NCBI GenBank assembly: GCA_013299115.1
Contig: JAAFKA010000024.1
Span: 1 to 64,000 of the forward strand
Direction of reading: 5' to 3'
DNA: 64,000 nt
Source of the DNA: Cytophagales bacterium
GTDB taxonomy: Bacteria; Bacteroidota; Bacteroidia; Cytophagales; Thermoflexibacteraceae
The notes below the pieces were generated by a model. That model was given only the letters and a program-made list of their open reading frames with translations, had not been told where the DNA came from and ran no database searches. Shown here one piece after another: positions 1 to 64,000 of the stretch (position 1 is its first letter; every line of letters begins with the position of its first letter). The translations under genes were made by a program, and so were the position numbers.

Positions 1-2
1 AT

Positions 3-119
3 TCTGTTGAAAATATTGCAGAAATTCAGAGAAAACTCAATAATAGACCAAGAAAAACATTAGAATTTGACAGTCCAATACAAAATTTAACCAAAAATAA
101 AATTGCATTTCAAAGTTGA
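3..119 (+). CDS. IS30-family transposase, C-terminal end (cut by window edge)
   Basis: An open frame runs from the window edge to a TGA at 117-119, giving 38 residues. It contains QRKLNNRPRKTLEF followed by DSP, which matches the last part of the DDE catalytic domain of IS30-family transposases (Q..LN.RPRK.L.F.TP). Most of the element lies outside the window. The 66 bases between this stop and coaX could hold the element's terminal repeat, but the partner end is not visible, so the border cannot be placed. Confidence 0.7.
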   Translation, partial: SVENIAEIQRKLNNRPRKTLEFDSPIQNLTKNKIAFQS

Positions 120-185
120 ATCTGCGATTACAAAATATAAATTGTTCTATTTGCGTAGGTCTAAAACTTACTAATTCTATAACTT

Positions 186-917
186 ATGATTTTTACCATA
201 GATAGTGGCAATACTTTTTTTAAGGTGGCAGGCTTTGAGCAGCAACAATTAGTTTTGTTCAAAGAGCAGCTTACTTACCAAGAAACCGCAATACTCTGCC
301 AAAAATATAGCCCTGAGCAATTAATTTTGTGTGATGTAGCAAAAAAAGCCTCTCCATTTTTGGAAACTCTGCAAGCTATCAATCCAACTTTGGCAGCAAA
401 AGTAACTCATTTTAATTACCTTACGCCTATTCCTATTCAAAACTTATATGCAACCCCACATACGTTAGGTATGGATAGATTGGCAACAGCCATCGGGGCA
501 TGGGCAACCTATCCGCACCAAAATTGCTTGATAATAGATGCAGGAAGTTGTATCACTTACGATTTACTCAATGATAAAGGACAATATGAAGGAGGCAGTA
601 TTTCGTTGGGCTTACTTATGCGTTATAAGGCGTTGCAATATTTTACAGCAGGTTTGCCCCTTCTCAATGCTATACCAAGTGAAGTGCCTTTGATTGGCAA
701 AAATACCCAAACAGCCATACAATCGGGTGTGCAAAACGGCTTATTATTGGAGGTACAAGGTGTTATTAAGGCTTACCAAACCCAATATGACAATTTACAT
801 ATCTTGCTTTGCGGTGGTGATGCCAACTTTTTGCACAAAAATATACCCCAAAGTATTGCAACAGAAGTTCACCAAACTTTATTACACGAAGGACTTTTGG
901 CAATTAAATTTTTCTAA
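186..917 (+). CDS. coaX: Type III pantothenate kinase CoaX
   Basis: Phosphorylates pantothenate with ATP, the first committed step of coenzyme A synthesis, in the cytosol. The 243-residue length is normal for the family. The ASKHA-fold signatures are visible: DSGNT at residues 6-10 (phosphate 1 loop), GMDR at 95-98, DAGSCIT at 118-124 and a GGSISLG segment near 136-142. The start sits directly at the N-terminal beta strand MIFTIDSGNT, so no longer start is needed. An outer membrane efflux gene follows after 53 bases on the same strand and may be co-transcribed, although the two are functionally unrelated. Recognition is from motifs and is firm. Confidence 0.95.
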   Translation: MIFTIDSGNTFFKVAGFEQQQLVLFKEQLTYQETAILCQKYSPEQLILCDVAKKASPFLETLQAINPTLAAKVTHFNYLTPIPIQNLYATPHTLGMDRLATAIGAWATYPHQNCLIIDAGSCITYDLLNDKGQYEGGSISLGLLMRYKALQYFTAGLPLLNAIPSEVPLIGKNTQTAIQSGVQNGLLLEVQGVIKAYQTQYDNLHILLCGGDANFLHKNIPQSIATEVHQTLLHEGLLAIKFF

Positions 918-970
918 TCTTGTTCTTTGCAAGTATATTTTTTGTAAATAGCAAGCAAACCAAATGAAAG

Positions 971-2224
971 ATGTCTTTTTTTCGTTTTTTTCTGCTTTGG
1001 TGTTGTTGTTTCTATCCTTGCTACCAATTAACAGCCCAACAATTAACCGTAGTGGAGGCTCTCAAACAGGCTCGCCAATACAATCCTACGCTGAAAATTA
1101 GCAAGTACAATGCTGCCTTAGTTGCTGCCGACTCCATCACAGCAGGTTTGAAACCAAACCCCGCAATAAATTTTCAGGTTTTGCAACTTGCAAGTAGTTC
1201 GACTCTGCCTGCGGGTGCAAATTTGCTTAGTCGGGAGGCAAGGCAATTTTGGTCGCAACTGACCAAACAGTTTCAAGTCAAAAATCAACGCCAAAACAAA
1301 ATAGATTTTGCCAAGCAAAATTATGCCTTAGCCGAATTGTTGTATGCCAATGAAGAAAGAAATTTATACTTTATTGTAGCCAACCAATGGTTAGATACGT
1401 GGATTTTGCAAAAAAGGGTGCAAATTATAGCCGAGTCGCAAGCCAATATAGATACTTTGGTAAAAATCAATCAAAACCGACTAAAAAATGAGGTAATTAC
1501 CCGCACAGAGTTAGTGCGGACACAAATCTTGTCGCAACAGTTTGACGCACAACTTTTAGAACTCCAACGAAACTATTACAACAACCTCCAAGTCTTGCGA
1601 TTTTTGACAGGTGTAAAAGACAGCATCAGCATAGCCGAAGGACAATTTATGGATATGGACATAGCCGAAAGTAACGACAGTTTGGTGGCACACGCCTTGA
1701 ACAACCGCATAGATGGCAAAATAACAAAGCACCAAATCAAAATAGCTGAAAGCAATGTTCGTTTGCAACAGTCTTTGGCGTATCCTCGCCCAGAATTGGG
1801 AGTTCTATGGAACCCGCAAAATGCAGTGCCTTATGTGGGAATTTATGCTACGTTTCCTCTGCCTATTTTCGATAAAAATCAAGGCGAAATTCAAAAGGCA
1901 AAAATTAGTGTGCAACAAGCCCAAACAGTTAGCGAAGTCTTTGTTTTGCAACTGGACAACGAAATTAAAAGGGCGTATTTTGACTATGAAACCCAAAAAT
2001 TGAAGTTACAAAAGTTTAAACAAATCGTAGAACAGTCGCAACAGGTGCTGGCAACTATACGCTATGCCTATTTGCGGGGCAACACCACCATTATTGACTT
2101 TCTCGATGCCCAACGAACTTTGTATAACTCCCAACAAGACTATAATGATGCCCTCTACCAAATGAAACAAAGTTATATCAATTTGTTGTTTGTTACAGGC
2201 AAATTGGAGAAATTGGTGGAGTAA
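971..2224 (+). CDS. TolC-family outer membrane efflux protein
   Basis: Predicted outer membrane channel of a tripartite export system. The 417-residue protein begins with a signal peptide (hydrophobic run to about residue 23, LTAQQ). It then has the two-fold repeated helical-barrel layout of the OEP family, with a first repeat near residues 27-210 (EALKQARQYNPTL) and a second near 235-410 that includes a P-L-P-I-F-D-K-N-Q-G strand turn typical of CusC/CzcC relatives. A periplasmic adaptor gene follows, separated by 162 bases of palindromic DNA. No inner-membrane RND pump gene is adjacent, so substrate and partner are unknown; heavy-metal export is the usual role of this subfamily. Confidence 0.85.
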   Translation: MSFFRFFLLWCCCFYPCYQLTAQQLTVVEALKQARQYNPTLKISKYNAALVAADSITAGLKPNPAINFQVLQLASSSTLPAGANLLSREARQFWSQLTKQFQVKNQRQNKIDFAKQNYALAELLYANEERNLYFIVANQWLDTWILQKRVQIIAESQANIDTLVKINQNRLKNEVITRTELVRTQILSQQFDAQLLELQRNYYNNLQVLRFLTGVKDSISIAEGQFMDMDIAESNDSLVAHALNNRIDGKITKHQIKIAESNVRLQQSLAYPRPELGVLWNPQNAVPYVGIYATFPLPIFDKNQGEIQKAKISVQQAQTVSEVFVLQLDNEIKRAYFDYETQKLKLQKFKQIVEQSQQVLATIRYAYLRGNTTIIDFLDAQRTLYNSQQDYNDALYQMKQSYINLLFVTGKLEKLVE

Positions 2225-2229
2225 AAATC

Positions 2230-2363
2230 AATGTAACATACGCTTTAGCGTGTGATTTTGCGTCTGCATAAGGTGTGCTTTCGGTTGCTACAACCGAAAG
2301 TGCATTGGGGTTGTAGCAACCCCAAACACAGTATTTTTGATTGCTTGTGAGGACACAAGCAAT
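2230..2363. repeat. Cluster of four short palindromes between efflux genes
   Basis: Four hairpins lie in a row: 2230-2254 (core CGCTTTAGCG), 2278-2300 (CTTTCGGTTG/CAACCGAAAG), 2307-2323 (GGGGTTG/CAACCCC) and 2340-2363 (ATTGCTTGT/ACAAGCAAT). The first recurs inverted and exact over 25 bases at 7969-7993 and in decayed form at 39918-39942. The second recurs inverted at 43084-43106. They fill the space between the TolC and adaptor genes and may act as attenuators, but their dispersal shows that they are repeats. Confidence 0.75.
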
Positions 2364-2386
2364 GGCGTAAAAAACACAACAAACTT

Positions 2387-3358
2387 ATGAAAAAAACTAT
2401 CTATTTCTTACTATACATCACCTTGCAAGGGGCTTTTTTGGGGGCTTGCGAGGAGAAAAAAGCTGTTGTAACTGCCAAGCCCGCCGCCGTAGCCAAACCT
2501 GAAATTTTGGATGGCGGCAACGCCATTCGTTTCAGTCAAGCTACTTCGGCTTTTGGGACTATGGTTTGCACGCAAAACTCTACTTCGGGCATCATAGAAG
2601 CCCCTGCCAAAGTAGTTGCCAGCGTATTTACGCCAGAGAACAAACAAGCCCAGAATATCATCTTGTTCGAAAACACCGAAGTTACCGAACTCTATACGTC
2701 TATGTTGCAAAGCATAGCACACTTGGCTCGTGATACCGATTTTTATGAACGAAACTTAGATATGTATAAAAACGGGGCAGCCACAGGCAAAGATGTGTTG
2801 GAGGCAAAAACAGGTATGATAGAGGCTGCTACCGAATTGGCAGAAAAAGAAGCCCGACTCCGCACTTTTGGTTTCAAACCCCAAGAACTCCGCAATGCCC
2901 CGCCCAATATTGTGTGGTTGTTTGCCAATGTTTCGGAAGGAGATTTGAACAACATTACGACAGGAAAAGACTGCAAAATAGAGTTTATTTCCTATTCGGG
3001 TGAGGTGTTTAGTGGCAATGTATCTGCCATTGGCGAGGTTATTAATACCGAGTCGAGGACTGTTACGGTGAGAATTTCGCTAAAAAACCCCGCAGGAAGA
3101 TTCAAGCCCGGTATGTTTGCCAAAGTGAGTTTTGAGGTTACAGAAAACAATACCTTGTCTGTTCCGCAAAGTGCCTTAGTAACAGCCGAAGGCAAAACGT
3201 ATTTGTTTAAGAAAAAAAGCAACACTTTTTTCCGTTCAGAGGTCTTGACAGGCAAGCAATTAGGCGACAGGGTGATGATAAAAGAAGGTTTAACTCCAAA
3301 TGATACGGTTGTGGTTAGTAATACCATGTTGCTCAAAGGTATGAGTTTTGGGTATTAG
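2387..3358 (+). CDS. Efflux periplasmic adaptor (membrane fusion) lipoprotein, short form
   Basis: Predicted periplasmic adaptor linking an inner-membrane pump to the upstream TolC protein. The N-terminus is a lipoprotein signal ending LGAC (Cys at about residue 21). An alpha-helical hairpin lies near residues 95-165, a beta-barrel segment with VTVRISLKNP and FKPGMFAKV near 220-250, and a membrane-proximal domain ends the protein. At 323 residues it is shorter than usual CusB/CzcB proteins, and the second half of the lipoyl-like domain after the hairpin looks nearly absent. It may be a compact or partly decayed adaptor. The gene ends 35 bases from the convergent Uma2 gene. Confidence 0.8.
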   Translation: MKKTIYFLLYITLQGAFLGACEEKKAVVTAKPAAVAKPEILDGGNAIRFSQATSAFGTMVCTQNSTSGIIEAPAKVVASVFTPENKQAQNIILFENTEVTELYTSMLQSIAHLARDTDFYERNLDMYKNGAATGKDVLEAKTGMIEAATELAEKEARLRTFGFKPQELRNAPPNIVWLFANVSEGDLNNITTGKDCKIEFISYSGEVFSGNVSAIGEVINTESRTVTVRISLKNPAGRFKPGMFAKVSFEVTENNTLSVPQSALVTAEGKTYLFKKKSNTFFRSEVLTGKQLGDRVMIKEGLTPNDTVVVSNTMLLKGMSFGY

Positions 3359-3393
3359 AAAAATTATAACTGATTAGTTATTAATCTTGTGAT

Positions 3394-4035
3394 TTATAAC
3401 CCTTCGCAATCTGCATAAATTTCCGATATCTCCAATTTGACTGAAACTGTAGGCAAATAGAGAAAGTCTTTTTCGGTTTCTATTTTCTCCTCTGTCCATT
3501 CCGCAGCACTCACTCGTTGATAATGAACTAAAAGGTTTTTGTCTTGCTCAACAATAATGTATTCTTGCAAAGTTTCCAATTCTTTGTATTCTCGCAATTT
3601 GTCTATGTAGTCTGTCCGTACTGAACTTGGCGAAACGACTTCGAAAATTATCAAAGGATTGATAAGGTAGTTATCTTTGGTCAGTATTTGTTTTTGTGGA
3701 GTAACAGCAACATCAGGAATACGGATTTTTTCCTTGCCATCAATAACTATAAAGATATTGGGCATATTGCTGTAAACCCTAAATAAGTTAGGATTTAAAC
3801 TAAACATCAGCTTTCGCTGGATATTATTGCTAATTTGATAGTGTTTGTGAGTTGCCATTTCTAAATAAATTTGTATGCCTTCTTGGTTCAATAATTTGGT
3901 AAGGATTTCGTCTTCAATGACTTGTCCATTATATTTCCAAACAATTAGCCCATCGTCATACTCAAAATGACTGCCCGCAAACTCACAAATTTTGTCGTAG
4001 TCGGTTTTGGTGTATAGGGTGGTTGAAGTAGTCAT
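3394..4035 (-). CDS. Uma2-family (DUF820) PD-(D/E)XK nuclease-like protein
   Basis: A 213-residue protein of the Uma2 family, restriction-endonuclease-fold proteins that occur in many copies in Cyanobacteria and Bacteroidota and have no settled function. The visible core is RIPDVAVTP (candidate metal-binding Asp), then FEVVSPSS (Glu), then DKLREYKELETLQEYIIVE (Lys and the conserved EY). A second, shorter member is at 50285-50761. The gene stands alone; it is followed by the adaptor gene on the opposite strand and preceded by a palindromic repeat at 4069-4143. Confidence 0.8.
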   Translation of the reverse strand: MTTSTTLYTKTDYDKICEFAGSHFEYDDGLIVWKYNGQVIEDEILTKLLNQEGIQIYLEMATHKHYQISNNIQRKLMFSLNPNLFRVYSNMPNIFIVIDGKEKIRIPDVAVTPQKQILTKDNYLINPLIIFEVVSPSSVRTDYIDKLREYKELETLQEYIIVEQDKNLLVHYQRVSAAEWTEEKIETEKDFLYLPTVSVKLEISEIYADCEGL

Positions 4036-4068
4036 TATTTCTTATCAGGTTTTGTATGAATTAACTAT

Positions 4069-4143
4069 TTAATGTAAGTTGTGTAGTGAAACTGTAGCAT
4101 TGGGCTTTAGCCCGCAGCCACAGCACTACGCAACTTACGTTAA
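4069..4143. repeat. Nested REP-like palindrome
   Basis: Outer 20-bp arms at 4069-4088 and 4124-4143 are inverted with 18 of 20 matches (core GTAAGTTG.GTAGTG). Inside is a GTAG-footed hairpin, GTAGCATTGGGCTTTAGCCC, starting at 4093. A related outer arm (AACGTAAGTTGTGTG) flanks the pair at 21894-21992. Confidence 0.8.
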
Positions 4144-4180
4144 TTAAAAAACTAAGAACAAAAAAAAATAGAACTGGTTT

Positions 4181-5581
4181 TTATCTTTCGCCTGTACCCC
4201 CTGTTGCGGGTGCAGCTGTTTCGTCTTCACTACCAAATTCCTCATCTTCGGTAGCTCCATTTCCACTTTTTAGTTTTCTCCATTCGAGCATAGCAGCCTG
4301 TTTATACCCCCCAATAATTTTGCGGTTTCTGAAAAAACTTTCGGCAGTTTTCACATCTTTCGATTGTTTATACATAAAACCCAACATGAGGTAACATTTT
4401 GACAAAAATTCTGGCGAAAGTTGCGGTGAACGAGAAAACCTATCGAGGCTACCAATGGCTTCATCTGTATTGCCCGATTTGAAAGAAGAAACGGATTTGA
4501 GGAAAATAATTTTCATATTTCTTGGGTTCATTTTCAAACATTCTTCCGCAGCCAACATTGCCCCGTCATATTGCAAAGACATAAATTGCATATTGCATAA
4601 ACGGCAATATTCATCGGCTTTTTTCTTAGGATTTTTCTCCACTTTTGCAGAGTCTTCCAATTTTTTGATAAGTGTAGATTGGTCTATTTTATAACCAGCA
4701 ATTTCTTTTTGGAGATTAATGGCTTGTTTATATTTGGTGTCTATTTTAAGGGCTTTTTCCAAAAATTTTTCTGCCTCCGAGTATTCATACACATCAGCAT
4801 AAGCTACGGCAATGTCTGTATGATAAGCTGCCGTCATTTTATAAACTTTTGGTCTGAAGGGACCGAAATTGCCTTTTTCGAGCATCGGGTTTGCCTTGTC
4901 GTACTGCTCCATATTATAATAGGCATGACCAATTTCGTAATAAAACGGTGCTTGTTCAGCTGCGGGTTTGCCTTGCACTAATTTCAAAGCCTGCTGCATA
5001 TAAAAAATGACGGAGTCATAGCGTTGCAAAATATTGTTGTTGCGAGCTTCGAGTTTTAGCAATTCGAGATTATTTTTGTAGATACCCTTTGCACGACTTA
5101 CGTATTTGCCTACATCTTCATACTTTTTGGCTTTATTGAGAATTTTAATTATCTCAATTTTATACGCAAATTGTTTTTTGGAATCAGCATCATAAGTGAT
5201 ACACTTTTCGTAATTTTCAATGGCTCTGTCATAGCTTTTTTGCTTTTCATAAATTTTTGCCATATCTTCATAAGGTTTCACGTAGTCGTTTTTGATGCTT
5301 ACTGTTTTTTCAAAACATTTAATAGCAGAGGTGGTGTCACCTTTGAGTAAACAGCAACCTCCCTTTGAGTAGTGGTAGTTGTAGTTTTCTGGCTCGGCTT
5401 TAAGGGCTTTGTCATACTCTACAAGAGCAACATCATATTTTTTTTCAGATTTCAGCTTTTCAGCTTTTACCCATGCGTCTAATCCTTCGCCCTTGGTGTT
5501 GTTTTGGGCAAGCAAAACACTACCCCAGCAGGTAGTTAATAAGAAAAAAAGACAAGCAAGATAGCTTTGTTTAGTTATCAT
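4181..5581 (-). CDS. Exported TPR-repeat protein
   Basis: A 466-residue protein with a signal peptide (MITKQSYLACLFFLLTTC, cut after VLLAQ) followed by about ten tetratricopeptide repeats, the first near residues 35-70 (ALVEYDKALKAEPENYNYHY). An upstream ATG at 5650 would add 23 residues before the signal peptide, so I take the start at 5581. The tail is acidic (EDEEFGSEDE), then Ala/Gly-rich. It lies 178 bases downstream of gldN on the same strand with a weak hairpin between. TPR scaffolds are common in the T9SS/gliding apparatus, so a link to GldN is possible but only inferred from position. Confidence 0.75.
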   Translation of the reverse strand: MITKQSYLACLFFLLTTCWGSVLLAQNNTKGEGLDAWVKAEKLKSEKKYDVALVEYDKALKAEPENYNYHYSKGGCCLLKGDTTSAIKCFEKTVSIKNDYVKPYEDMAKIYEKQKSYDRAIENYEKCITYDADSKKQFAYKIEIIKILNKAKKYEDVGKYVSRAKGIYKNNLELLKLEARNNNILQRYDSVIFYMQQALKLVQGKPAAEQAPFYYEIGHAYYNMEQYDKANPMLEKGNFGPFRPKVYKMTAAYHTDIAVAYADVYEYSEAEKFLEKALKIDTKYKQAINLQKEIAGYKIDQSTLIKKLEDSAKVEKNPKKKADEYCRLCNMQFMSLQYDGAMLAAEECLKMNPRNMKIIFLKSVSSFKSGNTDEAIGSLDRFSRSPQLSPEFLSKCYLMLGFMYKQSKDVKTAESFFRNRKIIGGYKQAAMLEWRKLKSGNGATEDEEFGSEDETAAPATGGTGER

Positions 5582-5700
5582 ACGATTTGGTATTTTTTTA
5601 ATGGTGAGAAATGAAATAAAAAACATTGTAAATTTAACATTACTATACAAATTTCAAAATGGTTTCGCAAGGAATAACCTAATTTTACTTTTAATAAATA

Positions 5701-5732
5701 ACCCTACCAAAGTGTCAAAACCTTAGTAGGGT
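5701..5732 (-). terminator. Probable terminator after gldN
   Basis: An imperfect hairpin with outer arms ACCCTAC (5701-5707) and GTAGGGT (5726-5732). On the minus strand it is followed by a short TTATTTATT stretch. It lies 28 bases after the gldN stop. Confidence 0.5.
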
Positions 5733-5759
5733 ATTTATACAATAAACTTTAAATGGGGA

Positions 5760-6641
5760 TTAATTTTCCCAAAAATCACTCTCATACTCCACTAAACCAT
5801 GCTCCAGCTGCATAGACATCACAATAGAAGATTTGCCCACACCGTATACGTCATCGATGGTATTGTCTTCGCTGTTTGCATATTTTGTGAGGTGGGCTGC
5901 AAAAAGACGCAACTCAAATGCCTCCTCTAAGGTGCGGTGTTCTCTTGGATTTTGGTTATTATACCAAATAGCATTTGGGTTATCTCTAAATACATTTTCT
6001 ACTAATTCTTTGTAGCTAAATGAAGCTAAGGCTTTTTCTACACCTGTTGGGTTTTGGTCAGCAGGCAAGTAAATGGTCAAAGCCTGAATATCGTGATACA
6101 TTCTCGACCTTTTTTTGTCAAAAATTAAATCTTCACGCATCTCCAAAATTGTAAATTGTTTTGGAAAATACTCATTAGAGGCTGCTGCTTTGTCGCCGCC
6201 GCCTTCGCCGCCTTCGCCGCCGCCTTTGTCATCACCCCAAGCATCGCCGCCCCAGCCGTCTTCAGATTCTCCGAAACCCATTGCTTTTTCTTCTTCTGAT
6301 AACCCTGTATCTTGTCCAGGTTGGGTAAGGTTTTGGGTAAACTGCTCAAAAGACATACGAGTTTGCAGAGAGTCACTGGTATAAGGGCGAAGAATACCAG
6401 CTTTTACGGCGTCGATGATAACTTTGGTAATCTCCATGTTGCGAGCAAAGAAAGGCTTGTTTTGCTTTTCTTTCAAGTCCATGCGAAACCACAGAGTTTT
6501 TTTGAATAACTGGTCGTCGTTATGAATAGGACGCAAAGAGTTAGGATTATAGCCAAACTCATCTCTTTCTTGTGCTTGACTGCCGATAGACACACTAAGC
6601 AATAAAGCAGCAAAAGCTACAATTTTATTGAATTTCAACAT
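5760..6641 (-). CDS. gldN: Gliding motility / type IX secretion protein GldN (PorN)
   Basis: A 293-residue exported protein of the GldN/PorN family, which with GldK/PorK forms the periplasmic ring of the type IX secretion system. A signal peptide ends near residue 23 (IGSQAQ). Family features include LFKKTLWFRMDLKEKQN near 46-62, a block starting ILRPYTSDSLQ near 83-93, and DVYGVGKSSIVM near the C-terminus. Between about residues 120 and 155 there is a Gly/Asp/Glu-rich insert (GWGGDAWGDDKGGGEGGEGG) not usual for the family core. gldK, gldL and gldM, normally upstream in one operon, are absent; the upstream 569 bases hold only repeats. A candidate -7 box TAAATTTG lies at 6692-6699 on the minus strand. 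Confidence 0.88.
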   Translation of the reverse strand: MLKFNKIVAFAALLLSVSIGSQAQERDEFGYNPNSLRPIHNDDQLFKKTLWFRMDLKEKQNKPFFARNMEITKVIIDAVKAGILRPYTSDSLQTRMSFEQFTQNLTQPGQDTGLSEEEKAMGFGESEDGWGGDAWGDDKGGGEGGEGGGDKAAASNEYFPKQFTILEMREDLIFDKKRSRMYHDIQALTIYLPADQNPTGVEKALASFSYKELVENVFRDNPNAIWYNNQNPREHRTLEEAFELRLFAAHLTKYANSEDNTIDDVYGVGKSSIVMSMQLEHGLVEYESDFWEN

Positions 6642-7210
6642 ATATATAGAGTGTTAGTAGTGAGTGGATAGGTACTACGGACAACTTACCGCAAATTTAA
6701 TACAAAAATCAAACTAACTTTCAATTTAATGGCAAAAAAACAAAAAAGTCAATTAAATTTTTTTATAATTTTGCTTTTTGCGAGCATATTTTAGTTGTCC
6801 GACAATTTTTGTGGAATGGAAACAATGTAGGCTTATGATTTATCAAATGCTCTGCCCAGAAAGAAGGCTGTCCGAAAAGTCAAACTATGTACCACAGGCT
6901 TTAGTTCAATGCTGTTAAGCTAAGAAGTAGTTTTTAGTGCCGTAGGCACGAAATATTTATAGTAAGCTATACTCCTCCATTCCGCTAAGTACCATAGCAG
7001 TTTCACTGCGGGCAAAATATATCGTGCCTACGGCACTTGGTGGAGTGGGGTTTACTTTTGCTATAAGTAGTTGAGCCTAATTATTCGACACCTCAAAGGT
7101 GTCGGATAATTCTGATAATCAGATACTTAGTACTTGAAATATTATCGATTATTTAAGTAATAAGACAAAACAAAAGTAAGTTTCTATTTTTATAACCCCT
7201 TGAAAATCAT
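6642..7210. repeat. Gene-free stretch with inverted palindromic repeats
   Basis: No gene is seen. A GTGCC-GTA-GGCAC palindrome at 6937-6949, flanked by ACGAAATAT, is repeated in inverse orientation at 7024-7036. A near-perfect 13-bp stem with CAA triloop lies at 7081-7109 (arms TTATTCGACACCT / AGGTGTCGGATAA). A 16-base motif TTGTCCGACAATTTTT at 6795-6810 recurs at 44173-44189. The stretch borders the IS4 remnant and looks like a zone of element insertion upstream of gldN. Confidence 0.65.
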
Positions 7211-7936
7211 TTATCGGACACTTTAAAAGCCTATCGATTACCCACAAGTTTTCGCTAAAAGGTATCCTTGTTTTAAATTTTCAAATACTTGATGTCCTCT
7301 ATATAAAGCTACCACTCCAAGAGGTCTATTTTTTTGTAAATTACTACCCCCCAATATGGCTATCAAACGAGCAAAGTCCAATAGTGTGGGCTTTGCTGGT
7401 TTGGTAATTTTATTTTTCTTAATCGTAGTCAAATATTGGTAGGCAATATTGTAATCTTGCTCCTCAAATTGTGTATTTTGTAGCGGCTGCTCACCATTTA
7501 CCCTTGCCTCATAGCACAAACTACAGATGCGACAGGCCAACCAAGACTGTAAAATAATTGCATTTTTTAAGGCACTACTATTCACTATTTGCAAATTCTC
7601 AATTTTTCTTGTCTGTTTTAACACATAATGAAACCTCTCTATCAACCACCGAAAACAATAATATTGTATCATTTTTTTCGCTGTTTGTTCATCTTCAATT
7701 GCTTGACTACATAGTAAACGCCAACAAATTCCTTGCGCTGATGGCGATTGGCGAGCATACTGGGAATGCTGGCCTCGCTACAAGAAAACTGGTTACACAA
7801 AGTGACCAAACGACGATTTAAACGAATATCGCCAAAAATATGGGCAGATATTTTTTTTCAAAAGAACTAAATAAATCCATAATACAAAGATAGTAAAACT
7901 TGTGGGTAATTGATAGATTTTCAAAATGTCCGATAA
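7211..7936 (-). mobile_element. Defective IS4-family insertion sequence with 42-bp terminal inverted repeats
   Basis: Terminal inverted repeats lie at 7211-7252 and 7895-7936 and match at 37 of 42 positions, both starting TTATCGGACA and ending ACCCACAAGTTTT. The transposase stop codon lies inside the left repeat. At 726 bp the element is about half the usual size because the middle of the transposase gene is missing. No target-site duplication is evident. It cannot move by itself but could be moved by a complete relative. Confidence 0.85.
7238..7880 (-). pseudogene. IS4-family transposase, frameshifted and internally deleted
   Basis: The N-terminus starts at ATG 7880 (MDLFSSFEKK), then shifts frame at an A-run near 7852-7859 to continue as HIFGDIRLNRRLVTLCNQF and SIPSMLANRHQRKEF, the DNA-binding domain of the family. 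The central catalytic region with the first two acidic residues is gone. The C-terminal part resumes at WRLLCSQAIEDEQTAKKM and carries the full family signature Y-(2)-R-(3)-E-(6)-K in YCFRWLIERFHYVLK. Only this last part (7238-7672) is an intact reading frame. The gene is dead. Confidence 0.85.
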
Positions 7937-7968
7937 TTGGTTTTCGAGGGCTTACAAAAATAAAAAAA

Positions 7969-7993
7969 CACACGCTAAAGCGTATGTTACATT
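7969..7993. repeat. Dispersed 25-bp palindromic repeat
   Basis: Core CACACGCTAAAGCGTATG followed by TTACATT. It is the exact inverse of 2230-2254 and is found decayed at 39918-39942. It lies just outside the IS4 remnant and upstream of the STAS gene. Confidence 0.7.
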
Positions 7994-8093
7994 CTTACTA
8001 CGTTTTTTTGCAGCCCGTCTATTTTTTCTTTGTTTTTTGTCTATTTTTTTTGCTACTTGCCTAAACATTTTCGAATATAAATCGTAATAGACT

Positions 8094-8429
8094 ATGCAAG
8101 TCCACCATACAGATGAAGCCTCATACCATATTATAGCCGTAGTAGGCGAAGTAGATGCAAGTTCGTCTATTGTATTAGACGCAGCTTTAGAGGAGGCAAT
8201 TAATCAAAAAAAGCAAAAAATTTTGATAGATTGCACCGAACTGCATTATATTTCTTCGCCCGGTATAGGTGTTTTTACCTCTCGTTTAGACGATTGTGAA
8301 AAGATAGGCATTGCTTTGGTTTTATTTGGATTGAACGACAAAGTTTTCAATGTATTCAGAATTTTGGGGCTTGACCAACTTATCAAAATAGTAAAGACAA
8401 AAGAGGAAGCAAAATCAGTAGCCAAATGA
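8094..8429 (+). CDS. STAS-domain anti-sigma-factor antagonist (RsbV/SpoIIAA type)
   Basis: A 111-residue single STAS domain, the cytosolic switch protein that in its unphosphorylated form binds a partner kinase. The signature block is DCTELHYISSPGIGVF at residues 46-61; by alignment to the family's D-S-(S/T)-G-L-G loop, Ser55 is the expected phosphorylation site, although the usual Asp before it is Ser here. The gene overlaps the next (a RsbW-like kinase) by four bases (ATGA), which fits a partner-switch pair. No sigma factor or PP2C of the SpoIIE type is adjacent, so the controlled target is unknown. Confidence 0.85.
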   Translation: MQVHHTDEASYHIIAVVGEVDASSSIVLDAALEEAINQKKQKILIDCTELHYISSPGIGVFTSRLDDCEKIGIALVLFGLNDKVFNVFRILGLDQLIKIVKTKEEAKSVAK

Positions 8430-8851
8430 TAAATACAATACAAGTTGCTTGCGACAAGCACAATCTACAACAGTTACGGCAATTTGTAGCCGATAGACTT
8501 CACGATTTTGCTGTGGCTCCCGCCGAAGCTGATATGTTGGTATTGGCAATGGACGAAGTTTGTGCCAACATTATGGTACACTCTCACCAATGCAATCCCT
8601 CAGACAACCTCGAACTCAGCATTTGGCTCGAAGGCACAAGGCTTATTTTTGAAGTGCAAGACTATGCTCCCGATTGCTACTTTGACCCCGCCAACTACAA
8701 AGTGCCTGATATTTTGCAAATTATTGCCGAAAAACGAAACGGCGGTATGGGGTTGATTTTAGTCAAAAAAATAATGGACGAAATGCAAGCCGAAAAAAGA
8801 GGTGCATACAACGTATATAAGTTTGCAAAAAATATTACAGCTGTTTTGTGA
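8426..8851 (+). CDS. RsbW/SpoIIAB-like anti-sigma kinase (HATPase_c_2)
   Basis: A 141-residue GHKL ATPase-fold protein that is predicted to phosphorylate the STAS partner encoded just before it. The N box is MDEVCANIMVHSH at about residues 37-49, with the catalytic Glu and the Mg-binding Asn, and the ATP-lid G box is GGMGLILVKKIMDE near residues 109-122. The start overlaps the upstream stop. A strong terminator follows at 8859-8897. In Bacteroidota such pairs often control targets other than a SigB-type sigma factor; here the target is not visible. Confidence 0.85.
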   Translation: MINTIQVACDKHNLQQLRQFVADRLHDFAVAPAEADMLVLAMDEVCANIMVHSHQCNPSDNLELSIWLEGTRLIFEVQDYAPDCYFDPANYKVPDILQIIAEKRNGGMGLILVKKIMDEMQAEKRGAYNVYKFAKNITAVL

Positions 8852-8858
8852 ACTCAAT

Positions 8859-8897
8859 AAAAAACGTCAGACAACTTAAACTTGTCTGACGTTTTTT
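8859..8897. terminator. Bidirectional rho-independent terminator
   Basis: Perfect 16-bp stem (AAAAAACGTCAGACAA / TTGTCTGACGTTTTTT) with a 7-base loop. It sits between the convergent anti-sigma gene and mraY, and the A and T runs at both feet allow it to end transcription from either side. Confidence 0.92.
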
Positions 8898-8953
8898 ATG
8901 TATCCACCCAATAAAGGAATAAAGAAGTTTTTTTGAATATTATTTTCTCTCAA

Positions 8954-10219
8954 CTACCTAATTTTCAGCGTAGCCAAACAAAAAATAGCCAATAAAATAC
9001 CCACAATAAAGAAACGCATCACAATTTTAGGCTCTGGTATTTTTTTCTTTTGGTAGTGGTGGTGCAAAGGCGACATGAGGAAAATTCTACGCCCTTCGCC
9101 ATATTTCTTTTTGGTGTATTTGAAGTAACTTACCTGCAACATAACCGACAAGTTTTCTACCAAAAAAATACCGCAAAGCACAGGCAACATCAATTCTTTG
9201 CGAACCATTAATGCCAGCACAGCTATCAAAGCACCCAAAGTCAAACTTCCTGTATCTCCCATAAAAACCTGAGCAGGGTAGGAGTTGTACCACAAAAAGC
9301 CTATACAAGCCCCAACAAAAGCCGTACAAAAAATTACCAATTCGCCTGTATGCGGTATGAACATCACATTGAGGTAATTTGCAAAAACGACATTGCCCGA
9401 AATGTAAGCAAAAATAGCCAATACAATTCCGATAATAGCCGAAGTACCCGCAGCCAATCCATCGATGCCGTCAGTAATATTTGCACCATTGGAAACAGCA
9501 GTAATAATGAAAATGACCAACGGAATGTAAATCAACCACGCATAGTCGGCACTCAAAAACGGCAATAGGTTTACATAATCCAATTCATTGTCTTTCAAAA
9601 AAGGAATAGTCGTAAGCAAAGATTTTACATCTGTAAACTGTTGATTTCTAACGGCTTCCACTACATTGCCCGCATGAATAGAGTCGGGAAATTGTCGCAC
9701 CAACACCGAATTGTGGAAATACAAGGTGCAGCCAACCACCAAACCCAGCGTAACTTGCCCTACGATTTTGAAACGACCTTTTAGCCCTTCTTTATTTTTG
9801 AGAAAAACCTTGATGTAGTCGTCTGTAAAACCAATAGCCCCCGCCCAAACAGTGGTGATGAGCAACAACACAATATAGACGTTGGAAATTCGAGCAAAAA
9901 GCAAAGTAGGAATGATAATGGCAGCAATCATTATCAAGCCACCCATCGTAGGTGTACCTTTTTTTTCCATTTGCCCCTGCAAACCCAAATCTCTTATGGT
10001 TTCGCCTATCTGTTGTTTGTGCAAAAAGTTGATAATTCGATGCCCAAAGAGCATAGCTATCAATAACGACAGCAAAGCTGCCATCATTGCCCGAAACGAA
10101 ATGTATTGGAACAAGCCTGCCCCAACAAAATCAAATTCTTGGTCTAAAAAACGAAATAAATAGTAAAACACTGTCTGAATTTTTAATGTTGAATTTTTAA
10201 TATATGCTATTGTGTGCAA
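8954..10219 (-). CDS. mraY: Phospho-N-acetylmuramoyl-pentapeptide-transferase MraY
   Basis: Transfers phospho-MurNAc-pentapeptide from UDP to undecaprenyl phosphate, making lipid I at the cytoplasmic membrane. The family blocks are clear: [20 protein letters not shown] (the DD pair), [29 protein letters not shown] and a terminal SPLHHHYQK block. About ten membrane segments are visible. The first 17 residues from ATG 10219 look unlike the family; a GTG at 10168, starting at the [13 protein letters not shown] segment, is an alternative start. The gene stands alone: no mur or fts genes of a dcw cluster flank it. Its transcription ends at the shared terminator at 8859-8897. Confidence 0.95.
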
Positions 10220-10361
10220 AAGTGAAAAACTTTTGCTACTTTTTTACTTAATAAGATAAAAAAATTAGAAAAATTTTGTTTATTTTGTAAACTAATTTAC
10301 TTTAATTTCGTTCTAATCATTAACTACCAACTACTCTATTCTAACTACTCATTTAATCGCA

Positions 10362-10976
10362 ATGGAAGAACAATTTAGTCCTCAGCAAAGTCTGGAATTG
10401 ATAACCAAAATAATAACCCAAGCAAAGCAAAAAGTAAACGAAAACGGCGTGCTGTACATGGTTTGGGGCTTGCTCATAAGTGCAGCTTCGATGGGGCAAT
10501 TTATTTTGTTACGTAGCGAAGTCTATAAACCTATCAATTTTGTGCCTTATTATTTACTACCTTTGGGTACACTATTTTCGTGGTTTTATTACCGAAAAAA
10601 GTTACAATCGCAGCCAACGCACAACAACGTGATGGAGATAATTAGGAAAATTTGGGTAGTAGCAAGTGTCAATTTATTGGTGTTGGGTTTTTTGTTTCCA
10701 ATGGTCTTACAAAATCATTTAGTACCTGTTTTGTTGCTCATTAAGGGTTCAAGTGTGTTGCTAACAGGCTGGATAGTGCTATCGAGAGTAATGCAAGTGG
10801 CAGGAATAGTGATGAATTTATCGGGATTGGCAGCTTTTACAGTGGCGTGGAATTGGCAACCTCTACAACTATCTATCACAAGTTTTGTTTGTGTGTTCTT
10901 AACGGGCTTATATTTGTGGTATCAAAACAAAAACCAAAATAACCTAAGTCAGACAAAAATAAACTATGCTTTATAA
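10362..10976 (+). CDS. Multi-pass membrane protein of unknown function
   Basis: A 204-residue protein. After a polar N-terminus of about 27 residues (EEQFSPQQSLELITKII) come about six hydrophobic segments, for example near residues 28-50, 58-73, 89-110 and 115-135. I recognise no functional motif. It overlaps the following winged-helix regulator gene by 11 bases, so the two are translationally coupled. Such pairs of a membrane protein and a small winged-helix protein recur in Bacteroidota, which suggests the regulator controls or senses through its own membrane partner; this is inference. Confidence 0.7.
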   Translation: MEEQFSPQQSLELITKIITQAKQKVNENGVLYMVWGLLISAASMGQFILLRSEVYKPINFVPYYLLPLGTLFSWFYYRKKLQSQPTHNNVMEIIRKIWVVASVNLLVLGFLFPMVLQNHLVPVLLLIKGSSVLLTGWIVLSRVMQVAGIVMNLSGLAAFTVAWNWQPLQLSITSFVCVFLTGLYLWYQNKNQNNLSQTKINYAL

Positions 10977-11250
10977 AGACCTCAATCCTGTTTTACATTC
11001 GCAACTTCGTCTGGCGGTGATGTCGTTTTTGATAGCTAATAAAGTATCGGAATTTAACCAGCTAAAAGAAATTACCCAAGCCACTTCGGGCAATTTGAGT
11101 GTGCAGCTAAAAAAATTGGAGGAGGTAAATTATATTGCCATAGAAAAAGGTTACAAAGACAACTACCCCCACACCGCAGTCAAAATAACCGACAATGGTA
11201 TCAAGGCTTTTGAGGAATATGTGGAGGCATTGAAAAAATATATACTGTAG
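10966..11250 (+). CDS. Winged-helix transcriptional regulator (HTH_34 type)
   Basis: A 94-residue cytosolic DNA-binding protein. The whole protein is a winged helix: HSQLRLAVMSFLIANK (helix 1), FNQLKEITQATSGNLSVQLKKLEE (helix-turn-helix with recognition helix) and a wing with Y..NYPHTAVKITDNGIKAFEEYVEAL. This matches the small winged-helix family that resembles MarR/ArsR proteins without a metal site. It is coupled to the upstream membrane protein. Its stop codon (TAG, 11248-11250) lies within the GTAG foot of the palindromic array that follows, so the array begins exactly at the gene end. Confidence 0.82.
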   Translation: MLYKDLNPVLHSQLRLAVMSFLIANKVSEFNQLKEITQATSGNLSVQLKKLEEVNYIAIEKGYKDNYPHTAVKITDNGIKAFEEYVEALKKYIL

Positions 11251-11365
11251 AACGGACTTTAGTCCGTTCACATATTGCCCAAACGGACTTTAGTCCGTTC
11301 ACATATTGCCCAAACGGACTTTAGTCCGTTCACATATTGCCCAAACGGACTAAAGTCCGTTCTAC
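11247..11365. repeat. REP-like array, four hairpins with a 31-bp period
   Basis: Four copies of ACGGACTTTAGTCCGT start at 11252, 11283, 11314 and 11345, each 31 bp apart, joined by the spacer CACATATTGCCCA. The last copy is inverted in its centre (CTAAAG). The array opens with GTAG (11247-11250) and closes with CTAC (11362-11365). This is the layout of a BIME, a cluster of REP elements. Spacers are identical, so it is not a CRISPR array. Confidence 0.9.
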
Positions 11366-11392
11366 AGTCGGGTTGCACCGACTTTAATTTTA
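11366..11392 (+). terminator. Possible terminator
   Basis: Stem AGTCGG (11366-11371) / CCGACT (11378-11383) with a 6-base loop, followed by TTAATTTT. It comes immediately after the REP array. Confidence 0.5.
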
Positions 11393-11426
11393 ATATTTTA
11401 GTTTATATTATAAACAAGTTTAAAAA

Positions 11427-12236
11427 ATGAAAAATCTAATTATTGCTTCGCTGTTGGCAATAGCCAACCCTGTGCTTGGGGTCGGCAGCCTTTGCTGTTC
11501 TCAAAACCCAAGTGAACTTGCGGTTTCTCAAAACCACAAGCTGGTTTCTCAAAACCTACTCAACGGCATTGAGCAGAAAATAATGCAATCCTTTGTCAGT
11601 AGCATGACCACCCAAAAAGACGAGCAACTGCAAAATCTCAAAAAAGAATTGGCAGCCTTGCAAAAACAACGCAACCAAAACATCATTGTCTATTGGCAGA
11701 GTTATTTGGCTTATTACCACGCCATTTTTGCCCTCCAAACAGGCAAAAAAGACCTTGCCGAAACCTATACAGCGGAGGGAATTGAGTTATTGGACAACCT
11801 CCAAAATAAAAATTCGGAGGATTATACTTTGTTGGCTTACCTCAAAAGTTTTTCTATTCAGTTCAAATCGGGGTTTAAAGCACCGTTTATTTCCTCTGCG
11901 GTCAAGTCCGATTTGGAAAAAGCCATAGCAATGGACAAAGAAAACCTGCGTGCCTATTATGTGTATGCGAGCAGTGATTTTTACACTCCCGAAATGTACG
12001 GAGGTTGCAAAGAAGCCGAACAATATTTGCTAAAAGCTATTGCCTTGCCTGCCCAAAAAGTACCCAACGCCATGCTGCCTGCGTGGGGCAAAGAGGAGGC
12101 TTACGAACTATTGATTAAGTTTTATATCAAAAAAGAAAAGTGGGAACAGGCAAAAAAGACTTTCCAAACGGCAAGCACCAACTACCCTAACAGCTATAAT
12201 ATCAACAAGTTAGCTGCAAAATTGGTGGGGAAATAA
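11427..12236 (+). CDS. Exported TPR-like protein
   Basis: A 269-residue protein with a signal peptide of about 18-20 residues (MKNLIIASLLAIANPVLG). Helical TPR-like repeats follow, clearest near residues 170-265 (DLEKAIAMDKENLRAYYVYA, then EEAYELLIKFYIKKEKWEQA). Residues 25-45 contain a threefold SQN motif that is encoded by copies of a 14-bp palindrome GGTTTCTCAAAACC (11522-11535, 11543-11556, partial 11498-11510); the same palindrome occurs in non-coding DNA at 43044. It lies 96 bases before a TonB-dependent receptor gene on the same strand and may be its partner. Function unknown. Confidence 0.7.
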   Translation: MKNLIIASLLAIANPVLGVGSLCCSQNPSELAVSQNHKLVSQNLLNGIEQKIMQSFVSSMTTQKDEQLQNLKKELAALQKQRNQNIIVYWQSYLAYYHAIFALQTGKKDLAETYTAEGIELLDNLQNKNSEDYTLLAYLKSFSIQFKSGFKAPFISSAVKSDLEKAIAMDKENLRAYYVYASSDFYTPEMYGGCKEAEQYLLKAIALPAQKVPNAMLPAWGKEEAYELLIKFYIKKEKWEQAKKTFQTASTNYPNSYNINKLAAKLVGK

Positions 12237-12245
12237 TAACAAAAC

Positions 12246-12278
12246 ACCTATCGGGTGGCTTTGAGCCACCCGATAGGT
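12246..12278. repeat. Palindrome GGGTGGCTTTGAGCCACCC
   Basis: A 33-bp hairpin with arms ACCTATCGGGTGGCT and AGCCACCCGATAGGT around TTG. The same core occurs at 22120-22150 with a slightly different outer stem. It may end transcription of the TPR gene but has no T-run. Confidence 0.75.
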
Positions 12279-12332
12279 AACTTCAATTCACATTACTAAC
12301 TGATTACTGTTCACTGATTACTGCCAACTGCC

Positions 12333-14528
12333 ATGAAAAACATCATCTTCATTCTTCTATTTTTTGCTCAAACCACCTTTGCCCAGACCATTTTAGTTGG
12401 CAAAGTGCTTGACAAAAGCAACCAGCAACCCATTTTTGCTGCCAATATCTATTGGAAAAGTGCTATGCAGCATGGCACTACTTCGGATTTTGACGGAGTT
12501 TTTACGCTAAAAACTTTGCAAACAACTGAAAAAGATACAAAAAAAGACACCCCAAAAGACACCCAAAAAGATACCTTAGTCGTTTCTTTTATTGGTTATG
12601 AAACAAAGGAAATTGTCCCCAAAAGCACAAAAGATACCTTGATAGTGCAATTAGTTGGCAATATTGGCGTGTTGCAGGAGGTTTCAGTGGTAGCACAAGA
12701 CCCAATTTCTCAAGATTTTTCGGTGGTGAAGTTAGAGAAAATGAATATCTATACCAACCCCATAGCGGCGGGAGATGCCCTGAAAGCCATTACCATTTTG
12801 CCCTCGTCCACCAATACAGACGAAACCGCAAATCCTGCCTTGCGGGGGAGTTCGGCAGACAGAACAAGAATTTTGTTTAACGGCGTGCCTATCTACAATC
12901 CTGTCCGCAACAGCCAACTGAATGGGCTGGGCAATTTTAGCTTGTTCAATACCGAAATGATACACAAAATGTATGTCTATGCTTCCAATCCTCCTCTCAC
13001 TTTTGGCAATACGAGTGCTGGTTTGGTAGAAATTGAAACCATTAAAAGCCTGAAAACCAATCAATTACAGGTTTCATTAGGCTTGGCAAATACAGGAGTT
13101 TTTTGGTCTAAAAAGTTGGGCAAAAAGCATTTTTTGCAGGCTTACACCAACTACCAATTTTCGTCAGCTTTCATCGGGCTGAACAAAAGTAGTGTGCCTC
13201 GTTTGCGTGATTTTGGCACAACAGACGGTGGCTTAAACCTCAACGTGCAGCTGGGCAGGCAGTGGGTTTGGAACTCATTTAACTATTTGATAACCGAATA
13301 TTTTGGCTTTCAAACCAATGTTTATACCTACGACAACCTCAGCACAGGTAGCAAACAACGGGGCTTTTTTGTGAATAATTTGAGCAAACAATTTGCCAAA
13401 AGTGTGCTGAAAATCAACACCTTAGCAGACGTTAGCAACCAAGATTACGAATTTGGGAGTTTGGTTTCCAATAACAAACAGCAGCAATTTTATGCTTCGG
13501 TGGACTACAAATATTTGGGCTTTCGCAAAATAAGTTTGCAAGTTGGCGGCAATTATGACTATGCAAAGTATGTGGCAGACACCAAAGCCCCGATATTTTT
13601 CTATGCCTTAGCTCCCCAAACGCCGACTTATCAGGTGCAGCAAAATCTGGAAAATCACAACATAGAGGGCTATGTTTACCTCACCTACGCTGCACACCCC
13701 AAGCTAACACTTTCGGCAGCAAGCAGGGCAAATGTGCCGACCAATGCCCAAGTTTTTTATGGCAGTGGGCAAATTTCGGCTACCTATCAGCCTACCAACG
13801 AGCAACGCTGGCTGTTGAGTGCAGGAAAATACCACAATTACAGCACACCAACAGTTTTTAATCCAGCTTTTAATCTCTTAGACAGTTGGCAAGCAGCCTT
13901 AGATTATGAGTTGAAAAAAGCAAGTTTTGAGTTTTTGGCAGCAGTTTATTACAAGCAAGACGGCGGCATACAAAACCTTGCTAATCAGCAACTTAATTTT
14001 AGCAATGCCAACAAAATCAATACTTTGGGGGCAGAAATTGCAATAAGAAAAGACATTGGCAAAAGATTTTCGTTTACTGTTTGCAATACTTTTATTTCGC
14101 AAAAAATGCAAATTGGCAATGAAAGTTTTAGGAGTGCAGAGGATTTGGCTTATTTTGTGAAAGCAACCGCCACTTACAACCACCCAAAAATCGTAACCAT
14201 TGCCTTGTCTTACCTGACCAGAGAGGGCAAATTTTTTACGCCCATCATTGGTGGAAATTTCAACGCAAGGGCAGGTTTTTATGAACCCATTTGGTCAAAC
14301 CAAGTCAATTCGCAACAATATGGCAACTACCACAATTTGAGTTTGAACCTCAACCGTTATTTCAAAGTAGGCAAAACAGGTTTGGTGGTCTTTGCTTCGG
14401 TCAATAACTTGCTGAATATCAGCAATGAACGTGATTTTTTCTTTGCCTCCGATTACAAATCTTGGGAAGTAAATCCCTACCAACTTCGCACTTTTTATGG
14501 GGGTGTGGTGTGGCAGTGGAGTTATTAG
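12333..14528 (+). CDS. TonB-dependent outer membrane receptor with carboxypeptidase-like N-terminal domain
   Basis: A 731-residue outer membrane transporter. It has a signal peptide (to about residue 17, TTFAQ), a carboxypeptidase-regulatory-like domain (residues 20-105, VGKVLDKSNQQPIFAANIYW to FIGYETKEIV), a plug domain (about 115-230, with LRGSSADRTRILFNGVPIYN) and a C-terminal beta barrel ending in VWQWSY with a terminal aromatic residue. An unusual Lys/Asp/Thr run (KDTKKDTPKDTQKDT) of four repeats sits in the first domain near residues 70-85. The substrate is unknown. It would be powered by the ExbB/ExbD/TonB system encoded at 40192-44037. A very stable hairpin at 14597-14665 follows the gene. 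Confidence 0.9.
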   Translation: MKNIIFILLFFAQTTFAQTILVGKVLDKSNQQPIFAANIYWKSAMQHGTTSDFDGVFTLKTLQTTEKDTKKDTPKDTQKDTLVVSFIGYETKEIVPKSTKDTLIVQLVGNIGVLQEVSVVAQDPISQDFSVVKLEKMNIYTNPIAAGDALKAITILPSSTNTDETANPALRGSSADRTRILFNGVPIYNPVRNSQLNGLGNFSLFNTEMIHKMYVYASNPPLTFGNTSAGLVEIETIKSLKTNQLQVSLGLANTGVFWSKKLGKKHFLQAYTNYQFSSAFIGLNKSSVPRLRDFGTTDGGLNLNVQLGRQWVWNSFNYLITEYFGFQTNVYTYDNLSTGSKQRGFFVNNLSKQFAKSVLKINTLADVSNQDYEFGSLVSNNKQQQFYASVDYKYLGFRKISLQVGGNYDYAKYVADTKAPIFFYALAPQTPTYQVQQNLENHNIEGYVYLTYAAHPKLTLSAASRANVPTNAQVFYGSGQISATYQPTNEQRWLLSAGKYHNYSTPTVFNPAFNLLDSWQAALDYELKKASFEFLAAVYYKQDGGIQNLANQQLNFSNANKINTLGAEIAIRKDIGKRFSFTVCNTFISQKMQIGNESFRSAEDLAYFVKATATYNHPKIVTIALSYLTREGKFFTPIIGGNFNARAGFYEPIWSNQVNSQQYGNYHNLSLNLNRYFKVGKTGLVVFASVNNLLNISNERDFFFASDYKSWEVNPYQLRTFYGGVVWQWSY

Positions 14529-14596
14529 GAATAAGTATGAAATAGGAAATAGGAAATTAAATAATTGATAATCAAATAGTTAATTTCATAGGTCGT

Positions 14597-14665
14597 TGTA
14601 AAAAAGTGTTGATAAAGATGACATCTTTCAAAAAGATGTCATCTTTATCAACACTTTTTTACAAT
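14597..14665. terminator. Very long perfect hairpin after the TonB-dependent receptor
   Basis: Arms of 32 bp at 14597-14628 and 14634-14665 are perfectly complementary, with a 5-base TCAAA loop. The arms begin TTGTAAAAAAGTG and end CACTTTTTTACAA, so T-runs are built in on both strands. It probably terminates transcription, but its length is far beyond an ordinary terminator and its CAA-type loop matches other palindromes at 7081-7109 and 55622-55654. Confidence 0.75.
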
Positions 14666-14772
14666 TATCATTTCATATCTCTTATCTATTTCTAATCATA
14701 CATTCCAAACTTTTCGGCAGTTTGCACACAATCTGCAAAAATATAGTCCAATACGCCAAGCAATTTATTGCG

Positions 14773-14801
14773 AAGTAACAGTTCTTAGAGAACTGTTACT
14801 T
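14773..14801. repeat. Perfect palindrome with 13-bp arms
   Basis: AAGTAACAGTTCT and its exact complement around a TAG triloop. It stands in a 483-base gene-free stretch (14529-15011) that otherwise holds the long hairpin at 14597, a GGTAGTGCCGTAGC-type repeat scrap near 14850-14866 on the minus strand and the promoter of the next gene. Confidence 0.7.
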
Positions 14802-14977
14802 CTATAATGTGTTTTTGAAACTAAAATCCCAAAATCACTTTCCTATGTGTATAGCTACGGCACTACCAGCAAAGTTACAGAAAATACATAGAAAAGCAAA
14901 ATTGTTTTGGTTGCAAAACTTCGACAAGCCCACAAAAAAATTGCACCTTACCTAAACAAAGTTTCAACTATTTTGTT

Positions 14978-14985
14978 TACTTTTG
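14978..14985 (+). promoter_or_regulatory. Candidate -7 box TACTTTTG
   Basis: Matches the Bacteroidota TAnnTTTG box and lies 26 bases before the start of the T9SS surface protein gene. No clear -33 TTG is seen. Confidence 0.5.
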
Positions 14986-15011
14986 CCCAAATTTTTTAAA
15001 CTTCAAACAAG

Positions 15012-18000
15012 ATGAAAAAGATACAAAAAATAATGCTGATGGTGGTGGTTTGTTGGGGGATTGCTATGAATAGCTATGCCCAAGTGCCTACTGTGAATAA
15101 CCTTGTGAAGTTGTGGGATAAGACTTATGGGGGTACTTTGACTGACCAGCCAAGTAAAAGCATTAAAACAAAAGATGGAGGAGTATTAATCGTTGGCTAT
15201 TCTGTATCTAATAGGGGAGCAGATAAAACAGAAAATTGTAGAGGGGGAAAAGACTTTTGGCTATTAAAAATAGATGCTAATGGTAGAAAAGAATGGGACA
15301 AAACTATAGGAAGTCCAGGCGATGAGGAAAGCGGCATAATTATTAGACAAACAGAGGATGAGGGTTACATTTTAGCCACTAGTACTATGGATTATGTAGG
15401 TGGTGATAAATCAAATAGCAATGCCAGCTATCAATCAGATATCTGGATTGTTCGGTTAGATAAAAAAGGACAAAAACTGTGGGATAAAACTTATGGTGGA
15501 ATAAACCCAGAAGGCGTAGTAAGTATTATCCAAAATGGTAATGGTTTTTTAGTCCTATTCATAGTAGGGAGATTAGCATATAGTCGTGAGCCAAATATTT
15601 GGCTTCTTCAATTAGATAGTTCTGGTAATAAGCTTTGGGAAAAAGGTTTGGTTGATGATGGTGCAACAAAAGCACTTGCAATGGAAAAACTTGGAAATGG
15701 TTTTATTATAGTAGGTGTTACAAACTCTAAAATTGGAAATAACACTACTTCTGATTCAAAAGATTGGATATTGCATATAGATGCACAAGGTAATATATTA
15801 TGGGAAAAATCATATTTATTGAATGGTTTATTTATTCAAAAAGGTCGTATTATAATAGACAAACAGAATAATGCACTCATAGCTATTTGTGTTAGGACGC
15901 ACTATTATATTCCAAATCCACAAAAGATGATGTTGTTAAAGATTAATCAAGATGGTAATTTAATATGGCAAAGAGAAGTGAATAATACTTCTATTCTACC
16001 CGATTTATTCTTGCTGGAAAATAATTATTTGGCTCTTGGCACACTTACAAGTTCTTATGCTCAAGATTATTTGCTAAGTATGTTAAATGAGGACGGCAAT
16101 TTAGTTTCCAGAGAAATCCTAAATAAAGGATATTCAATAAGTGGTTTCATTGCAAATGACTATATAGATGCATACAAACCTCATATAACTTATTTGGGTA
16201 ATAATACTTTGTTATTCTGTACAGCAGATAGCACTAACCAAAGTGCTTATAAAACTAACAACAGCAGGGGGGGCTATGATTATTGGCTCACAAAATTTGC
16301 AATTACGGATAAATCCACCCGCAATGAAATTAAAGGAAACATTTACAATGATTTGAATACCAACTGCCAACTTAACCTTAATGAGAGAGGACTAAAAGAT
16401 GTATTGGTGCGAGTCAATCCTGGTAATCATTGCACATTTACAGACAATCAGGGTAATTACAGTGTTTTGGTAAGCACAGGAGGTAATTTTACAGTTACTC
16501 CTGTCAATCCACCAAGTAAACTCAATTTACTTAATTTATCTTGCAATAGTTCTACTCCCATCACGTTTAATGGTTTGGGTAATACACAAGAAAATGTAAA
16601 CTTCGGCTTAAAAGTTACTCCTTGTGCCTCCCTCACCGTTGATATTTCCTCCAACCGCCGCCGCAGGTGTTTCCGCAATTTTACCACAGTCAAATACACC
16701 AATGAAGGCTATGCAGCCGCCGATAATGTGCAGTTGAAAGTCATCTATCCGCAGTATGTAGTACCTATTCGCAGTTCGGTGGCGTGGACAAGCAGACAAG
16801 ATACAGTGCTTACCTATAATTTGGGCAGATTGGAAGCAGGGCAGACAGGGCAAATCGTCATCACAGACAGCGTAGTGTGTGGCAACGAAAGCATCAGGGG
16901 ACTAACCCAATGCACAAAGGCAATTATCAGCCCCAAAAGTAGTTGTGCTGTTGTCAATCCCAACTGGGACAAGGCAGATTTGCAGGCTTTTTCTCAATGT
17001 TTGAATGCCAGCAACGTCAAATTATCAGTTGTCAATACAGGCGAAGCCATGCGTGATAGCACAGCTTGGCGACTGTTTTTGAATGGGGTTTTGAAACAAC
17101 AAGGCAGGTTAAAATTGGGCAAAGGCGAAAATTATAGCTTTGAAGTCTTGGCAAAAGGCAGCACAGTAAGGTTGGAGGCAGACCAAACTCCCAACCACCC
17201 CGTAGGCAAATATGCTTTGACGACCATAGAAAGATGTGGCGGGGCAGTGGCTTTCAATGCAGTCTTGGCGCCGCCTGCGGTGCAGTTGCCTATCAATATT
17301 ACATTGGTTGGCGAAGAAATTGCTACTTCTTGTATGCCAATCATAGACAGCTACGACCCCAACGACAAGCAAGTGATACCCGCAGGTGTGGGAGCAAACA
17401 AAATTGTGCGTGATTCAGACGACTTGGAGTTCCAAATCCGTTTTCAAAATACAGGGTCAGATACGGCTTACACAGTCGTCATTCGTGATACGTTAAGCAC
17501 CGCCTTAGACATTGCAAGTTTGCAAGTGGGGGCTTCTTCGCACAATTATACTTACACAGTCAGTGGCAAAAACAACCCCATTATTACGTGGACTTTTGAC
17601 AAAATCAATCTCCCCGCCCAAAAACAAGATGATGCAGGTAGCAATGGTTTTGTGAAATTCAAAATTGCCCAAGTTGCCAATAACCCCAAAGGCACAAAAA
17701 TTGTGAACAAAGCAGGGATTTATTTTGATTTCAACAGCCCCATTATCACCAATGAAACCAATTTGACAGTCGGCGATTTGGTGGCAGACCTGAACAATGC
17801 AGCAGATTTGGCAACAATTTTTGTTTGCAACACCAAACCTCAGCCCACTACTTCGCAAGCAGGAGCAGACCAAACCATTATAGCCTCCTCCGCCACCCTT
17901 GCAGCCAACAACCCCGCAAAAGGTGCAGGCAAATGGCGAGTGGTGCAAGGTACAGGCGAATTTACCAATGCCAACAGCCCAACTACCACAGTAAACAACA

Positions 18001-18563
18001 TAGGCTTAGGCGAAAACAGCTATGAGTGGGCAGTCAATTTGTGCAACACAGTTTCAGCAAGCAGCGTAAAAATAACCAGAGTTGCCACGCCCAAAGCCGA
18101 AATTACAAGCAAAGGAGATACTTTAACAGCCGAACTTGCCGACAGCTACCAATGGTTTTTGAATGGACAAGCCATTGCTGGGGCAACCAACCGAACTTTT
18201 ATAGCTACCCGAAGTGGCAACTACACAGTGGAGATTAAGAAATTTGGCAATAGCTACACTTCCCCTGTTTTTCGCCACGCTATCACAGGTTTGGAAGACG
18301 AATTGTTGCAAAAAGCAACCAACTTAATCCCCAATCCAGCCCAAAACAGTTGTGTCTTGCAATTAACAAATGATTACATTGGAGAAGTTGCCATTACGAT
18401 TACCAATTTATTAGGGCAAGAGATTTACCAAACCATTGCAAGCAAAAACACACAAAATTGGCAACAAACCATTGATTTACAACATTTTACGAATGGTGTC
18501 TATTTGGTAAGTTTGCAAACCGCAAAAGGAAAGGTAGTAAAAAAGTTGGTGAAGATGGAATAG
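15012..18563 (+). CDS. Large T9SS-secreted surface protein with propeller-like repeats
   Basis: An 1183-residue secreted protein. After a signal peptide (to about residue 24, NSYAQ) come six or more repeats of about 55-60 residues carrying W-x-x-K-x-D-x-x-G-x-x-x-W (e.g. DFWLLKIDANGRKEWDKT), as in WD/PQQ-like propellers, to about residue 430. Next is an SdrD-B-like segment near 440-490 (GNIYNDLNTNCQLNLNERGL), domains of the DUF11/DUF7619 kind (DSYDPNDKQ near 775, FQIRFQNTGSDTAYTVVIRD), an Ig-like repeat, and a C-terminal T9SS type A sorting domain (LIPNPAQNSCVLQL to VVKKLVKME, about 1105-1183). It is probably anchored to or released from the cell surface. Function unknown; adhesion is a guess. 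Confidence 0.88.
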   Translation: MKKIQKIMLMVVVCWGIAMNSYAQVPTVNNLVKLWDKTYGGTLTDQPSKSIKTKDGGVLIVGYSVSNRGADKTENCRGGKDFWLLKIDANGRKEWDKTIGSPGDEESGIIIRQTEDEGYILATSTMDYVGGDKSNSNASYQSDIWIVRLDKKGQKLWDKTYGGINPEGVVSIIQNGNGFLVLFIVGRLAYSREPNIWLLQLDSSGNKLWEKGLVDDGATKALAMEKLGNGFIIVGVTNSKIGNNTTSDSKDWILHIDAQGNILWEKSYLLNGLFIQKGRIIIDKQNNALIAICVRTHYYIPNPQKMMLLKINQDGNLIWQREVNNTSILPDLFLLENNYLALGTLTSSYAQDYLLSMLNEDGNLVSREILNKGYSISGFIANDYIDAYKPHITYLGNNTLLFCTADSTNQSAYKTNNSRGGYDYWLTKFAITDKSTRNEIKGNIYNDLNTNCQLNLNERGLKDVLVRVNPGNHCTFTDNQGNYSVLVSTGGNFTVTPVNPPSKLNLLNLSCNSSTPITFNGLGNTQENVNFGLKVTPCASLTVDISSNRRRRCFRNFTTVKYTNEGYAAADNVQLKVIYPQYVVPIRSSVAWTSRQDTVLTYNLGRLEAGQTGQIVITDSVVCGNESIRGLTQCTKAIISPKSSCAVVNPNWDKADLQAFSQCLNASNVKLSVVNTGEAMRDSTAWRLFLNGVLKQQGRLKLGKGENYSFEVLAKGSTVRLEADQTPNHPVGKYALTTIERCGGAVAFNAVLAPPAVQLPINITLVGEEIATSCMPIIDSYDPNDKQVIPAGVGANKIVRDSDDLEFQIRFQNTGSDTAYTVVIRDTLSTALDIASLQVGASSHNYTYTVSGKNNPIITWTFDKINLPAQKQDDAGSNGFVKFKIAQVANNPKGTKIVNKAGIYFDFNSPIITNETNLTVGDLVADLNNAADLATIFVCNTKPQPTTSQAGADQTIIASSATLAANNPAKGAGKWRVVQGTGEFTNANSPTTTVNNIGLGENSYEWAVNLCNTVSASSVKITRVATPKAEITSKGDTLTAELADSYQWFLNGQAIAGATNRTFIATRSGNYTVEIKKFGNSYTSPVFRHAITGLEDELLQKATNLIPNPAQNSCVLQLTNDYIGEVAITITNLLGQEIYQTIASKNTQNWQQTIDLQHFTNGVYLVSLQTAKGKVVKKLVKME

Positions 18564-18581
18564 TTAGTTGGCTATGCTTTG

Positions 18582-18660
18582 TAAGTTTTCAGTTAGTAAA
18601 TTTGTATTTTTAGCTTACTAATTTACTAATTGAAAATTTACTAATTATTTCCTATCTTTG
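18582..18660 (+). promoter_or_regulatory. Promoter with overlapping 20-bp inverted repeat
   Basis: The -7 box TATCTTTG is at 18653-18660 and a -33 TTG at 18630-18632, with a 20-base spacer that fits the Bacteroidota promoter rule. An inverted repeat (arms 18582-18601 and 18621-18640, 18 of 20 matches, motif TTACTAATT) overlaps the -33 element and could be an operator. The first 33 bases from the box to the start codon are repeated exactly at 19469-19501. Confidence 0.7.
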
Positions 18661-18682
18661 TGAACAGCAAAACGATAAAAAT

Positions 18683-19318
18683 ATGAAAAATTTTGAAAAT
18701 TGGGAAACCCAAGACCTTGAAATTGCTTTTGATTTAGAACAATTAGAAGTAATGGATTTATTGGAAAATTGGTTACAAAGCACAACAGAACTTAGTATTT
18801 CTGAAGATGAAACTGTAAAAAAACTGAAAAAAGCATTGAAAAATAATGCTGATTTTTGGAATGAAGACGAACTCAAATTACAGTTTATTGCACCTTTATT
18901 ATTAATTGTGGATTATACAATGCCTAATTATAAAATTTTTTCGCAACGCAGTATTTCTGCCACTATCAACAATATAGAAATTGGTGGTAAAGTAGATTTA
19001 GTATTAGCAAAAGGCAAACAAAAACCTATGAAACCTTACTTTTTTATTCACGAGTACAAACAGGAAACTAAAAAAGGAAGTTCTGACCCCAAAGGTCAAT
19101 TATTATCAGCGATGTTGGTGGCAGAAGCAAAAAACGAAGGAAAAATACCTGTTTATGGTTGCTATGTGGTGGGAAGAAGTTGGTTTTTTGTGATACTGAA
19201 TGGCAGAGACTATGCAGTAAGTAGGGCTTATGATGCTTCGCAACCTGATATTTATACAGTAATTGCGATATTGAGAAAAGTAAAAGAGTATATCCAAAAT
19301 TCATTTCAAAATAGTTAA
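18683..19318 (+). CDS. PD-(D/E)XK nuclease-like protein of unknown role
   Basis: A 211-residue cytosolic protein. The candidate nuclease core is GGKVDLVLAKGK (Asp at about residue 98) followed by FIHEYKQET (an E-x-K pair near 116-118) and a helix DPKGQLLSAMLVAEA with the Gln often seen after this core. The final part (VYGCYVVGRSWFFVILNGRD) forms predicted beta strands. The N-terminal 60 residues are acidic and helical. It shares promoter and leader with the next gene (19499-20092), which has a similar core but is a different family. Both resemble accessory proteins found in many copies in Bacteroidota and Cyanobacteria. Function unknown. Confidence 0.6.
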   Translation: MKNFENWETQDLEIAFDLEQLEVMDLLENWLQSTTELSISEDETVKKLKKALKNNADFWNEDELKLQFIAPLLLIVDYTMPNYKIFSQRSISATINNIEIGGKVDLVLAKGKQKPMKPYFFIHEYKQETKKGSSDPKGQLLSAMLVAEAKNEGKIPVYGCYVVGRSWFFVILNGRDYAVSRAYDASQPDIYTVIAILRKVKEYIQNSFQNS

Positions 19319-19468
19319 GTCAAATTTCCTCACAAGTCCAAGAAAATTTACGTTTGCGTGCCGAAAGTGAAAGGCTGTTGGCTTTGGCAATTAGTAAGTT
19401 AGTAATTAAACTATTAATTAAATTAGTAATTTACTAACTAATAACTTACTAATTTAATAATTTTTTTG

Positions 19469-19501
19469 TATCTTTGTGAACAGCAAAACGATAAAAATAT
19501 G
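19469..19501 (+). promoter_or_regulatory. Duplicated promoter box and leader
   Basis: TATCTTTG at 19469-19476 and the following leader to the ATG are identical over 33 bases to 18653-18685. Upstream, a TTACTAAT-rich inverted repeat (about 19392-19460) resembles that of the first gene. The two genes therefore appear to be under the same control. Confidence 0.7.
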
Positions 19502-20092
19502 GGCTACAGCAGCTTTAAAAAGCTAAAAGAAGTAACAAAAAAATTTGGACTTAATGCCGAAAAAGCAATTTTATTTGAAAAAATTACCCCTGTAGAAGCA
19601 AGTGATTGGTTGAAATTGACATTAGAAAAAGCATCTTTTTTCCCCTTGACTAACGAAAAAGTGAAGTCAGAAAAAATAGTTTCGCCTATTTTAAGCGAAG
19701 TTGCAGAGTCTTATTTTAATAGCATTACGTTATTTTCAGGCGAAGAACTGCCTGTTGATGTGGATAGGGATTTATCAGGCGAATGTGATTTTTTCTTTGT
19801 GCTTGCCCCTCGCAAACCTTATATAGAGTGTCCAATTATTTCATTAGTAGAGGCTAAGGACGAGGATATGGACTATGGCATTGCCCAATGTGCTGCCCAA
19901 CTCTATGGTGCAAAACTGTTTAATGAAATGGAGGGTAAAAGTTTCCCTGTTCTCTATGGTTGTGCTACCAACAGCACAGATTGGCAGTTTTTGCGTTTTG
20001 AAAATGATACATTTTATATTGATAACAAAATCTACACAAATTTACAAGAAATTTTGGGGGTTTGGCATCATATCATTAAAAGTTATTTGTAG
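19499..20092 (+). CDS. PD-(D/E)XK nuclease-like protein of unknown role
   Basis: A 197-residue protein. I place the start at 19499, where the leader shared with the previous gene ends; a longer reading from 19466 would begin inside the promoter box. The candidate core is SGECDFFFVLAPRK (Asp) then ISLVEAKDEDMDYG (E-A-K) and GIAQCAAQLYGAKLFNE (Gln-rich helix), followed by VLYGCATNSTDWQFLRFEN. This layout matches the restriction-nuclease-like fold. The protein is probably cytosolic. Sequence similarity to the neighbour at 18683 is limited to the core pattern, so the pair is co-regulated rather than simply duplicated. Confidence 0.6.
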   Translation: MGYSSFKKLKEVTKKFGLNAEKAILFEKITPVEASDWLKLTLEKASFFPLTNEKVKSEKIVSPILSEVAESYFNSITLFSGEELPVDVDRDLSGECDFFFVLAPRKPYIECPIISLVEAKDEDMDYGIAQCAAQLYGAKLFNEMEGKSFPVLYGCATNSTDWQFLRFENDTFYIDNKIYTNLQEILGVWHHIIKSYL

Positions 20093-20224
20093 CCGGTTTG
20101 TTAATGGATTTGTTTAGTTGCCTTTAACCAGCCGACTTAGCACACAGATTAAATTGACTTTTATGGATGAAAAAATAAAAAATCAGTGTTTTTAATCCCA
20201 ATTCCATTGTGGGTATAATCTGCG

Positions 20225-20779
20225 TTATCTATGTGAAAATGGCAAAAACTCCCCCTCAATAGCTTGTGGTGTGATACCAAAATAATGTTCTATCTTGCGT
20301 TTGATAAACAGCCCTGTTTCGGTTTCCTTTACATTGAGCAACACACCACTTTTGCCTTGCTCGTCGAGGTGGCAAATATCATAGGTAATAGTTGTTCCGT
20401 TCTTGCCTCTCGATATATTTTCTTTCAAATACACTTGTTGCACTTGCCTTTTTTCCAATTTTTTGTTCTTAAAAGTAGGAAATGGAATGGGCTGATGCAA
20501 GACCTCTACCTCATATCTGGAAATGGCAATCGAGGTTTTGTTCAGAAATAAAGCCACAATATACCAAACCAAACCAATGCCTACTGCCAAATGCAAGGAA
20601 GCAAAAGCCTTGAAAAACCAAGGCGTGGGAGCAAGAAACCAACCTACCAAAAAACCATTCCAAAGCAGGGCAAAAAAGATGAGAAACCACGCCACCCAAC
20701 TGTACCAACGATAGCTGATTGTAATTCCTTTGGTGGTTTCATCTACTTCCAAAGATGCAGGAGTGGGTAGTATTTTCAT
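20225..20779 (-). CDS. Membrane protein with two transmembrane segments
   Basis: A 184-residue protein with a short N-terminal region, two hydrophobic helices near residues 27-50 and 58-82, and a cytosolic C-terminal half of predicted beta strands (ISRYEVEVLHQPIPFP, QVQQVYLKENISRGKNG, YDICHLDEQGKSGVLLN) that recalls a PH-like domain. No enzyme motif is seen. It lies between two REP-like repeat zones and downstream of the degenerate histidine kinase on the same strand, but the two are separated by a repeat pair at 20809-20914. Function unknown. Confidence 0.65.
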   Translation of the reverse strand: MKILPTPASLEVDETTKGITISYRWYSWVAWFLIFFALLWNGFLVGWFLAPTPWFFKAFASLHLAVGIGLVWYIVALFLNKTSIAISRYEVEVLHQPIPFPTFKNKKLEKRQVQQVYLKENISRGKNGTTITYDICHLDEQGKSGVLLNVKETETGLFIKRKIEHYFGITPQAIEGEFLPFSHR

Positions 20780-20808
20780 TTGAGTTTGAGTTTTGAATGT
20801 TGGTATCT

Positions 20809-20914
20809 GTAGAACAGACTTTAGTCCGTTTTTTTACTTTCGATGATAAAAGTTTATATTTCTGAATAAAAGCTATGGTTTTCATACCAAAAAACTGACT
20901 AAAGTTCGTTCTAC
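20809..20914. repeat. Inverted pair of REP-like elements
   Basis: Left copy GTAGAACAGACTTTAGTCCG starts at 20809; right copy ends GTTCTAC at 20914 with centre GACTAAAGTTCG. The two face each other across about 50 bases, the usual BIME layout. The elements are close relatives of the array at 11247-11365. Confidence 0.82.
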
Positions 20915-20931
20915 AATCAATTTTACTCCTT

Positions 20932-21813
20932 TCACCCCACCGTAGGCAAACCAAAACTAAACGTACTGCCTTTTCCTTGCTCACTTTGCACACGCAAGGG
21001 CGTATTGTGCAGGTCTAAAATTACTTTGCAAGTTATCAGACCCAAGCCGTAGCCGTTTTCGTTGGCAGTGCCTTTTTGCGTAGCTTTTCTATTGACGTTA
21101 AACAAATTGTCGATTTTTGCCTGCCCCATGCCTATTCCTGTGTCTTTTATTTGTATCAAGGCTTCGTGGTCTTGCACTGTTGCACTAATTTCTATGCTAT
21201 CTCCTTTGCGACAAAATTTTACGGCATTTGCCACCAAATTATTGACTACTAATTGTAACATTCGGCTGTCGCCACTGACCAAAATAGATTTGGAAGGTTT
21301 ATAAACCAAGTTGATAGATTTTGTATTTGCCTGTTTTTCATAGAGTTGTACTGCCGTTTCCAATATTTCTCTTACTGCAAAAGTATTGCAAGTGAACACA
21401 TAATTTTTTACTTCCATGTTCGACCATTCTATCAAATTGCTCATCTGTTGTTGCAATTTTTCTATCTGTGCCATGAGCATTTTAGCAGATTCTAACAAAA
21501 AAGGGTTGTCCGCAGCCTCCACGTCCATCATCAGAAAATCTGCCATACTTTTCAAACTGTTTAACGGACTGCCTAATTCATAAGAAACGATAGAAAAAAA
21601 CTTTTCTTTCTGAATTTTTAAACCTGCCAATTCTTCTTGCGACTGTTTGAGGGCAGTAAACACAGAAACGGAGTCGGGCTTTTCGGCTCGTTGTTGGAAG
21701 TGTTGCAACAGCTTTTCTAAAAATTCCTCGTCATTGCATTGGGCTATGGCTTGCAAAAGTGCGGTTTTAGTGGGCATGGTCAGGCTCTTTTTTGTTTGGT
21801 GCGTAGTTAGCAA
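20932..21813 (-). CDS. Histidine-kinase-like protein lacking the phospho-acceptor histidine
   Basis: A 293-residue soluble protein with a helical N-terminus, a HisKA-like dimerisation helix and a complete HATPase domain. The H box reads KFFSIVSYELGSPLNSL, with Tyr78 (codon 21580-21582) where the phosphorylated His normally stands and Gly in place of the usual Arg. The N box (NNLVANAVKF), G1 (DTGIGMG) and G2 (GYGLGLITCK) are intact, so ATP binding should persist. No membrane segment and no response regulator are nearby. It may be a scaffold or a regulator of another kinase. ATG 21777 is an alternative start. A REP pair separates it from its downstream neighbour. Confidence 0.82.
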   Translation of the reverse strand: MLTTHQTKKSLTMPTKTALLQAIAQCNDEEFLEKLLQHFQQRAEKPDSVSVFTALKQSQEELAGLKIQKEKFFSIVSYELGSPLNSLKSMADFLMMDVEAADNPFLLESAKMLMAQIEKLQQQMSNLIEWSNMEVKNYVFTCNTFAVREILETAVQLYEKQANTKSINLVYKPSKSILVSGDSRMLQLVVNNLVANAVKFCRKGDSIEISATVQDHEALIQIKDTGIGMGQAKIDNLFNVNRKATQKGTANENGYGLGLITCKVILDLHNTPLRVQSEQGKGSTFSFGLPTVG

Positions 21814-21893
21814 ATTTATACAAAGTTCGCAATAATTGTGCTTAATTTATAAAAAAATTACTTCTCCTACCATTTGACTACAAAATTGCCTAT

Positions 21894-21992
21894 TAACGTA
21901 AGTTGTGTGTTTTGTAGTGTGAACTTCAGTCCACACATAATACAGTGCGGACTGAAGTCCACACTACAACAAACACTACAAAACTTACATTC
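21894..21992. repeat. Nested REP-like inverted pair
   Basis: The inner pair runs from GTAG at 21914 to CTAC at 21967, with arms TGTGAACTTCAGTCCACAC and GTGCGGACTGAAGTCCACAC. The outer flanks (AACGTAAGTTGTGTG and AAAACTTACATT) are inverted and related to those of 4069-4143. The rest of the 394-base gene-free stretch 21814-22207 shows only a palindrome at 22120-22150. Confidence 0.8.
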
Positions 21993-22119
21993 AAAAAAGC
22001 AACTTCCAATATCCTCAATCTTGACAATAAAAAAACATTATTTGTCAAATAGCTATGAAAAGAGTAGCAAAATAGCTAAATTAGATTGATTTTTGCATAA
22101 GTCCTCCATAATGACTTTA

Positions 22120-22150
22120 TCTATTGGGTGGCTTTGAGCCACCCAATAGA
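22120..22150. repeat. Palindrome GGGTGGCTTTGAGCCACCC, second copy
   Basis: 14-bp arms TCTATTGGGTGGCT / AGCCACCCAATAGA around TTG, the same core as 12246-12278. It lies in the leader of the next gene, which argues against the longer start at 22124. Confidence 0.75.
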
Positions 22151-22207
22151 TACTTTTGCCAAAAGTCCAATCATTTTTACGAAAACAATTATACATTTCA
22201 TATTTTT

Positions 22208-24223
22208 ATGTTACAATCTAAAAAATACTTTTTCTTGTTGGCGTTGCTTTTAACGCCAATCTTGGGGTTTGCTCAAAAGAGAGGGGAGCCAAATTTAGAC
22301 GACCTCAAAGACGAAATTAAAAAAGCCAAAGACGGCAATATTCCCTCGATGTTGGTAGTAGCTGACCGTTGTAGAGGTGCTTTTTTTGTGGCTGACGAAC
22401 TGCGAGATTACAAACAAGCCAAAAAATGGTACACCGAAACCGTAGAGAAAGATGCCCAGCAAAAAGATGCCAATTTGGGGCTTTTCAAACTTTACACCAT
22501 TGGGGGTTATGGCTTAGAAAAAGAGGAGGAAGTGGCAAAACCTTATTTTCGCAAGGCAATGGAACTCAACGGCGGACATTTGCCTCTAAATTTTGCAGAC
22601 AATACCAACCTCGACCTTGCCAATTTTTATAGCAGCGTAGAAAAAGCAGCATTAGGCGATGCCGAAGAAATGTTGGCGTTGGCAAGGCTCTATTTTCACT
22701 ACGAAATCAGTTTGCGGGAGGCTACTTCGTATGCCGAAAAAGCAAAGGCAAAAGGCGACAAAAACGCAGCCTACTTGTTAGATTATTGGAATTTGCTAAA
22801 AAACAATACCAAAGACGAAGCCAAAATTATAGAAACCCAACAGGCACACGCCACGCTGGGAAGTGATATGGCAAGATTAGCTTTGCTGGCAACAGCCAAA
22901 GGCAAAAACAAGGTTACAGCAGACGAAGCCGAAAATTTTACCAAAAACTTGTTGAAAAGCAGCAATCCTGAACTCAAAGCAAAGGCTATGGCTTTGTTGA
23001 GTTTTTATTTGGAGGGCAAAAAGAAATTTACCTTACTCAGAAATTTGCAAGAAACCGTAGCAACAGACAAGCAAGAAGTGTTTTTTTGCAAAGAGGCTTT
23101 GGCGGTTTTGGCAGATTTTGATACCAAAACCAAAACTGTAAAAGGTTTATTGGCAGTAGCAGCCCAAAGTCCCGATATGCGTTATTTGGCTTACTCGGAG
23201 GAGGAATACGACAAGAATTATGCGGGCAAAATAGACCAGCTTATTCAACTTCAACAAATTATCAACACGCCACAACACAGCACTTTTTTGACAGCCGAAA
23301 ATTTGGCAAACTACCAAACCGAATTGGCACAAAAAGCACTGGACATCATAGGCAGTGTGGACAATATCAGCAAATTTGTTGGTTTGAAAAGATTGGTAGA
23401 GTTTGACAAATGGTTGGTGAGTATTGCACCAAAATTGCAACCCGCCATGGACAAAAAAATGGCAGAATTGGGCGTAAACAATACAAACTTGACCTATTTC
23501 TACGAAAAAAGTTTGATGGAAGCAAAAACTTTCACGAGCATAGAGGAAGGCAAAAGATATTATTACCACATTCAATCGTCTGAATTGGACAACGACCAAA
23601 GACCAAAATTGCTAAGTTTGTTTAAAAGCAAACTAATGAATGATGTGTTTGGGAGCAACAGAGATGCCGAAACCTTAGAAAAATTGCGGTCAGCAGCCAA
23701 CACGCAAGGTTGGTTATTGCCCGAAGTGCAAGACCGTTATTTGGCTTTGGCAAACGAAAAAACAGATTGGTTTACAGGTTTGGTGGACAGAAACGAAATT
23801 CGCTACCACTTTACCGTAACGCCAAACGAAGACGAAAAAGACAAAAATAGGTACAAATTGGAGATTAGAGGCGTAAAAAATGAGGAGGCACATTTGGTTT
23901 ATACAGGGCAGGTTTCCGTACAAGATTTGAGAGAAAAAGGCAAAGAAGTACGTTGCAAAGTGTTTTTTGCGGTGAACGAAAACGGCTACGCTTGGCGGAC
24001 TCTTGCCAATGATTTTCTCGAAACTTCCTTGATGCAGGGCGAAGAATATATCAAGTACAAACCGCAGGGCAAAATGGTAAACTGTGCTGATGCAGCCCAC
24101 ACCACGCCCAAAGACGACATAGCCAAAACCATGATAGCCTACGACTTTTCGGTACAAAATGCAGTAAAAACCTCTATTAAGGTCATGATTTTGGAGTTCA
24201 ACAAAGTTTTACTACCGTTATAG
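22208..24223 (+). CDS. Exported repeat (Sel1/TPR-like) protein
   Basis: A 671-residue protein with a signal peptide (MLQSKKYFFLLALLLTPILG, cut after FAQ). The N-terminal half has Sel1/TPR-like helical repeats near residues 20-230 (YKQAKKWYTETVEKDAQ, EEVAKPYFRKAMELNGGHLP). The centre is helical and the last 150 residues contain beta-rich sequence (YHFTVTPNEDEKDKNRYKLE, HLVYTGQVSVQDLREKG). ATG 22208 is preferred over 22124 because the longer form reads through a palindrome and puts 28 residues before the signal peptide. I recognise no family. It ends at a bidirectional terminator shared with the M4 protease gene. Confidence 0.72.
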   Translation: MLQSKKYFFLLALLLTPILGFAQKRGEPNLDDLKDEIKKAKDGNIPSMLVVADRCRGAFFVADELRDYKQAKKWYTETVEKDAQQKDANLGLFKLYTIGGYGLEKEEEVAKPYFRKAMELNGGHLPLNFADNTNLDLANFYSSVEKAALGDAEEMLALARLYFHYEISLREATSYAEKAKAKGDKNAAYLLDYWNLLKNNTKDEAKIIETQQAHATLGSDMARLALLATAKGKNKVTADEAENFTKNLLKSSNPELKAKAMALLSFYLEGKKKFTLLRNLQETVATDKQEVFFCKEALAVLADFDTKTKTVKGLLAVAAQSPDMRYLAYSEEEYDKNYAGKIDQLIQLQQIINTPQHSTFLTAENLANYQTELAQKALDIIGSVDNISKFVGLKRLVEFDKWLVSIAPKLQPAMDKKMAELGVNNTNLTYFYEKSLMEAKTFTSIEEGKRYYYHIQSSELDNDQRPKLLSLFKSKLMNDVFGSNRDAETLEKLRSAANTQGWLLPEVQDRYLALANEKTDWFTGLVDRNEIRYHFTVTPNEDEKDKNRYKLEIRGVKNEEAHLVYTGQVSVQDLREKGKEVRCKVFFAVNENGYAWRTLANDFLETSLMQGEEYIKYKPQGKMVNCADAAHTTPKDDIAKTMIAYDFSVQNAVKTSIKVMILEFNKVLLPL

Positions 24224-24246
24224 AGTTTCTGAATAATTGTTGTAGT

Positions 24247-24287
24247 ATTTTTTTAGTGAATTTGCCTTACAAATTCACTAAAAAAAT
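24247..24287. terminator. Bidirectional terminator
   Basis: 17-bp arms ATTTTTTTAGTGAATTT / AAATTCACTAAAAAAAT around a 7-base loop, placed between two convergent genes with T-runs in both directions. Confidence 0.88.
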
Positions 24288-24304
24288 GCTATAAAACTAT
24301 ACCA

Positions 24305-26905
24305 TCAATTTGCAATCCTACCTTTTTGCACCAAAAACTTGATGTATTGCGTTTGATTGCCTATTTGTATCTGCACCAAATATAGCCCATCTGCCCATTG
24401 CGAAACATCTATGGTTTTGTTTTCGCCTGTGGATTGACTGCCTTGCAATAATTGTACGCCTAAGTTGTTGTAAATTACAAAATCGTATGGCATTTTGCTC
24501 TCTGTGCCTTGCCAGCCGAAAGTATAGCTGTTTGAGGCGGGGTTGGGGTAGCCAACTATTTCAGAAATTGGTAATTCTACCTTTTCTATACACATACCTC
24601 CCTTTGGACAGTCAGGAATGTCTTTACAGTAATCTACTGTATGCAAGTCAAATGTTTCCATACGATAAGTACGTTGCCCTTTGTCTATATCCACAGGCAA
24701 GCTACAATAATTCGTTGCTCGAACATAAACTTTTATAGGGGTTTTTATATTCGTCTTTCGCAAAGGTATGATGTAGGCAGTATTTCTATTCCTAGCTCTA
24801 ATCACGGCATCTGCGGGGTTTACATACCATTCATAGCCTGTAGCCCCATCTACTTCCTCTATGGATAGGTTATTTGTATATCCCATACACAAATAATCTT
24901 GCGACAAAGCACCAATGGGTGCAGGTCTGCCTACCCAAAAACGGTAAGAAGCTGGTGCAGAAGGGGTACACTGTAAAGGTGTGGCTGTCAAAGTTTCCCA
25001 GTAACCATCAACAACATTGTCGGGGAAGGCTGGGGGCATAAAATTTACAGTAACTGAATAATTATTTGTAACCGTAGAAGACTGCCATCTTCCATTTAAA
25101 CCTGTGGCACGTCCATTGCTCAACTCCCAATGAAAAATACTATTGGGCAAAACAGGCAACTGTGTAAAGTTGCGGTCTATCCGAACACGAGCAGCAAAAT
25201 AATATACGGGGTTGATGTCGCAAACAAAATTCTGCCAAGCATGAAACTCTGTAAAACCAACCAAAGGGCTATCTAACAACCCTACGGCAAACAAGGCAGC
25301 CACTACACTTGCTACTTCCTCAGAACATTCGCCATATAAATCAGCAGCAGCACGGCGGGCAGCTTGGGGTATATCTCGGTACGTGGCACCCGAAGTCAAA
25401 TAACCTGCCACACACATACGATAGGCTATTTTTTCTGCCACCTCCAAACCAATGCCTCTAACCGAAAAACTATTGCCAAAGTCGTTTGTCCCTGTTCCTC
25501 CTACGCTTAACCTATAAAACCAATGCCCTAAGACCAAGCCCTTGCCATGTTTCTCTAAAACATTCCAATCTGTTCCCTGATAAGTATTTTCTCCTTTGTT
25601 GAGTGAATTTGGGTCTTCAGGTAATGCTAAATTGCGTAAACAAGCAGCACTTCGCATCACTTGGTCGCCTATCTGCCAACTGCCTCTCCTCAGACAAATT
25701 CCCCAAATATCGGCAAAACCTTCGTGTAAGGCAGCTGTTTCGCCTCCTGCTGTAGAGTTTAAACCAAAAGACCAGTTGAAGCCATGCCCTACTTCATGCC
25801 CTATGATGTCTAAGGTTACAAGGGGCTTATGAATATTTGCTCCATCATGAAAATAAGCTGTTTTATTACTATTATTCCAAAAAGAATTGTCTTCGTTGCC
25901 TGCACGAGCCACTATGTTAAGGGTGGAACCTTGTCCATCATACCCATTTCTGCCATGTACACCGTCCCAGTAGTTTTGGGCTTGCATACCGCCCCAGTGT
26001 GCGTCTAAAGCCACATCATCTCCATTGGCAGCATAGTCGGCTTCTGTCCAGTTGCCGTCATCGTCTATCATGTTTATTTTTTTTGCATTGGTGGTTTTCA
26101 CACTGATGATGTTAAAGTTTTTGTCATCACCTGCTATGAGTTTAAACACACCTGGGCTGATTTGGCGAGTGTTTATTTTCTGAGTGCCACTGTATCGGGT
26201 ATTGGCATCGCCCACAAAACTACAAATAGTACTACTTTGATTTAAGATTTCTCCTGTGTAAGCATCGGCATAGACCACTGCATGGAGGGCGTGGACTTCA
26301 AAAAAGTAGGCTAACCTAAACTTTTGGGGCATATCAGGTGCGGCATCTCCACCCCAACCCCACCAAACCAATTCGGCTTTTTCGGCAGTTGTGGCGTGGT
26401 CTTCTGTGTGCGAAGTGCTTGCTTGGGCTTCGGCTCTTGCTTTGCCCAACTGTTCGGTTACTTTTTCTTTGCAGGCAGCAAGGGACAAAGGCGAGGCAAG
26501 CGTAGAGCCAACTAAATTTTTATAAGCCCCGTTGATGTACGTAATTTGCCCTTTTTGGCTATGCACTACATATTCGCCATGCTGTACTTTGACTCCTCTG
26601 TAATATTGCTGAAAAGCAGTATGCGTATAGCCCAACTGGTCGGTTTCGGTCTTGTAGGGTACAAAGGTAGTAAAACCATCAGTAGGCAATACTTTGTGGA
26701 GCAAGGTAGTAGCTTCTGCGGGGGTATAGGTTCTATCAAAAGAACTAAAAGACAGCAAATTGCCTTTTTCGGGAGATTGCTGGGCATAAGCCCCAAAACT
26801 AAAGCTTAGTAGGGCTAAAAATTTGCAAGTAATTTGCAAGTAATTTGCAAGTAATTTGCAAGTAATTTGCAAGTAATTTGCAAGTAATTTGCAAGTAATT
26901 TGCAA
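24305..26905 (-). CDS. T9SS-secreted M4 (thermolysin-like) metalloprotease with repeat-encoded signal peptide
   Basis: A secreted zinc endopeptidase. An FTP-type propeptide follows the signal peptide (about residues 50-110, AFQQYYRGVKVQHGEYVV). The catalytic domain has the zinc motif HEVGH near residues 370-374 and ALHEGFADIWG with the third zinc ligand. A C-terminal T9SS type A domain ends the protein (YPNPASNSYTFGW onward). The signal peptide is read from an 11-bp tandem repeat (26822-26920) as LQITCKLLANY cycles and ends FLALLSFSFGAYAQ. In this frame the only start is a TTG inside the repeats (26905). The natural ATG (26943, MKTRIEKNN), 20 bases after the upstream lipoprotein gene, is in another frame and meets a TAG at the repeat exit, so the gene is probably switched off here. 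Confidence 0.88.
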   Translation of the reverse strand: MQITCKLLANYLQITCKLLANYLQITCKFLALLSFSFGAYAQQSPEKGNLLSFSSFDRTYTPAEATTLLHKVLPTDGFTTFVPYKTETDQLGYTHTAFQQYYRGVKVQHGEYVVHSQKGQITYINGAYKNLVGSTLASPLSLAACKEKVTEQLGKARAEAQASTSHTEDHATTAEKAELVWWGWGGDAAPDMPQKFRLAYFFEVHALHAVVYADAYTGEILNQSSTICSFVGDANTRYSGTQKINTRQISPGVFKLIAGDDKNFNIISVKTTNAKKINMIDDDGNWTEADYAANGDDVALDAHWGGMQAQNYWDGVHGRNGYDGQGSTLNIVARAGNEDNSFWNNSNKTAYFHDGANIHKPLVTLDIIGHEVGHGFNWSFGLNSTAGGETAALHEGFADIWGICLRRGSWQIGDQVMRSAACLRNLALPEDPNSLNKGENTYQGTDWNVLEKHGKGLVLGHWFYRLSVGGTGTNDFGNSFSVRGIGLEVAEKIAYRMCVAGYLTSGATYRDIPQAARRAAADLYGECSEEVASVVAALFAVGLLDSPLVGFTEFHAWQNFVCDINPVYYFAARVRIDRNFTQLPVLPNSIFHWELSNGRATGLNGRWQSSTVTNNYSVTVNFMPPAFPDNVVDGYWETLTATPLQCTPSAPASYRFWVGRPAPIGALSQDYLCMGYTNNLSIEEVDGATGYEWYVNPADAVIRARNRNTAYIIPLRKTNIKTPIKVYVRATNYCSLPVDIDKGQRTYRMETFDLHTVDYCKDIPDCPKGGMCIEKVELPISEIVGYPNPASNSYTFGWQGTESKMPYDFVIYNNLGVQLLQGSQSTGENKTIDVSQWADGLYLVQIQIGNQTQYIKFLVQKGRIAN

Positions 26906-26920
26906 GTAATTTGCAAATTA
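26822..26920. repeat. 11-bp tandem repeat inside the M4 protease signal peptide
   Basis: Eight perfect copies of TTTGCAAGTAA (26822-26909) and a ninth altered one (26910-26920). Because 11 is not a multiple of 3, the repeat reads as the same 11-residue cycle in every frame and only the exit frame depends on copy number. Relative to ATG 26943 the present number is out of frame; minus one or plus two copies would be in frame. Confidence 0.95.
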
Positions 26921-26963
26921 TTTTTTTCTATTCTTGTTTTCATCTAAATTTATTTTTTTGGGT

Positions 26964-27431
26964 TTATTTTTCTTCGAACAAAAGGGTAAGATTGGTAACT
27001 TGCTTTTTCAAAGGCATGTACTTGTCCTCTTTGCAGGGGGTGTAATTAAGAGCATTTACATTACTCGGTGCAGTTTTGTTCTCATTGCAATAAAGAATTA
27101 AACCCATACCGTCACAGGCATAAGCCCCTGCGTTTATAAGAAAAGTAGGATTATTTGTAGGAAAGTGTTCAAACAAATAAACAGTGGCATTTTTATACTG
27201 CCCACTGTAAATTTTAGAGTTCGTGGTCGTATAATTTTCTTTGATATACCCTATCTCTCTTGCCATCCACCAATAGTCTGTGAGTGGGTTTTGCACAGGT
27301 AAACAGGTGGCAAGGGTAATACCTGCCAAGGGGTCATTAGCTGGCTCTTGTTCTGCGGGGCAGCCAGTGAGTGTGAGGGCAAAAGCAGCTAATACGGCTG
27401 TGTGTGTTGCCAATTTTTTAAATAATTTCAT
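26964..27431 (-). CDS. Small lipoprotein, duplicated copy A
   Basis: A 155-residue lipoprotein with signal MKLFKKLATHTAVLAAFALT ending LTGC (Cys24). The mature part has a WW pair (TDYWWMAREIGYI), two further conserved Cys residues (YACDGMGLILYC) and NALNYTPCKEDKY, then a C-terminus LTLLFEEK. It is paralogous to 27605-28075: the first 40 and last 30 residues are almost identical, the middle about half. It ends 20 bases before the ATG of the M4 protease and has its own promoter box (27474-27481, minus strand). Co-transcription with the protease suggests a helper, inhibitor or surface partner; this is inference. No known family is recognised. Confidence 0.78.
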   Translation of the reverse strand: MKLFKKLATHTAVLAAFALTLTGCPAEQEPANDPLAGITLATCLPVQNPLTDYWWMAREIGYIKENYTTTNSKIYSGQYKNATVYLFEHFPTNNPTFLINAGAYACDGMGLILYCNENKTAPSNVNALNYTPCKEDKYMPLKKQVTNLTLLFEEK

Positions 27432-27473
27432 AAGATTAAAATGGGTTTAGACTGTTAAATGATAAAATCGAGG

Positions 27474-27481
27474 CAAAGGTA
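27474..27481 (-). promoter_or_regulatory. -7 box TACCTTTG for lipoprotein copy A
   Basis: Exact TAnnTTTG match on the minus strand, 42 bases before the start codon, conserved in both duplicate copies. Confidence 0.65.
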
Positions 27482-27604
27482 AGGAGAAAAAGAAGGATTG
27501 CAAATTGTAGGGAATAGAATTATCGTTAAGCCTTGTTAAATACGCTATTGCAAATAAAGGTTGTCCGACTATTCTTGTTTTCATCTAAATTTATTTTTTT
27601 GGGT

Positions 27605-28075
27605 TTATTTTTCTTCGAACAAAAGGGTAAGATTGGTTACTTGCTTTTTCAAAGGCATGTACTTGTCCTCTTTGCAGGGGGTGTAATTAAGAGCATTTAC
27701 ATTGGTTGCATTAGTTGATGCTCCCTTGCTCTCTCTACAATAGCTGATTAAACCTTGTCCAGTACAATCTAATACCCAACCACGCCAAAGATTAGGATTA
27801 TTTGGATAGTAAGTTTCTATTAAATAGACATTAGTATTTTTATACTGCCCTTTATAGATTTTGGACTTGAAATCAGGATATTTAACTAAAGAATTTACCT
27901 CTCTTTTCATCCACCAGTAGTCTGTTAGAGGGTTTTGTACAGGTGGACAGCTGGGCAGGGTGATGCCTGCCAAGGGGTCATTAGCTGGCTCTTGTTCTGC
28001 GGGGCAGCCAGTGAGTGTGAGGGCAAAAGCAGCTAATACGGCTGTGTGTGTTGCCAATTTTTTAAATAATTTCAT
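27605..28075 (-). CDS. Small lipoprotein, duplicated copy B
   Basis: A 156-residue paralogue of the downstream lipoprotein, with the same signal and lipobox (LTGC), the same start of the mature part (PAEQEPANDPLAGITL) and the same C-terminus. The middle differs: SLVKYPDFKSKIYKGQYKNT and YYPNNPNLWRGWVLDCTGQG replace the other copy's residues, while Cys, WW and the K-Y-K-N pattern are kept. The mosaic of identical ends and diverged centre suggests either diversification or gene conversion at the ends. Promoter box TACCTTTG at 28118-28125 on the minus strand. Function unknown. Confidence 0.78.
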   Translation of the reverse strand: MKLFKKLATHTAVLAAFALTLTGCPAEQEPANDPLAGITLPSCPPVQNPLTDYWWMKREVNSLVKYPDFKSKIYKGQYKNTNVYLIETYYPNNPNLWRGWVLDCTGQGLISYCRESKGASTNATNVNALNYTPCKEDKYMPLKKQVTNLTLLFEEK

Positions 28076-28117
28076 AAGATTAAAATGGGTTTAGACTGTT
28101 AAATGATAAAACCGAGG

Positions 28118-28125
28118 CAAAGGTA
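28118..28125 (-). promoter_or_regulatory. -7 box TACCTTTG for lipoprotein copy B
   Basis: Exact TAnnTTTG match, same distance to the start codon as in copy A. Confidence 0.65.
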
Positions 28126-28233
28126 AGGAGAAAAATAATTAATCCGTAATTAATTGCTAATCAAATAATTATATTTAATTTTAAGTCCGTAGCAATGCAA
28201 CCTTTTCTGTTATACAAATTATTCGTAAACTTT

Positions 28234-31137
28234 ATGAAAAAGCTACTTTTTAGTATATTCTTTTGCTTGTGCAACTGGTGTGTGGTGGGGCAAGACCTCA
28301 CCACCGCCCAACAAGCAAGCCTCGATTCGGCTAAGGCTGTTGTGAATAAAGCCGAAGCTACCAAAGGCAAATACGATACGCTGTACGCCAGAACTTTGTA
28401 TAATTTGGCTGTGCTAAACCACCAATTCGGCAAGTCCACCGAAGGCGAAGGGCTACTGCTTGAAGTAATGGAAAGCTACACTGCAAAAGGGGCAAATATG
28501 AAGGCACAACGAACTATGCCCTACCTCAACGCAGTTACGACCTTAGCCGACCTCTATTTTGACACCGAAAGGTATGAGGAATCCTTAGATATGTATAAAG
28601 AAAGTCTAAGCATTGCCCAATTTCTGTTGCCCGAATACCACGACCAGTATATTTATCAACTTTTTCGGCAGCTGCTGATTTCGCAACTCATTGGTTTGCA
28701 CACCGAAGTAGATAGAAAAATGGTGGAAATAGAGAAAATTTATAAGACCCACCAATTACAGCAACGGATTGATTTTGTGGAGGTTGTGCTGAAAAAAGCC
28801 GAAATTATGGCAGGCGAAAGGCAATATTATGAGGCATTGGATTTGTTGGAAAACAGCCAAAACAAATTGGCAAAAGGAGGATATAAAAGTCATACAAAAA
28901 AATATAATAGCCAACTACTAAACCAAAAATTGCGGGCAGAAATTGGCAAAATTTATGCAAACCTAAACCAACCCGCCAAAGCAGAAAGTTATTACAAGCC
29001 GCTAAGTGCCGAAAAAATTGCAAACGAAAAACTCTATGAAACTATTTTTTTGAATTTGGGTTTGGTGTTGCAAAAACAAAAAAAATATACAGAGGCTTTG
29101 GCTATTTTTGAAAAAAATAAGCAAACAGTTAGCAAAAAATATGGCGAAAAATCTCCGCAAACAGCCCTTGCCCACACTTACTTAGCAGATTTGTATGCTT
29201 TTCAAGACAAATTGCCACAGGCAGAAGGTATTTACAAACAAGCTATTGCCATTTTGAAAGAAAATACAGACGGCAGAGAAGTGGAATATGCCACTATTTG
29301 CAACAAATTGGGCAATCTGTATGAGGAGATGTTTCTCTACCAAAGTGCCATTCCTCTCTATGCAGAGGCACTGAAAATACGCGGGGCAGAACTCGGCGAA
29401 GAACACCCCGATTATTTGATTTCGTTGAGTAATTTGGCTACTGTTTACCAAAAATTGCAACTTTACGAAAAAGCAGAGCCTTATTTTAGAGAATATATGT
29501 TGGCACTGCACAAAGAAATTACAACCAAATTTTCGTCTTTGAATGATGCCGAAAAAGCCTCTTTTTACGAAGGAATGAAACCTACCATCGAAAATTTTAT
29601 GCGTTATTGCATAGACAGGGCAGGGCTGAATCCTTATAGACCTGTTCCTTCGTTCAAACAATCGTCAAAAATTTTGGGAGATTTGTTCGACTTGCAACTT
29701 ACCACCAAAGCTATTTTGTTGAGTTCCAGCACCAAAGTAAGGCAGCAGATTCTGAACAGTCAAGACACCATGCTGGTCAATCAATACAAACATTGGGCAA
29801 AGTGCAAGGAGCAACTCACGCAATATGCCATGATAAAACGCAGTGATTTGGTAAGTTTTGGTATCAATATAGACAGTTTGCGTCAGGTTACGAATGACCT
29901 CGAAAAAAGCTTGAGTTTGTTGTCCATAGATTTTGCCCAAGAATACACCAACGTAAACTTGCCTACTTGGAAAGATATACAGAAAAAGCTCAAAGCAGAT
30001 GAGGCTGCGGTGGAAATTATCCAAATTCCGTACAGAAAAGACACCACTTTTTACGTTGCTCTCATCGTCAAACCGACTACCCAAAATCAGCCCGAAGTTG
30101 CTTTTTTTGCAAACGGAGCAGCTATGGACCTTCGTTTTTTGAAACTCTACCGCAATTCTATTCGTTACCAACTTGCCGACAAGACAACTTTTATGAACTA
30201 TTGGCATCCGATAGCCGAAAAGCTAAAGGGAGTTCGCAAGGTTTATCTTTCACCTGACGGGGCTTATCACCAAATCAGCCTTTACACTTTGCTCAATCCT
30301 GTTTCGGGCAATTATTTGTTGGAGGAGATAGACATTGCTTTGCTTACCAATAGCAAAGATATGTTGGCAGACCAAACCAAAGATTTGATTGGAAACAAAA
30401 CGGCTTTGCTTGTAGGCAGACCCAATTATTCGGTCAATCAGGCTGTTGCAACGACTCAAACGACTCAAAGCAGAGGGGCAATGCGTGAAATTATGCGAGG
30501 GGCAGCTTTTAGTGATTTGGCGGGTACGGAGAAAGAAGTGAAATATATAGACTCTGTTTTGCAAGCCAACCAATGGAAAACTCACCTCTACGTGGGCAAC
30601 AAAGCAGACGAAAATGCGGTTAAGAAATCCGACTCTTTGTGGCAACACTTGCAAATTCAAAGCCCAACCATTCTGCACATAGCTACACATGGTTTTTTTG
30701 TAAACTCAAACAACGAATTATCTGACCCGATGCTGCGGTCGGGCATTGTGCTGGCGGGCATTAACAATTACCTCAAAAATGGCGAAAAACTGCAAAACGA
30801 GGATGGCATTTTGAATGCACAGGAGGCAATGCTTTTGAATTTATCACACACCGAATTGGTTATTCTTTCGGCTTGCGAAACAGGATTGGGCGATGTGAGG
30901 CAGGGCGAAGGAGTGTATGGTTTGCAACGAGCATTAAAATTGGCAGGAGCAAAAAGCATTATGATGTCTTTGTGGAAAGTAGATGATTTGGCAACTGCAC
31001 AACTGATGTCCACTTTTTACACCGAACTGATGAAGGGCAAAACCAAAATACAGGCTTTCCGCACAGCTCAACTCCAAGTAAAAGCAAACTACAAAAATCC
31101 TATGTATTGGGGGGCTTTTGTGATGATTGGGGAATAA
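28234..31137 (+). CDS. Exported TPR-CHAT caspase-like protease
   Basis: A 967-residue protein with a signal peptide (MKKLLFSIFFCLCNWCVVGQ), about eight TPRs (near residues 40-420, with clear kinesin-light-chain-like units such as YAEALKIRGAELGEEHPDY) and a C-terminal CHAT domain (about 690-967). The catalytic pair is visible: His819 in LHIATHGFF and Cys881 in LSACETGLGDV. CHAT domains are clan CD cysteine peptidases related to caspases and separase. Many bacterial TPR-CHAT proteins are cytosolic; this one is predicted to be exported. The start at 28234 is chosen over 28195 because it begins the signal peptide. It borders the kinase/caspase locus and ends at a terminator (31172-31204). Confidence 0.88.
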   Translation: MKKLLFSIFFCLCNWCVVGQDLTTAQQASLDSAKAVVNKAEATKGKYDTLYARTLYNLAVLNHQFGKSTEGEGLLLEVMESYTAKGANMKAQRTMPYLNAVTTLADLYFDTERYEESLDMYKESLSIAQFLLPEYHDQYIYQLFRQLLISQLIGLHTEVDRKMVEIEKIYKTHQLQQRIDFVEVVLKKAEIMAGERQYYEALDLLENSQNKLAKGGYKSHTKKYNSQLLNQKLRAEIGKIYANLNQPAKAESYYKPLSAEKIANEKLYETIFLNLGLVLQKQKKYTEALAIFEKNKQTVSKKYGEKSPQTALAHTYLADLYAFQDKLPQAEGIYKQAIAILKENTDGREVEYATICNKLGNLYEEMFLYQSAIPLYAEALKIRGAELGEEHPDYLISLSNLATVYQKLQLYEKAEPYFREYMLALHKEITTKFSSLNDAEKASFYEGMKPTIENFMRYCIDRAGLNPYRPVPSFKQSSKILGDLFDLQLTTKAILLSSSTKVRQQILNSQDTMLVNQYKHWAKCKEQLTQYAMIKRSDLVSFGINIDSLRQVTNDLEKSLSLLSIDFAQEYTNVNLPTWKDIQKKLKADEAAVEIIQIPYRKDTTFYVALIVKPTTQNQPEVAFFANGAAMDLRFLKLYRNSIRYQLADKTTFMNYWHPIAEKLKGVRKVYLSPDGAYHQISLYTLLNPVSGNYLLEEIDIALLTNSKDMLADQTKDLIGNKTALLVGRPNYSVNQAVATTQTTQSRGAMREIMRGAAFSDLAGTEKEVKYIDSVLQANQWKTHLYVGNKADENAVKKSDSLWQHLQIQSPTILHIATHGFFVNSNNELSDPMLRSGIVLAGINNYLKNGEKLQNEDGILNAQEAMLLNLSHTELVILSACETGLGDVRQGEGVYGLQRALKLAGAKSIMMSLWKVDDLATAQLMSTFYTELMKGKTKIQAFRTAQLQVKANYKNPMYWGAFVMIGE

Positions 31138-31171
31138 AATGCAAATGTTTGGTACGTTGGCAATGTTAGAT

Positions 31172-31204
31172 AGCCCTATCAAGACCTTGAATAGGGCTTT
31201 CTTT
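31172..31204 (+). terminator. Terminator after the CHAT gene
   Basis: Stem AGCCCTAT (31172-31179) / ATAGGGCT (31191-31198), 11-base loop, then TTCTTT. Confidence 0.75.
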
Positions 31205-31271
31205 GGAATTTTGAAAATGACTATAAATATGGATTTTTAAAGACTGACGGAATAGTTTTTTTGATTTGCTA

Positions 31272-32894
31272 TCAAGGTTTCAATATTGTAACACGTTGAA
31301 ATCCACTGTCTTCTTTTAGCTTGTCTTTTAAACGAATGATATTTTTAGAATACCCTTCTTCACCAATCCGTTCTTCCAGAAACTCTAACTTTAAATTATC
31401 TCCTTCTTTGGAAACTTGATAGACAATTTCTTGTACGCCTTCAGGGACTTCTCTTATGTATGTAAGATAATCAATTGCATCTTTCTTAGTTAGTTTCCAT
31501 CTGCCATCATCTACTAACTGTTTACTTTGATAATCTTCATAAGTGCCATTTACTAAAAAAATGGTTTTGTGTCGTTGATTATCCTCCTGCCATGTCCATG
31601 TGGTTCCTTTCAAATCAATAGAAGGAAGCACAACAGGGGTAGTATTTGTATTATCTTTTGCCACTTCTGGTTGTGTCGTTTCCTGAACAGGAGTAGCTTG
31701 TGTGGCAGGTGGGTTGTTTGCAGGGATTTGCTTTGTTGTTGTATCAACTTTATTGGTTGTATTGTCTGCATTAGCCTGTTCTGTTTTTGGGTCTTTTTTT
31801 GGCACTACTACAAACAAAATTGTTAGCGCAATTAGTAGCAAGACCACTGCTGAAATAATAATATAACCTATTGGCGTTTTGCTTTTTTTGTTCTCGTTGC
31901 TTGTTGGTTTTAATATTTCTTTGGGGCTGTCTGCAATAGGTGGTGGTGTATTTTTAGCAATAGGATTTATTTGCGTTTTTTCTGTTGGTTGGGCATTTAT
32001 AGTAGTTTTATCAAAGGAGTTGCTAATTGTTGTTTTTTCTTGTTCAGAGGTTGCTGCATAAGTACCAAATGCTAAAATAGCCTCTTTAAACTCCTTGCAA
32101 TTTGCATAGCGTTGTTGAGGATTTTTAGCTGTTGCTTTGGCTATTAAAATATCTAAAAAATTTGCGTCTTGTTTATTAGGTAGGGGCAAAGTAGGCAATG
32201 CTTGTTTTACTACTTTTTCCTTAATTTCGTAGTCAGATAATTGCAATTCTTCCTGTGAAAATAGGGGTTTGCCTGCTACCAATTCCCATAAAACCACGCC
32301 CAATGCGTAAATATCACTTCGTTGGTCTATGTGTTTCGAGTCTTTTACTTGTTCGGGACTCATGTAGATAGGTGTGCCGATGGCTACTCCTGTGCGTGTG
32401 TGCGTAGCCACGATGTCATCTTCTATTTTGGCTATACCAAAATCCAAAATGATAGGTTCGTGGTCGTGTTTTCTCACTAAAATATTGCTTGGTTTTATAT
32501 CTCTATGAATCACCCCTAATTGGTGGGCATAAATAAAGGCATCGAGTATCTTACAAAAAAGTTGTAGCTTTTTTTGTATTTCTTGGTTGTTTAGGTGATG
32601 ATGCACATATTCTCGCAAGCCAAATCCGTCTATGTATTCCATAAAGATATAGATAGTTTCGTGCTGCTCTATAAAATTGATAAGTGGCACTATGTTGGGG
32701 TGATTAATTTGGTGCATAATCTTAGCCTCCCGCATGAATTTTTGGCGGGTGTCTTCTCTTGCCAAATATTCAGGGTTTAGTACCTTTACCGCAACGGGTC
32801 TGCCTAAAGTTGGCTCTCCATAATAGACTTTTGCCATGCCCCCCTCACCAATTAATTTGGTCAGTGTATAACCATTGATAGTTGTTTGTAACAT
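31272..32894 (-). CDS. Membrane-anchored Ser/Thr protein kinase with exported lipocalin-like tail
   Basis: A 540-residue Hanks-type kinase. Kinase domain at about residues 8-275: glycine loop GEGGMAKVYYG (16-26), Lys37, HRDIKPSN (130-137), DFGIAK (151-156) and SPEQ (179-182). A Thr/Pro-rich linker follows, then one transmembrane helix near 345-368 and a Gln/Thr-rich extracytoplasmic linker. The last 110 residues look like a small beta-barrel sensor (GTTWTWQEDNQRHKTIFLV, LKLEFLEERIGEEGYS). All catalytic residues are present. It is the last gene of a minus-strand operon with FHA, PP2C, a second kinase and DUF805. It should write phosphothreonine read by the FHA proteins. Confidence 0.92.
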   Translation of the reverse strand: MLQTTINGYTLTKLIGEGGMAKVYYGEPTLGRPVAVKVLNPEYLAREDTRQKFMREAKIMHQINHPNIVPLINFIEQHETIYIFMEYIDGFGLREYVHHHLNNQEIQKKLQLFCKILDAFIYAHQLGVIHRDIKPSNILVRKHDHEPIILDFGIAKIEDDIVATHTRTGVAIGTPIYMSPEQVKDSKHIDQRSDIYALGVVLWELVAGKPLFSQEELQLSDYEIKEKVVKQALPTLPLPNKQDANFLDILIAKATAKNPQQRYANCKEFKEAILAFGTYAATSEQEKTTISNSFDKTTINAQPTEKTQINPIAKNTPPPIADSPKEILKPTSNENKKSKTPIGYIIISAVVLLLIALTILFVVVPKKDPKTEQANADNTTNKVDTTTKQIPANNPPATQATPVQETTQPEVAKDNTNTTPVVLPSIDLKGTTWTWQEDNQRHKTIFLVNGTYEDYQSKQLVDDGRWKLTKKDAIDYLTYIREVPEGVQEIVYQVSKEGDNLKLEFLEERIGEEGYSKNIIRLKDKLKEDSGFQRVTILKP

Positions 32895-32954
32895 AGAAAA
32901 TAAAGAATAAGAAATTGAAAATTAAGGTAAAAAAGCACTTTTGCAAGAAGTCTA

Positions 32955-33305
32955 TTATTTTGGAGACTTGCCATATTTATTTGATTTATGTTGTCCTGCG
33001 GTTGTCCAAAGCCATAAAAACAAGAAAAGCCAACCCAATATAGGGACAAAATACCAAAGCAATGCCCACGCACCATAACCAATATCGTGTAACCTCCGCA
33101 CTGTAAGACTTAAATAAGGTATAAAGGTAAGTAGTAGATAGATTAAAGGTAAATAAGGTAATGTGCCGTTGAAAACATATAAATTTGCCAAATAACATAG
33201 ATTAATCAAGGTGGTATTTATCAAACAAAAAAGAATATGCTCTTTTCGTCTGGCTCTGCCACCAAAGTTAAAATAGTTTTGCAATGAATAAAAATAAAAT
33301 AACAT
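32955..33305 (-). CDS. DUF805-family membrane protein
   Basis: A 116-residue inner membrane protein with about four hydrophobic segments. The DUF805 signatures are FNFGGRARRKEHILF near residues 12-26 and VRRLHDIGYGAWALL near 69-83. It sits between the two kinase genes (20 bases after one, 60 before the other), so it is probably part of the same operon. Family function is unknown; its constant presence between kinases here suggests a membrane partner rather than a passenger, but that is inference. Confidence 0.85.
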   Translation of the reverse strand: MLFYFYSLQNYFNFGGRARRKEHILFCLINTTLINLCYLANLYVFNGTLPYLPLIYLLLTFIPYLSLTVRRLHDIGYGAWALLWYFVPILGWLFLFLWLWTTAGQHKSNKYGKSPK

Positions 33306-33325
33306 AGCTTGCTGAAATAGTAAAA

Positions 33326-34327
33326 CTAATAATTTACGAGTGTTTTCATAACTGCCATATTACTTGCGATGGCTGCCGTAATCCAAAAAACAATTTCTAT
33401 CCAATGAGCAGAAGGCACATTGGATTTCTTTACAACTTTATTAGCTTGCTGTTTTTTATCAGCCGTATAAACAATTTTAGAGGATTCGACCAGTGCATCT
33501 TTGAAAGCTGTGCAATCTGTGTAACGTAGTTCTCTTTTCTTCTCGGTTGCTTTGTGTATGATGTCTTGCAAAGTTTGTCCTTGTACACCTAAATTGGTGA
33601 GTGTGGGCAGAACAGGCAAAGGATTGTATATAATACTTTGTCTTATAGTAAAATCAGATACCTCATGAATAGTCCACTTGTGTTTTGCAAAAGCCTCCCA
33701 AAGTATTATGCCTATGGAGTAAATATCTGTGCGGTGGTCTATTGACTCGACAAGTACTTGTTCTGGACTCATGTAGGCTAAGGTGCCAATTTGTGAGCCT
33801 GTTTTTGTTTTGTCAATAGCTGCCATGCTATCCAAACGAGCTATACCAAAATCTAACAAAATAGGTTGCTGGTCTTTTGTACGAACAATGATATTAGACG
33901 GTTTGAGGTCGCGGTGAATAATTCCCTTGCTATGGGCAAAGGAAAGTGCATCTAAAATTCGGGTAAATACAAGGATAAGCAGAGGTAAATTATTATGATG
34001 TTGGCTGACAAAATGGTCTAATAAAACTCCTTCTACATATTCCATAATGATATATTGCCTTTTGTTATCATATATGCCGTAAGAGATAATTTTTACTATA
34101 TTAGGGTGGGGCTGCTTTTTTAGTTGTTCCAAAGCTATGGCTTCCTTATTAAATCGTTGGCAAATATCATCATTAGAAATATGGTCATCGAGCAATACTT
34201 TTATTGCTACTACGGACGGCGTACCCTCTATGGCTGTACCAAGATACACAGCAGACATACCTCCCTCCCCAAGCAGCGAGGTAAGTCTATAATTGTCTAT
34301 TACAGTGCCAATGAGTGAGGTGTTCAT
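33326..34327 (-). CDS. Ser/Thr protein kinase with C-terminal membrane helix
   Basis: A 333-residue Hanks-type kinase. Glycine loop GEGGMSAVYLG (20-30), catalytic Lys43, HRDLKPSN (138-145), DFGIAR (159-164), SPEQ near 189-192 and the DIYSIGIILWE helix are all present. After the kinase domain a short basic linker leads to a single hydrophobic segment (WIEIVFWITAAIASNMAVM, about 308-327) and almost no tail, so unlike the downstream kinase it has no outside sensor. It starts 7 bases after the PP2C gene stop, indicating tight co-expression of kinase and phosphatase. Confidence 0.92.
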   Translation of the reverse strand: MNTSLIGTVIDNYRLTSLLGEGGMSAVYLGTAIEGTPSVVAIKVLLDDHISNDDICQRFNKEAIALEQLKKQPHPNIVKIISYGIYDNKRQYIIMEYVEGVLLDHFVSQHHNNLPLLILVFTRILDALSFAHSKGIIHRDLKPSNIIVRTKDQQPILLDFGIARLDSMAAIDKTKTGSQIGTLAYMSPEQVLVESIDHRTDIYSIGIILWEAFAKHKWTIHEVSDFTIRQSIIYNPLPVLPTLTNLGVQGQTLQDIIHKATEKKRELRYTDCTAFKDALVESSKIVYTADKKQQANKVVKKSNVPSAHWIEIVFWITAAIASNMAVMKTLVNY

Positions 34328-34334
34328 CGTTTAG

Positions 34335-35822
34335 CTATTTTTTTGGTTGGTTGGATTGAGCCGTACAATCAAGGGCTGTCATAATCTTTTCCAAACGGTT
34401 TCTTACCGTTTCCTTTTCAGCAGGGTCTAATAATCCATCTAAGCCTGTATTAGAATATTCAAAATATGTAAGATAGGGCTTGATACTTTTTTTACAATTT
34501 TCAGTATATTGAAACTTTAAAATAGCTGCTTTCAGTGTAGCAAATTCTTCTGTTTTATTATATTCCTTAATTTGCTCCTCATTAAAGGCTAATATTTTTT
34601 TTATTTTACTTTGTAGTAGCTTGCTGGCTTCTTCTATTTGCTTTGCTTGCCCTAAAAGATTTGGTTTAGCAGCAGCAGAACTGTTAGTATCTGCTGGAAT
34701 AGTAGAAAGTATAGCTGTAACTTCCTCTTGCTGTGTGTTAGCTTGTTCTTTTTCTGGTACAGGCGTTGAATTAGTTGGTTCGTTGGGCTGCGGTTGGGTA
34801 GTTGGGGGAGTAGCTTGCTCGGTAGTTGGTGCTTGTTGTTGTGTTTGTGCTTGTTGTTGCTGTTTTGCAGGATTTTCGTTCAAAGGTTTGTTTGCTACCT
34901 GATTTGATTTTAACAAAAAAGCTAAAGTAAGGGCAACAATGGCAATGATAGCCAAGGCAGCTATGACATAAATTTTAAATTCTTTGCTATAAGTAGCAGG
35001 CAATTTATTTTCTTTTGGCTCATCGGGATTTGTCTTAGGAGTAAAAACTGCTGCCTCCACTATCTTGTGCTGCACGTGGCGAATAGGAATAAGATAAGCC
35101 GAATAGTTATCTTTTGAGTTTTCCGTACATCTTGTATGCAAATATTGTATTTTCTCTGCATCTGTTTGCGTTTTGTCATTCAATAGCACAGCTAAATCCT
35201 CATTGGTTATGCTTTCACAAATGCCGTCGGTACAGAGGAAAAAATAATCACCTGCTTGTATATCTTCCAATGACGTAATAGTAGGTTTAGTTGGTTTTAC
35301 AGTTTTGCCTTGTATGGCACGTGTGATTACGTTTTTGCGTTGGTTTACGGCTTCTTCGGCAGTGATAATGCCGTTGTCTATCATGTCATTGATATAACTA
35401 TGGTCGCGGGTTTGGAAAACAAGTTGATTGCCTCTAAATTGATAAATACGAGAGTCGCCACAATGCACAGCCAAAGCCCCGCCTTCGTGGAAAGCCAACA
35501 AAGTGAGTGTACTTGCCATGCCCTTGTCCGTAGGATTTTCTGTTATGTGTTGGTCAAACTGCTGCTGGGCGTGGTCGAAAGCTGCCAAAATATACTCCGA
35601 TGTAAGCACACGTTGAGGAAATTGATTAAAATAAGAGGCTATGCTGCTGCATACCAATTCACTTGCCACTTCTCCACTCTTATTACCACCTACTCCATCG
35701 CAAACGATGAAAAAAGATTGTGCAACAGTGGCAGTGCCTACTGCGGGATACAAACTATCTTGATTGTTTTCTCGTCTGCCTTTTTCACAAAGAGCCAGCG
35801 GAGTAAAAAATTCTATTTGCAT
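34335..35822 (-). CDS. PP2C-type Ser/Thr phosphatase with membrane anchor
   Basis: A 495-residue protein. The PP2C domain covers residues 1-250: NQDS (20-23), CDGVGGNKSGEVAS (41-54, metal-binding Asp), GMASTLTLL, VHCGDSRIYQF, QTRDHSYIND, NVITRAIQG and LCTDGICESI (metal-binding Asp). A transmembrane helix lies near 284-305 (FKIYVIAALAIIAIVALTL). A long Gln/Thr/Pro-rich stretch follows (about 310-380), then a helical tail with no known fold. It is expected to remove phosphates placed by the two kinases encoded downstream in the same operon. It resembles the Stp/PrpC phosphatases that pair with PASTA or PknB kinases, but with an added anchored tail. Confidence 0.92.
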   Translation of the reverse strand: MQIEFFTPLALCEKGRRENNQDSLYPAVGTATVAQSFFIVCDGVGGNKSGEVASELVCSSIASYFNQFPQRVLTSEYILAAFDHAQQQFDQHITENPTDKGMASTLTLLAFHEGGALAVHCGDSRIYQFRGNQLVFQTRDHSYINDMIDNGIITAEEAVNQRKNVITRAIQGKTVKPTKPTITSLEDIQAGDYFFLCTDGICESITNEDLAVLLNDKTQTDAEKIQYLHTRCTENSKDNYSAYLIPIRHVQHKIVEAAVFTPKTNPDEPKENKLPATYSKEFKIYVIAALAIIAIVALTLAFLLKSNQVANKPLNENPAKQQQQAQTQQQAPTTEQATPPTTQPQPNEPTNSTPVPEKEQANTQQEEVTAILSTIPADTNSSAAAKPNLLGQAKQIEEASKLLQSKIKKILAFNEEQIKEYNKTEEFATLKAAILKFQYTENCKKSIKPYLTYFEYSNTGLDGLLDPAEKETVRNRLEKIMTALDCTAQSNQPKK

Positions 35823-35863
35823 GGCAAGTAATTTGGTTTTGTTTTGTTGAGGGTTGAATAGAG

Positions 35864-36448
35864 TTAAATAATAACAGTTTTGTCATTTGTTGTATAGACA
35901 ACTGTTTTGTCGGCTTCCGAAGTCTTATGGTTTCCGTTGGTAAAAATCAAAAGTACCAATTTGCTCATCCCTATTTGAAAAGTGTCGTTGTGTTGGAGTT
36001 GGATTTTATTTTTGGGTACAAGTTTTTGTTTGCTTTCATTGACAAATGTACCATTGGTGCTGCCTTGCTCCTCATAAAGCCAAAAAGTAGTATGCAATCC
36101 CTGACTTTGCACCGCAAGGGTACAATGGATTTTGCTCACATATTCATCTTCTATACAAAACGTGGCAAGAGGCTGTGTAGTTTTACGCCCTATGGTATAA
36201 ACTCCTTGTGCCAATTCAAAAGATTGCATTTGTTTGTTATCCTGATTGTAGTGTATCAACCAACCTTTAGGGTTTGAGCCAGCAGGCTGTTGTGGTTGGT
36301 CGTTTATAATAGTGTGGTCAGCCGAAGACATATTACCCAACATGGTAGGATAACCACAAGCAGGACACTGCACTATGCTGGGTGCAGTCTTAACGGCAGG
36401 CGGAGCATATTGTTTTTTACATTTGCCACAAGTGATGAGGTGTTGCAT
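35864..36448 (-). CDS. Zinc-ribbon plus FHA domain protein
   Basis: A 194-residue cytosolic protein, first gene of the minus-strand operon. N-terminal zinc ribbon with two Cys pairs (CGKCKK at 7-12 and CPACGY at 28-33). A linker leads to an FHA domain (about 85-170): YTIGRK, YVSKIHCTL and GSTNGTFVNE supply the Gly-Arg, Ser-x-x-His and Asn residues that bind phosphothreonine. The C-terminus contains many Thr residues (KTVVYTTNDKTVI) that could themselves be kinase targets. Closely related in layout to 38052-38684. Confidence 0.88.
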   Translation of the reverse strand: MQHLITCGKCKKQYAPPAVKTAPSIVQCPACGYPTMLGNMSSADHTIINDQPQQPAGSNPKGWLIHYNQDNKQMQSFELAQGVYTIGRKTTQPLATFCIEDEYVSKIHCTLAVQSQGLHTTFWLYEEQGSTNGTFVNESKQKLVPKNKIQLQHNDTFQIGMSKLVLLIFTNGNHKTSEADKTVVYTTNDKTVII

Positions 36449-36545
36449 ACTAGCAAAGAGGTTTTAAATTTATTTTGTATAAATTTTTGCAAAAGTTAGC
36501 AAAAATTATTTATTTCACAACAAAACCTTAACTCTTTTATCTAAA

Positions 36546-37232
36546 ATGCAAACAATTACCATAGGTCGCAACTCCGATAACAATGTGCCTTTAAACTATC
36601 CGCAAATAAGTAAATACCACGCCAAGATTACTCACCTTGGGCAGTTGTCTTTTAAGTTAGAAGATTTGGAGTCTTCCAATGGTACTTTTGTCAATAACCA
36701 ACAAGTAACTCGTACCACCATTAGCCCAACCGACCAAATTAAATTTGCCAACATTTCTTTTGACCTCCACAAATATTTACATCTATTTGGCTTAACAGGT
36801 ACTCAACAGCAAACTCCTCCACAAGCATCGCAACAAGCCCCACCACCATCACTTGATTTCACCGTAGATTTTGAAAAATTGAGAAATGTGTATGCTGATT
36901 ATAGGGCTGCACAAGCAAATATTCGGAAAAAGGAAAAAATGCAAAATGCAGCTTTAGGCTTAATAGGAGGTTTGGCTGCTTTGCTTGGGGCTGTTAATTT
37001 GTATTTTGAACTAATGGACAAAAAAATATTAGGTATGATTGTAGTCCCACTCATGCTGCTTAGTGTAGCAGGAAGATTTTTTATTGGTAGTGAAAAAAAA
37101 TTGGCAGATTTATACGACCAATTCAGAGCAAAGTATGTATGCCCTAAATGCAAAAACCATTTAGGAGAATATACCTATGAGGCTTTGGCAGCACGCAAAG
37201 TATGTGGCTGCAAGGCTATTTGGGTCAAATAA
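36546..37232 (+). CDS. FHA domain protein with membrane helices and C-terminal zinc ribbon
   Basis: A 228-residue protein. The FHA domain begins at residue 1 (TITIGRNSDNN, YPQISKYHAKI, LESSNGTFVNN), followed by a Gln/Pro-rich linker (about 83-100), a coiled region, two hydrophobic segments near 140-158 and 164-180, and a C-terminal zinc ribbon (CPKCKN and CGCKAIW). The domain order is the reverse of the two FHA proteins with N-terminal ribbons. It is transcribed divergently from the minus-strand operon across a 97-base region and starts the plus-strand group that includes the caspase gene. Confidence 0.87.
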   Translation: MQTITIGRNSDNNVPLNYPQISKYHAKITHLGQLSFKLEDLESSNGTFVNNQQVTRTTISPTDQIKFANISFDLHKYLHLFGLTGTQQQTPPQASQQAPPPSLDFTVDFEKLRNVYADYRAAQANIRKKEKMQNAALGLIGGLAALLGAVNLYFELMDKKILGMIVVPLMLLSVAGRFFIGSEKKLADLYDQFRAKYVCPKCKNHLGEYTYEALAARKVCGCKAIWVK

Positions 37233-37263
37233 CAAAAAACATAACAAAAAACTTATCTTTCTC

Positions 37264-38031
37264 ATGTTCAGTCGTTTTCCTCTTTCCTCTCTTATGTGGT
37301 GCTATTTCCTACTTGCTTTTTTGTTGGTAGCAAACAGCACACAAGCCAAAATCTACGCAGTGGTAGTCGGAGTTTCGAACTATCAATACAGCGTAGTCCC
37401 CAACCTTACCTATTCAGACGACGATGCCTACGCCATGACAGATTACCTGAACACTGGCGGTTATCACGAAGTTGTCCGTTTGACAAACTCGCAAGCCACC
37501 AAAGCAAACATCATCAGTACAGCCACCTCCCTGTTTAGCAAAGCAACCAAGCAAGACATCATTGTTTTTTTCTTCTCTGGACATGGCACAGAGGGAGCTT
37601 TTGTACCCTACGACACTTATGACTATGCCTCTATGCTCTCACACAGCGACGTAAAAGCTATATTCAAACAATCGAAGGCAGGTTTAAAGGTATGTATAGC
37701 CGATGCTTGTCATTCTGGAAGCATCAAAATTCCTAAACGCAACAACACCAACAACACAAGTGGTTTGCAAAGCAACAGCGAAGTAGTAGTAATCATGTCC
37801 TCACGTCCTACGGAGGTTTCGGCAGAACACCCTAATTTGGGAAGAGGTATCTTTACTTACTACTTACTCTTAGGTTTTAATGGCTATGCAGACAGCAACC
37901 GTGACCGCAACATTTCGTTGTTGGAACTATTCAATTATATCAGCTACCAAGTAAGCAACTATACCAAAGACCAACAACACCCCATAATGTTTGGCAAGTT
38001 TAATAAAGATGCCACTTTTATTACCTACTAA
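37264..38031 (+). CDS. Exported caspase-like (C14) protease
   Basis: A 255-residue clan CD cysteine peptidase. A signal peptide (MFSRFPLSSLMWCYFLLAFL, cut after STQA at about 28) precedes a single caspase domain. The catalytic dyad is clear: His107 in FFFSGHGTEG and Cys149 in ADACHSGS, with Asp147 before it. The start at 37264 is chosen because a longer reading from 37177 would overlap the upstream gene and precede the signal peptide. It is the only recognisable effector within a kinase/phosphatase/FHA gene group. A role in regulated proteolysis or cell death is inferred from family and context, not shown. Confidence 0.9.
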   Translation: MFSRFPLSSLMWCYFLLAFLLVANSTQAKIYAVVVGVSNYQYSVVPNLTYSDDDAYAMTDYLNTGGYHEVVRLTNSQATKANIISTATSLFSKATKQDIIVFFFSGHGTEGAFVPYDTYDYASMLSHSDVKAIFKQSKAGLKVCIADACHSGSIKIPKRNNTNNTSGLQSNSEVVVIMSSRPTEVSAEHPNLGRGIFTYYLLLGFNGYADSNRDRNISLLELFNYISYQVSNYTKDQQHPIMFGKFNKDATFITY

Positions 38032-38051
38032 ATTAAAACTGCACTCTTTTT

Positions 38052-38684
38052 ATGCAAAATCTTGTTCATATTCAGTGTTCATCGTGCAAAAGCAGCATAC
38101 AATTTGACGCACAACAACTCACACCCAATAAGCCTTTGGTGAGATGCCCTATTTGTAAACAAATCAATAGTGTGAGTCCCGAACAACTTACACCTGTACC
38201 TAAAAAGGTAGAACAGCCACCAATCTATCCACCCAAACAAACCATTCACACCAATCCACAGACAAATTCAGAAGAGGTAGGCTGGTTAGTTGTGCATGAC
38301 GAACACACCCAACAACAGATTTTTGCACTCAAAAAAGGTAAAAATAGCATTGGTCGTTTTTCAGAAAGCAAACCCAATGACATTGCCATAGTTACCCAAG
38401 ACAGATACATGAGCCGTAATCATTGCATCATAGAAATAAAAAATAGTGCCAATGGACAACTCCAATATACAATTTACGATATTGGAAGTACCAATGGCAC
38501 TTTTATTAATGCAAACAAACAGAGTAAACTGAAACCAGATACTATTCTTGTGATTAAAGACAACGATGTCATTCAGATAGGCAGAACCAAAGTAATACTC
38601 AAAACTACCCAAAAACACAAGACTGCACAAGAAGCATCGAAAACAACACTACAATCTGATTATGCTGCCACAATAATTGAATGA
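38052..38684 (+). CDS. Zinc-ribbon plus FHA domain protein
   Basis: A 210-residue cytosolic protein 20 bases after the caspase gene. N-terminal zinc ribbon with CSSCKS (9-14) and CPICKQ (32-37), a Pro-rich linker, then an FHA domain at about 85-185 (NSIGRFSES, YMSRNHCIIEI, GSTNGTFINAN). It is a paralogue of 35864-36448, with the same GWL-VH lead-in before the FHA domain. The C-terminus is Lys/Thr-rich. Its expected role is to recognise phosphothreonine made by the neighbouring kinases. Confidence 0.88.
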   Translation: MQNLVHIQCSSCKSSIQFDAQQLTPNKPLVRCPICKQINSVSPEQLTPVPKKVEQPPIYPPKQTIHTNPQTNSEEVGWLVVHDEHTQQQIFALKKGKNSIGRFSESKPNDIAIVTQDRYMSRNHCIIEIKNSANGQLQYTIYDIGSTNGTFINANKQSKLKPDTILVIKDNDVIQIGRTKVILKTTQKHKTAQEASKTTLQSDYAATIIE

Positions 38685-38716
38685 TTGTAATAAACAGACT
38701 ATTGTTATATCTTCTC

Positions 38717-39814
38717 TTACACCCACTCTCCCATGTTGGCGTTGTTATCAAAATCAGGGTTTCCGCCATGATTTGCCTCTTCGTCATTATTCGCAATATT
38801 TGGGTTATTGTTACAATCTTGTTCTTCTTGTTGGGGTTGTTGTTCTGGTTGGGTTTGCAAAGTAGGCATCTGCTCACCACCCTCACAAATTGCATCTATT
38901 ACCCCGTCTTCGTTTGTATCTACATGAATGGCATCTATAATCCCATCTTGATTTTTATCCACAGCCACCGCATCTAACTTTCCATTTTGGTTTTGGTCAA
39001 AAACTACTGCATCTACAATGCCATCTTGGTTAGTATCGTAAAGCTCCGCATCTACAATCCCATCGTTGTTTCTATCCAACTCTCCCACTTTAACAGCCTC
39101 TTGCTGCGGCGATTGCTGTTGAGCAGCAGGATTCTGTTGCTCTTGTTGTTGAGCAGTAGCATTAGATTGTGGAGGTGGCGATTGCTGTTGATTTTGTGGT
39201 GATTCTGGTTGCGTAGCAGCATGTTCCTCGTGTGCAGTTGTCGTTTGCGTTACCACAGGCGGGTGATACGAAGGAATAGGGTGTTCTTGTATATATTCAT
39301 GCACCGCCTCGCCATACTCAGCTTTTTGCTCGGCAGACATTTTGTCCCACTCCGTTTTATAGTAAGTTCCGTACAATTTGCCATGCCAAACAAAAACTCC
39401 ACCCGCACTCACTTCGCTGCGAGCAGTAGCAAAAGCCTCATCAAAACTCATATTATCCTTCACGTGTGTAGCCGTTTGCAAATCCATCGGTTCATGCAGT
39501 GGTTTCAAAGGTTCTTCAGTGAAAGTTTGGTCTACTGTTCCATCGCCTGTAGTGTCCACTACAATACTTATAATGTTTCCATCTTCATCTCTCTTGATTT
39601 GGAAAGTTTCATTATTTTCATTTGTCCAAGTATCCTTAGGAACAGGAAACAAAGCCCTACCTATCTCCTCCCAATAAAAATGAACTAAGCCTGCCCCAGC
39701 CACAGCTGCTATGCCGCCTGTAGCCATAATTGCCACTTTGGTAGGGTCTGTATCTTTGGTCAAGTTAGTGGGATTCAAGACCGTTGTTTTATCATTTGGT
39801 GTCATAGAAATCAA
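38717..39814 (-). CDS. Membrane-anchored protein with Asp-rich calcium-binding-type repeats
   Basis: A 365-residue protein with a short Thr/Lys-rich N-terminus, one hydrophobic segment near residues 27-46 (VAIMATGGIAAVAGAGLV), a middle region, a Gln/Pro-rich linker and five tandem 13-residue repeats D-x-N-x-D-G-x-x-D-A near 247-308 (DRNNDGIVDA, DTNQDGIVDA and so on). Related Asp motifs occur near residues 75-100. Such repeats resemble dockerin/EF-hand calcium loops. The tail is Asn-rich. It converges on the FHA gene with 32 bases between and closes the phospho-signalling locus. Its N-terminal TP/TK residues could be kinase sites. Function unknown. Confidence 0.72.
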   Translation of the reverse strand: MISMTPNDKTTVLNPTNLTKDTDPTKVAIMATGGIAAVAGAGLVHFYWEEIGRALFPVPKDTWTNENNETFQIKRDEDGNIISIVVDTTGDGTVDQTFTEEPLKPLHEPMDLQTATHVKDNMSFDEAFATARSEVSAGGVFVWHGKLYGTYYKTEWDKMSAEQKAEYGEAVHEYIQEHPIPSYHPPVVTQTTTAHEEHAATQPESPQNQQQSPPPQSNATAQQQEQQNPAAQQQSPQQEAVKVGELDRNNDGIVDAELYDTNQDGIVDAVVFDQNQNGKLDAVAVDKNQDGIIDAIHVDTNEDGVIDAICEGGEQMPTLQTQPEQQPQQEEQDCNNNPNIANNDEEANHGGNPDFDNNANMGEWV

Positions 39815-40191
39815 AATAAAAGATTAAGGTTGTGATTTTTTCGTTACTACGTACAAATTGTTTTTTTGTTACAAAATTAACTACTATTTATCACATTTTT
39901 TCAACCATTACAAAATTCACACGCTAAAAAGTAGGTTACATTCCAGCCTTATTTGCAACCACCAAAAAAACATCAAATTTTTTTACCATTTTGTGTTACT
40001 TTTTGTGGCTTTTGCATTAATAAGTTGTAACAAGTTTGAGGAGAAAATAAAAATTTTAAAAAAAATTGTGATTACAGTTGCAAATTTGCAAATGTAGTAT
40101 CAAATTGCAGCTACGCATAAAACCATAAAAAGTTTTCATTCAAAAAATCTATTTAAAATTTTTACATTAACCTAAAACCTGTTTAATCCTA
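39815..40191. other. Gene-free stretch before exbB
   Basis: No convincing gene. It holds a decayed copy of the 25-bp palindromic repeat (39918-39942) and a TTGCAAATTTGCAA palindrome at about 40079-40092. No clear TAnnTTTG promoter is seen, although the exbB operon should start here. Confidence 0.6.
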
Positions 40192-41076
40192 ATGGCACAA
40201 CAACCAAAAAAAGCAGACCAACAGTCAAACAAGTTGCAATCTGTATTCGCATTGATTGCTATTCCTGTAATTTTCATCATTTGTATCCTGTTGTACAAAT
40301 TCGTATTGGGTAGCTCCTCGAACTTCGAAGGTGGCGACCCTAACGGACACCCTCTGCCCGGCAACTACTTAGGTATTGTCTATAAAGGCGGAGTCATTGT
40401 ACCTGTATTGATGGCGTGTTTCTTAATGGTATTGACTTTCTCTATCGAGAGATTTATTACTATCTCTAAAGCTGCGGGCAAAGGCTCAGTTTCTAACTTC
40501 GTTAGAGCCGTAAAAGCTGCTTTGAATAGCGATGACATCAATGCTGCTTTGCAACAATGCGACAAACAACAAGGCTCAGTGGGCAATGTAGTCCGCACTA
40601 CTTTGTTGAAATACAAAGAAATGGGCGAAATTACCAAAAAAGAAAAACAAGGTGCTACTGTATTGAATGCAGGCAACCCTGGTGCCATCATTGTGGCAGA
40701 TGTGCAAGACAAAGAGCAAAAAATTGCTGCTATCCAAAAAGAATTGGAAGAAGCTACTTCTTTGGAATTGCCTATGTTAGAGAAAAACTTAACTATCATA
40801 GCTACCTTAGCCTCTGTTGCTACCTTGATTGGTCTATTAGGAACTGTAATTGGTATGATTAAGGCTTTCGCCGCCATTGCAAATGCTGGTGCTCCAGATG
40901 CCGTAGCTTTGGCAACAGGTATTTCTGAAGCCTTGATTAATACGGCGTTAGGTATCTCTGGCTCAGCATTGGCTATCATTGCTTACAACTACTTTACCAG
41001 TGCCATAGATACTTTGACTTACAGCATTGACGAGATTGGTGTAAGTATTACACAAACTTACAATAGCAAGTTCTAA
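40192..41076 (+). CDS. exbB: ExbB/TolQ-family proton channel protein
   Basis: A 294-residue inner membrane protein that with ExbD forms the proton-driven motor energising TonB. Three transmembrane segments lie near residues 17-42, 65-85 and 205-260 (IATLASVATLIGLLGTVIGM, then ISEALINTALGISGSALAII), matching the MotA/TolQ/ExbB domain. The N-terminus has an extra segment rich in Lys/Gln. First gene of a five-gene operon with three exbD genes and tonB. It presumably powers TonB-dependent receptors such as 12333-14528. Confidence 0.92.
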   Translation: MAQQPKKADQQSNKLQSVFALIAIPVIFIICILLYKFVLGSSSNFEGGDPNGHPLPGNYLGIVYKGGVIVPVLMACFLMVLTFSIERFITISKAAGKGSVSNFVRAVKAALNSDDINAALQQCDKQQGSVGNVVRTTLLKYKEMGEITKKEKQGATVLNAGNPGAIIVADVQDKEQKIAAIQKELEEATSLELPMLEKNLTIIATLASVATLIGLLGTVIGMIKAFAAIANAGAPDAVALATGISEALINTALGISGSALAIIAYNYFTSAIDTLTYSIDEIGVSITQTYNSKF

Positions 41077-41163
41077 ACTGGCTTTGTAGCACTGTTTGCC
41101 TCTTTCCATTGGTAAGAGGCAATAGTTCTCAAAAAAATTATGGCTTTTTAAACACATATCATT

Positions 41164-41778
41164 ATGCCAAAAGTTAAAGTTGCTCGGAAAAGTGTATCCT
41201 TAGACATGACTGCAATGTGCGACATGGCTTTCTTACTCTTGACTTTCTTTATGCTTACAACAAAATTTAAGCCCGAAGAACCCATTGTAGTAGATACGCC
41301 CTCTTCCGTTTCTGAAATTAAATTGCCCGATACTGACGTCGCCCTTATTTCTATTGGCAAAGACGGCAGAGTGTTTTTCGGATTGGAGGAGCAAGGTACA
41401 AAGCTGAAAATGTTGGAGGAAATGGAAAAAAAATACCAAGTAACCTTTACCGATAACGAAAAAAATGAATTTAAACTCTTGCCTACTTTTGGTACACCTA
41501 TTGGCGGATTGAAACAAATCTTAAATATGGGAACATCTGAAAGAGCAAAAGTAAATCAGCCCGGTATTCCTTGCGACTCTACAAACAACGAACTGAAAGA
41601 TTGGCTCATTTTTGCAAGAGCACACAATGCCAGACCGTTGAAAGTAGCTATCAAAGGCGACAAAGACTCAAACTACGAGGTAGTAAAACGAGTGATTGCA
41701 ACTTTGCAAGAGCAAAACGCAAACCGTTTCAACTTCGTAACCAATATGGAGGCTAAACCTTCGTCTTTGCCAAAATAA
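41164..41778 (+). CDS. exbD: ExbD/TolR-family protein 1
   Basis: A 204-residue inner membrane protein with one N-terminal helix containing the proton-path aspartate (Asp20 in MCDMAFLLLTFFML) and a periplasmic domain. It is the most diverged of the three ExbD copies: the usual TPMVD is TAMCD here and it has a longer periplasmic part with a segment near residues 95-150 that the other two lack. It follows exbB by 87 bases. Confidence 0.9.
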   Translation: MPKVKVARKSVSLDMTAMCDMAFLLLTFFMLTTKFKPEEPIVVDTPSSVSEIKLPDTDVALISIGKDGRVFFGLEEQGTKLKMLEEMEKKYQVTFTDNEKNEFKLLPTFGTPIGGLKQILNMGTSERAKVNQPGIPCDSTNNELKDWLIFARAHNARPLKVAIKGDKDSNYEVVKRVIATLQEQNANRFNFVTNMEAKPSSLPK

Positions 41779-41809
41779 GTAAACCCAAAACTCTAAAACA
41801 CATAGCACA

Positions 41810-42361
41810 ATGGCAGAAATAGACAGTTCGGGTGGCGGCAAGAAAAAAGGTGGTAAAAAACGTGCAAAGAAAATTTCGACAAAAATAGACATGACCCCCA
41901 TGGTAGATTTGGCTTTCTTGTTGATAACCTTCTTTATGCTTACCACTACTTTCAATAAGCCGCAGACGATGGAAATCAATATGCCCGATAAAACAGATAA
42001 GAAAGATGAAGAAAACATGAAAGTTGCTGCATCGAGAACTATCACTGTAATATTGGCAAAAGACGACGTGGTGTATTGGTATCAGGGCGACAACGACCCG
42101 ACTACCGTGAAAGTACAAAAAACAGATTTCAATGAACAAACAGGTATCCGCAAAGTAATTGTAGATAAATCAGGCGAAATAATGAAATCATCAGGCAAAG
42201 ATGCCGTTATCATTATCAAAGCCTTAGACAATTCTAAGTACAAAAACATAGTGGATATGCTGGACGAAATGCACATTACCAATCAAAAAATTTATGCGAT
42301 TGTAGATGTGTATGATACAGACAAAGAAATGCTGGCAGTACAATACCCAGGAAGTATTTAG
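41810..42361 (+). CDS. exbD: ExbD/TolR-family protein 2
   Basis: A 183-residue protein. A strongly basic cytosolic N-terminus (GGGKKKGGKKRAKK) precedes KIDMTPMVDLAFLLITFFML with Asp33, then a periplasmic domain (VDMLDEMHITNQKIYAIVDV). It is closely related to the next gene over its whole length, so the two arose by duplication. It starts 31 bases after the first exbD. Confidence 0.92.
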   Translation: MAEIDSSGGGKKKGGKKRAKKISTKIDMTPMVDLAFLLITFFMLTTTFNKPQTMEINMPDKTDKKDEENMKVAASRTITVILAKDDVVYWYQGDNDPTTVKVQKTDFNEQTGIRKVIVDKSGEIMKSSGKDAVIIIKALDNSKYKNIVDMLDEMHITNQKIYAIVDVYDTDKEMLAVQYPGSI

Positions 42362-42458
42362 TAAATAGTAGAGTGAATTACCAATTTTTGAATAAAGTAC
42401 AGCGCTGTTCATATTCAAAATCTTTCTTTTTTCGTAACACAAAAACCTTCTGAAAACT

Positions 42459-42995
42459 ATGGCAGAAATAGCACAAGGTCAGGGCAGGGCGAAAGGCAAG
42501 AACACACGCAGCCGTACCTCCACAAAAATTGATATGACACCAATGGTAGATTTAGCTTTTCTACTCATCACGTTTTTCATGCTCACTACGACTTTTAATA
42601 AGCCGCAGACTATGGAAATCAGTATGCCCGATAAAAGTGATAAAAAAGTAGAACAATTTGTTCCTGAATCAAGAACTATTACTTTTATTTTAGGCAAAAA
42701 TGACCAAGTTTATTGGTATGCAGGAGATAACACCCCTGGTGCCAAAGTGCAGCAAGTAGAAATGAGAAGTACAGCAGCTATACGCAAGGTTATTTTGGAA
42801 AATACCAAACAAGTGCTTGAAAAAACAAACAAAGACATGATTGTGATTATCAAGGCATTGGACAATTCAAAATACCAAAACCTTGTGGACATACTCGATG
42901 AAATGCACATTACCAATCAATCAATGTACGCCATTGTTAATATATATGAGGCAGACAAAGAGTTGTTAGCAAATAATTTTCCAAACAGTTTGTAA
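42459..42995 (+). CDS. exbD: ExbD/TolR-family protein 3
   Basis: A 178-residue protein and near-duplicate of the preceding one. It shares TKIDMTPMVDLAFLLITFFM (Asp31), NKPQTMEISMPDKSDKK and VDILDEMHITNQSMYAIV. The basic N-terminus is shorter. A palindromic repeat zone (43045-43106) separates it from tonB. Confidence 0.92.
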   Translation: MAEIAQGQGRAKGKNTRSRTSTKIDMTPMVDLAFLLITFFMLTTTFNKPQTMEISMPDKSDKKVEQFVPESRTITFILGKNDQVYWYAGDNTPGAKVQQVEMRSTAAIRKVILENTKQVLEKTNKDMIVIIKALDNSKYQNLVDILDEMHITNQSMYAIVNIYEADKELLANNFPNSL

Positions 42996-43044
42996 AAAAA
43001 ATTGCACTTTTTTAAAATTATTATTTAGGTGTTACGTGGTTTAG

Positions 43045-43106
43045 GTTTCTCAAAACCCAAACTTAGGGTTTTAAGAAACTCTACTTTCGGTTGTAGCAAC
43101 CGAAAG
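43045..43106. repeat. Two palindromes between exbD and tonB
   Basis: 43045-43079: arms GTTTCTCAAAACCC / GGGTTTTAAGAAAC; its left half contains the 14-bp unit found three times inside the TPR gene at 11427. 43084-43106: CTTTCGGTTGTAGCAACCGAAAG, inverse of 2278-2300. They could reduce read-through into tonB. Confidence 0.75.
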
Positions 43107-43212
43107 CACCTATGTAAATAATCACAAATAAATTTTGCAAAAACTGTTACTTTTTTGGTTTTGCAACATTATATAAACAAAAAATTGCAGTTAAAACTTA
43201 TAACAAAATAAT

Positions 43213-44037
43213 ATGGCACAGCAAGATTTGAAAAATGTCCCCTTAGACGATATTATCTTCGAGGGCTTGCATAAAGAGTACGGCGCTTATTATTTGCGTA
43301 AAATTTACGGCAAACATATTTCGCGTGCTTTGATTGCTTCTACGCTGGCGTTTTCTTTGGCTTTGATAGGTCCGCAGATTTATACCGAACTCAAGCCCAA
43401 AGATGTGGATATAGTGCAGGAAGTGAAAGTGGACTTGGCAAAATTGCCACCACCACCACCACAAGACCCTGAAACTCCGCCACCACCGCCACCGCCACCA
43501 CCGCCACCACCAAAGGTGTCGACTGTACGATTTGTTCCGCCTGAACCTGTACCTGATGAGCAGGTGCCAGAAGACGAGGAGCCACCAAAGGTAGAGGAAA
43601 TGAAAGACAAAGTAATTGCCAATGCTAACGTGGAGGGTGACCCCAATGCAAATGCAGACATTGTGATAGACGAAACGCCAAGAGAGGAAAAAGCAGTAGT
43701 AGCTTTGCCTCAAAAGGAAGAAGTCTTTACAGTAGTAGAGCAGCAACCTGTCTTCCCAGGTGGACAAGGAGAATTGTCTAAATACATGCAGCGTAACTTG
43801 AAATATCCGCGCCAAGCATCGCAAAATAACATAGAGGGTACTGTGTATGTGAAGTTTAAAGTGGACTCACATGGCAAAATTTCCGAAGTTACTACAATTA
43901 AAGGAATTGGCTACGGTTGTGATGAGGAAGCTATGCGTGTAATTCAAGCCATGCCTCCATGGTCACCAGGTAAACAAGGTGGTAGAGCCGTATCTGTATG
44001 GTTTACCTACCCTGTGAAATTTAAATTGGCACAATAA
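43213..44037 (+). CDS. tonB: TonB energy transducer
   Basis: A 274-residue periplasm-spanning protein. An N-terminal cytosolic part (VPLDDIIFEGLHKEYGAYYL) precedes one membrane helix near residues 38-58. A Pro-rich stretch with twelve consecutive prolines and a PPEP run follows (about 78-120), then an acidic/Lys linker, and a C-terminal TonB domain (about 190-274) with YPRQASQNNIEGTVYVKFKV and GCDEEAMRVIQAMPPWSPGK. The layout is typical of Bacteroidota TonB. It ends at a strong terminator. Confidence 0.93.
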   Translation: MAQQDLKNVPLDDIIFEGLHKEYGAYYLRKIYGKHISRALIASTLAFSLALIGPQIYTELKPKDVDIVQEVKVDLAKLPPPPPQDPETPPPPPPPPPPPPKVSTVRFVPPEPVPDEQVPEDEEPPKVEEMKDKVIANANVEGDPNANADIVIDETPREEKAVVALPQKEEVFTVVEQQPVFPGGQGELSKYMQRNLKYPRQASQNNIEGTVYVKFKVDSHGKISEVTTIKGIGYGCDEEAMRVIQAMPPWSPGKQGGRAVSVWFTYPVKFKLAQ

Positions 44038-44061
44038 AATTATTAATTTGTGTAAATTGCC

Positions 44062-44100
44062 AAACCTTCTAAGGTCTTTAAGACTTTAGAAGGTTTTTTT
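44062..44100 (+). terminator. Terminator of the TonB operon
   Basis: Stem AAACCTTCTAA (44062-44072) / TTAGAAGGTTT (44086-44096) followed by a run of T to 44100. Confidence 0.88.
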
Positions 44101-44296
44101 GTTTTCAGTAATTCAAATATTTTTGCTTAGTTTTGCCTGCCATTCATAAACTCGAATACCTTTTATCTTTGATTGTCCGACAATTTTTTACAACCTTATC
44201 TTTTTGCTTATGATTTGGATTTTTTTTTAATTTAACATATCTTTAACTTATACTTTAATTAGGTGGGTAATTTTACAATCAACCAACCAACCAACC

Positions 44297-46081
44297 ATGA
44301 AATTTATCTATCTCTTGTTTTTTGTTAGCTGTCTATTTGGTTTGCAATTTATTGATTATCAATTAATTGCCCAGCAACGCAAAGCCCATACCAAAGGAAC
44401 TTTTACCGATAGTAGCAACCGTTATTACCAACAAGCTACTTTACCTGCTTATCTCTACATAGGCACTTCGCCTGAGTCTGGCTCTACTTTGCTCAATCCT
44501 ACCCAACAAGCCCAGCCCAAACCGATGTACCTCGATGGGCATGGCAAGCACTACATCAAACACCGCGACGCAAGGTTACCCAATGGCGGTTTTACCTTTG
44601 AGATTAATGCCGATGGTAAACCTCCTGTTTCGTCTTTGCTCTTTGCCAATGCCCCTTCGTTTAGACGAAATAATAGGTTGTTTTTTGGACAAAACTTACA
44701 ACTAACTATACAAGCAAAAGACGAAATGTCGGGTGTGCAAACTGTTTACCAATCTACCGACAGAAACGAATTTGTTACAGAAATCCAAGCCTTAGCTTTT
44801 AACAGAGAGAAAGAATATTTTGTGCAGCACTATGCAATAGACAATGTAGGCAATGAAGAAGTAACCAAAAGTAGCACCTTTACAGTAGATTTGACTGCCC
44901 CACAAACCAACTACACCCTCAAAGGAGAACAGCAGAATCAGGTTATTTCTGCACGTACTTTATTGATTTTCAATGCCATAGACGAGTTAGCAGGTGTCAA
45001 ACACATTCAATATCGTTTGGGAGATGAACCGCAAAAAGTTTATACTTCACCTCTCCGTTTTTCCCATTTAGGAGATGGCGAACACACCATTTATTATAAG
45101 GCAACGGACAACGTGAAAAATCAGGAAGAGGAAAATAGTTTTACTTTTTATTTGGACAAAATGCCCCCAATTATTACATCAGAAATTTTGGGAGATAGGT
45201 ATGTTATTCAGGGCAAAACTTTCTTTTCTGGTCGTACCAAATTGCAATTAGATGCCATAGACAACAAGGCTGGTGTAAAAGAAATTTTTTACTCCGTAGA
45301 CGGGGCAGCCTACCAAAAATACGAAAAACCTTTTTATGTTCCCAACCGCACAGGCAATCACGTGGTCAATTATTATGCAACGGATTTAGTGAACAACAGA
45401 GGCAGTGGCAAGTATGAAAGAACTGTAACCTCTATGTTTATGGACATGACGGGTCCCAGCTTGTCCTTTCAGTACACAGGCAGTAAATTTGAGATGAACA
45501 ACAGCATTTACATCAGTCCCAAAACCAATATTCATTTGGTAGCAAAAGACGTGGAGTCGGGTGTGCAAAATATTGAATACCAAATAGATGGCACAGAAAC
45601 TAACGAATACAAAACTCCTTTTCAACTCTTAGCAGAAGGCACACACCAAATTGCATTTACTGGCTACGACAACGTAAACAATACCAACAACAAGACTTTT
45701 GAATTGGTGGTAGATGCGACACCTCCTCAAATCTTTGCTCATTTTAGTTTGCCACCCATAGCCTCAGCAATCAAAATTTTGGCAGGTGCGGGCAAAGCAA
45801 ATGACAAGGAAACTAATAAAGAAATAGGTAAAGAACCAAACAAAGAAATTAATTCGGGAAGTGTAGCCATTTATCCTCGCCATTTGACTATTTTTTTGGC
45901 TGCAACAGACAACATGACAGGCACTCACCAAGTTTTTTATTCTCTCAATGGTGGTGGCGAACAACTTTATCAGCAACCTCTTACATGTTTTGCTCCTAAA
46001 AAAACCAATAGACTGCAAATCAAGGCAATAGACAAATTGGGCAATGAAGCTATGGAGGAAATGATTTTTATGGTAGAGTAA
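44297..46081 (+). CDS. Exported protein with OmpL47/Ig-like repeats
   Basis: A 594-residue protein with a signal peptide (to about residue 25). Four or five repeats of about 95-100 residues each contain a beta-sandwich signature of the OmpL47/HYR kind: AKDEMSGVQTVYQS, AIDELAGVKHIQYR, AIDNKAGVKEIFYS, AKDVESGVQNIEYQ and AATDNMTGTHQVFYS, each followed by G.H...Y.A.D.V.N. Near residue 500 there is a Lys/Glu/Asn run (NDKETNKEIGKEPNKEINS). No T9SS sorting domain is seen, so it is probably periplasmic or outer-membrane associated. Four tandem AACC units lie immediately before the start codon (44280-44295). Confidence 0.75.
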   Translation: MKFIYLLFFVSCLFGLQFIDYQLIAQQRKAHTKGTFTDSSNRYYQQATLPAYLYIGTSPESGSTLLNPTQQAQPKPMYLDGHGKHYIKHRDARLPNGGFTFEINADGKPPVSSLLFANAPSFRRNNRLFFGQNLQLTIQAKDEMSGVQTVYQSTDRNEFVTEIQALAFNREKEYFVQHYAIDNVGNEEVTKSSTFTVDLTAPQTNYTLKGEQQNQVISARTLLIFNAIDELAGVKHIQYRLGDEPQKVYTSPLRFSHLGDGEHTIYYKATDNVKNQEEENSFTFYLDKMPPIITSEILGDRYVIQGKTFFSGRTKLQLDAIDNKAGVKEIFYSVDGAAYQKYEKPFYVPNRTGNHVVNYYATDLVNNRGSGKYERTVTSMFMDMTGPSLSFQYTGSKFEMNNSIYISPKTNIHLVAKDVESGVQNIEYQIDGTETNEYKTPFQLLAEGTHQIAFTGYDNVNNTNNKTFELVVDATPPQIFAHFSLPPIASAIKILAGAGKANDKETNKEIGKEPNKEINSGSVAIYPRHLTIFLAATDNMTGTHQVFYSLNGGGEQLYQQPLTCFAPKKTNRLQIKAIDKLGNEAMEEMIFMVE

Positions 46082-46255
46082 AATTTTTTCCCACAAATGT
46101 CTTGATAAAAGTTATTTTGAAAGAAAAAGCCTTGTAAAATATGGCGAAGGGGTTGCAAAAGGATAACTAATTTTATAAGTTTTTGAGGGATGAAACTATT
46201 GGCAGAGCCTATCGACCACTGCCAAAGTTTCTTACCACTGCCAAAGTTTTAGTAC

Positions 46256-49200
46256 CTATTCCACCACCAACTTAGCCCCATACACCTGCTTGCCTGTTTG
46301 TAGGCGAATGTTATACAAACCTTTGGCGAGGTGGCTGATGTTTAGCGAAGCCAACCCTGCTGCTGTAATAGTTTGTTTATCAACTACTTGCCCTAAGAGA
46401 TTGGAAATTTGCAAACTATATTCCTGATACGTTAGGGGTAGTTGCAAAAAGATTTGCTCTTTAGCAGGATTAGGGTAAAAACTCAAAGGCAAAATTTCTA
46501 TTGGATTGAAAATGCCCATTGGTACTTGGCTTTTTGGCACTTCGGCTGTCCATACGCCTCGCCCATGCGTGGCTACTACAATTTGATTGTCCACCAATTT
46601 CATTTGCCAAACCGAAACAGGAGGCAAATCACTGTCGTAATAAGCCCACGTTTTGCCATCGTCTTTGGTTTCGAAAATACCAATTTCTGTTCCTGCCCAC
46701 ATTTTTTGGGGATTATTTGGGAACACAAACAAACTATACGCTGCCACATCTGGAAAACCACTTGTGCTTTTTGTGCCTGTTGCCCCAAAACCTGTGATGT
46801 CTGTCCATGTTTTGCCTAAGTCTTTAGTACGAATAATTTTGGGACGACCACCAATAGCAAAAATAGCAAAAGCCGTATTGGGTTCAGTCGGGTGTGTAGC
46901 CAAACTAACAAAAGCCCCCATAGGTCTTTCTGCATAATTTTCTACTGCATTGAAGGTCTGTCCACCATTGGTAGAAACAAAAAGTCTCGACAAGGTGGTC
47001 ATGGCAGCACCTGCCCACACAATTTGTGGGTTTGCTTGCGAAATTTTGATATTTAGAGGTCTTACCGAAGCAGTTTCAGTAGCACTTCTGCGAAACAGCC
47101 AACGGCTGTCGGTCATAGCAGTTAGCTGCCAAGTAGTCCCGAAATTGTTGGTTGTCCATACGCCTGAATTGCCAACCGCAGCCACAAAGTCGGGTGCTTT
47201 GGGTGCGTTAGCCAAACGGGTAATAAAAGGTGCTTTGTCGCCTCTGTCCGAAATATTTACTGTGCCTGCACTGTAGGTAGCCCCGTTGTTGCGACTGATA
47301 AAAATGCCATTGTTTTGGGAGGAAGTCATCATCAGGTTGCTGTTTTCTGCGTGCCAAACTACCTCGAAACCATCGCCAGTAGTGGCTTGGGTGTAAGCAC
47401 TTTCACGATTGGCACTTCCCGATGCAGGCGAAATCCAACAGCCGTTGTCTTGGGCGCCGAACAAATAACGGTCTAATTTAGGTGCTTTGTCTGCACCATA
47501 ACACTGCACTGTGTTATAACCTCTGTCGCGGTGTGTAAAAGAAGTACCACCATTTTCGGAGATAGAAACCCCGCCGTCATTGGTTAAAATAATTCGCGGC
47601 GTGGTGTTCGTAAGTTGCATAATGGTAATGCTGTGCTGGTCGGGGTGAACATCATAAAAAGTGTTTTGCTTGCTAAATTCGCTGTAGGCATCAGTCATAT
47701 TGGTAAAAGTACCAGACCTTATAATGGGTGTGCCATAAGAGATGCGAAAAGTAGAAGTAGGCAAAGCCGTAGGTTGCCAAGTGCCGCCAGGTGCCAACAT
47801 AGGCCAAAAGTTGTAAATCATTTGCCTTTCGTGTCCACCAGCTACGGTTACGGTGGGGCTGGGCGTGGTTTCACTGTATGGAATGGCGTGAATATAAACG
47901 TATTCCCTTGCAATGTCTTCTTCGTTGCGAAGTTCTAATTCAAATTTTCCATCTCTGCGTTGGTCGCGGAAAGAAAGCATCAGTTGGCGGTTGTTGGTAA
48001 CGTCCCATGCCTCAAAAGGCACTTCTACATAGTCTTGGTAGCTGTATTGGGCTGCTGGCACTCCCGAAGTTGCCCCTGTTGGAACAGTAAAACGATGGGC
48101 TTTTTGCTTTCTGTTTGCACCAAAACGCAACTCTACTGAAACAGCTAAGTTTTGGTTAGCAGTGTTAAATTGCAACCTCGAATCAAAAAAGTTGAATCCT
48201 GTAACACTCACAAAATCTAAAAACGAATTGGTATTGTTTTCTCTTATGCCCAATATGGTTGGTGTACCGTTGCGTACAGTTTCTTGTATGGTTGCTCGCC
48301 ACGTGTTTACGCCACCCACCATAACCAAATTATCGTCTGTCGTTGGGGTAATGCAGTTGTTGTACCAACCTTGATTGCCTAAAAAATTTACGGCAGTGCT
48401 ACTTTCAATGGTTTGCCACAATTCACCTGCATTATCTGAAACGTACAAAATAGATTCGTCTGTTGCAACTTCTGCCGAAGCATAGACTCTGTTGGGGTTG
48501 CGTGCCGAAACTGCCAATTCTATTCGCAGCCCTTTGCTGATTCCATCTGATGCACCCTGCCAAGTGATTCCTGCGTCTGTAGATTTCCAAACTTGTCCGC
48601 CATTTACCGAAGCATATTGTACGTTGAAATTGGTAGGGGTGGCTATGATTTGCTCGCATCGGCTGGAAGTACGCAAGACTCTTGTCCAAGATACGCCGCC
48701 GTCTGTAGTTCTGAAAATTCCTGTGCCTGTAGCTGCCAACACAACGTCTGCACTGGTAGGGCTGATAATCAATCGGTTAATGTATTCAAAATCGTCATTG
48801 TTGGCGGTGCTGCTCAACTGCTGCCACGTGTCGCCACGATTGGTAGATTTGAAAATACCATTGCCTACGACTGCTCCCAAATTGTTGAAACCTTCGCCTG
48901 TACCTGCATAGATAATGTCGGCATTGGTTCTTGCCCTTGCCAACGCATTAACAGCTAAGGCGGGGAGTTTTGGGGTGAGGTTTGTCCAAAGGTTGCCTGC
49001 ATTGGTAGTACGCCAAATGCCACCACTTGCCGAGCCTACAATCCACGTATTGGAGGCTTCGGGGTCTATCAAAATTGCCCTTGTTCGACCTGCTACGTTT
49101 GCGGGTCCTCTTTCTGTCCAGACAATAGAATCATTTGCCTCTGTTCGTGCTGTTTGATTTCTGTTCAAACGGCTTAATGCTTCTTGATACTCACGCAGTT

Positions 49201-49450
49201 GGTAGCCTGTGGTGTAGTTGGGTTTGGTTTCGCCCTCGCCTGTACGTACTTCGTACATATATTTTGCAAATTCGCTGGGCTTGTCCGATTTGTAATAACC
49301 ATTTTTTCGGCGTTGGCTTTTAGCATCCAATTCGGCTGCTACCCATTCGGCAGGAGTTTTTTCTTGGTTTGGTTGGTTATATTGCCAATAGCCTACCATT
49401 ATTGCGGCTGCTAACAAAGCACTTGCGAAGTAAATTGCTGTTTTTTTCAT
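46256..49450 (-). CDS. T9SS-secreted sortilin/BNR-type propeller protein
   Basis: A 1064-residue surface or secreted protein. N-terminal signal/anchor (KKTAIYFASALLAAAIMVGY), a charged region to about residue 105, then many BNR/Asp-box repeats (S-x-D-x-G-x-T-W type: GGIWRTTNAGNLW, GIFKSTNRGDTW, GIFRTTDGGVSW, IFETKDDGKTW) forming two predicted propellers interrupted by a beta-sandwich near residues 380-560. The last 80 residues are a T9SS type A sorting domain (SFYPNPAKEQIFLQL to KLVVE). This is the VPS10/sialidase-like layout common in Bacteroidota. Its 5' leader (49468-49498) is repeated before the Uma2 gene at 50285-50761. Confidence 0.88.
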   Translation of the reverse strand: MKKTAIYFASALLAAAIMVGYWQYNQPNQEKTPAEWVAAELDAKSQRRKNGYYKSDKPSEFAKYMYEVRTGEGETKPNYTTGYQLREYQEALSRLNRNQTARTEANDSIVWTERGPANVAGRTRAILIDPEASNTWIVGSASGGIWRTTNAGNLWTNLTPKLPALAVNALARARTNADIIYAGTGEGFNNLGAVVGNGIFKSTNRGDTWQQLSSTANNDDFEYINRLIISPTSADVVLAATGTGIFRTTDGGVSWTRVLRTSSRCEQIIATPTNFNVQYASVNGGQVWKSTDAGITWQGASDGISKGLRIELAVSARNPNRVYASAEVATDESILYVSDNAGELWQTIESSTAVNFLGNQGWYNNCITPTTDDNLVMVGGVNTWRATIQETVRNGTPTILGIRENNTNSFLDFVSVTGFNFFDSRLQFNTANQNLAVSVELRFGANRKQKAHRFTVPTGATSGVPAAQYSYQDYVEVPFEAWDVTNNRQLMLSFRDQRRDGKFELELRNEEDIAREYVYIHAIPYSETTPSPTVTVAGGHERQMIYNFWPMLAPGGTWQPTALPTSTFRISYGTPIIRSGTFTNMTDAYSEFSKQNTFYDVHPDQHSITIMQLTNTTPRIILTNDGGVSISENGGTSFTHRDRGYNTVQCYGADKAPKLDRYLFGAQDNGCWISPASGSANRESAYTQATTGDGFEVVWHAENSNLMMTSSQNNGIFISRNNGATYSAGTVNISDRGDKAPFITRLANAPKAPDFVAAVGNSGVWTTNNFGTTWQLTAMTDSRWLFRRSATETASVRPLNIKISQANPQIVWAGAAMTTLSRLFVSTNGGQTFNAVENYAERPMGAFVSLATHPTEPNTAFAIFAIGGRPKIIRTKDLGKTWTDITGFGATGTKSTSGFPDVAAYSLFVFPNNPQKMWAGTEIGIFETKDDGKTWAYYDSDLPPVSVWQMKLVDNQIVVATHGRGVWTAEVPKSQVPMGIFNPIEILPLSFYPNPAKEQIFLQLPLTYQEYSLQISNLLGQVVDKQTITAAGLASLNISHLAKGLYNIRLQTGKQVYGAKLVVE

Positions 49451-49529
49451 TTTTGGTGTTTTAGAATGTAGGCTTTATGGTGTAAAGATAGGGATTTTGT
49501 GAGGGTTTTTCAAAAGAATATTGACTTTT

Positions 49530-49808
49530 TTACCACTCCGCCTTGCCCCCAAAATCCTCAACATATAATTCGTTACCACTTTTGCCTATTATTTTTATCC
49601 AATCTACCATACCTGAGCCTTTGAAAATAAAACCCATTTTATACAAAGAGCCAAAAGGTTTGGTGTAGGTGTTTTGCTCGTAGAGTTGGTCGTCTATATA
49701 AATGCTTACGATTGGATACCTAAATTCTATCCGAAAAACCTTGTACTCATTGCGTTTTGCCTGCATCATTGCCCCAAACTGCCCTAATTTTCGGCTACTA
49801 TACGCCAC
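49530..49808 (-). pseudogene. Fragment of a beta-jelly-roll protein (C-terminal piece)
   Basis: Ninety-two residues from a GTG at 49808, or a little more if read from 49850, end FGGKAEW. The text YKVFRIEFRYPIVSIYIDDQ and GFIFKGSGMVDWIKI resembles the last strands of a lectin/LamG-like jelly roll. There is no proper start: the frame is closed upstream by a stop within the repeat element at 49833-49916. It is best read as the tail of a larger gene broken by that element. Confidence 0.55.
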
Positions 49809-49832
49809 ATTGCTAACCGAATGAGCAAAATC

Positions 49833-49916
49833 TGGTAGTGCAGCAAATCATGGGGCTAAAATTGGTTTGGGTATACACAAATGAATGTTTCAGCCCCATG
49901 ATTTGTAACACTACCA
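49833..49916. repeat. Large GTAG/CTAC-bounded palindrome
   Basis: 29-bp arms: TGGTAGTG, three unmatched bases, then CAAATCATGGGGCTAAAA on the left, and the complement on the right with one mismatch. The loop is about 26 bases. It starts with GGTAGTG and ends CACTACC, as the element at 55588-55678 does, and lies between two gene fragments on opposite strands. Confidence 0.82.
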
Positions 49917-50104
49917 TCAATTTAGGCACACGCACCACCACAGGGCAGTTTACAGGTGATGGGGGCAATTTTCAAAATAACCAAAATTATTGGTTCAGGG
50001 CTTATGCCACTTACGTTGAAAACAGCCAAAACAAAAAAGTTGTGGGGCTATCAAGCCAATTCCACGATAGAGAGGAGAAATGCCCTAAATTGTGCAGAAT
50101 ATAG
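49917..50104 (+). pseudogene. Fragment of a fibronectin-type repeat protein
   Basis: After the palindrome an open frame reads INLGTRTTTGQFTGDG and YWFRAYATYVENSQNKKV, matching the end of a FnIII-like repeat (YYVRAYA...G). There is no start codon of its own; a reading from 49838 passes through the palindrome. It is probably a relic of a surface protein gene. Confidence 0.5.
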
Positions 50105-50148
50105 TATATACGTAACACTTTAAAATATCCAATAAAGTAATCAAACAG

Positions 50149-50270
50149 TAGAGGTTATTACGATTTGTACCGTACCCTCAGGGTGCAAGGTCAATTAGCT
50201 GAAAATCAACGAGTTAATTTTCTATACAACGAGTTAATTTTCTATACAAAAATTATCGTAATGACCTCTA
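50149..50270. repeat. Small inverted-repeat element with internal 20-bp tandem repeat
   Basis: 15-bp arms TAGAGGTTATTACGA (50149-50163) and TCGTAATGACCTCTA (50256-50270), 14 of 15 matching. Inside is a short hairpin ACCCTCAGGGT and two exact tandem copies of CAACGAGTTAATTTTCTATA (50207-50226, 50227-50246). Confidence 0.75.
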
Positions 50271-50284
50271 ATTTGTTAATTTTT

Positions 50285-50761
50285 TTACTCGAAAATCTCC
50301 CCAAGCTCCACCTCTATATTCAGTACAGCATCTTTGATAATTCCGTTGGTAAAAATATATTGCTTATTTTTTAAATCAACTACCATTACAGTTTTTAATA
50401 AGGGCATTACCAACCAACAAGACTGTACCCCATTTTTAAAATAATTTTTGAACTTATCAGTTAGTTCTTTCATACCTTGTGTGGGAGATAGAATTTCTAT
50501 GACCAAAATAGGTGGAACAGTAACTTCAATTTCGTCATTTACCCAATCTGATTCTGTTTTTGGGAACAGACAAATATCGGGAATACTACCCCAACCATTG
50601 AGATTGAGAGATAATTGGCTGCAAATATTGTATTGCTTGTGGTATTTGCCCAAAGCCAATATCATATTAGTCCAACTTTGTGAATGGTTTTTGCTCGCCC
50701 TATCTACACTTTTGTTTTCGGCTTCAAAATAAGCCTGTAATTTTTCGTCTATCTCAAACAT
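50285..50761 (-). CDS. Uma2-family (DUF820) PD-(D/E)XK nuclease-like protein, short
   Basis: A 158-residue protein. Core blocks: GSIPDICLFPK (Asp), PPILVIEILSPTQG (Glu) and DKFKNYFKNGVQSCWLV (Lys), as in the longer relative at 3394-4035. It is shorter than most family members because the N-terminal region is reduced. Its start is preceded by a 31-base leader (50766-50796) that is identical at 30 positions to the leader of the propeller gene at 46256-49450. Family function is not established. Confidence 0.8.
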   Translation of the reverse strand: MFEIDEKLQAYFEAENKSVDRASKNHSQSWTNMILALGKYHKQYNICSQLSLNLNGWGSIPDICLFPKTESDWVNDEIEVTVPPILVIEILSPTQGMKELTDKFKNYFKNGVQSCWLVMPLLKTVMVVDLKNKQYIFTNGIIKDAVLNIEVELGEIFE

Positions 50762-51216
50762 GGCAGTAGGCTTTATGGTGTAAAGATAGGAATTTTTTGA
50801 ACTTATCTCAAACTTTTAACCTTATTATGATTTTTAAAATTTGCCTATCATAGACTTAACAACAGGTATTTGCTTTAGCCAAAAGAAAATCTTACCTACT
50901 ATTTTAAGCCTTTTACCCGATTTTTTGCCAACTTGGTCGATTAAACAAAGCAACCAATCTATTTTACTATACCTTTGTGATAAACTTTACAAGAAATGTA
51001 GAATTTTGTAAGAGTTTATTTTTTATTTTTGATTTAAAAAGGTACATTTGTGGCAAAATATAGGAAAATGATAGGGAAATGACAAAAGCAAGTAAGGTAT
51101 TTGTTAAGTACCTTACAAACACCTTACAAAATTGCAAGATAAATAGTTAGTTCTTCTATTTTTATACTAAGGTTTTGCCTTATTTTCCTAATTTTGTCTA
51201 TTTCTAACCTAACAAT
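50762..51216 (+). promoter_or_regulatory. Gene-free region with promoter boxes for the following genes
   Basis: Two TAnnTTTG boxes on the plus strand: TACCTTTG at 50970-50977 and TACATTTG at 51043-51050. A GTAAGGTA/TACCTTAC hairpin lies near 51092-51116, followed by a further CACCTTAC copy. The minus strand side carries the leader of the Uma2 gene. No gene is seen. Confidence 0.55.
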
Positions 51217-51759
51217 ATGACTTTCTTAGTTATTGCTATTTTTATTGTACTCAACATTGGTATTGTTTCCGTAGCCTATTTTGGTTTTTTACGCAAACTT
51301 TCTCCTGTGCCCGGTTATGCAGCTTTGGCTTCGCTTATGGCTTTGCTGGCAGTTGGCGATGTTTTTTTGTTTGACTCGGTAATTTCACTGTTCAAAAAAA
51401 CGCAAATGGAGGAGTTATCTCCTGAACAATGCACCAAAGAATATGTGCAAAAAGTTTTTAATCAGTTGTCAAAACCAGATGAAGGTATAGACAAAGAAAT
51501 GCTTGCAGAGCAAATATTACAGTGCTTTGACGACTCTAAACAAACTATTTTAGTCCGCCAGTTGGCAGAAACCAGTTCAGCCGAAGGGCAACAGATTGTA
51601 ATTTCGGCACAACCTCAAAAAATAGCGTTGAATCAATATGTAAAAAGTCTTTATAAATTGAGTATTGGCGATTCTATTCACGTGGACTTGGTAGAAAATA
51701 ATTCGGCAGGGCTTATTATGTATATAGAAGTGTCTGAAAAACAAGTAAAAAAGAAGTAA
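51217..51759 (+). CDS. Small membrane protein of unknown function
   Basis: A 180-residue protein with two N-terminal hydrophobic helices (about residues 2-23 and 32-54) and a soluble remainder. The soluble part has an acidic helix (EELSPEQCTKEYVQKVFNQL) and a predicted strand/helix region (QIVISAQPQKIALNQYVKSL). I recognise no family. It precedes a coiled-coil lipoprotein and an OmpA-family protein on the same strand, 36 bases and less apart, so the three may build one envelope structure. Confidence 0.65.
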   Translation: MTFLVIAIFIVLNIGIVSVAYFGFLRKLSPVPGYAALASLMALLAVGDVFLFDSVISLFKKTQMEELSPEQCTKEYVQKVFNQLSKPDEGIDKEMLAEQILQCFDDSKQTILVRQLAETSSAEGQQIVISAQPQKIALNQYVKSLYKLSIGDSIHVDLVENNSAGLIMYIEVSEKQVKKK

Positions 51760-51795
51760 ACTAAACAATTACCAAAAAATCAACCATTAAATCAG

Positions 51796-52806
51796 ATGAA
51801 AAAATCTACAACTTTTGTTTCCGTTGCTATTGGGGCTATTATTCTTAGCTGTTCTGCCTGTTCGAGAGAAAAAGATGTGCAAAAAGAAGATGTAGCTTTT
51901 TTTAGAGATAAAATTATCAACCAACGAATCATGCTCGAAGATGCGTTGAAACAGTTGGATTATGAGAAAACGCAGGTAAGTTTGCTCAAAAAGCAAGTGG
52001 AACTGAACCAACAACAGGTAAAGCAAAACCCACAACCTGTGCCACAAGAAACTGTGGTCTTGGCTGCTAACAAGCCCAAACCTGCCCCTGTGGTAGAAAA
52101 AGCAAGTGATGAGGACTACGAAAGGCTTAAAGCCGAATTAGACCTTTGGAAAGGCAGACTGAACAAACAAGAAGCAAAATATGGGCAAGTAAAACAGCAA
52201 TTACAACAAGTGCTGAATTTCTTGTCAGAAAATAAAATAGAAGTAGTCAAAGACCGTTGGGGCAATATGGAAAAAATGATTATGCCTATTTTGCCCGCCA
52301 ATGCAGTGCCTACGGCTGCTCCCGTCGAAAACACCAAAAGATACGACTCTCTGATGACTATGCTCACTTCTGAAAGAGAAGTTTCTAAGTCTAAACTAAA
52401 TGACATGGAAAGAACTTTGTCGTTTTACCTAAAAGAAGTCAATCGTTGGAAAGGCAAGTTTAACAACAGTGGGGTGTATATGGCAGATGACTACAATACC
52501 AACTTCAAAATTAACTTGACTGCCGACTCTTCGCAAAACAATACGGTTGCGTTTTCCGTAGTAGTGAGTCGTGAAAGTGCAAAATTAAAATCATTCGATT
52601 TGCCTATTCGAGTGGCTTGCAAATTGCCAAATGGCAACATTGTAAACACTTACCAAGGCGAGGTAAGTTACGAAAAAAATGCACCGCATGCCAATATCAA
52701 AAATATGCAACCTTTTACAGTAGAGGCAGCAGGTTGGCACGAAGTTATTGTTTATATCAACAACAAAGAAGCATATTATGAAGATATGTATTTCAGCAAG
52801 AAATAA
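51796..52806 (+). CDS. Coiled-coil lipoprotein
   Basis: A 336-residue lipoprotein with lipobox SCSAC (Cys near residue 22). Two coiled-coil stretches lie near residues 40-78 (LKKQVELNQQQVKQN) and 103-145 (ERLKAELDLWKGRLNKQEAK). A helical segment near 195-220 is followed by a C-terminal beta-sandwich-like domain (about 230-336, FKINLTADSSQNNTVAFSVV). It is probably anchored in the outer membrane facing the periplasm. Its final bases overlap the likely start of the OmpA-family gene. Function unknown. Confidence 0.72.
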   Translation: MKKSTTFVSVAIGAIILSCSACSREKDVQKEDVAFFRDKIINQRIMLEDALKQLDYEKTQVSLLKKQVELNQQQVKQNPQPVPQETVVLAANKPKPAPVVEKASDEDYERLKAELDLWKGRLNKQEAKYGQVKQQLQQVLNFLSENKIEVVKDRWGNMEKMIMPILPANAVPTAAPVENTKRYDSLMTMLTSEREVSKSKLNDMERTLSFYLKEVNRWKGKFNNSGVYMADDYNTNFKINLTADSSQNNTVAFSVVVSRESAKLKSFDLPIRVACKLPNGNIVNTYQGEVSYEKNAPHANIKNMQPFTVEAAGWHEVIVYINNKEAYYEDMYFSKK

Positions 52807-54193
52807 CATTTCTTTGGGAGATGTTGTTTCTAAAAATCATAGCCTTCTTGCAAAAGTAAACGCAAATCTTCCCCACAAGGATTTTCAATCTTTGTGGGGT
52901 TGCTGTATTAGGCATATAATATTTTTGCTATTTTTTTCTTTGTCCACTTCTCACGCCCAAATTTATTGGGCAAGTGCCATCAAAAGCTGTTCGGTAGAAA
53001 ACAAAGGGGGAAGTTTCAGCCCTCAAAAAGCATTGGGGCAGCCTGATGTTACCCCGCAAAACAAACCCCAATCGGAGGCGTGGACAGTGCAGTTTCCAGA
53101 AAATCAGCCCGAAGTGAGTATAGAATTACTGTTTGACGAAGCTGTAAAAGTCAAAACAATTTACATTGCCGAAAATTTGGGTATTGGTATCAAAACCGTA
53201 ATCCTCAAAGATGCAGAGGGAAACGAAAAAGACGAGTACACCTTAAACGAAAACTACGACTTGCGACTGGACAGCAAAGCCAAAATTTCGCACATTATTC
53301 TCTACAAACCTACCAATTATTTGGTAAAATCTTTGTTAATAACCATTCAACCACCATTTATTGGCAGGTTTTGCCAGATAGACGGCGTGGGCATAGCCGA
53401 AAAAGATATTCCCTTAGACTATGAGGAGGTGGCGGGCAAATTGCAATTACCTGCTGTGTTCAAAAAGCCTGTTTTGCCTTTGGTAAAAAACACCAAACAA
53501 GGCAGAACCTTAGCCGAAGTAAAAAATCAGCCTACTTTTTTTGTCAATAGAGAAGTATCGAGATATACGCTAAACGGCAGATTGGTGGTAGAAAACGACA
53601 AAATTGGAAGTATTAAAATCAAGCTAAAAAACCTCCAAAATCAAGATACTTTGGTGCTGACCACCGAAAAAGATGGTTCTTTTCAAATAGGTCTTGACGA
53701 TGCCGAATACTCCATTATAGGCTTTCAAGAAGGTTATTTGGCTACGCATGTGAGCAAAATAGCCACGCAAGGCAAAAAAATAGGCGAAGTGATTAACCTC
53801 AACCTTGCCATTCGAGAATTTAAAATGGGAGAAAATTACCTATTTTATGAGCCTATTTTCGATGTCAATTCGGATACCTTAGACAACCGCAGCTACCAAG
53901 CCTTGCAACAACTTGCCTTGACTTTGAAAGAAAACCCCAAAGCCGTTGTACGCATAGAAGTCCACTCCGACTCACGCGGGGACGACCAATACAACCTGCT
54001 ACTCACCGCCAAACGTGCCGAAAAAATAGTTTCTTACCTCCAACGCTACGGCATAGACCGCCGCAGACTCATAGGCGAAGGATTGGGAGAAACCGAACTC
54101 CGCAACCACTGCACCAACGGAGTCCGCTGCGACAATGCTGCCCACCTCGAAAACAGAAGGATTGAGATTGAAATAGTGGAATTATTGAAGTGA
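52778..54193 (+). CDS. OmpA-family outer membrane protein
   Basis: A C-terminal OmpA peptidoglycan-binding domain (about the last 110 residues, FDVNSDTLDNRSYQAL, VEVHSDSRGDD-like block IEVHSDSRGDDQYN, LTAKRAEKIVSYL, ENRRIEIEI) follows a discoidin-like beta domain and a carboxypeptidase-regulatory-like domain. The start is uncertain. ATG 52778 overlaps the upstream gene by 29 bases and puts about 40 residues before the signal peptide (CCIRHIIFLLFFSLSTSHAQ). A TTG at 52892 begins almost at the signal peptide and lies in a hairpin (CCCCACAA 52871-52878 / TTGTGGGG 52892-52899). The protein should link the outer membrane to peptidoglycan. Confidence 0.8.
   Translation: MKICISARNNISLGDVVSKNHSLLAKVNANLPHKDFQSLWGCCIRHIIFLLFFSLSTSHAQIYWASAIKSCSVENKGGSFSPQKALGQPDVTPQNKPQSEAWTVQFPENQPEVSIELLFDEAVKVKTIYIAENLGIGIKTVILKDAEGNEKDEYTLNENYDLRLDSKAKISHIILYKPTNYLVKSLLITIQPPFIGRFCQIDGVGIAEKDIPLDYEEVAGKLQLPAVFKKPVLPLVKNTKQGRTLAEVKNQPTFFVNREVSRYTLNGRLVVENDKIGSIKIKLKNLQNQDTLVLTTEKDGSFQIGLDDAEYSIIGFQEGYLATHVSKIATQGKKIGEVINLNLAIREFKMGENYLFYEPIFDVNSDTLDNRSYQALQQLALTLKENPKAVVRIEVHSDSRGDDQYNLLLTAKRAEKIVSYLQRYGIDRRRLIGEGLGETELRNHCTNGVRCDNAAHLENRRIEIEIVELLK
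52871..52899 (+). other. Hairpin in the 5' part of the OmpA-family gene
   Basis: Stem CCCCACAA / TTGTGGGG with a 13-base loop between the lipoprotein gene and the signal peptide codons. It could be an intergenic attenuator if translation starts after it. Confidence 0.5.
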
Positions 54194-54296
54194 GCTATTC
54201 AATATAGTTGGATTTGAAAATGGATTAATTACTCTTTCAATGTCCCAAGTTGGTAGATTCTCCTGATGCAATCCTTTTGAAAATTTGCACTAATTT

Positions 54297-55565
54297 CTAA
54301 TCATCAATGTTTTCAAATCTGGGATTAATTATCGAGCTATTGGAAGAACCAAAAGTAAATGTCAAGCCTAAACGAACTTCGTATAAAAAACTTGTAGGCA
54401 ACATAGCCCCATTGAGCAAATACACTTCTTCGGGTAGCTCTTTTTTCAATAGCGAAATTTGGTTATTCACTAAACTTGTCGAACCGTCCACTGTAAAATT
54501 TAAGCCTTCTGCCAATCTTATAGATAAGTTTAACCTCGCAGTAAAACGATTTTGACGCAAATTGTTTAGAAAAGAATTTCCAAGCAATACACCATTTATA
54601 CTACCCCAAGGACGAGCAAAATTTGCAACCAAAGAAAGCTGTTGAAACGACCTACTTTCATTCAATTTATCGAAAACGGTTGAGTCAAGGTATTGAAAAT
54701 GGCGAAACCCAAGTTGATAGCCTAAACGCAACTGTTTGGTTGCGTTGTCGCTGTAATTATAAAAGTTATATTCAATAGCTGGAGCCACTCTGAATTGTAG
54801 ATTAATATTTCTAAAATTATCATGTTCTGCACTTAGAAAGCCCCCCGCAGAAAACCTATTACTAATGCTATGCACATAGTAAGTTTCTACTCCATAACTG
54901 TCGACAATAGCTTGTAAATTGTTATTGTTTATCGTTACACTGTTAAATCGTGTTTCATACCAACTGTCGAATATAAATTTCGATTGCTGTGTTACCCTAA
55001 AAATATCGAAGTATGAAGTTTGTTCGAGCTGCCTACGATTGGTTTCGCCCTCCATATTTCCTTCTACACCAAACATAAAAATCCAATTTCGCCATTTATC
55101 AACTTTACTTTCAACTTCGGCTATCGAGTTGGTCGAGTCTTTGGGATAGACAATATCTATGTTGGCTTTTGCATTGGTTTGATAAACAAAATAAAATAAA
55201 TGTACTTTGATAGTTTTGAGGAGTATATTTCTTATTGTGTATTCGGTTTCTGCTGGTTTAATATAGATGGTGTCGCTTACTTTTAGTTTATTGAATCTGT
55301 TCAGCCCATTAAACTCTAAAGTGTATTTTCTGCCACCAGAGGGAGCTGACTGTTCGATAACCAAAATTTCAATATCTGATTGCCGCCTATCTCGTACAAA
55401 ATAAAAATAGCTAAGTTCAGTAACCAAAAAGTCATTGAAACAGTCAAACTCCTCATCTTGACAATTTATAAACAACCTTATTCTTTGCTCTTGTTTTGAT
55501 TGCCCAAACAAATGGGAATGAAAAGAAAATAAGAAAAGAATAAATAGAAATAATATTTGTTTCAT
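54297..55565 (-). CDS. Putative outer membrane beta-barrel protein
   Basis: A 422-residue exported protein with a signal peptide (to about residue 22, HLFGQ). Residues 25-150 form a periplasmic alpha/beta domain (QRIRLFINCQDEEFDCFNDF). The rest alternates hydrophobic and polar residues in strands with aromatic girdles (FSAGGFLSAEHDNFRNINL, RLGYQLGFRHFQYLDS, LYEVRLGLTFTFG), as in an outer membrane barrel of about 12 strands. The domain with paired Cys residues near 35-41 may hold a disulphide. The family is unknown to me. It stands alone between the OmpA gene (convergent) and a large palindrome. Confidence 0.7.
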   Translation of the reverse strand: MKQILFLFILFLFSFHSHLFGQSKQEQRIRLFINCQDEEFDCFNDFLVTELSYFYFVRDRRQSDIEILVIEQSAPSGGRKYTLEFNGLNRFNKLKVSDTIYIKPAETEYTIRNILLKTIKVHLFYFVYQTNAKANIDIVYPKDSTNSIAEVESKVDKWRNWIFMFGVEGNMEGETNRRQLEQTSYFDIFRVTQQSKFIFDSWYETRFNSVTINNNNLQAIVDSYGVETYYVHSISNRFSAGGFLSAEHDNFRNINLQFRVAPAIEYNFYNYSDNATKQLRLGYQLGFRHFQYLDSTVFDKLNESRSFQQLSLVANFARPWGSINGVLLGNSFLNNLRQNRFTARLNLSIRLAEGLNFTVDGSTSLVNNQISLLKKELPEEVYLLNGAMLPTSFLYEVRLGLTFTFGSSNSSIINPRFENIDD

Positions 55566-55587
55566 TTACTATACTACTTTATTTTTT

Positions 55588-55678
55588 GGTGGTGCCACAC
55601 AAGTAATGCTACAAGTATGTTAGAACTAACATTTCTCAAAGAAATGTTAGTTCTGAGCATTACATCTGCGGCACTACC
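55588..55678. repeat. Nested palindrome with GTAG/CTAC-type ends
   Basis: Outer 23-bp arms at 55588-55610 and 55656-55678 match at 19 of 23 positions (consensus GGTAGTGCC.CA..TGTAATGCT). Inside is a perfect hairpin AGAACTAACATTTCT / AGAAATGTTAGTTCT with CAA triloop (55622-55654). Confidence 0.82.
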
Positions 55679-55712
55679 TATTTTTTTGGTTGTTTCACAA
55701 ATGCAATAGTTT

Positions 55713-56171
55713 TTACTTCTGCCCTGCCTCTTCAAAATTGTCATAATAGGTAAAGTCCTTTGTAATTTTGCCGTTTTCTATCGTGAAAATGGTGCAGATG
55801 GGCAACTCAAACTTTGTTCCGTCAGCGGCTTTTCCTGTTGAAACAAATTCAACAACGATATGTTTATCACCTGATGGATAAATTTGTATAATTTCGTCTT
55901 TCACATCAGGAAACATTGTACTTAGTCCAGCATATTTTTCAATTACCTGCTGCCTTGTTTGCTTTACAATGCCTTGCCCAAGCGAAGGGTCTTTGAAGTC
56001 TGAAACTTCTACATACATTCCCGCCATTTTCTCCCAGTCGTGTTTATTAAAATAGTCGTAATATTGCCTGACAATTTTTTCATTTTCGGCTATTGTCATA
56101 TTTTTTGGCGTTTGGTTATTGCAAGAAATCAGTGCAAGACTTGCAATGAAAAGTGTCAATAAATTTTTCAT
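55713..56171 (-). CDS. SnoaL-like (NTF2-fold) lipoprotein
   Basis: A 152-residue protein. The lipoprotein signal MKNLLTLFIASLALISC begins at ATG 56171, so the longer start at 56207 is unlikely. The mature part is a SnoaL/ester-cyclase-like NTF2 fold: KIVRQYYDYFNKHDWEKMAG, an internal MFPDVKDEIIQIYPSGDKHI block and GKITKDFTYYDNFEEAGQ. Members of this fold are isomerases, cyclases or simple binding proteins; no specific substrate can be named. It starts 19 bases after the nuclease-like gene of the restriction-modification module and may be a passenger. Confidence 0.82.
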   Translation of the reverse strand: MKNLLTLFIASLALISCNNQTPKNMTIAENEKIVRQYYDYFNKHDWEKMAGMYVEVSDFKDPSLGQGIVKQTRQQVIEKYAGLSTMFPDVKDEIIQIYPSGDKHIVVEFVSTGKAADGTKFELPICTIFTIENGKITKDFTYYDNFEEAGQK

Positions 56172-56190
56172 TTTAATTTTGTTTTTAAAG

Positions 56191-56814
56191 TTATTGAGAG
56201 GTAACATACACCCAAAAGTGATGTAAAGAGAGGATAGAGTTGTCTATTCGAGTGTGTTCAGAGATATAGTTATTTTGTGAGTTTTCTTTTATTCTCAATT
56301 TTTCCGATTCTTCCCAACCCGCCTCTAAAATCCATTGATTTACTTTTTCAAACCAATAGTCAAAATTTTCTTTTTTGATGTAGGCAATCATGCCGTTTTC
56401 TTCCAAAAGGTTATTTTTATTATCTACGCCATGTTTGTTATCTTTAAGTCGTTGTATTCCACCACCTTTTCCATAGACATATTCATATTCCTTTCTATCA
56501 TCACTTGTTAGTGGAATTGGTAATATTTTAGCTTCGATTGTAAAAATAAGAATACTTGCTTTATAAATTCCTATATCGATAGTTGTCCTTCCTGTTTGTG
56601 CGTTTTCTCTTCCAAAGTAATACTTTGATTTACATTTATTCGTCATAAATACACAAAAAGATAAAGAATGTTGGTTCTCATTCTTTTTTAGTTCTAAAAT
56701 ATCAATAAATTCCTGCGAATTGGGAAAATTGTTGAGTTCTGTTGTTACAAACCCTATCAATTTCTTGATAGTTGTTTTTCTATCTTTTTTGTGTTGTGGG
56801 CTGGGCTTGTTCAT
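56191..56814 (-). CDS. Putative restriction endonuclease subunit of the R-M module
   Basis: A 207-residue protein starting one base after the methyltransferase stop (ATG 56814; a longer start at 56871 lies inside the methyltransferase gene). A PD-(D/E)XK-type core is visible: TTIDIGIYKASILIFTIEAK gives Asp then E-A-K, and GGGIQRLKDNKHGVDN follows as the usual helix with Gln. The rest (EENGMIAYIKKENFDYWFEK) is helical. Tight coupling to the methyltransferase supports a role as cognate nuclease or its partner. I do not recognise a named family. Confidence 0.65.
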   Translation of the reverse strand: MNKPSPQHKKDRKTTIKKLIGFVTTELNNFPNSQEFIDILELKKNENQHSLSFCVFMTNKCKSKYYFGRENAQTGRTTIDIGIYKASILIFTIEAKILPIPLTSDDRKEYEYVYGKGGGIQRLKDNKHGVDNKNNLLEENGMIAYIKKENFDYWFEKVNQWILEAGWEESEKLRIKENSQNNYISEHTRIDNSILSLHHFWVYVTSQ

Positions 56815-56815
56815 G

Positions 56816-59812
56816 TTAGTAACCAATTTCAAAGTAATCAATAAAGGTATCATCTGCATCTCGCAAGGCAATGGAACTTAACCAATAACGCATGGTATTG
56901 GGTTTGATTAACCATACAAAATCGTATTGTTCAGTGCTGCCATAATAACGTACTACTCGAACAAAAATAGCACTCGTATTTTCTTGTGTATTGAAAACAA
57001 GATTATTCAAATTTTGCCAATCTGTTTGGCGAATATTAAAAGCATTTTGGCTTTGGGTTGTACCAAAAATAAATTGATAGGCTATAAAATTATCTGTTTC
57101 AAGCACATCACCTATCTGCCAAGCCCTGTTTTCTTCTTGGTGGTCGTGTTCTTCGTTTATTGTCGTACAAAACACTTTTCCAAATTCTTCGAGTTGGGTT
57201 GAGGTTACTTTTTGGTTAAATATTTTGCCTTTGCCTATTTTTATACCACTTCTTAAATATCTATAATAATTCAATACATCATCTTGAATTATTTTTTCTG
57301 TTTCGGAAAGTTGTAAATATTCTTCATTTTCTGGGAAAGGTAAGGAATCTATATCTTCTTTATTTATTGCAGTTGCTTTAAGCATCATGGTACTTGCACT
57401 AACGCAGAGTATCCATAATTGATATAATGATAAATATTTTTTTGATAATTTATCATATAAATGCTCTAAAATATCAATATCACTTTTAGGTGAACTTATG
57501 CCAATAAATATTCTTTTAAAACATAAATACTCTTTTTTATATTCTTTAACTAAAAAGATAGGTATTCCTTCTTCATTTGATTTTTGCCAAATCAATATGA
57601 ATGGTGGTCGGTATAAGTCTGATTTTCTTGTTGCTTCAAATGTTTGTGAAGTTTCAATATAAACTTCGGGCTGTTTATTAGGCTCCATATTTAGTATAGA
57701 ATCTTGCCCTGTAATAAAATCCGCCTTATTGTTTTGTGCATCATTACCTACAATATAACCTATATTATATTGCCAATTAGAATTCTTTTTTTTCTCCTTA
57801 ATAAAATCATTCAAGGTTTCCAACATACTTAATCTATCAACCAAATTAAACAATCTACCACCACCCAACAAATTGGTTTTCCAAACAAATTGTTTATTTT
57901 TATTAGTTGCTACCTCCCAACGCACCAAATGACGGTCGTAATGGTCTGGTTGAAAAGCTAACTTTTTTTCAACACTCACAATCCTATGAATAATTGTGTG
58001 TTCAGTAGGTTCTTGTTTGGAAGGTTGATTTTCTGCAAAAATGGCACACACAGCAACAGATGCGTGGAATAAAACTCCTTGTAAATGTGTAAAATCAAAA
58101 ATCTTATGAACAGTAAAATCAGTAAAAATTTGTGTACGATAACTTTGTGCTATTGTATTATAATTATACAAAAGTACGTTAGAGGGAATGATTAAACAAG
58201 TTTTTTTACCCAAAGCCATTGCCCCTTCAAAAAAGTGCAAAGGGAAATTATTATTAGGTAATTTTGGGTGTCGAAAAGTAATATGATTTTTATCTGTAAA
58301 ATCTTTTATAACTGTACCGTTTTCATCTTTTTTATAAATATAATCCTCTAATTTTTTTCCCTCTTCAAAATTAAACGGAGGATTACCAATAACCAAATCA
58401 AAATCTTTTGGGGCAGTGCATGCCCAATCAAAGAAGTTTTGTGTCTGAATATTATTTTGTAAATCATTGAATTTCAAACCATTCCAAATTTCTTTTGGCG
58501 AAAGTTTGTCTAAAAGTGTAATTGTTAAACTAAAAATACTAATCAAAGTAGCAGTAGGTTCTATATCTACCCCAAAAATATTCTGTTCTAAAAGTCTTTG
58601 ACAAACTGTTTTATCAGGAAAAACAATTTGCTGCGTTTTTCTATAATGATTGACAGTCCACCATTGTAACAGCCTTTTGTAAGCAGCCACCAAGAAAATT
58701 CCCGAACCACAACTCGGGTCTAAGACCTTAAAAGTTTCGTTTTCAAGCTGAGGTTTGTGTAAAGGCATTACTTCATCAATCAAAAAATTGACTAAAAAAG
58801 GCGGGGTATAAACTACTCCTTTTTGTTTAGGTAAAAAATTTTCATAAATTGAACTAATCAGTTCAATAGGCAAATGGTTGAAACTATATTGTTTCCAAAG
58901 AAAAAATTGTTGTTTGGCTATATCCAAATCAGCATTTAAGAAGTGGACAAGCAAACTTAAATTTGCTTGGCTGATTTGCTTTTTTTGCTCATCAAGCACA
59001 CTAAAAATTTGCCCATTAAATTCTTGGGACAAACTTTTTAAAATACTCAAAAACGTATCATTCCCATTGACCGAAAAACTGTCTTGTAAGTTTCTAATTC
59101 CAAGATTTTTATAAATATCTTTGAGGGTGTGTCTGCCATCATCATCTTTGATTTCTTCCAAAAACTTAATTAACAAACAGATAATCAATAGTTTATCAAT
59201 AGTTTCATTTGGCAATGATTTTAGCTTTTCGTGTAAATATTTTCTTGTTTTTAATAAGTAATCCAAAAGCTGGAGAAAAGGTGAATTTTCTTCTTTTAGC
59301 TGATTATTATAAAAATTAGGTTGGTTTTCCTCATTAAAATCTCCTTGCTCCCAAAACATTCCTTTTCCAAAAATATGGGCAGAAAAACGGTAGTCGTTAA
59401 ATTTTACTAAGGGTTCACTTGCCAAAACTAAATTTTCAAGGCTTAAATTATTATCTTTAATTTCAGTAGGACGGCGAGCATTGATAATCTTTATTTCTGT
59501 CTGCCCCACAATTATATACACCTCAATTTCCCCTGCACTCCAAAGTTTTGCGTGAAGTTGGGTAGGGGTTTGTTTTTCAAAAGCTTTTTCTTCTTCAAAT
59601 ATATACACACTTGGTTTTGAATTAATTATATTATTATTGTCATCAAAATATCTTCTAAATAACACAGCACTCACTCCTAATTTTTTAGCTTTATATTCAA
59701 TATGATACCTTTCGGCAATAGGAAACTTTTGGAGATTGCTTTCACAAATCACCAAACCATTACTTTTTGTATAACCGATTCTTATTAAAGCCTTTAATTG
59801 ATTAATTTCCAT
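56816..59812 (-). CDS. Eco57I-type adenine-specific DNA methyltransferase (R-M, possibly bifunctional)
   Basis: A 998-residue protein. The N-terminal 330 residues are of unknown fold, with a beta-rich start (AKLWSAGEIEVYIIVGQTEI near 92-111). The gamma-class methyltransferase core follows: GVVYTPPFLVNFLIDE, VLDPSCGSGIFLVAA (SAM-binding motif I), VIGNPPFNFEEG (catalytic NPPF motif IV). The C-terminal 350 residues (RWEVATNKNKQFVWKTNLLG, KADFITGQDSI) look like a target-recognition region. This is the layout of type IIG/IIS Eco57I-like enzymes and of PglX-like proteins. The region is visibly more AT-rich than its neighbours. A repressor gene lies 13 bases upstream and a nuclease-like gene follows at once. 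Confidence 0.88.
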   Translation of the reverse strand: MEINQLKALIRIGYTKSNGLVICESNLQKFPIAERYHIEYKAKKLGVSAVLFRRYFDDNNNIINSKPSVYIFEEEKAFEKQTPTQLHAKLWSAGEIEVYIIVGQTEIKIINARRPTEIKDNNLSLENLVLASEPLVKFNDYRFSAHIFGKGMFWEQGDFNEENQPNFYNNQLKEENSPFLQLLDYLLKTRKYLHEKLKSLPNETIDKLLIICLLIKFLEEIKDDDGRHTLKDIYKNLGIRNLQDSFSVNGNDTFLSILKSLSQEFNGQIFSVLDEQKKQISQANLSLLVHFLNADLDIAKQQFFLWKQYSFNHLPIELISSIYENFLPKQKGVVYTPPFLVNFLIDEVMPLHKPQLENETFKVLDPSCGSGIFLVAAYKRLLQWWTVNHYRKTQQIVFPDKTVCQRLLEQNIFGVDIEPTATLISIFSLTITLLDKLSPKEIWNGLKFNDLQNNIQTQNFFDWACTAPKDFDLVIGNPPFNFEEGKKLEDYIYKKDENGTVIKDFTDKNHITFRHPKLPNNNFPLHFFEGAMALGKKTCLIIPSNVLLYNYNTIAQSYRTQIFTDFTVHKIFDFTHLQGVLFHASVAVCAIFAENQPSKQEPTEHTIIHRIVSVEKKLAFQPDHYDRHLVRWEVATNKNKQFVWKTNLLGGGRLFNLVDRLSMLETLNDFIKEKKKNSNWQYNIGYIVGNDAQNNKADFITGQDSILNMEPNKQPEVYIETSQTFEATRKSDLYRPPFILIWQKSNEEGIPIFLVKEYKKEYLCFKRIFIGISSPKSDIDILEHLYDKLSKKYLSLYQLWILCVSASTMMLKATAINKEDIDSLPFPENEEYLQLSETEKIIQDDVLNYYRYLRSGIKIGKGKIFNQKVTSTQLEEFGKVFCTTINEEHDHQEENRAWQIGDVLETDNFIAYQFIFGTTQSQNAFNIRQTDWQNLNNLVFNTQENTSAIFVRVVRYYGSTEQYDFVWLIKPNTMRYWLSSIALRDADDTFIDYFEIGY

Positions 59813-59825
59813 TTTTTTGTGAGTT

Positions 59826-60506
59826 TTATTTTAACTCTCTATGTACCCAAATTACTTTCCAAATTTCTGTAACTTCTTGTTTTTCAATAGGTTTAGGGGA
59901 GTATTTTTGATTTTCGGAGTGCAAAATTAGTTGTCCCTTACTTATTTCCAATCGTTTACATAGAATAGTATCCTTGAAACACAAGATATATACAATTCCC
60001 TCTTTTAGTTCTGCCTGCTGTTCTATTCTCTCACACAGCACATAATCTCCTGACTGAATAGTAGGCTCCATACTATCTCCACTTATTTCAAAGCATCTGT
60101 ATTGATTGCCATTTTTGTAATCCATAAATTGCATGATGCGATATTCTCTATGCAAATCATTGCCAAAACCTTTACCATAACCTGCACTTGCTTTTTCTGG
60201 AATTAGAATAATAGGTGTATTGCCACCTTTGCTCATAATTTCCACTATTTCCGCCTCATTAATACACCTTTTTTGCTCCTCAACAGCTTGCTTTTGGTGC
60301 ATATTGACTCCAGAGTATTCATCTTTGAGCAACTTATTGAAATCTATATCATTGCATTTTGACAAAATAAGTTTCAAATTAGGTGTACCTCGCCTTTTCC
60401 AAGTAGCCAATGTGCTTTGCTTAACACCAAGAAAATTAGCTAAATCAATATCTTTTTCGATATTGAGGTGCTTTTTTAGTTTTTCTATGATGCTTTCAGT
60501 ATTCAA
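59826..60506 (-). CDS. LexA/CI-type S24 self-cleaving repressor controlling the R-M module
   Basis: A 226-residue protein. The N-terminus is a phage-CI-like helix-turn-helix (DIDLANFLGVKQSTLATWKR, about 18-37). The C-terminal S24 peptidase domain has Ser145 in GDSMEPTI and Lys184 in LCKRLEI. An Ala-Gly pair (A108-G109 in EKASAGYGKG) is 36 residues before the Ser, as in LexA and CI where RecA-stimulated self-cleavage occurs between Ala and Gly. It is the first gene of the module, 13 bases before the methyltransferase, so it probably represses the whole unit and may release it after DNA damage. Repeated CAATTTGC-type motifs lie upstream. Confidence 0.88.
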   Translation of the reverse strand: MNTESIIEKLKKHLNIEKDIDLANFLGVKQSTLATWKRRGTPNLKLILSKCNDIDFNKLLKDEYSGVNMHQKQAVEEQKRCINEAEIVEIMSKGGNTPIILIPEKASAGYGKGFGNDLHREYRIMQFMDYKNGNQYRCFEISGDSMEPTIQSGDYVLCERIEQQAELKEGIVYILCFKDTILCKRLEISKGQLILHSENQKYSPKPIEKQEVTEIWKVIWVHRELK

Positions 60507-60620
60507 TTTTTGCGATTTATTATTGCAATTTACAATTTATTTTTCATAAAGCAATTTTTTTATATAAAATTAAATTGCAAATTGAAAAGTAAAAGCTCAA
60601 TTTGCGAACTTTACAGCAAC
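60490..60620 (-). promoter_or_regulatory. Candidate operator region of the S24 repressor
   Basis: Variants of TTGCAAATTGA recur: near 60510-60524 (CAATTTTTGCGAT), 60528-60542 (ATTGCAATTTACAAT), 60583-60596 (AATTGCAAATTGA) and 60598-60610 (TCAATTTGCGAAC). The region is very AT-rich and is the only upstream DNA of the repressor. Confidence 0.45.
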
Positions 60621-60674
60621 AAAAAAAGCCTTAAATTCGCATTTAAGGCTTACGGTTTTTATGGTATAAATTTG

Positions 60675-60746
60675 TGCCCCCGACGGGAATCGAACCCATA
60701 TCAAAAGTTTAGGAAACTTCTATTCTATCCATTGAACTACGGCGGC
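60675..60746 (-). tRNA. tRNA-Arg (anticodon CCT)
   Basis: On the minus strand the 72-base gene reads GCCGCCGTAGTTCAATGGAT at its 5' end, an anticodon stem-loop GAAGT-TTCCTAA-ACTTT giving anticodon CCU, a T arm GGGTTCGATTCCC and a 3' acceptor strand CGGGGGC with discriminator A. The acceptor stem has one G-G mismatch at pair 4. CCA is not encoded. The 3' end faces the AT-rich R-M module. Confidence 0.9.
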
Positions 60747-60749
60747 AAA

Positions 60750-60799
60750 CTGTATATTCGCCTTTGGCGAACTTTCTGTATATTCGCCTTTAGGCGAAT
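60750..60799. repeat. Two direct copies of a small hairpin
   Basis: CTGTATATTCGCCTTT occurs at 60750-60765 and 60776-60791, each forming a TTCGCC/GGCGAA hairpin. They lie just upstream of the tRNA gene. Confidence 0.7.
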
Positions 60800-60815
60800 G
60801 TTTTTATTAGGGCTG

Positions 60816-60823
60816 CAAAGATA
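60816..60823 (-). promoter_or_regulatory. -7 box TATCTTTG, probably for tRNA-Arg
   Basis: TAnnTTTG match on the minus strand, about 70 bases upstream of the tRNA 5' end. Confidence 0.5.
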
Positions 60824-60833
60824 ATAAAGAACA

Positions 60834-61964
60834 ATGAAAATCAAAATATTAAGGCTGCAAAAAATACGAAAAATTACTTGGGTACTTTTTACTTTGGCTG
60901 CTTATGGCAGTGTGAGTCTTTCGCTGGCGTGGCTCGGCAGCGGAGTTTTGCTCAGTTATTGTATTCCTTTGTTGCTTTTGGGCAATTTTTTGAGGTTTAT
61001 CAAAAATTTGGGGCAAAAAAGGTGGCAAATGGCACTTTTTTATGGCTTGCTTTGCCTCATTGGTTTTCCTTTTTGGCAAAGTTTGGTAGCTTTTTCGTGG
61101 GGCAAAGAAACTCTACCTATTGTTTTGCCCATAAATCATTGGGCGGTGCTTACCTATAACGTGCATCTGTTTCACTACCACCAACAACCGCAAGCAGCCC
61201 AAAAAACGCAACAACTTATTCGGTGGATAGCCAATGAAAACAGCCAAATCCAATGTTTACAAGAGTTTTATGACTTAGATAGTTCCCAAAAATTTTGCAC
61301 TGTTCGCCAATTAGTTGCCCAAAGACCCTATTACTACCTCCACAAAGGCTCTACTGATGATTTTGGGGCTACCATTGGTTTGGCTATTTTTTCTGCCTAT
61401 CCCATCATAAACAAAGGCAAATTGACTTTGGCAGCTACCGAAAATCCACTGAACACCTGCATTTTTGCCGATATAGTCAAAGGTAAGGATACGGTGCGAA
61501 TTTACAATGTGCATTTGCAATCTATGAGTTTGAGCGGAGATAAAACATTGACAAACAGCAACTTGTTGAAAAAATCAGCAATTATTTTTGAAAAAATCCA
61601 ACGCAGTGCTTTGCTAAGGGCTACGCAAATCCAAACCTTGCAACAGCACATAGCCCATTGCCCTTATCCTTTTATTCTGTGTGGAGATTTTAACGAAATA
61701 CCTTGCAGTGCTACTTATTTTGCTCTCAAAGCTAATTTATACAATGCTTTTGAGGAGGCAGGGCAAGGCATAGGAGCTACTTATCCGAGTGCCTTTCCTT
61801 TTTTGCGGATAGACCACCAATTTTGTAGCCCGCAGTGGCAGGTGCGAAGTTATGAAACGAAGGCAAATGTACCTTATTCAGACCATTTGCCTTTGCAGGT
61901 AATTTACCAATTACGAACTACTAATAATCCCCCAAAGTTTCAGGCAACTGAGCTAAAGCCTTAG
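60834..61964 (+). CDS. Membrane-bound endonuclease/exonuclease/phosphatase-family protein
   Basis: A 376-residue protein. Two or three N-terminal hydrophobic helices (about residues 15-35, 38-52, 66-85) anchor a DNase I-like domain (about 103-360). Motifs: LTYNVHLFH (Asn), QCLQEFYD (metal-binding Glu), YNVHLQSM (His/Asn), LCGDFNEIPCSATYF (Asp and Asn) and YSDHLPLQV (catalytic His). Such proteins hydrolyse phosphodiesters or act on lipids or nucleic acid; the substrate is unknown. Its last 44 bases overlap the convergent transketolase gene. Confidence 0.88.
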   Translation: MKIKILRLQKIRKITWVLFTLAAYGSVSLSLAWLGSGVLLSYCIPLLLLGNFLRFIKNLGQKRWQMALFYGLLCLIGFPFWQSLVAFSWGKETLPIVLPINHWAVLTYNVHLFHYHQQPQAAQKTQQLIRWIANENSQIQCLQEFYDLDSSQKFCTVRQLVAQRPYYYLHKGSTDDFGATIGLAIFSAYPIINKGKLTLAATENPLNTCIFADIVKGKDTVRIYNVHLQSMSLSGDKTLTNSNLLKKSAIIFEKIQRSALLRATQIQTLQQHIAHCPYPFILCGDFNEIPCSATYFALKANLYNAFEEAGQGIGATYPSAFPFLRIDHQFCSPQWQVRSYETKANVPYSDHLPLQVIYQLRTTNNPPKFQATELKP

Positions 61965-62760
61965 CCAACTGTTCGTCATTAGGTGCTACGCCATGCCATT
62001 TGTGCGACCCCATCATAAAATCTACACCAAAACCCATTTCGGTTTTCATAAGATTCATCACAGGTTTGCCTTTTTTGGCAAGGCTTTTTGCTTTTTGTAG
62101 TCCTTCCAATATTTTTTCCATGTCGTTGCCTTCACTTTCTATGACCTCCCAGCCAAAGGCACGCCATTTTGCCCCCAAATCTCTTAAAGACATAATTTCC
62201 TCCGTAGCCCCGTCAATTTGCTGTCCGTTTACATCAATCGTGGCAACGAGGTTGTCTATTTTGTGGTGGGCAGCATACATGGCAGCCTCCCAAACTTGCC
62301 CCTCCTGAATTTCGCCATCGCCCATGAGTACATACACGAGGTGGTCGTCTTGGTTGAGTTTTTTGGCTTGGGCAGCACCTGATGCCACCGACAAACCTTG
62401 CCCCAAAGACCCCGAAGCAATGCGGATACCTTCTAAATGCTCTTCGGTGGCGGGATGTCCCTGTAAACGAGAATTGATTTTGCGGAAAGTAGCCAATTCT
62501 TTTGCCTCAAAATAGCCAAAACGTGCCAAGGTGGAATACCAAACAGGCGAAATATGCCCATTGGAGAGGAAAAAAAGGTCTTCGCCCTTGCCATCCATCG
62601 AAAATTTGGGGTTGTGTTTGAGTTGTTTGCCGTAGAGGGCAACAAAAAAGTCTGTGCAGCCCAAAGAGCCACCAGGATGTCCCGATTGACAACCATGCAC
62701 CATGCGGACTATATCTCTCCGCACTTGCGAAGCTATGTTTTTGAGTGTTGCTATTTCCAT
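61921..62760 (-). CDS. Transketolase, N-terminal subunit
   Basis: A 279-residue protein corresponding to the thiamine-diphosphate-binding half of a split transketolase. Visible are GCQSGHPGGSLG near residues 23-34, SNGHISPVWY, ASGSLGQGLSVA and the ThDP motif GDGEIQEGQVW to DVNGQQ. In split forms a second gene encodes the C-terminal half and usually follows directly. Here the downstream side is a convergent gene that overlaps by 44 bases, so the partner subunit must be encoded elsewhere. It acts in the non-oxidative pentose phosphate pathway in the cytosol. Confidence 0.92.
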   Translation of the reverse strand: MEIATLKNIASQVRRDIVRMVHGCQSGHPGGSLGCTDFFVALYGKQLKHNPKFSMDGKGEDLFFLSNGHISPVWYSTLARFGYFEAKELATFRKINSRLQGHPATEEHLEGIRIASGSLGQGLSVASGAAQAKKLNQDDHLVYVLMGDGEIQEGQVWEAAMYAAHHKIDNLVATIDVNGQQIDGATEEIMSLRDLGAKWRAFGWEVIESEGNDMEKILEGLQKAKSLAKKGKPVMNLMKTEMGFGVDFMMGSHKWHGVAPNDEQLAKALAQLPETLGDY

Positions 62761-62781
62761 AACTGTTTGAATATGAATTAT

Positions 62782-63096
62782 TTATTTTCTACTAAACCAA
62801 TTAACGATACGCCCAAAGGTACGTTTTTCAAAGTTCCAAAAAAATTGGAATTGCCCAAAGATAAAACCAAAAAATAATAAAACTACTTGATACAAAGGTA
62901 AAATAACAAAAATAGATGCCAAAATACGCAACCACATTGCACTTTGGTCTGTAATACCAAGCAAAGGCAGAATAAATTTTTTGAGGTATAGCACACTTGT
63001 ACCTGTGCTAGCAAAAACAAGCAAAATGATTAGCACCTGCCAATAGCTATTGAGTCCCCATCTTATTTTCAGACGGTCTATCCATGTTGTGTTCAT
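62782..63096 (-). CDS. Small membrane protein (DUF6787-like)
   Basis: A 104-residue protein with two hydrophobic helices (about residues 20-40 and 56-80). The start MNTTWIDRLKIRWGLNSYWQ at 63096 is supported by a -7 box TACCTTTG at 63121-63128, which leaves the upstream ATG (63123) inside the promoter. The layout (LK.RW...S..QV, two helices, basic tail FEKRTFGRIVNWF) resembles the DUF6787 family. It lies 21 bases before the transketolase gene on the same strand and is probably co-transcribed. Function unknown. Confidence 0.75.
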   Translation of the reverse strand: MNTTWIDRLKIRWGLNSYWQVLIILLVFASTGTSVLYLKKFILPLLGITDQSAMWLRILASIFVILPLYQVVLLFFGFIFGQFQFFWNFEKRTFGRIVNWFSRK

Positions 63097-63120
63097 GATT
63101 TTGTATCTTTTATTTTGGAG

Positions 63121-63128
63121 CAAAGGTA
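63121..63128 (-). promoter_or_regulatory. -7 box TACCTTTG for the DUF6787-like/transketolase unit
   Basis: Exact TAnnTTTG match on the minus strand, 24 bases before the start codon at 63096. Confidence 0.6.
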
Positions 63129-63318
63129 AGGAATAAAATATGAAAAGCAGGTATTAAATGTGGAGTTTTTCGGGTGGTTTCATTTTACGATTGTCAAGGT
63201 CTGCGACCATTGCCAACGTAAAACGCCAAAATTCAGTGAACCCTCGGCAGTGGCTTTTTTGCCCTGCCAATGGTTGAACGGCGGGTTTACGATTATTGGG
63301 GTCTGCAATTATCTCCTC

Positions 63319-64000
63319 CTAAAACCAAAAACCAGTAGCAAACAACCATTCAAGTCGTTGGGTATTGCTTGTGTTTTCGTAGCGAAATATTTTTGCTCCA
63401 TTGGTCGTTTGCAAATACCGATGTTCTATTCGCAAGTAAGAGTTTTCAGTAGGTTTGAATTCTGCCCCTATGCTGAAAGCTGCTGCTTGCAAGCCCACTA
63501 ATTGGTGAGTTGTATTGAAAACAGGACCTGTAAGCATATCATTGGGGTCGTCAAAAACTTCACAACGAGCAAAAATAGCTTTTTTGCTTGTAAACTTGTA
63601 TTTGCCTATGACAGTGGCACTGCCCATAAAAGCTGTTTTGGTCGTGTCGGCAAGTTGAGAATTGGTTTGCAAACCGAAATTAGCCTCAAAAGCCATGTCT
63701 AACTTTTGGGTTTTGTAAATAGCAAAAAAATCGTGATAAGCCCGCAGTTGCCGACGTTTCATCTCATCGGGGTTTTCGTCAGAAAATAGAAAATTGTAGC
63801 TAAGGAGCAATTTGGCAGTTGGTTCATAAATTGCCGTTATCCCATAAGTTTTTTTGTTGTTAATTTGGACAAAGGTATTATAGCCATTAAAAGCATTGAG
63901 TTGTAGCAAAAGTTTGGGTGTGGCTTGGTAACTTAGTTTTGCACCACTAAGAAAATATGGGTCGTAGTAAGTGGTCAGGGCAACCCCAATGTTGATATTT
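63319..64000 (-). CDS. Outer membrane beta-barrel (porin-like) protein, C-terminal part, cut by window edge
   Basis: The frame is open from the window edge (first full codon at 63999) to the stop at 63319, about 226 residues. The edge-proximal part reads NINIGVALTTYYDPYFLSGA then KLSYQATPKLLLQLNAFNGY, followed by repeated strand pairs (YEPTAKLLLSYNFLFSDENP, FGLQTNSQLADTTKTAFMGS, EFKPTENSYLRIEHRYLQTT) and a terminal FATGFWF with C-terminal Phe. This matches the Bacteroidota OmpL-like beta-barrel porin group (bbp2). The start and signal peptide lie beyond the window. Confidence 0.8.
   Translation of the reverse strand, partial: NINIGVALTTYYDPYFLSGAKLSYQATPKLLLQLNAFNGYNTFVQINNKKTYGITAIYEPTAKLLLSYNFLFSDENPDEMKRRQLRAYHDFFAIYKTQKLDMAFEANFGLQTNSQLADTTKTAFMGSATVIGKYKFTSKKAIFARCEVFDDPNDMLTGPVFNTTHQLVGLQAAAFSIGAEFKPTENSYLRIEHRYLQTTNGAKIFRYENTSNTQRLEWLFATGFWF

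Follow-up and report, generated by a model that had tools for sequence, protein, structure and literature searches.

The locus described here raises the question of whether an apparently complete protease gene that cannot be read from its own start codon is a gene in decay, a gene that starts elsewhere, or a gene that is switched. It lies in a window of 64,000 nucleotides on one contig (C17) of a Cytophagales genome (G000), the window being the whole stretch of DNA that was analysed. The body of the gene is assigned to the M4 metalloproteases (PF01447, 1.4e-18; PF02868, 1.6e-20) with an FTP propeptide (2.2e-12) and carries a T9SS type A sorting domain (TIGR04183, 1e-10; PF18962, 8e-11), together with a PKD-like domain that is a weak match (Table 1). 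A preliminary description of this DNA had proposed a phase-variable T9SS protease that is off in this copy; the anatomy of a switch, the OFF state as assembled and the intact T9SS M4 body all stand, slippage at the locus being the predicted component of that reading. The elements on which it was built, namely the 11-bp array, the ATG at 26943 and the out-of-frame TAG, were recovered by TRF, in the sequence and by frame translation.

Table 1. Features of the protease locus (window positions) and non-triplet arrays in signal-peptide DNA of the same genome; n, number of units
Feature	Positions	Strand	Remarks
Protease body	24305..26827	-	Unbroken open frame of about 834 codons 3' of the array; FTP, M4, M4_C, PKD-like, T9SS sorting domain
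T9SS type A sorting domain (Por_Secre_tail)	24332..24550	-	
HEVGH, zinc-binding HExxH motif of M4	25784..25798	-	Aligned to thermolysin
Constant hydrophobic core and cleavage region	26780..26821	-	FLALLSFSFGAYAQ
TAG ending the ATG frame at n = 8	26815..26817	-	OFF
Altered ninth unit	26818..26828	-	Given as TTGCAAATTTTTAG / TTGCAAATTTT; runs into the constant signal-peptide core
11-bp array	26829..26916	-	8 perfect TTGCAAATTAC units (coding strand); TRF and sequence
Core-proximal TTG	26837..26839	-	MQITCKFLALLSFSFGAYAQ; frame independent of repeat number
n-region ahead of the array	26917..26943	-	ATG 26943 and MKTRIEKNN; upstream DNA A-rich
TAA in the protease frame	26918..26920	-	Directly upstream of the array
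Upstream lipoprotein gene	26964..27431	-	Array-free; candidate partner (as immunity protein or inhibitor)
Duplicated first 16 bp of the protease gene	27568..27583	-	ATGAAAACAAGAATAG; after the second lipoprotein gene
Second lipoprotein gene	27605..28075	-	Protein 75% identical to the first
Array, C17			11 bp, n = 8; protease at 26943; OFF
Array, C23 first			AAATTTCC, n = 6; stub; OFF
Array, C23 middle			CAGCACCG, n = 9; stub; ON
Array, C23 third			AAATTTCC, n = 7; 1.1-kaa T9SS hydrolase, lipase-like; OFF
Array, C13			CATTTCA, n = 4; lipase-like T9SS hydrolase; OFF
Array, C25			GCAAGCC, n = 11; fulvocin C-related bacteriocin gene; OFF
Array, C28			TTCTT x4.4; weak case; ON

The array (span 26820-26916 by TRF, with period 11, 8.8 copies and 100% matches) sits between ATG 26943 and the constant hydrophobic core and hence within signal-peptide-coding DNA. 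This ATG, which is 20 bases past the upstream gene, whose stop ends at 26964, is the only well-placed one, and at eight units its frame runs through MKTRIEKNNLQITCKLLANY...LLANF into the TAG at 26817-26815. The protease frame has no ATG and, as candidate starts, three TTGs within the array (26905, 26872 and 26839); the TTG start reported earlier is there, though not as the only one. When the 5' end was rebuilt in silico with 0 to 13 units, the protease was joined to the ATG only at n = 1, 4, 7, 10 and 13 (n = 1 mod 3); the fused ORF has 853 aa at n = 1, and all other phases stop after 18-62 codons. This bears out the earlier arithmetic, by which the removal of one unit or the addition of two restores the frame. 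A putative N-terminal Sec signal peptide would accordingly be read from the ATG only if n = 1 mod 3, or else from an internal TTG; the copy as assembled, with n = 8, is OFF from the ATG. The locus thus combines a perfect short-unit array with a non-triplet unit in the reading frame, a one-unit change of which toggles an intact ORF, as in slipped-strand phase-variable loci. Rescue by slippage in the A7 tract ahead of the array was considered and ruled out, because the protease frame meets the TAA at 26920-26918 between tract and array; judged on sequence, only length changes within the array would bring the ATG into the protease frame.

Chance was dismissed as the origin of the array, since 20 order-3 Markov simulations of the window produced no array with a unit of at least 5 bp, at least 3 copies and at least 20 bp. 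The 22-mer formed by two units is found once in the genome and is absent from 389 other genomes of the order, and the 11-bp pattern gave no match among the viral contigs searched. A wider search of genome contigs returned the pattern from one Flavobacteriales MAG only, as three exact unit copies (L061 4332-4365); with three copies, near a contig end and with no overlapping gene found, this match was judged unrelated. Conservation of the array could not be followed in a close orthologue, none having been found: a protein scan of genome contigs with the protease body recovered no relative, the best M4 matches in 59 relatives share less than 40% identity over the enzyme, and M4 homologues of other genera have no array near the start.

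Two readings of the frame structure would dispense with a switch. The first is a constitutive start at TTG 26839 (MQITCKFLALLSFSFGAYAQ, with a short complete signal peptide), at 26872 or at 26905, the array being a mere leader. The core-proximal TTG is in frame at any copy number and would give a plausible 19-residue signal peptide, and the protease body is intact; against this stands the better ATG, with A-rich DNA upstream and at its short distance of 20 bases from the previous gene, and the sister genes described below lend no support, so that we regard a TTG start as unlikely. The second is leaky or programmed -1 ribosomal frameshifting in the OFF state. In the n = 2 mod 3 phase the last codons of the ATG frame are ...GCA AAT TTT TAG, with a canonical slippery heptamer, A_AAT_TTT, directly before the stop, from which a -1 shift leads into the protease frame. 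The copy as assembled is precisely the one in which the heptamer is correctly phased, and the sequence just 3' of it can fold into a hairpin. This hairpin has a z-score of only -1.2, however, and only a short spacer separates it from the slip site. In the C23 gene the heptamer is out of the needed phase, so that it has probably arisen as a side effect of having AAATTTTT where the core begins; sister genes again offer no support, and we rate frameshifting as very improbable.

The signal peptide itself places the array more narrowly. The minimal ON form, with n = 1, is the canonical signal peptide MKTRIEKNNLQITCKFLALLSFSFGAYAQ, from which it follows that the array most likely arose by expansion inside an ordinary signal peptide. 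It had been suggested that the repeat doubles as a hydrophobic core of variable length, and this part of the preliminary description has to be given up: the peptide cycle, each round of which contains one Lys, has a mean Kyte-Doolittle value of only 0.66, and the core is an invariant FLALLSFSFGA that lies 3' of the array. The opa-like property of a repeat that encodes the hydrophobic core is thus absent from the protease locus, the core being outside the array. The repeat peptide is likewise hydrophilic in most sister arrays (QHRSTAAP, ASRKPQA, KFPNFQIS). The open cycle LQITCKLLANY is indeed common to all three frames, but this is automatic for any stop-free non-triplet unit.

The genome comprises 5.5 Mb in 74 contigs, and a survey of 2.33 Mb (42%) for perfect non-triplet units with at least 3 copies and at least 20 bp found 43 arrays, 7 of which are in signal-peptide DNA (Table 1), a class that, on a rough reckoning, accounts for about 2.4% of coding DNA. 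None of the 43 in the 2.33 Mb surveyed is wholly inside coding DNA of any other kind; the others lie between genes, in several cases a short way upstream of one. In the six arrays that were modelled (that of the protease and five sisters) an ATG lies ahead of the array, reading from it through 0, 1 or 2 units gives a canonical signal peptide, and in longer ON forms the n-region alone is extended, which speaks against a TTG start. The sisters also bear on the idea that the repeats are a DNA- or protein-binding element, in which TTGCAA palindromes and AAATT tracts at 11-bp phasing would bend DNA or bind a regulator. Each unit does hold a TTGCAA palindrome at near-helical spacing; yet the sister arrays occupy the same position with unrelated 5-, 7- and 8-bp units that have no helical phasing, and all that they share is a non-triplet, stop-free unit in signal-peptide DNA. 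Of the alternatives weighed here we give this one the least credence and consider it extremely improbable.

Several further repeats and genes were seen in the course of this survey. The array-bearing gene on C25 encodes a bacteriocin fulvocin C-related protein (NF033852, 1e-24); this lipoprotein gene, at L190 7350-9031 (G000:C25:37350-39031) and OFF through its 11-unit GCAAGCC array, adjoins a gene for a predicted membrane protein, and orthologous pairs of fulvocin-related and membrane protein genes occur in G001 and G006 without an array. Heptamer or octamer arrays lie 1-37 nt upstream of genes at G000:C34:69417-69464, C12:42185-42216 and C1:279944-280054, where they possibly tune expression without a change of frame; two of these genes encode large secreted proteins with signal peptides. 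An intergenic 31-bp tandem repeat with the palindrome GGACTTTAGTCC is found at 11251-11362 of the window, and related GGACTAAAGTCC repeats form arrays at G000:C23:123251-123551 and 135004-135159. An identical 61-aa T9SS sorting-domain end stands at the ends of contigs C10, C15, C42 and C74 of the same assembly, where repeated gene ends probably break the assembly.

Homologous genes offer a view of arrays at different lengths. The two homologous C23 arrays of AAATTTCC have 6 and 7 units between near-identical flanks, and in the genus-mate G001 the same cassette has 4 units on C249 and, on C16, 1 unit with a one-base deletion that locks the frame; this set of 1, 4, 6 and 7 units can be taken as direct evidence of length change. 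The one-unit cassette reads from the same ATG, a further point against a TTG start. Orthologous hydrolases from a second genus of the family have a different unit, CTTAT, in this position: six copies in G006, where the gene is ON, has one in-frame TAG further downstream and follows directly on a lipoprotein gene of the same family, and, where a contig begins, 4.8 copies in G009. The G006 array (peptide LILSY) does lie in the hydrophobic core. Homologues free of arrays exist for the hydrolase (G001:C275 and G040) and for the fulvocin-related gene (G001 and G006), so that an array is not obligatory. That the switch comes and goes and is re-established from other units speaks for selection acting on the switching property rather than on the sequence, and suggests that evolution keeps the design of an array in the signal peptide as a switch.

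These comparisons also weigh on the view that the array is a neutral expansion in a dispensable gene and the protease a young pseudogene. In its favour, the assembled gene is OFF and there are truncated versions of paired genes nearby (the M4 stub on C2, the stubs on C23 and C25). However, the body of 834 codons has no stop and keeps HExxH, propeptide and sorting domain, non-triplet arrays cluster in signal-peptide DNA, and the orthologues of the other genus have different units, one of them ON; in our assessment a pseudogene is improbable.

We therefore consider it probable that the array switches a T9SS-secreted M4 protease by slipped-strand phase variation. This reading draws on the intact catalytic and sorting domains, the phase model for n = 0-13, the recurrence of such arrays and the unequal homologous arrays; through the recurrence in other genes and species and the unequal lengths it is stronger than the evidence of the preliminary description had made it. 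Polymerase slippage would add or remove 11-bp units within the n-region of the signal peptide, each unit would shift the frame by 11 = 2 mod 3, and ATG 26943 would reach the core and the enzyme only at n = 1 mod 3. At n = 8 no protease would be made from the ATG, and the loss of one unit or the gain of two would turn it ON; each further ON step would lengthen the n-region by 11 residues and nothing else. The upstream lipoprotein gene, which is array-free, would stay readable, and the enzyme alone would be switched. Counting against the switch, besides the array-free homologues and the absence of a close orthologue among the relatives searched, are the lower tendency to slip that is expected of 11-bp units relative to shorter ones and the downstream in-frame TTGs, which could give constitutive low expression. 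Phase variation by slippage is nevertheless well supported as an interpretation of these arrays, and from it we infer slippage and ON/OFF expression at the protease locus.

The lipoprotein gene that precedes the protease directs attention to what might be switched against what. The two lipoprotein genes of the window are 98-100% identical at the 5' end and about 98% near the 3' end, with identity falling to 46% mid-gene, a tandem mosaic (26964-28075) that suggests recombination or diversifying selection; the second copy of ATGAAAACAAGAATAG is evidently the remnant of a tandem duplication. A lipoprotein gene lies upstream of the enzymes on C17, C2, C23 and C13, the hydrolase pair has an orthologue in G006 and cassettes occur in G001, so that lipoprotein and enzyme genes show the adjacency and conservation of a toxin-immunity pair. 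Among 62 T9SS genes with a located 5' end, 3 have signal-peptide arrays and 7 have a same-strand lipoprotein gene directly upstream, and all 3 array-bearing genes (the C17 M4 protease and the C23 and C13 lipase-like hydrolases) belong to these 7; a random draw would give this overlap with a chance of 35/37820, or about 0.001, in a comparison made after the pattern was seen. Strings of lipoprotein genes and enzyme stubs are found on C23 (two stubs and a full gene), on C25 (three stubs and a broken full gene) and, with one M4 stub and a full M4 gene, on C2. In the C25 string (L103 9358-16000), units of a lipoprotein gene and a stub of 95-99 aa precede a frame-broken lipase-like T9SS gene, and an inverted-repeat element (ATAGACTTCAGTCTGT...ACTAAAGTCTAT) marks the end of each stub.

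Fold searches that started from AlphaFold models of two lipoproteins returned no informative match. That the lipoprotein may be an immunity protein is put forward as a hypothesis, a dedicated inhibitor, a chaperone or a surface partner being the alternatives. More tentatively, and with appreciable doubt, these genes could be phase-variable antagonism cassettes, each made of an always-readable, fast-diversifying lipoprotein gene and a T9SS hydrolase with a slippage array, such that protection would be kept and the weapon toggled; the cassettes would duplicate into strings of lipoproteins and stubs, and their units (11, 8, 7 and 5 bp) would turn over with the switch kept.

Repeat-driven phase variation is best known in host-adapted pathogens such as Neisseria and Haemophilus; here a repeated design is seen in a Bacteroidota-type bacterium, in T9SS enzymes and a bacteriocin-like gene. 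If the reading is right, it ties phase variation to secreted antagonism through the T9SS in a way that can be tested, and it means that annotation pipelines will label such intact genes as pseudogenes or misplace their starts. In the open-access literature we found no report of repeat switching in the signal peptides of T9SS substrates, which is weak evidence of absence.

Slippage phase variation in a signal peptide is already textbook knowledge, and what looks new is the recurring cassette of an array-free lipoprotein gene and a switchable T9SS enzyme, with turnover of the repeat unit. The double use of a repeat as part of a signal peptide, which seemed unusual in the preliminary description, has precedents in leader or signal-sequence regions in the CTCTT repeats of opa (PMC5354566) and the AAGC repeats of autB (PMC5118866). 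In Neisseria opa, the number of units in the leader-peptide region switches translation of an exported protein (PMC5354566), and the protease locus resembles it in having non-triplet tandem repeats in signal-peptide DNA; the opa unit, however, is 5 bp in an adhesin family, whereas here an 11-bp unit precedes the constant core of a T9SS protease in a Bacteroidota-type genome. In autB and autA of Neisseria and Haemophilus the repeats are in signal-sequence DNA, the intact gene is mostly OFF and copy number varies among isolates (PMC5118866). An intact gene that is OFF with repeats inside signal-sequence DNA is common to both, but autB and autA have a tetranucleotide unit and encode an autotransporter for which no paired lipoprotein gene is described, and their variation is proven by strain data. 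In the TANFOR polymorphic toxins of Bacteroidetes, a putative T9SS-linked antagonism with neighbouring immunity genes has been described in a paper whose main text does not mention phase variation (PMC7073777); the enzymes here differ in being M4 proteases and lipase-like hydrolases that carry a T9SS sorting domain and gave no Pfam match to TANFOR. Finally, the immunity-gene strings of T7SS toxins (esaG, tipC) consist of tandem non-identical partners with conserved blocks and recombination between paralogues (PMC9484751), and the lipoprotein pair of the window resembles them in its conserved 5' and 3' blocks and diverged middle, although its members are predicted lipoproteins beside T9SS enzymes and not immunity proteins to T7SS toxins.
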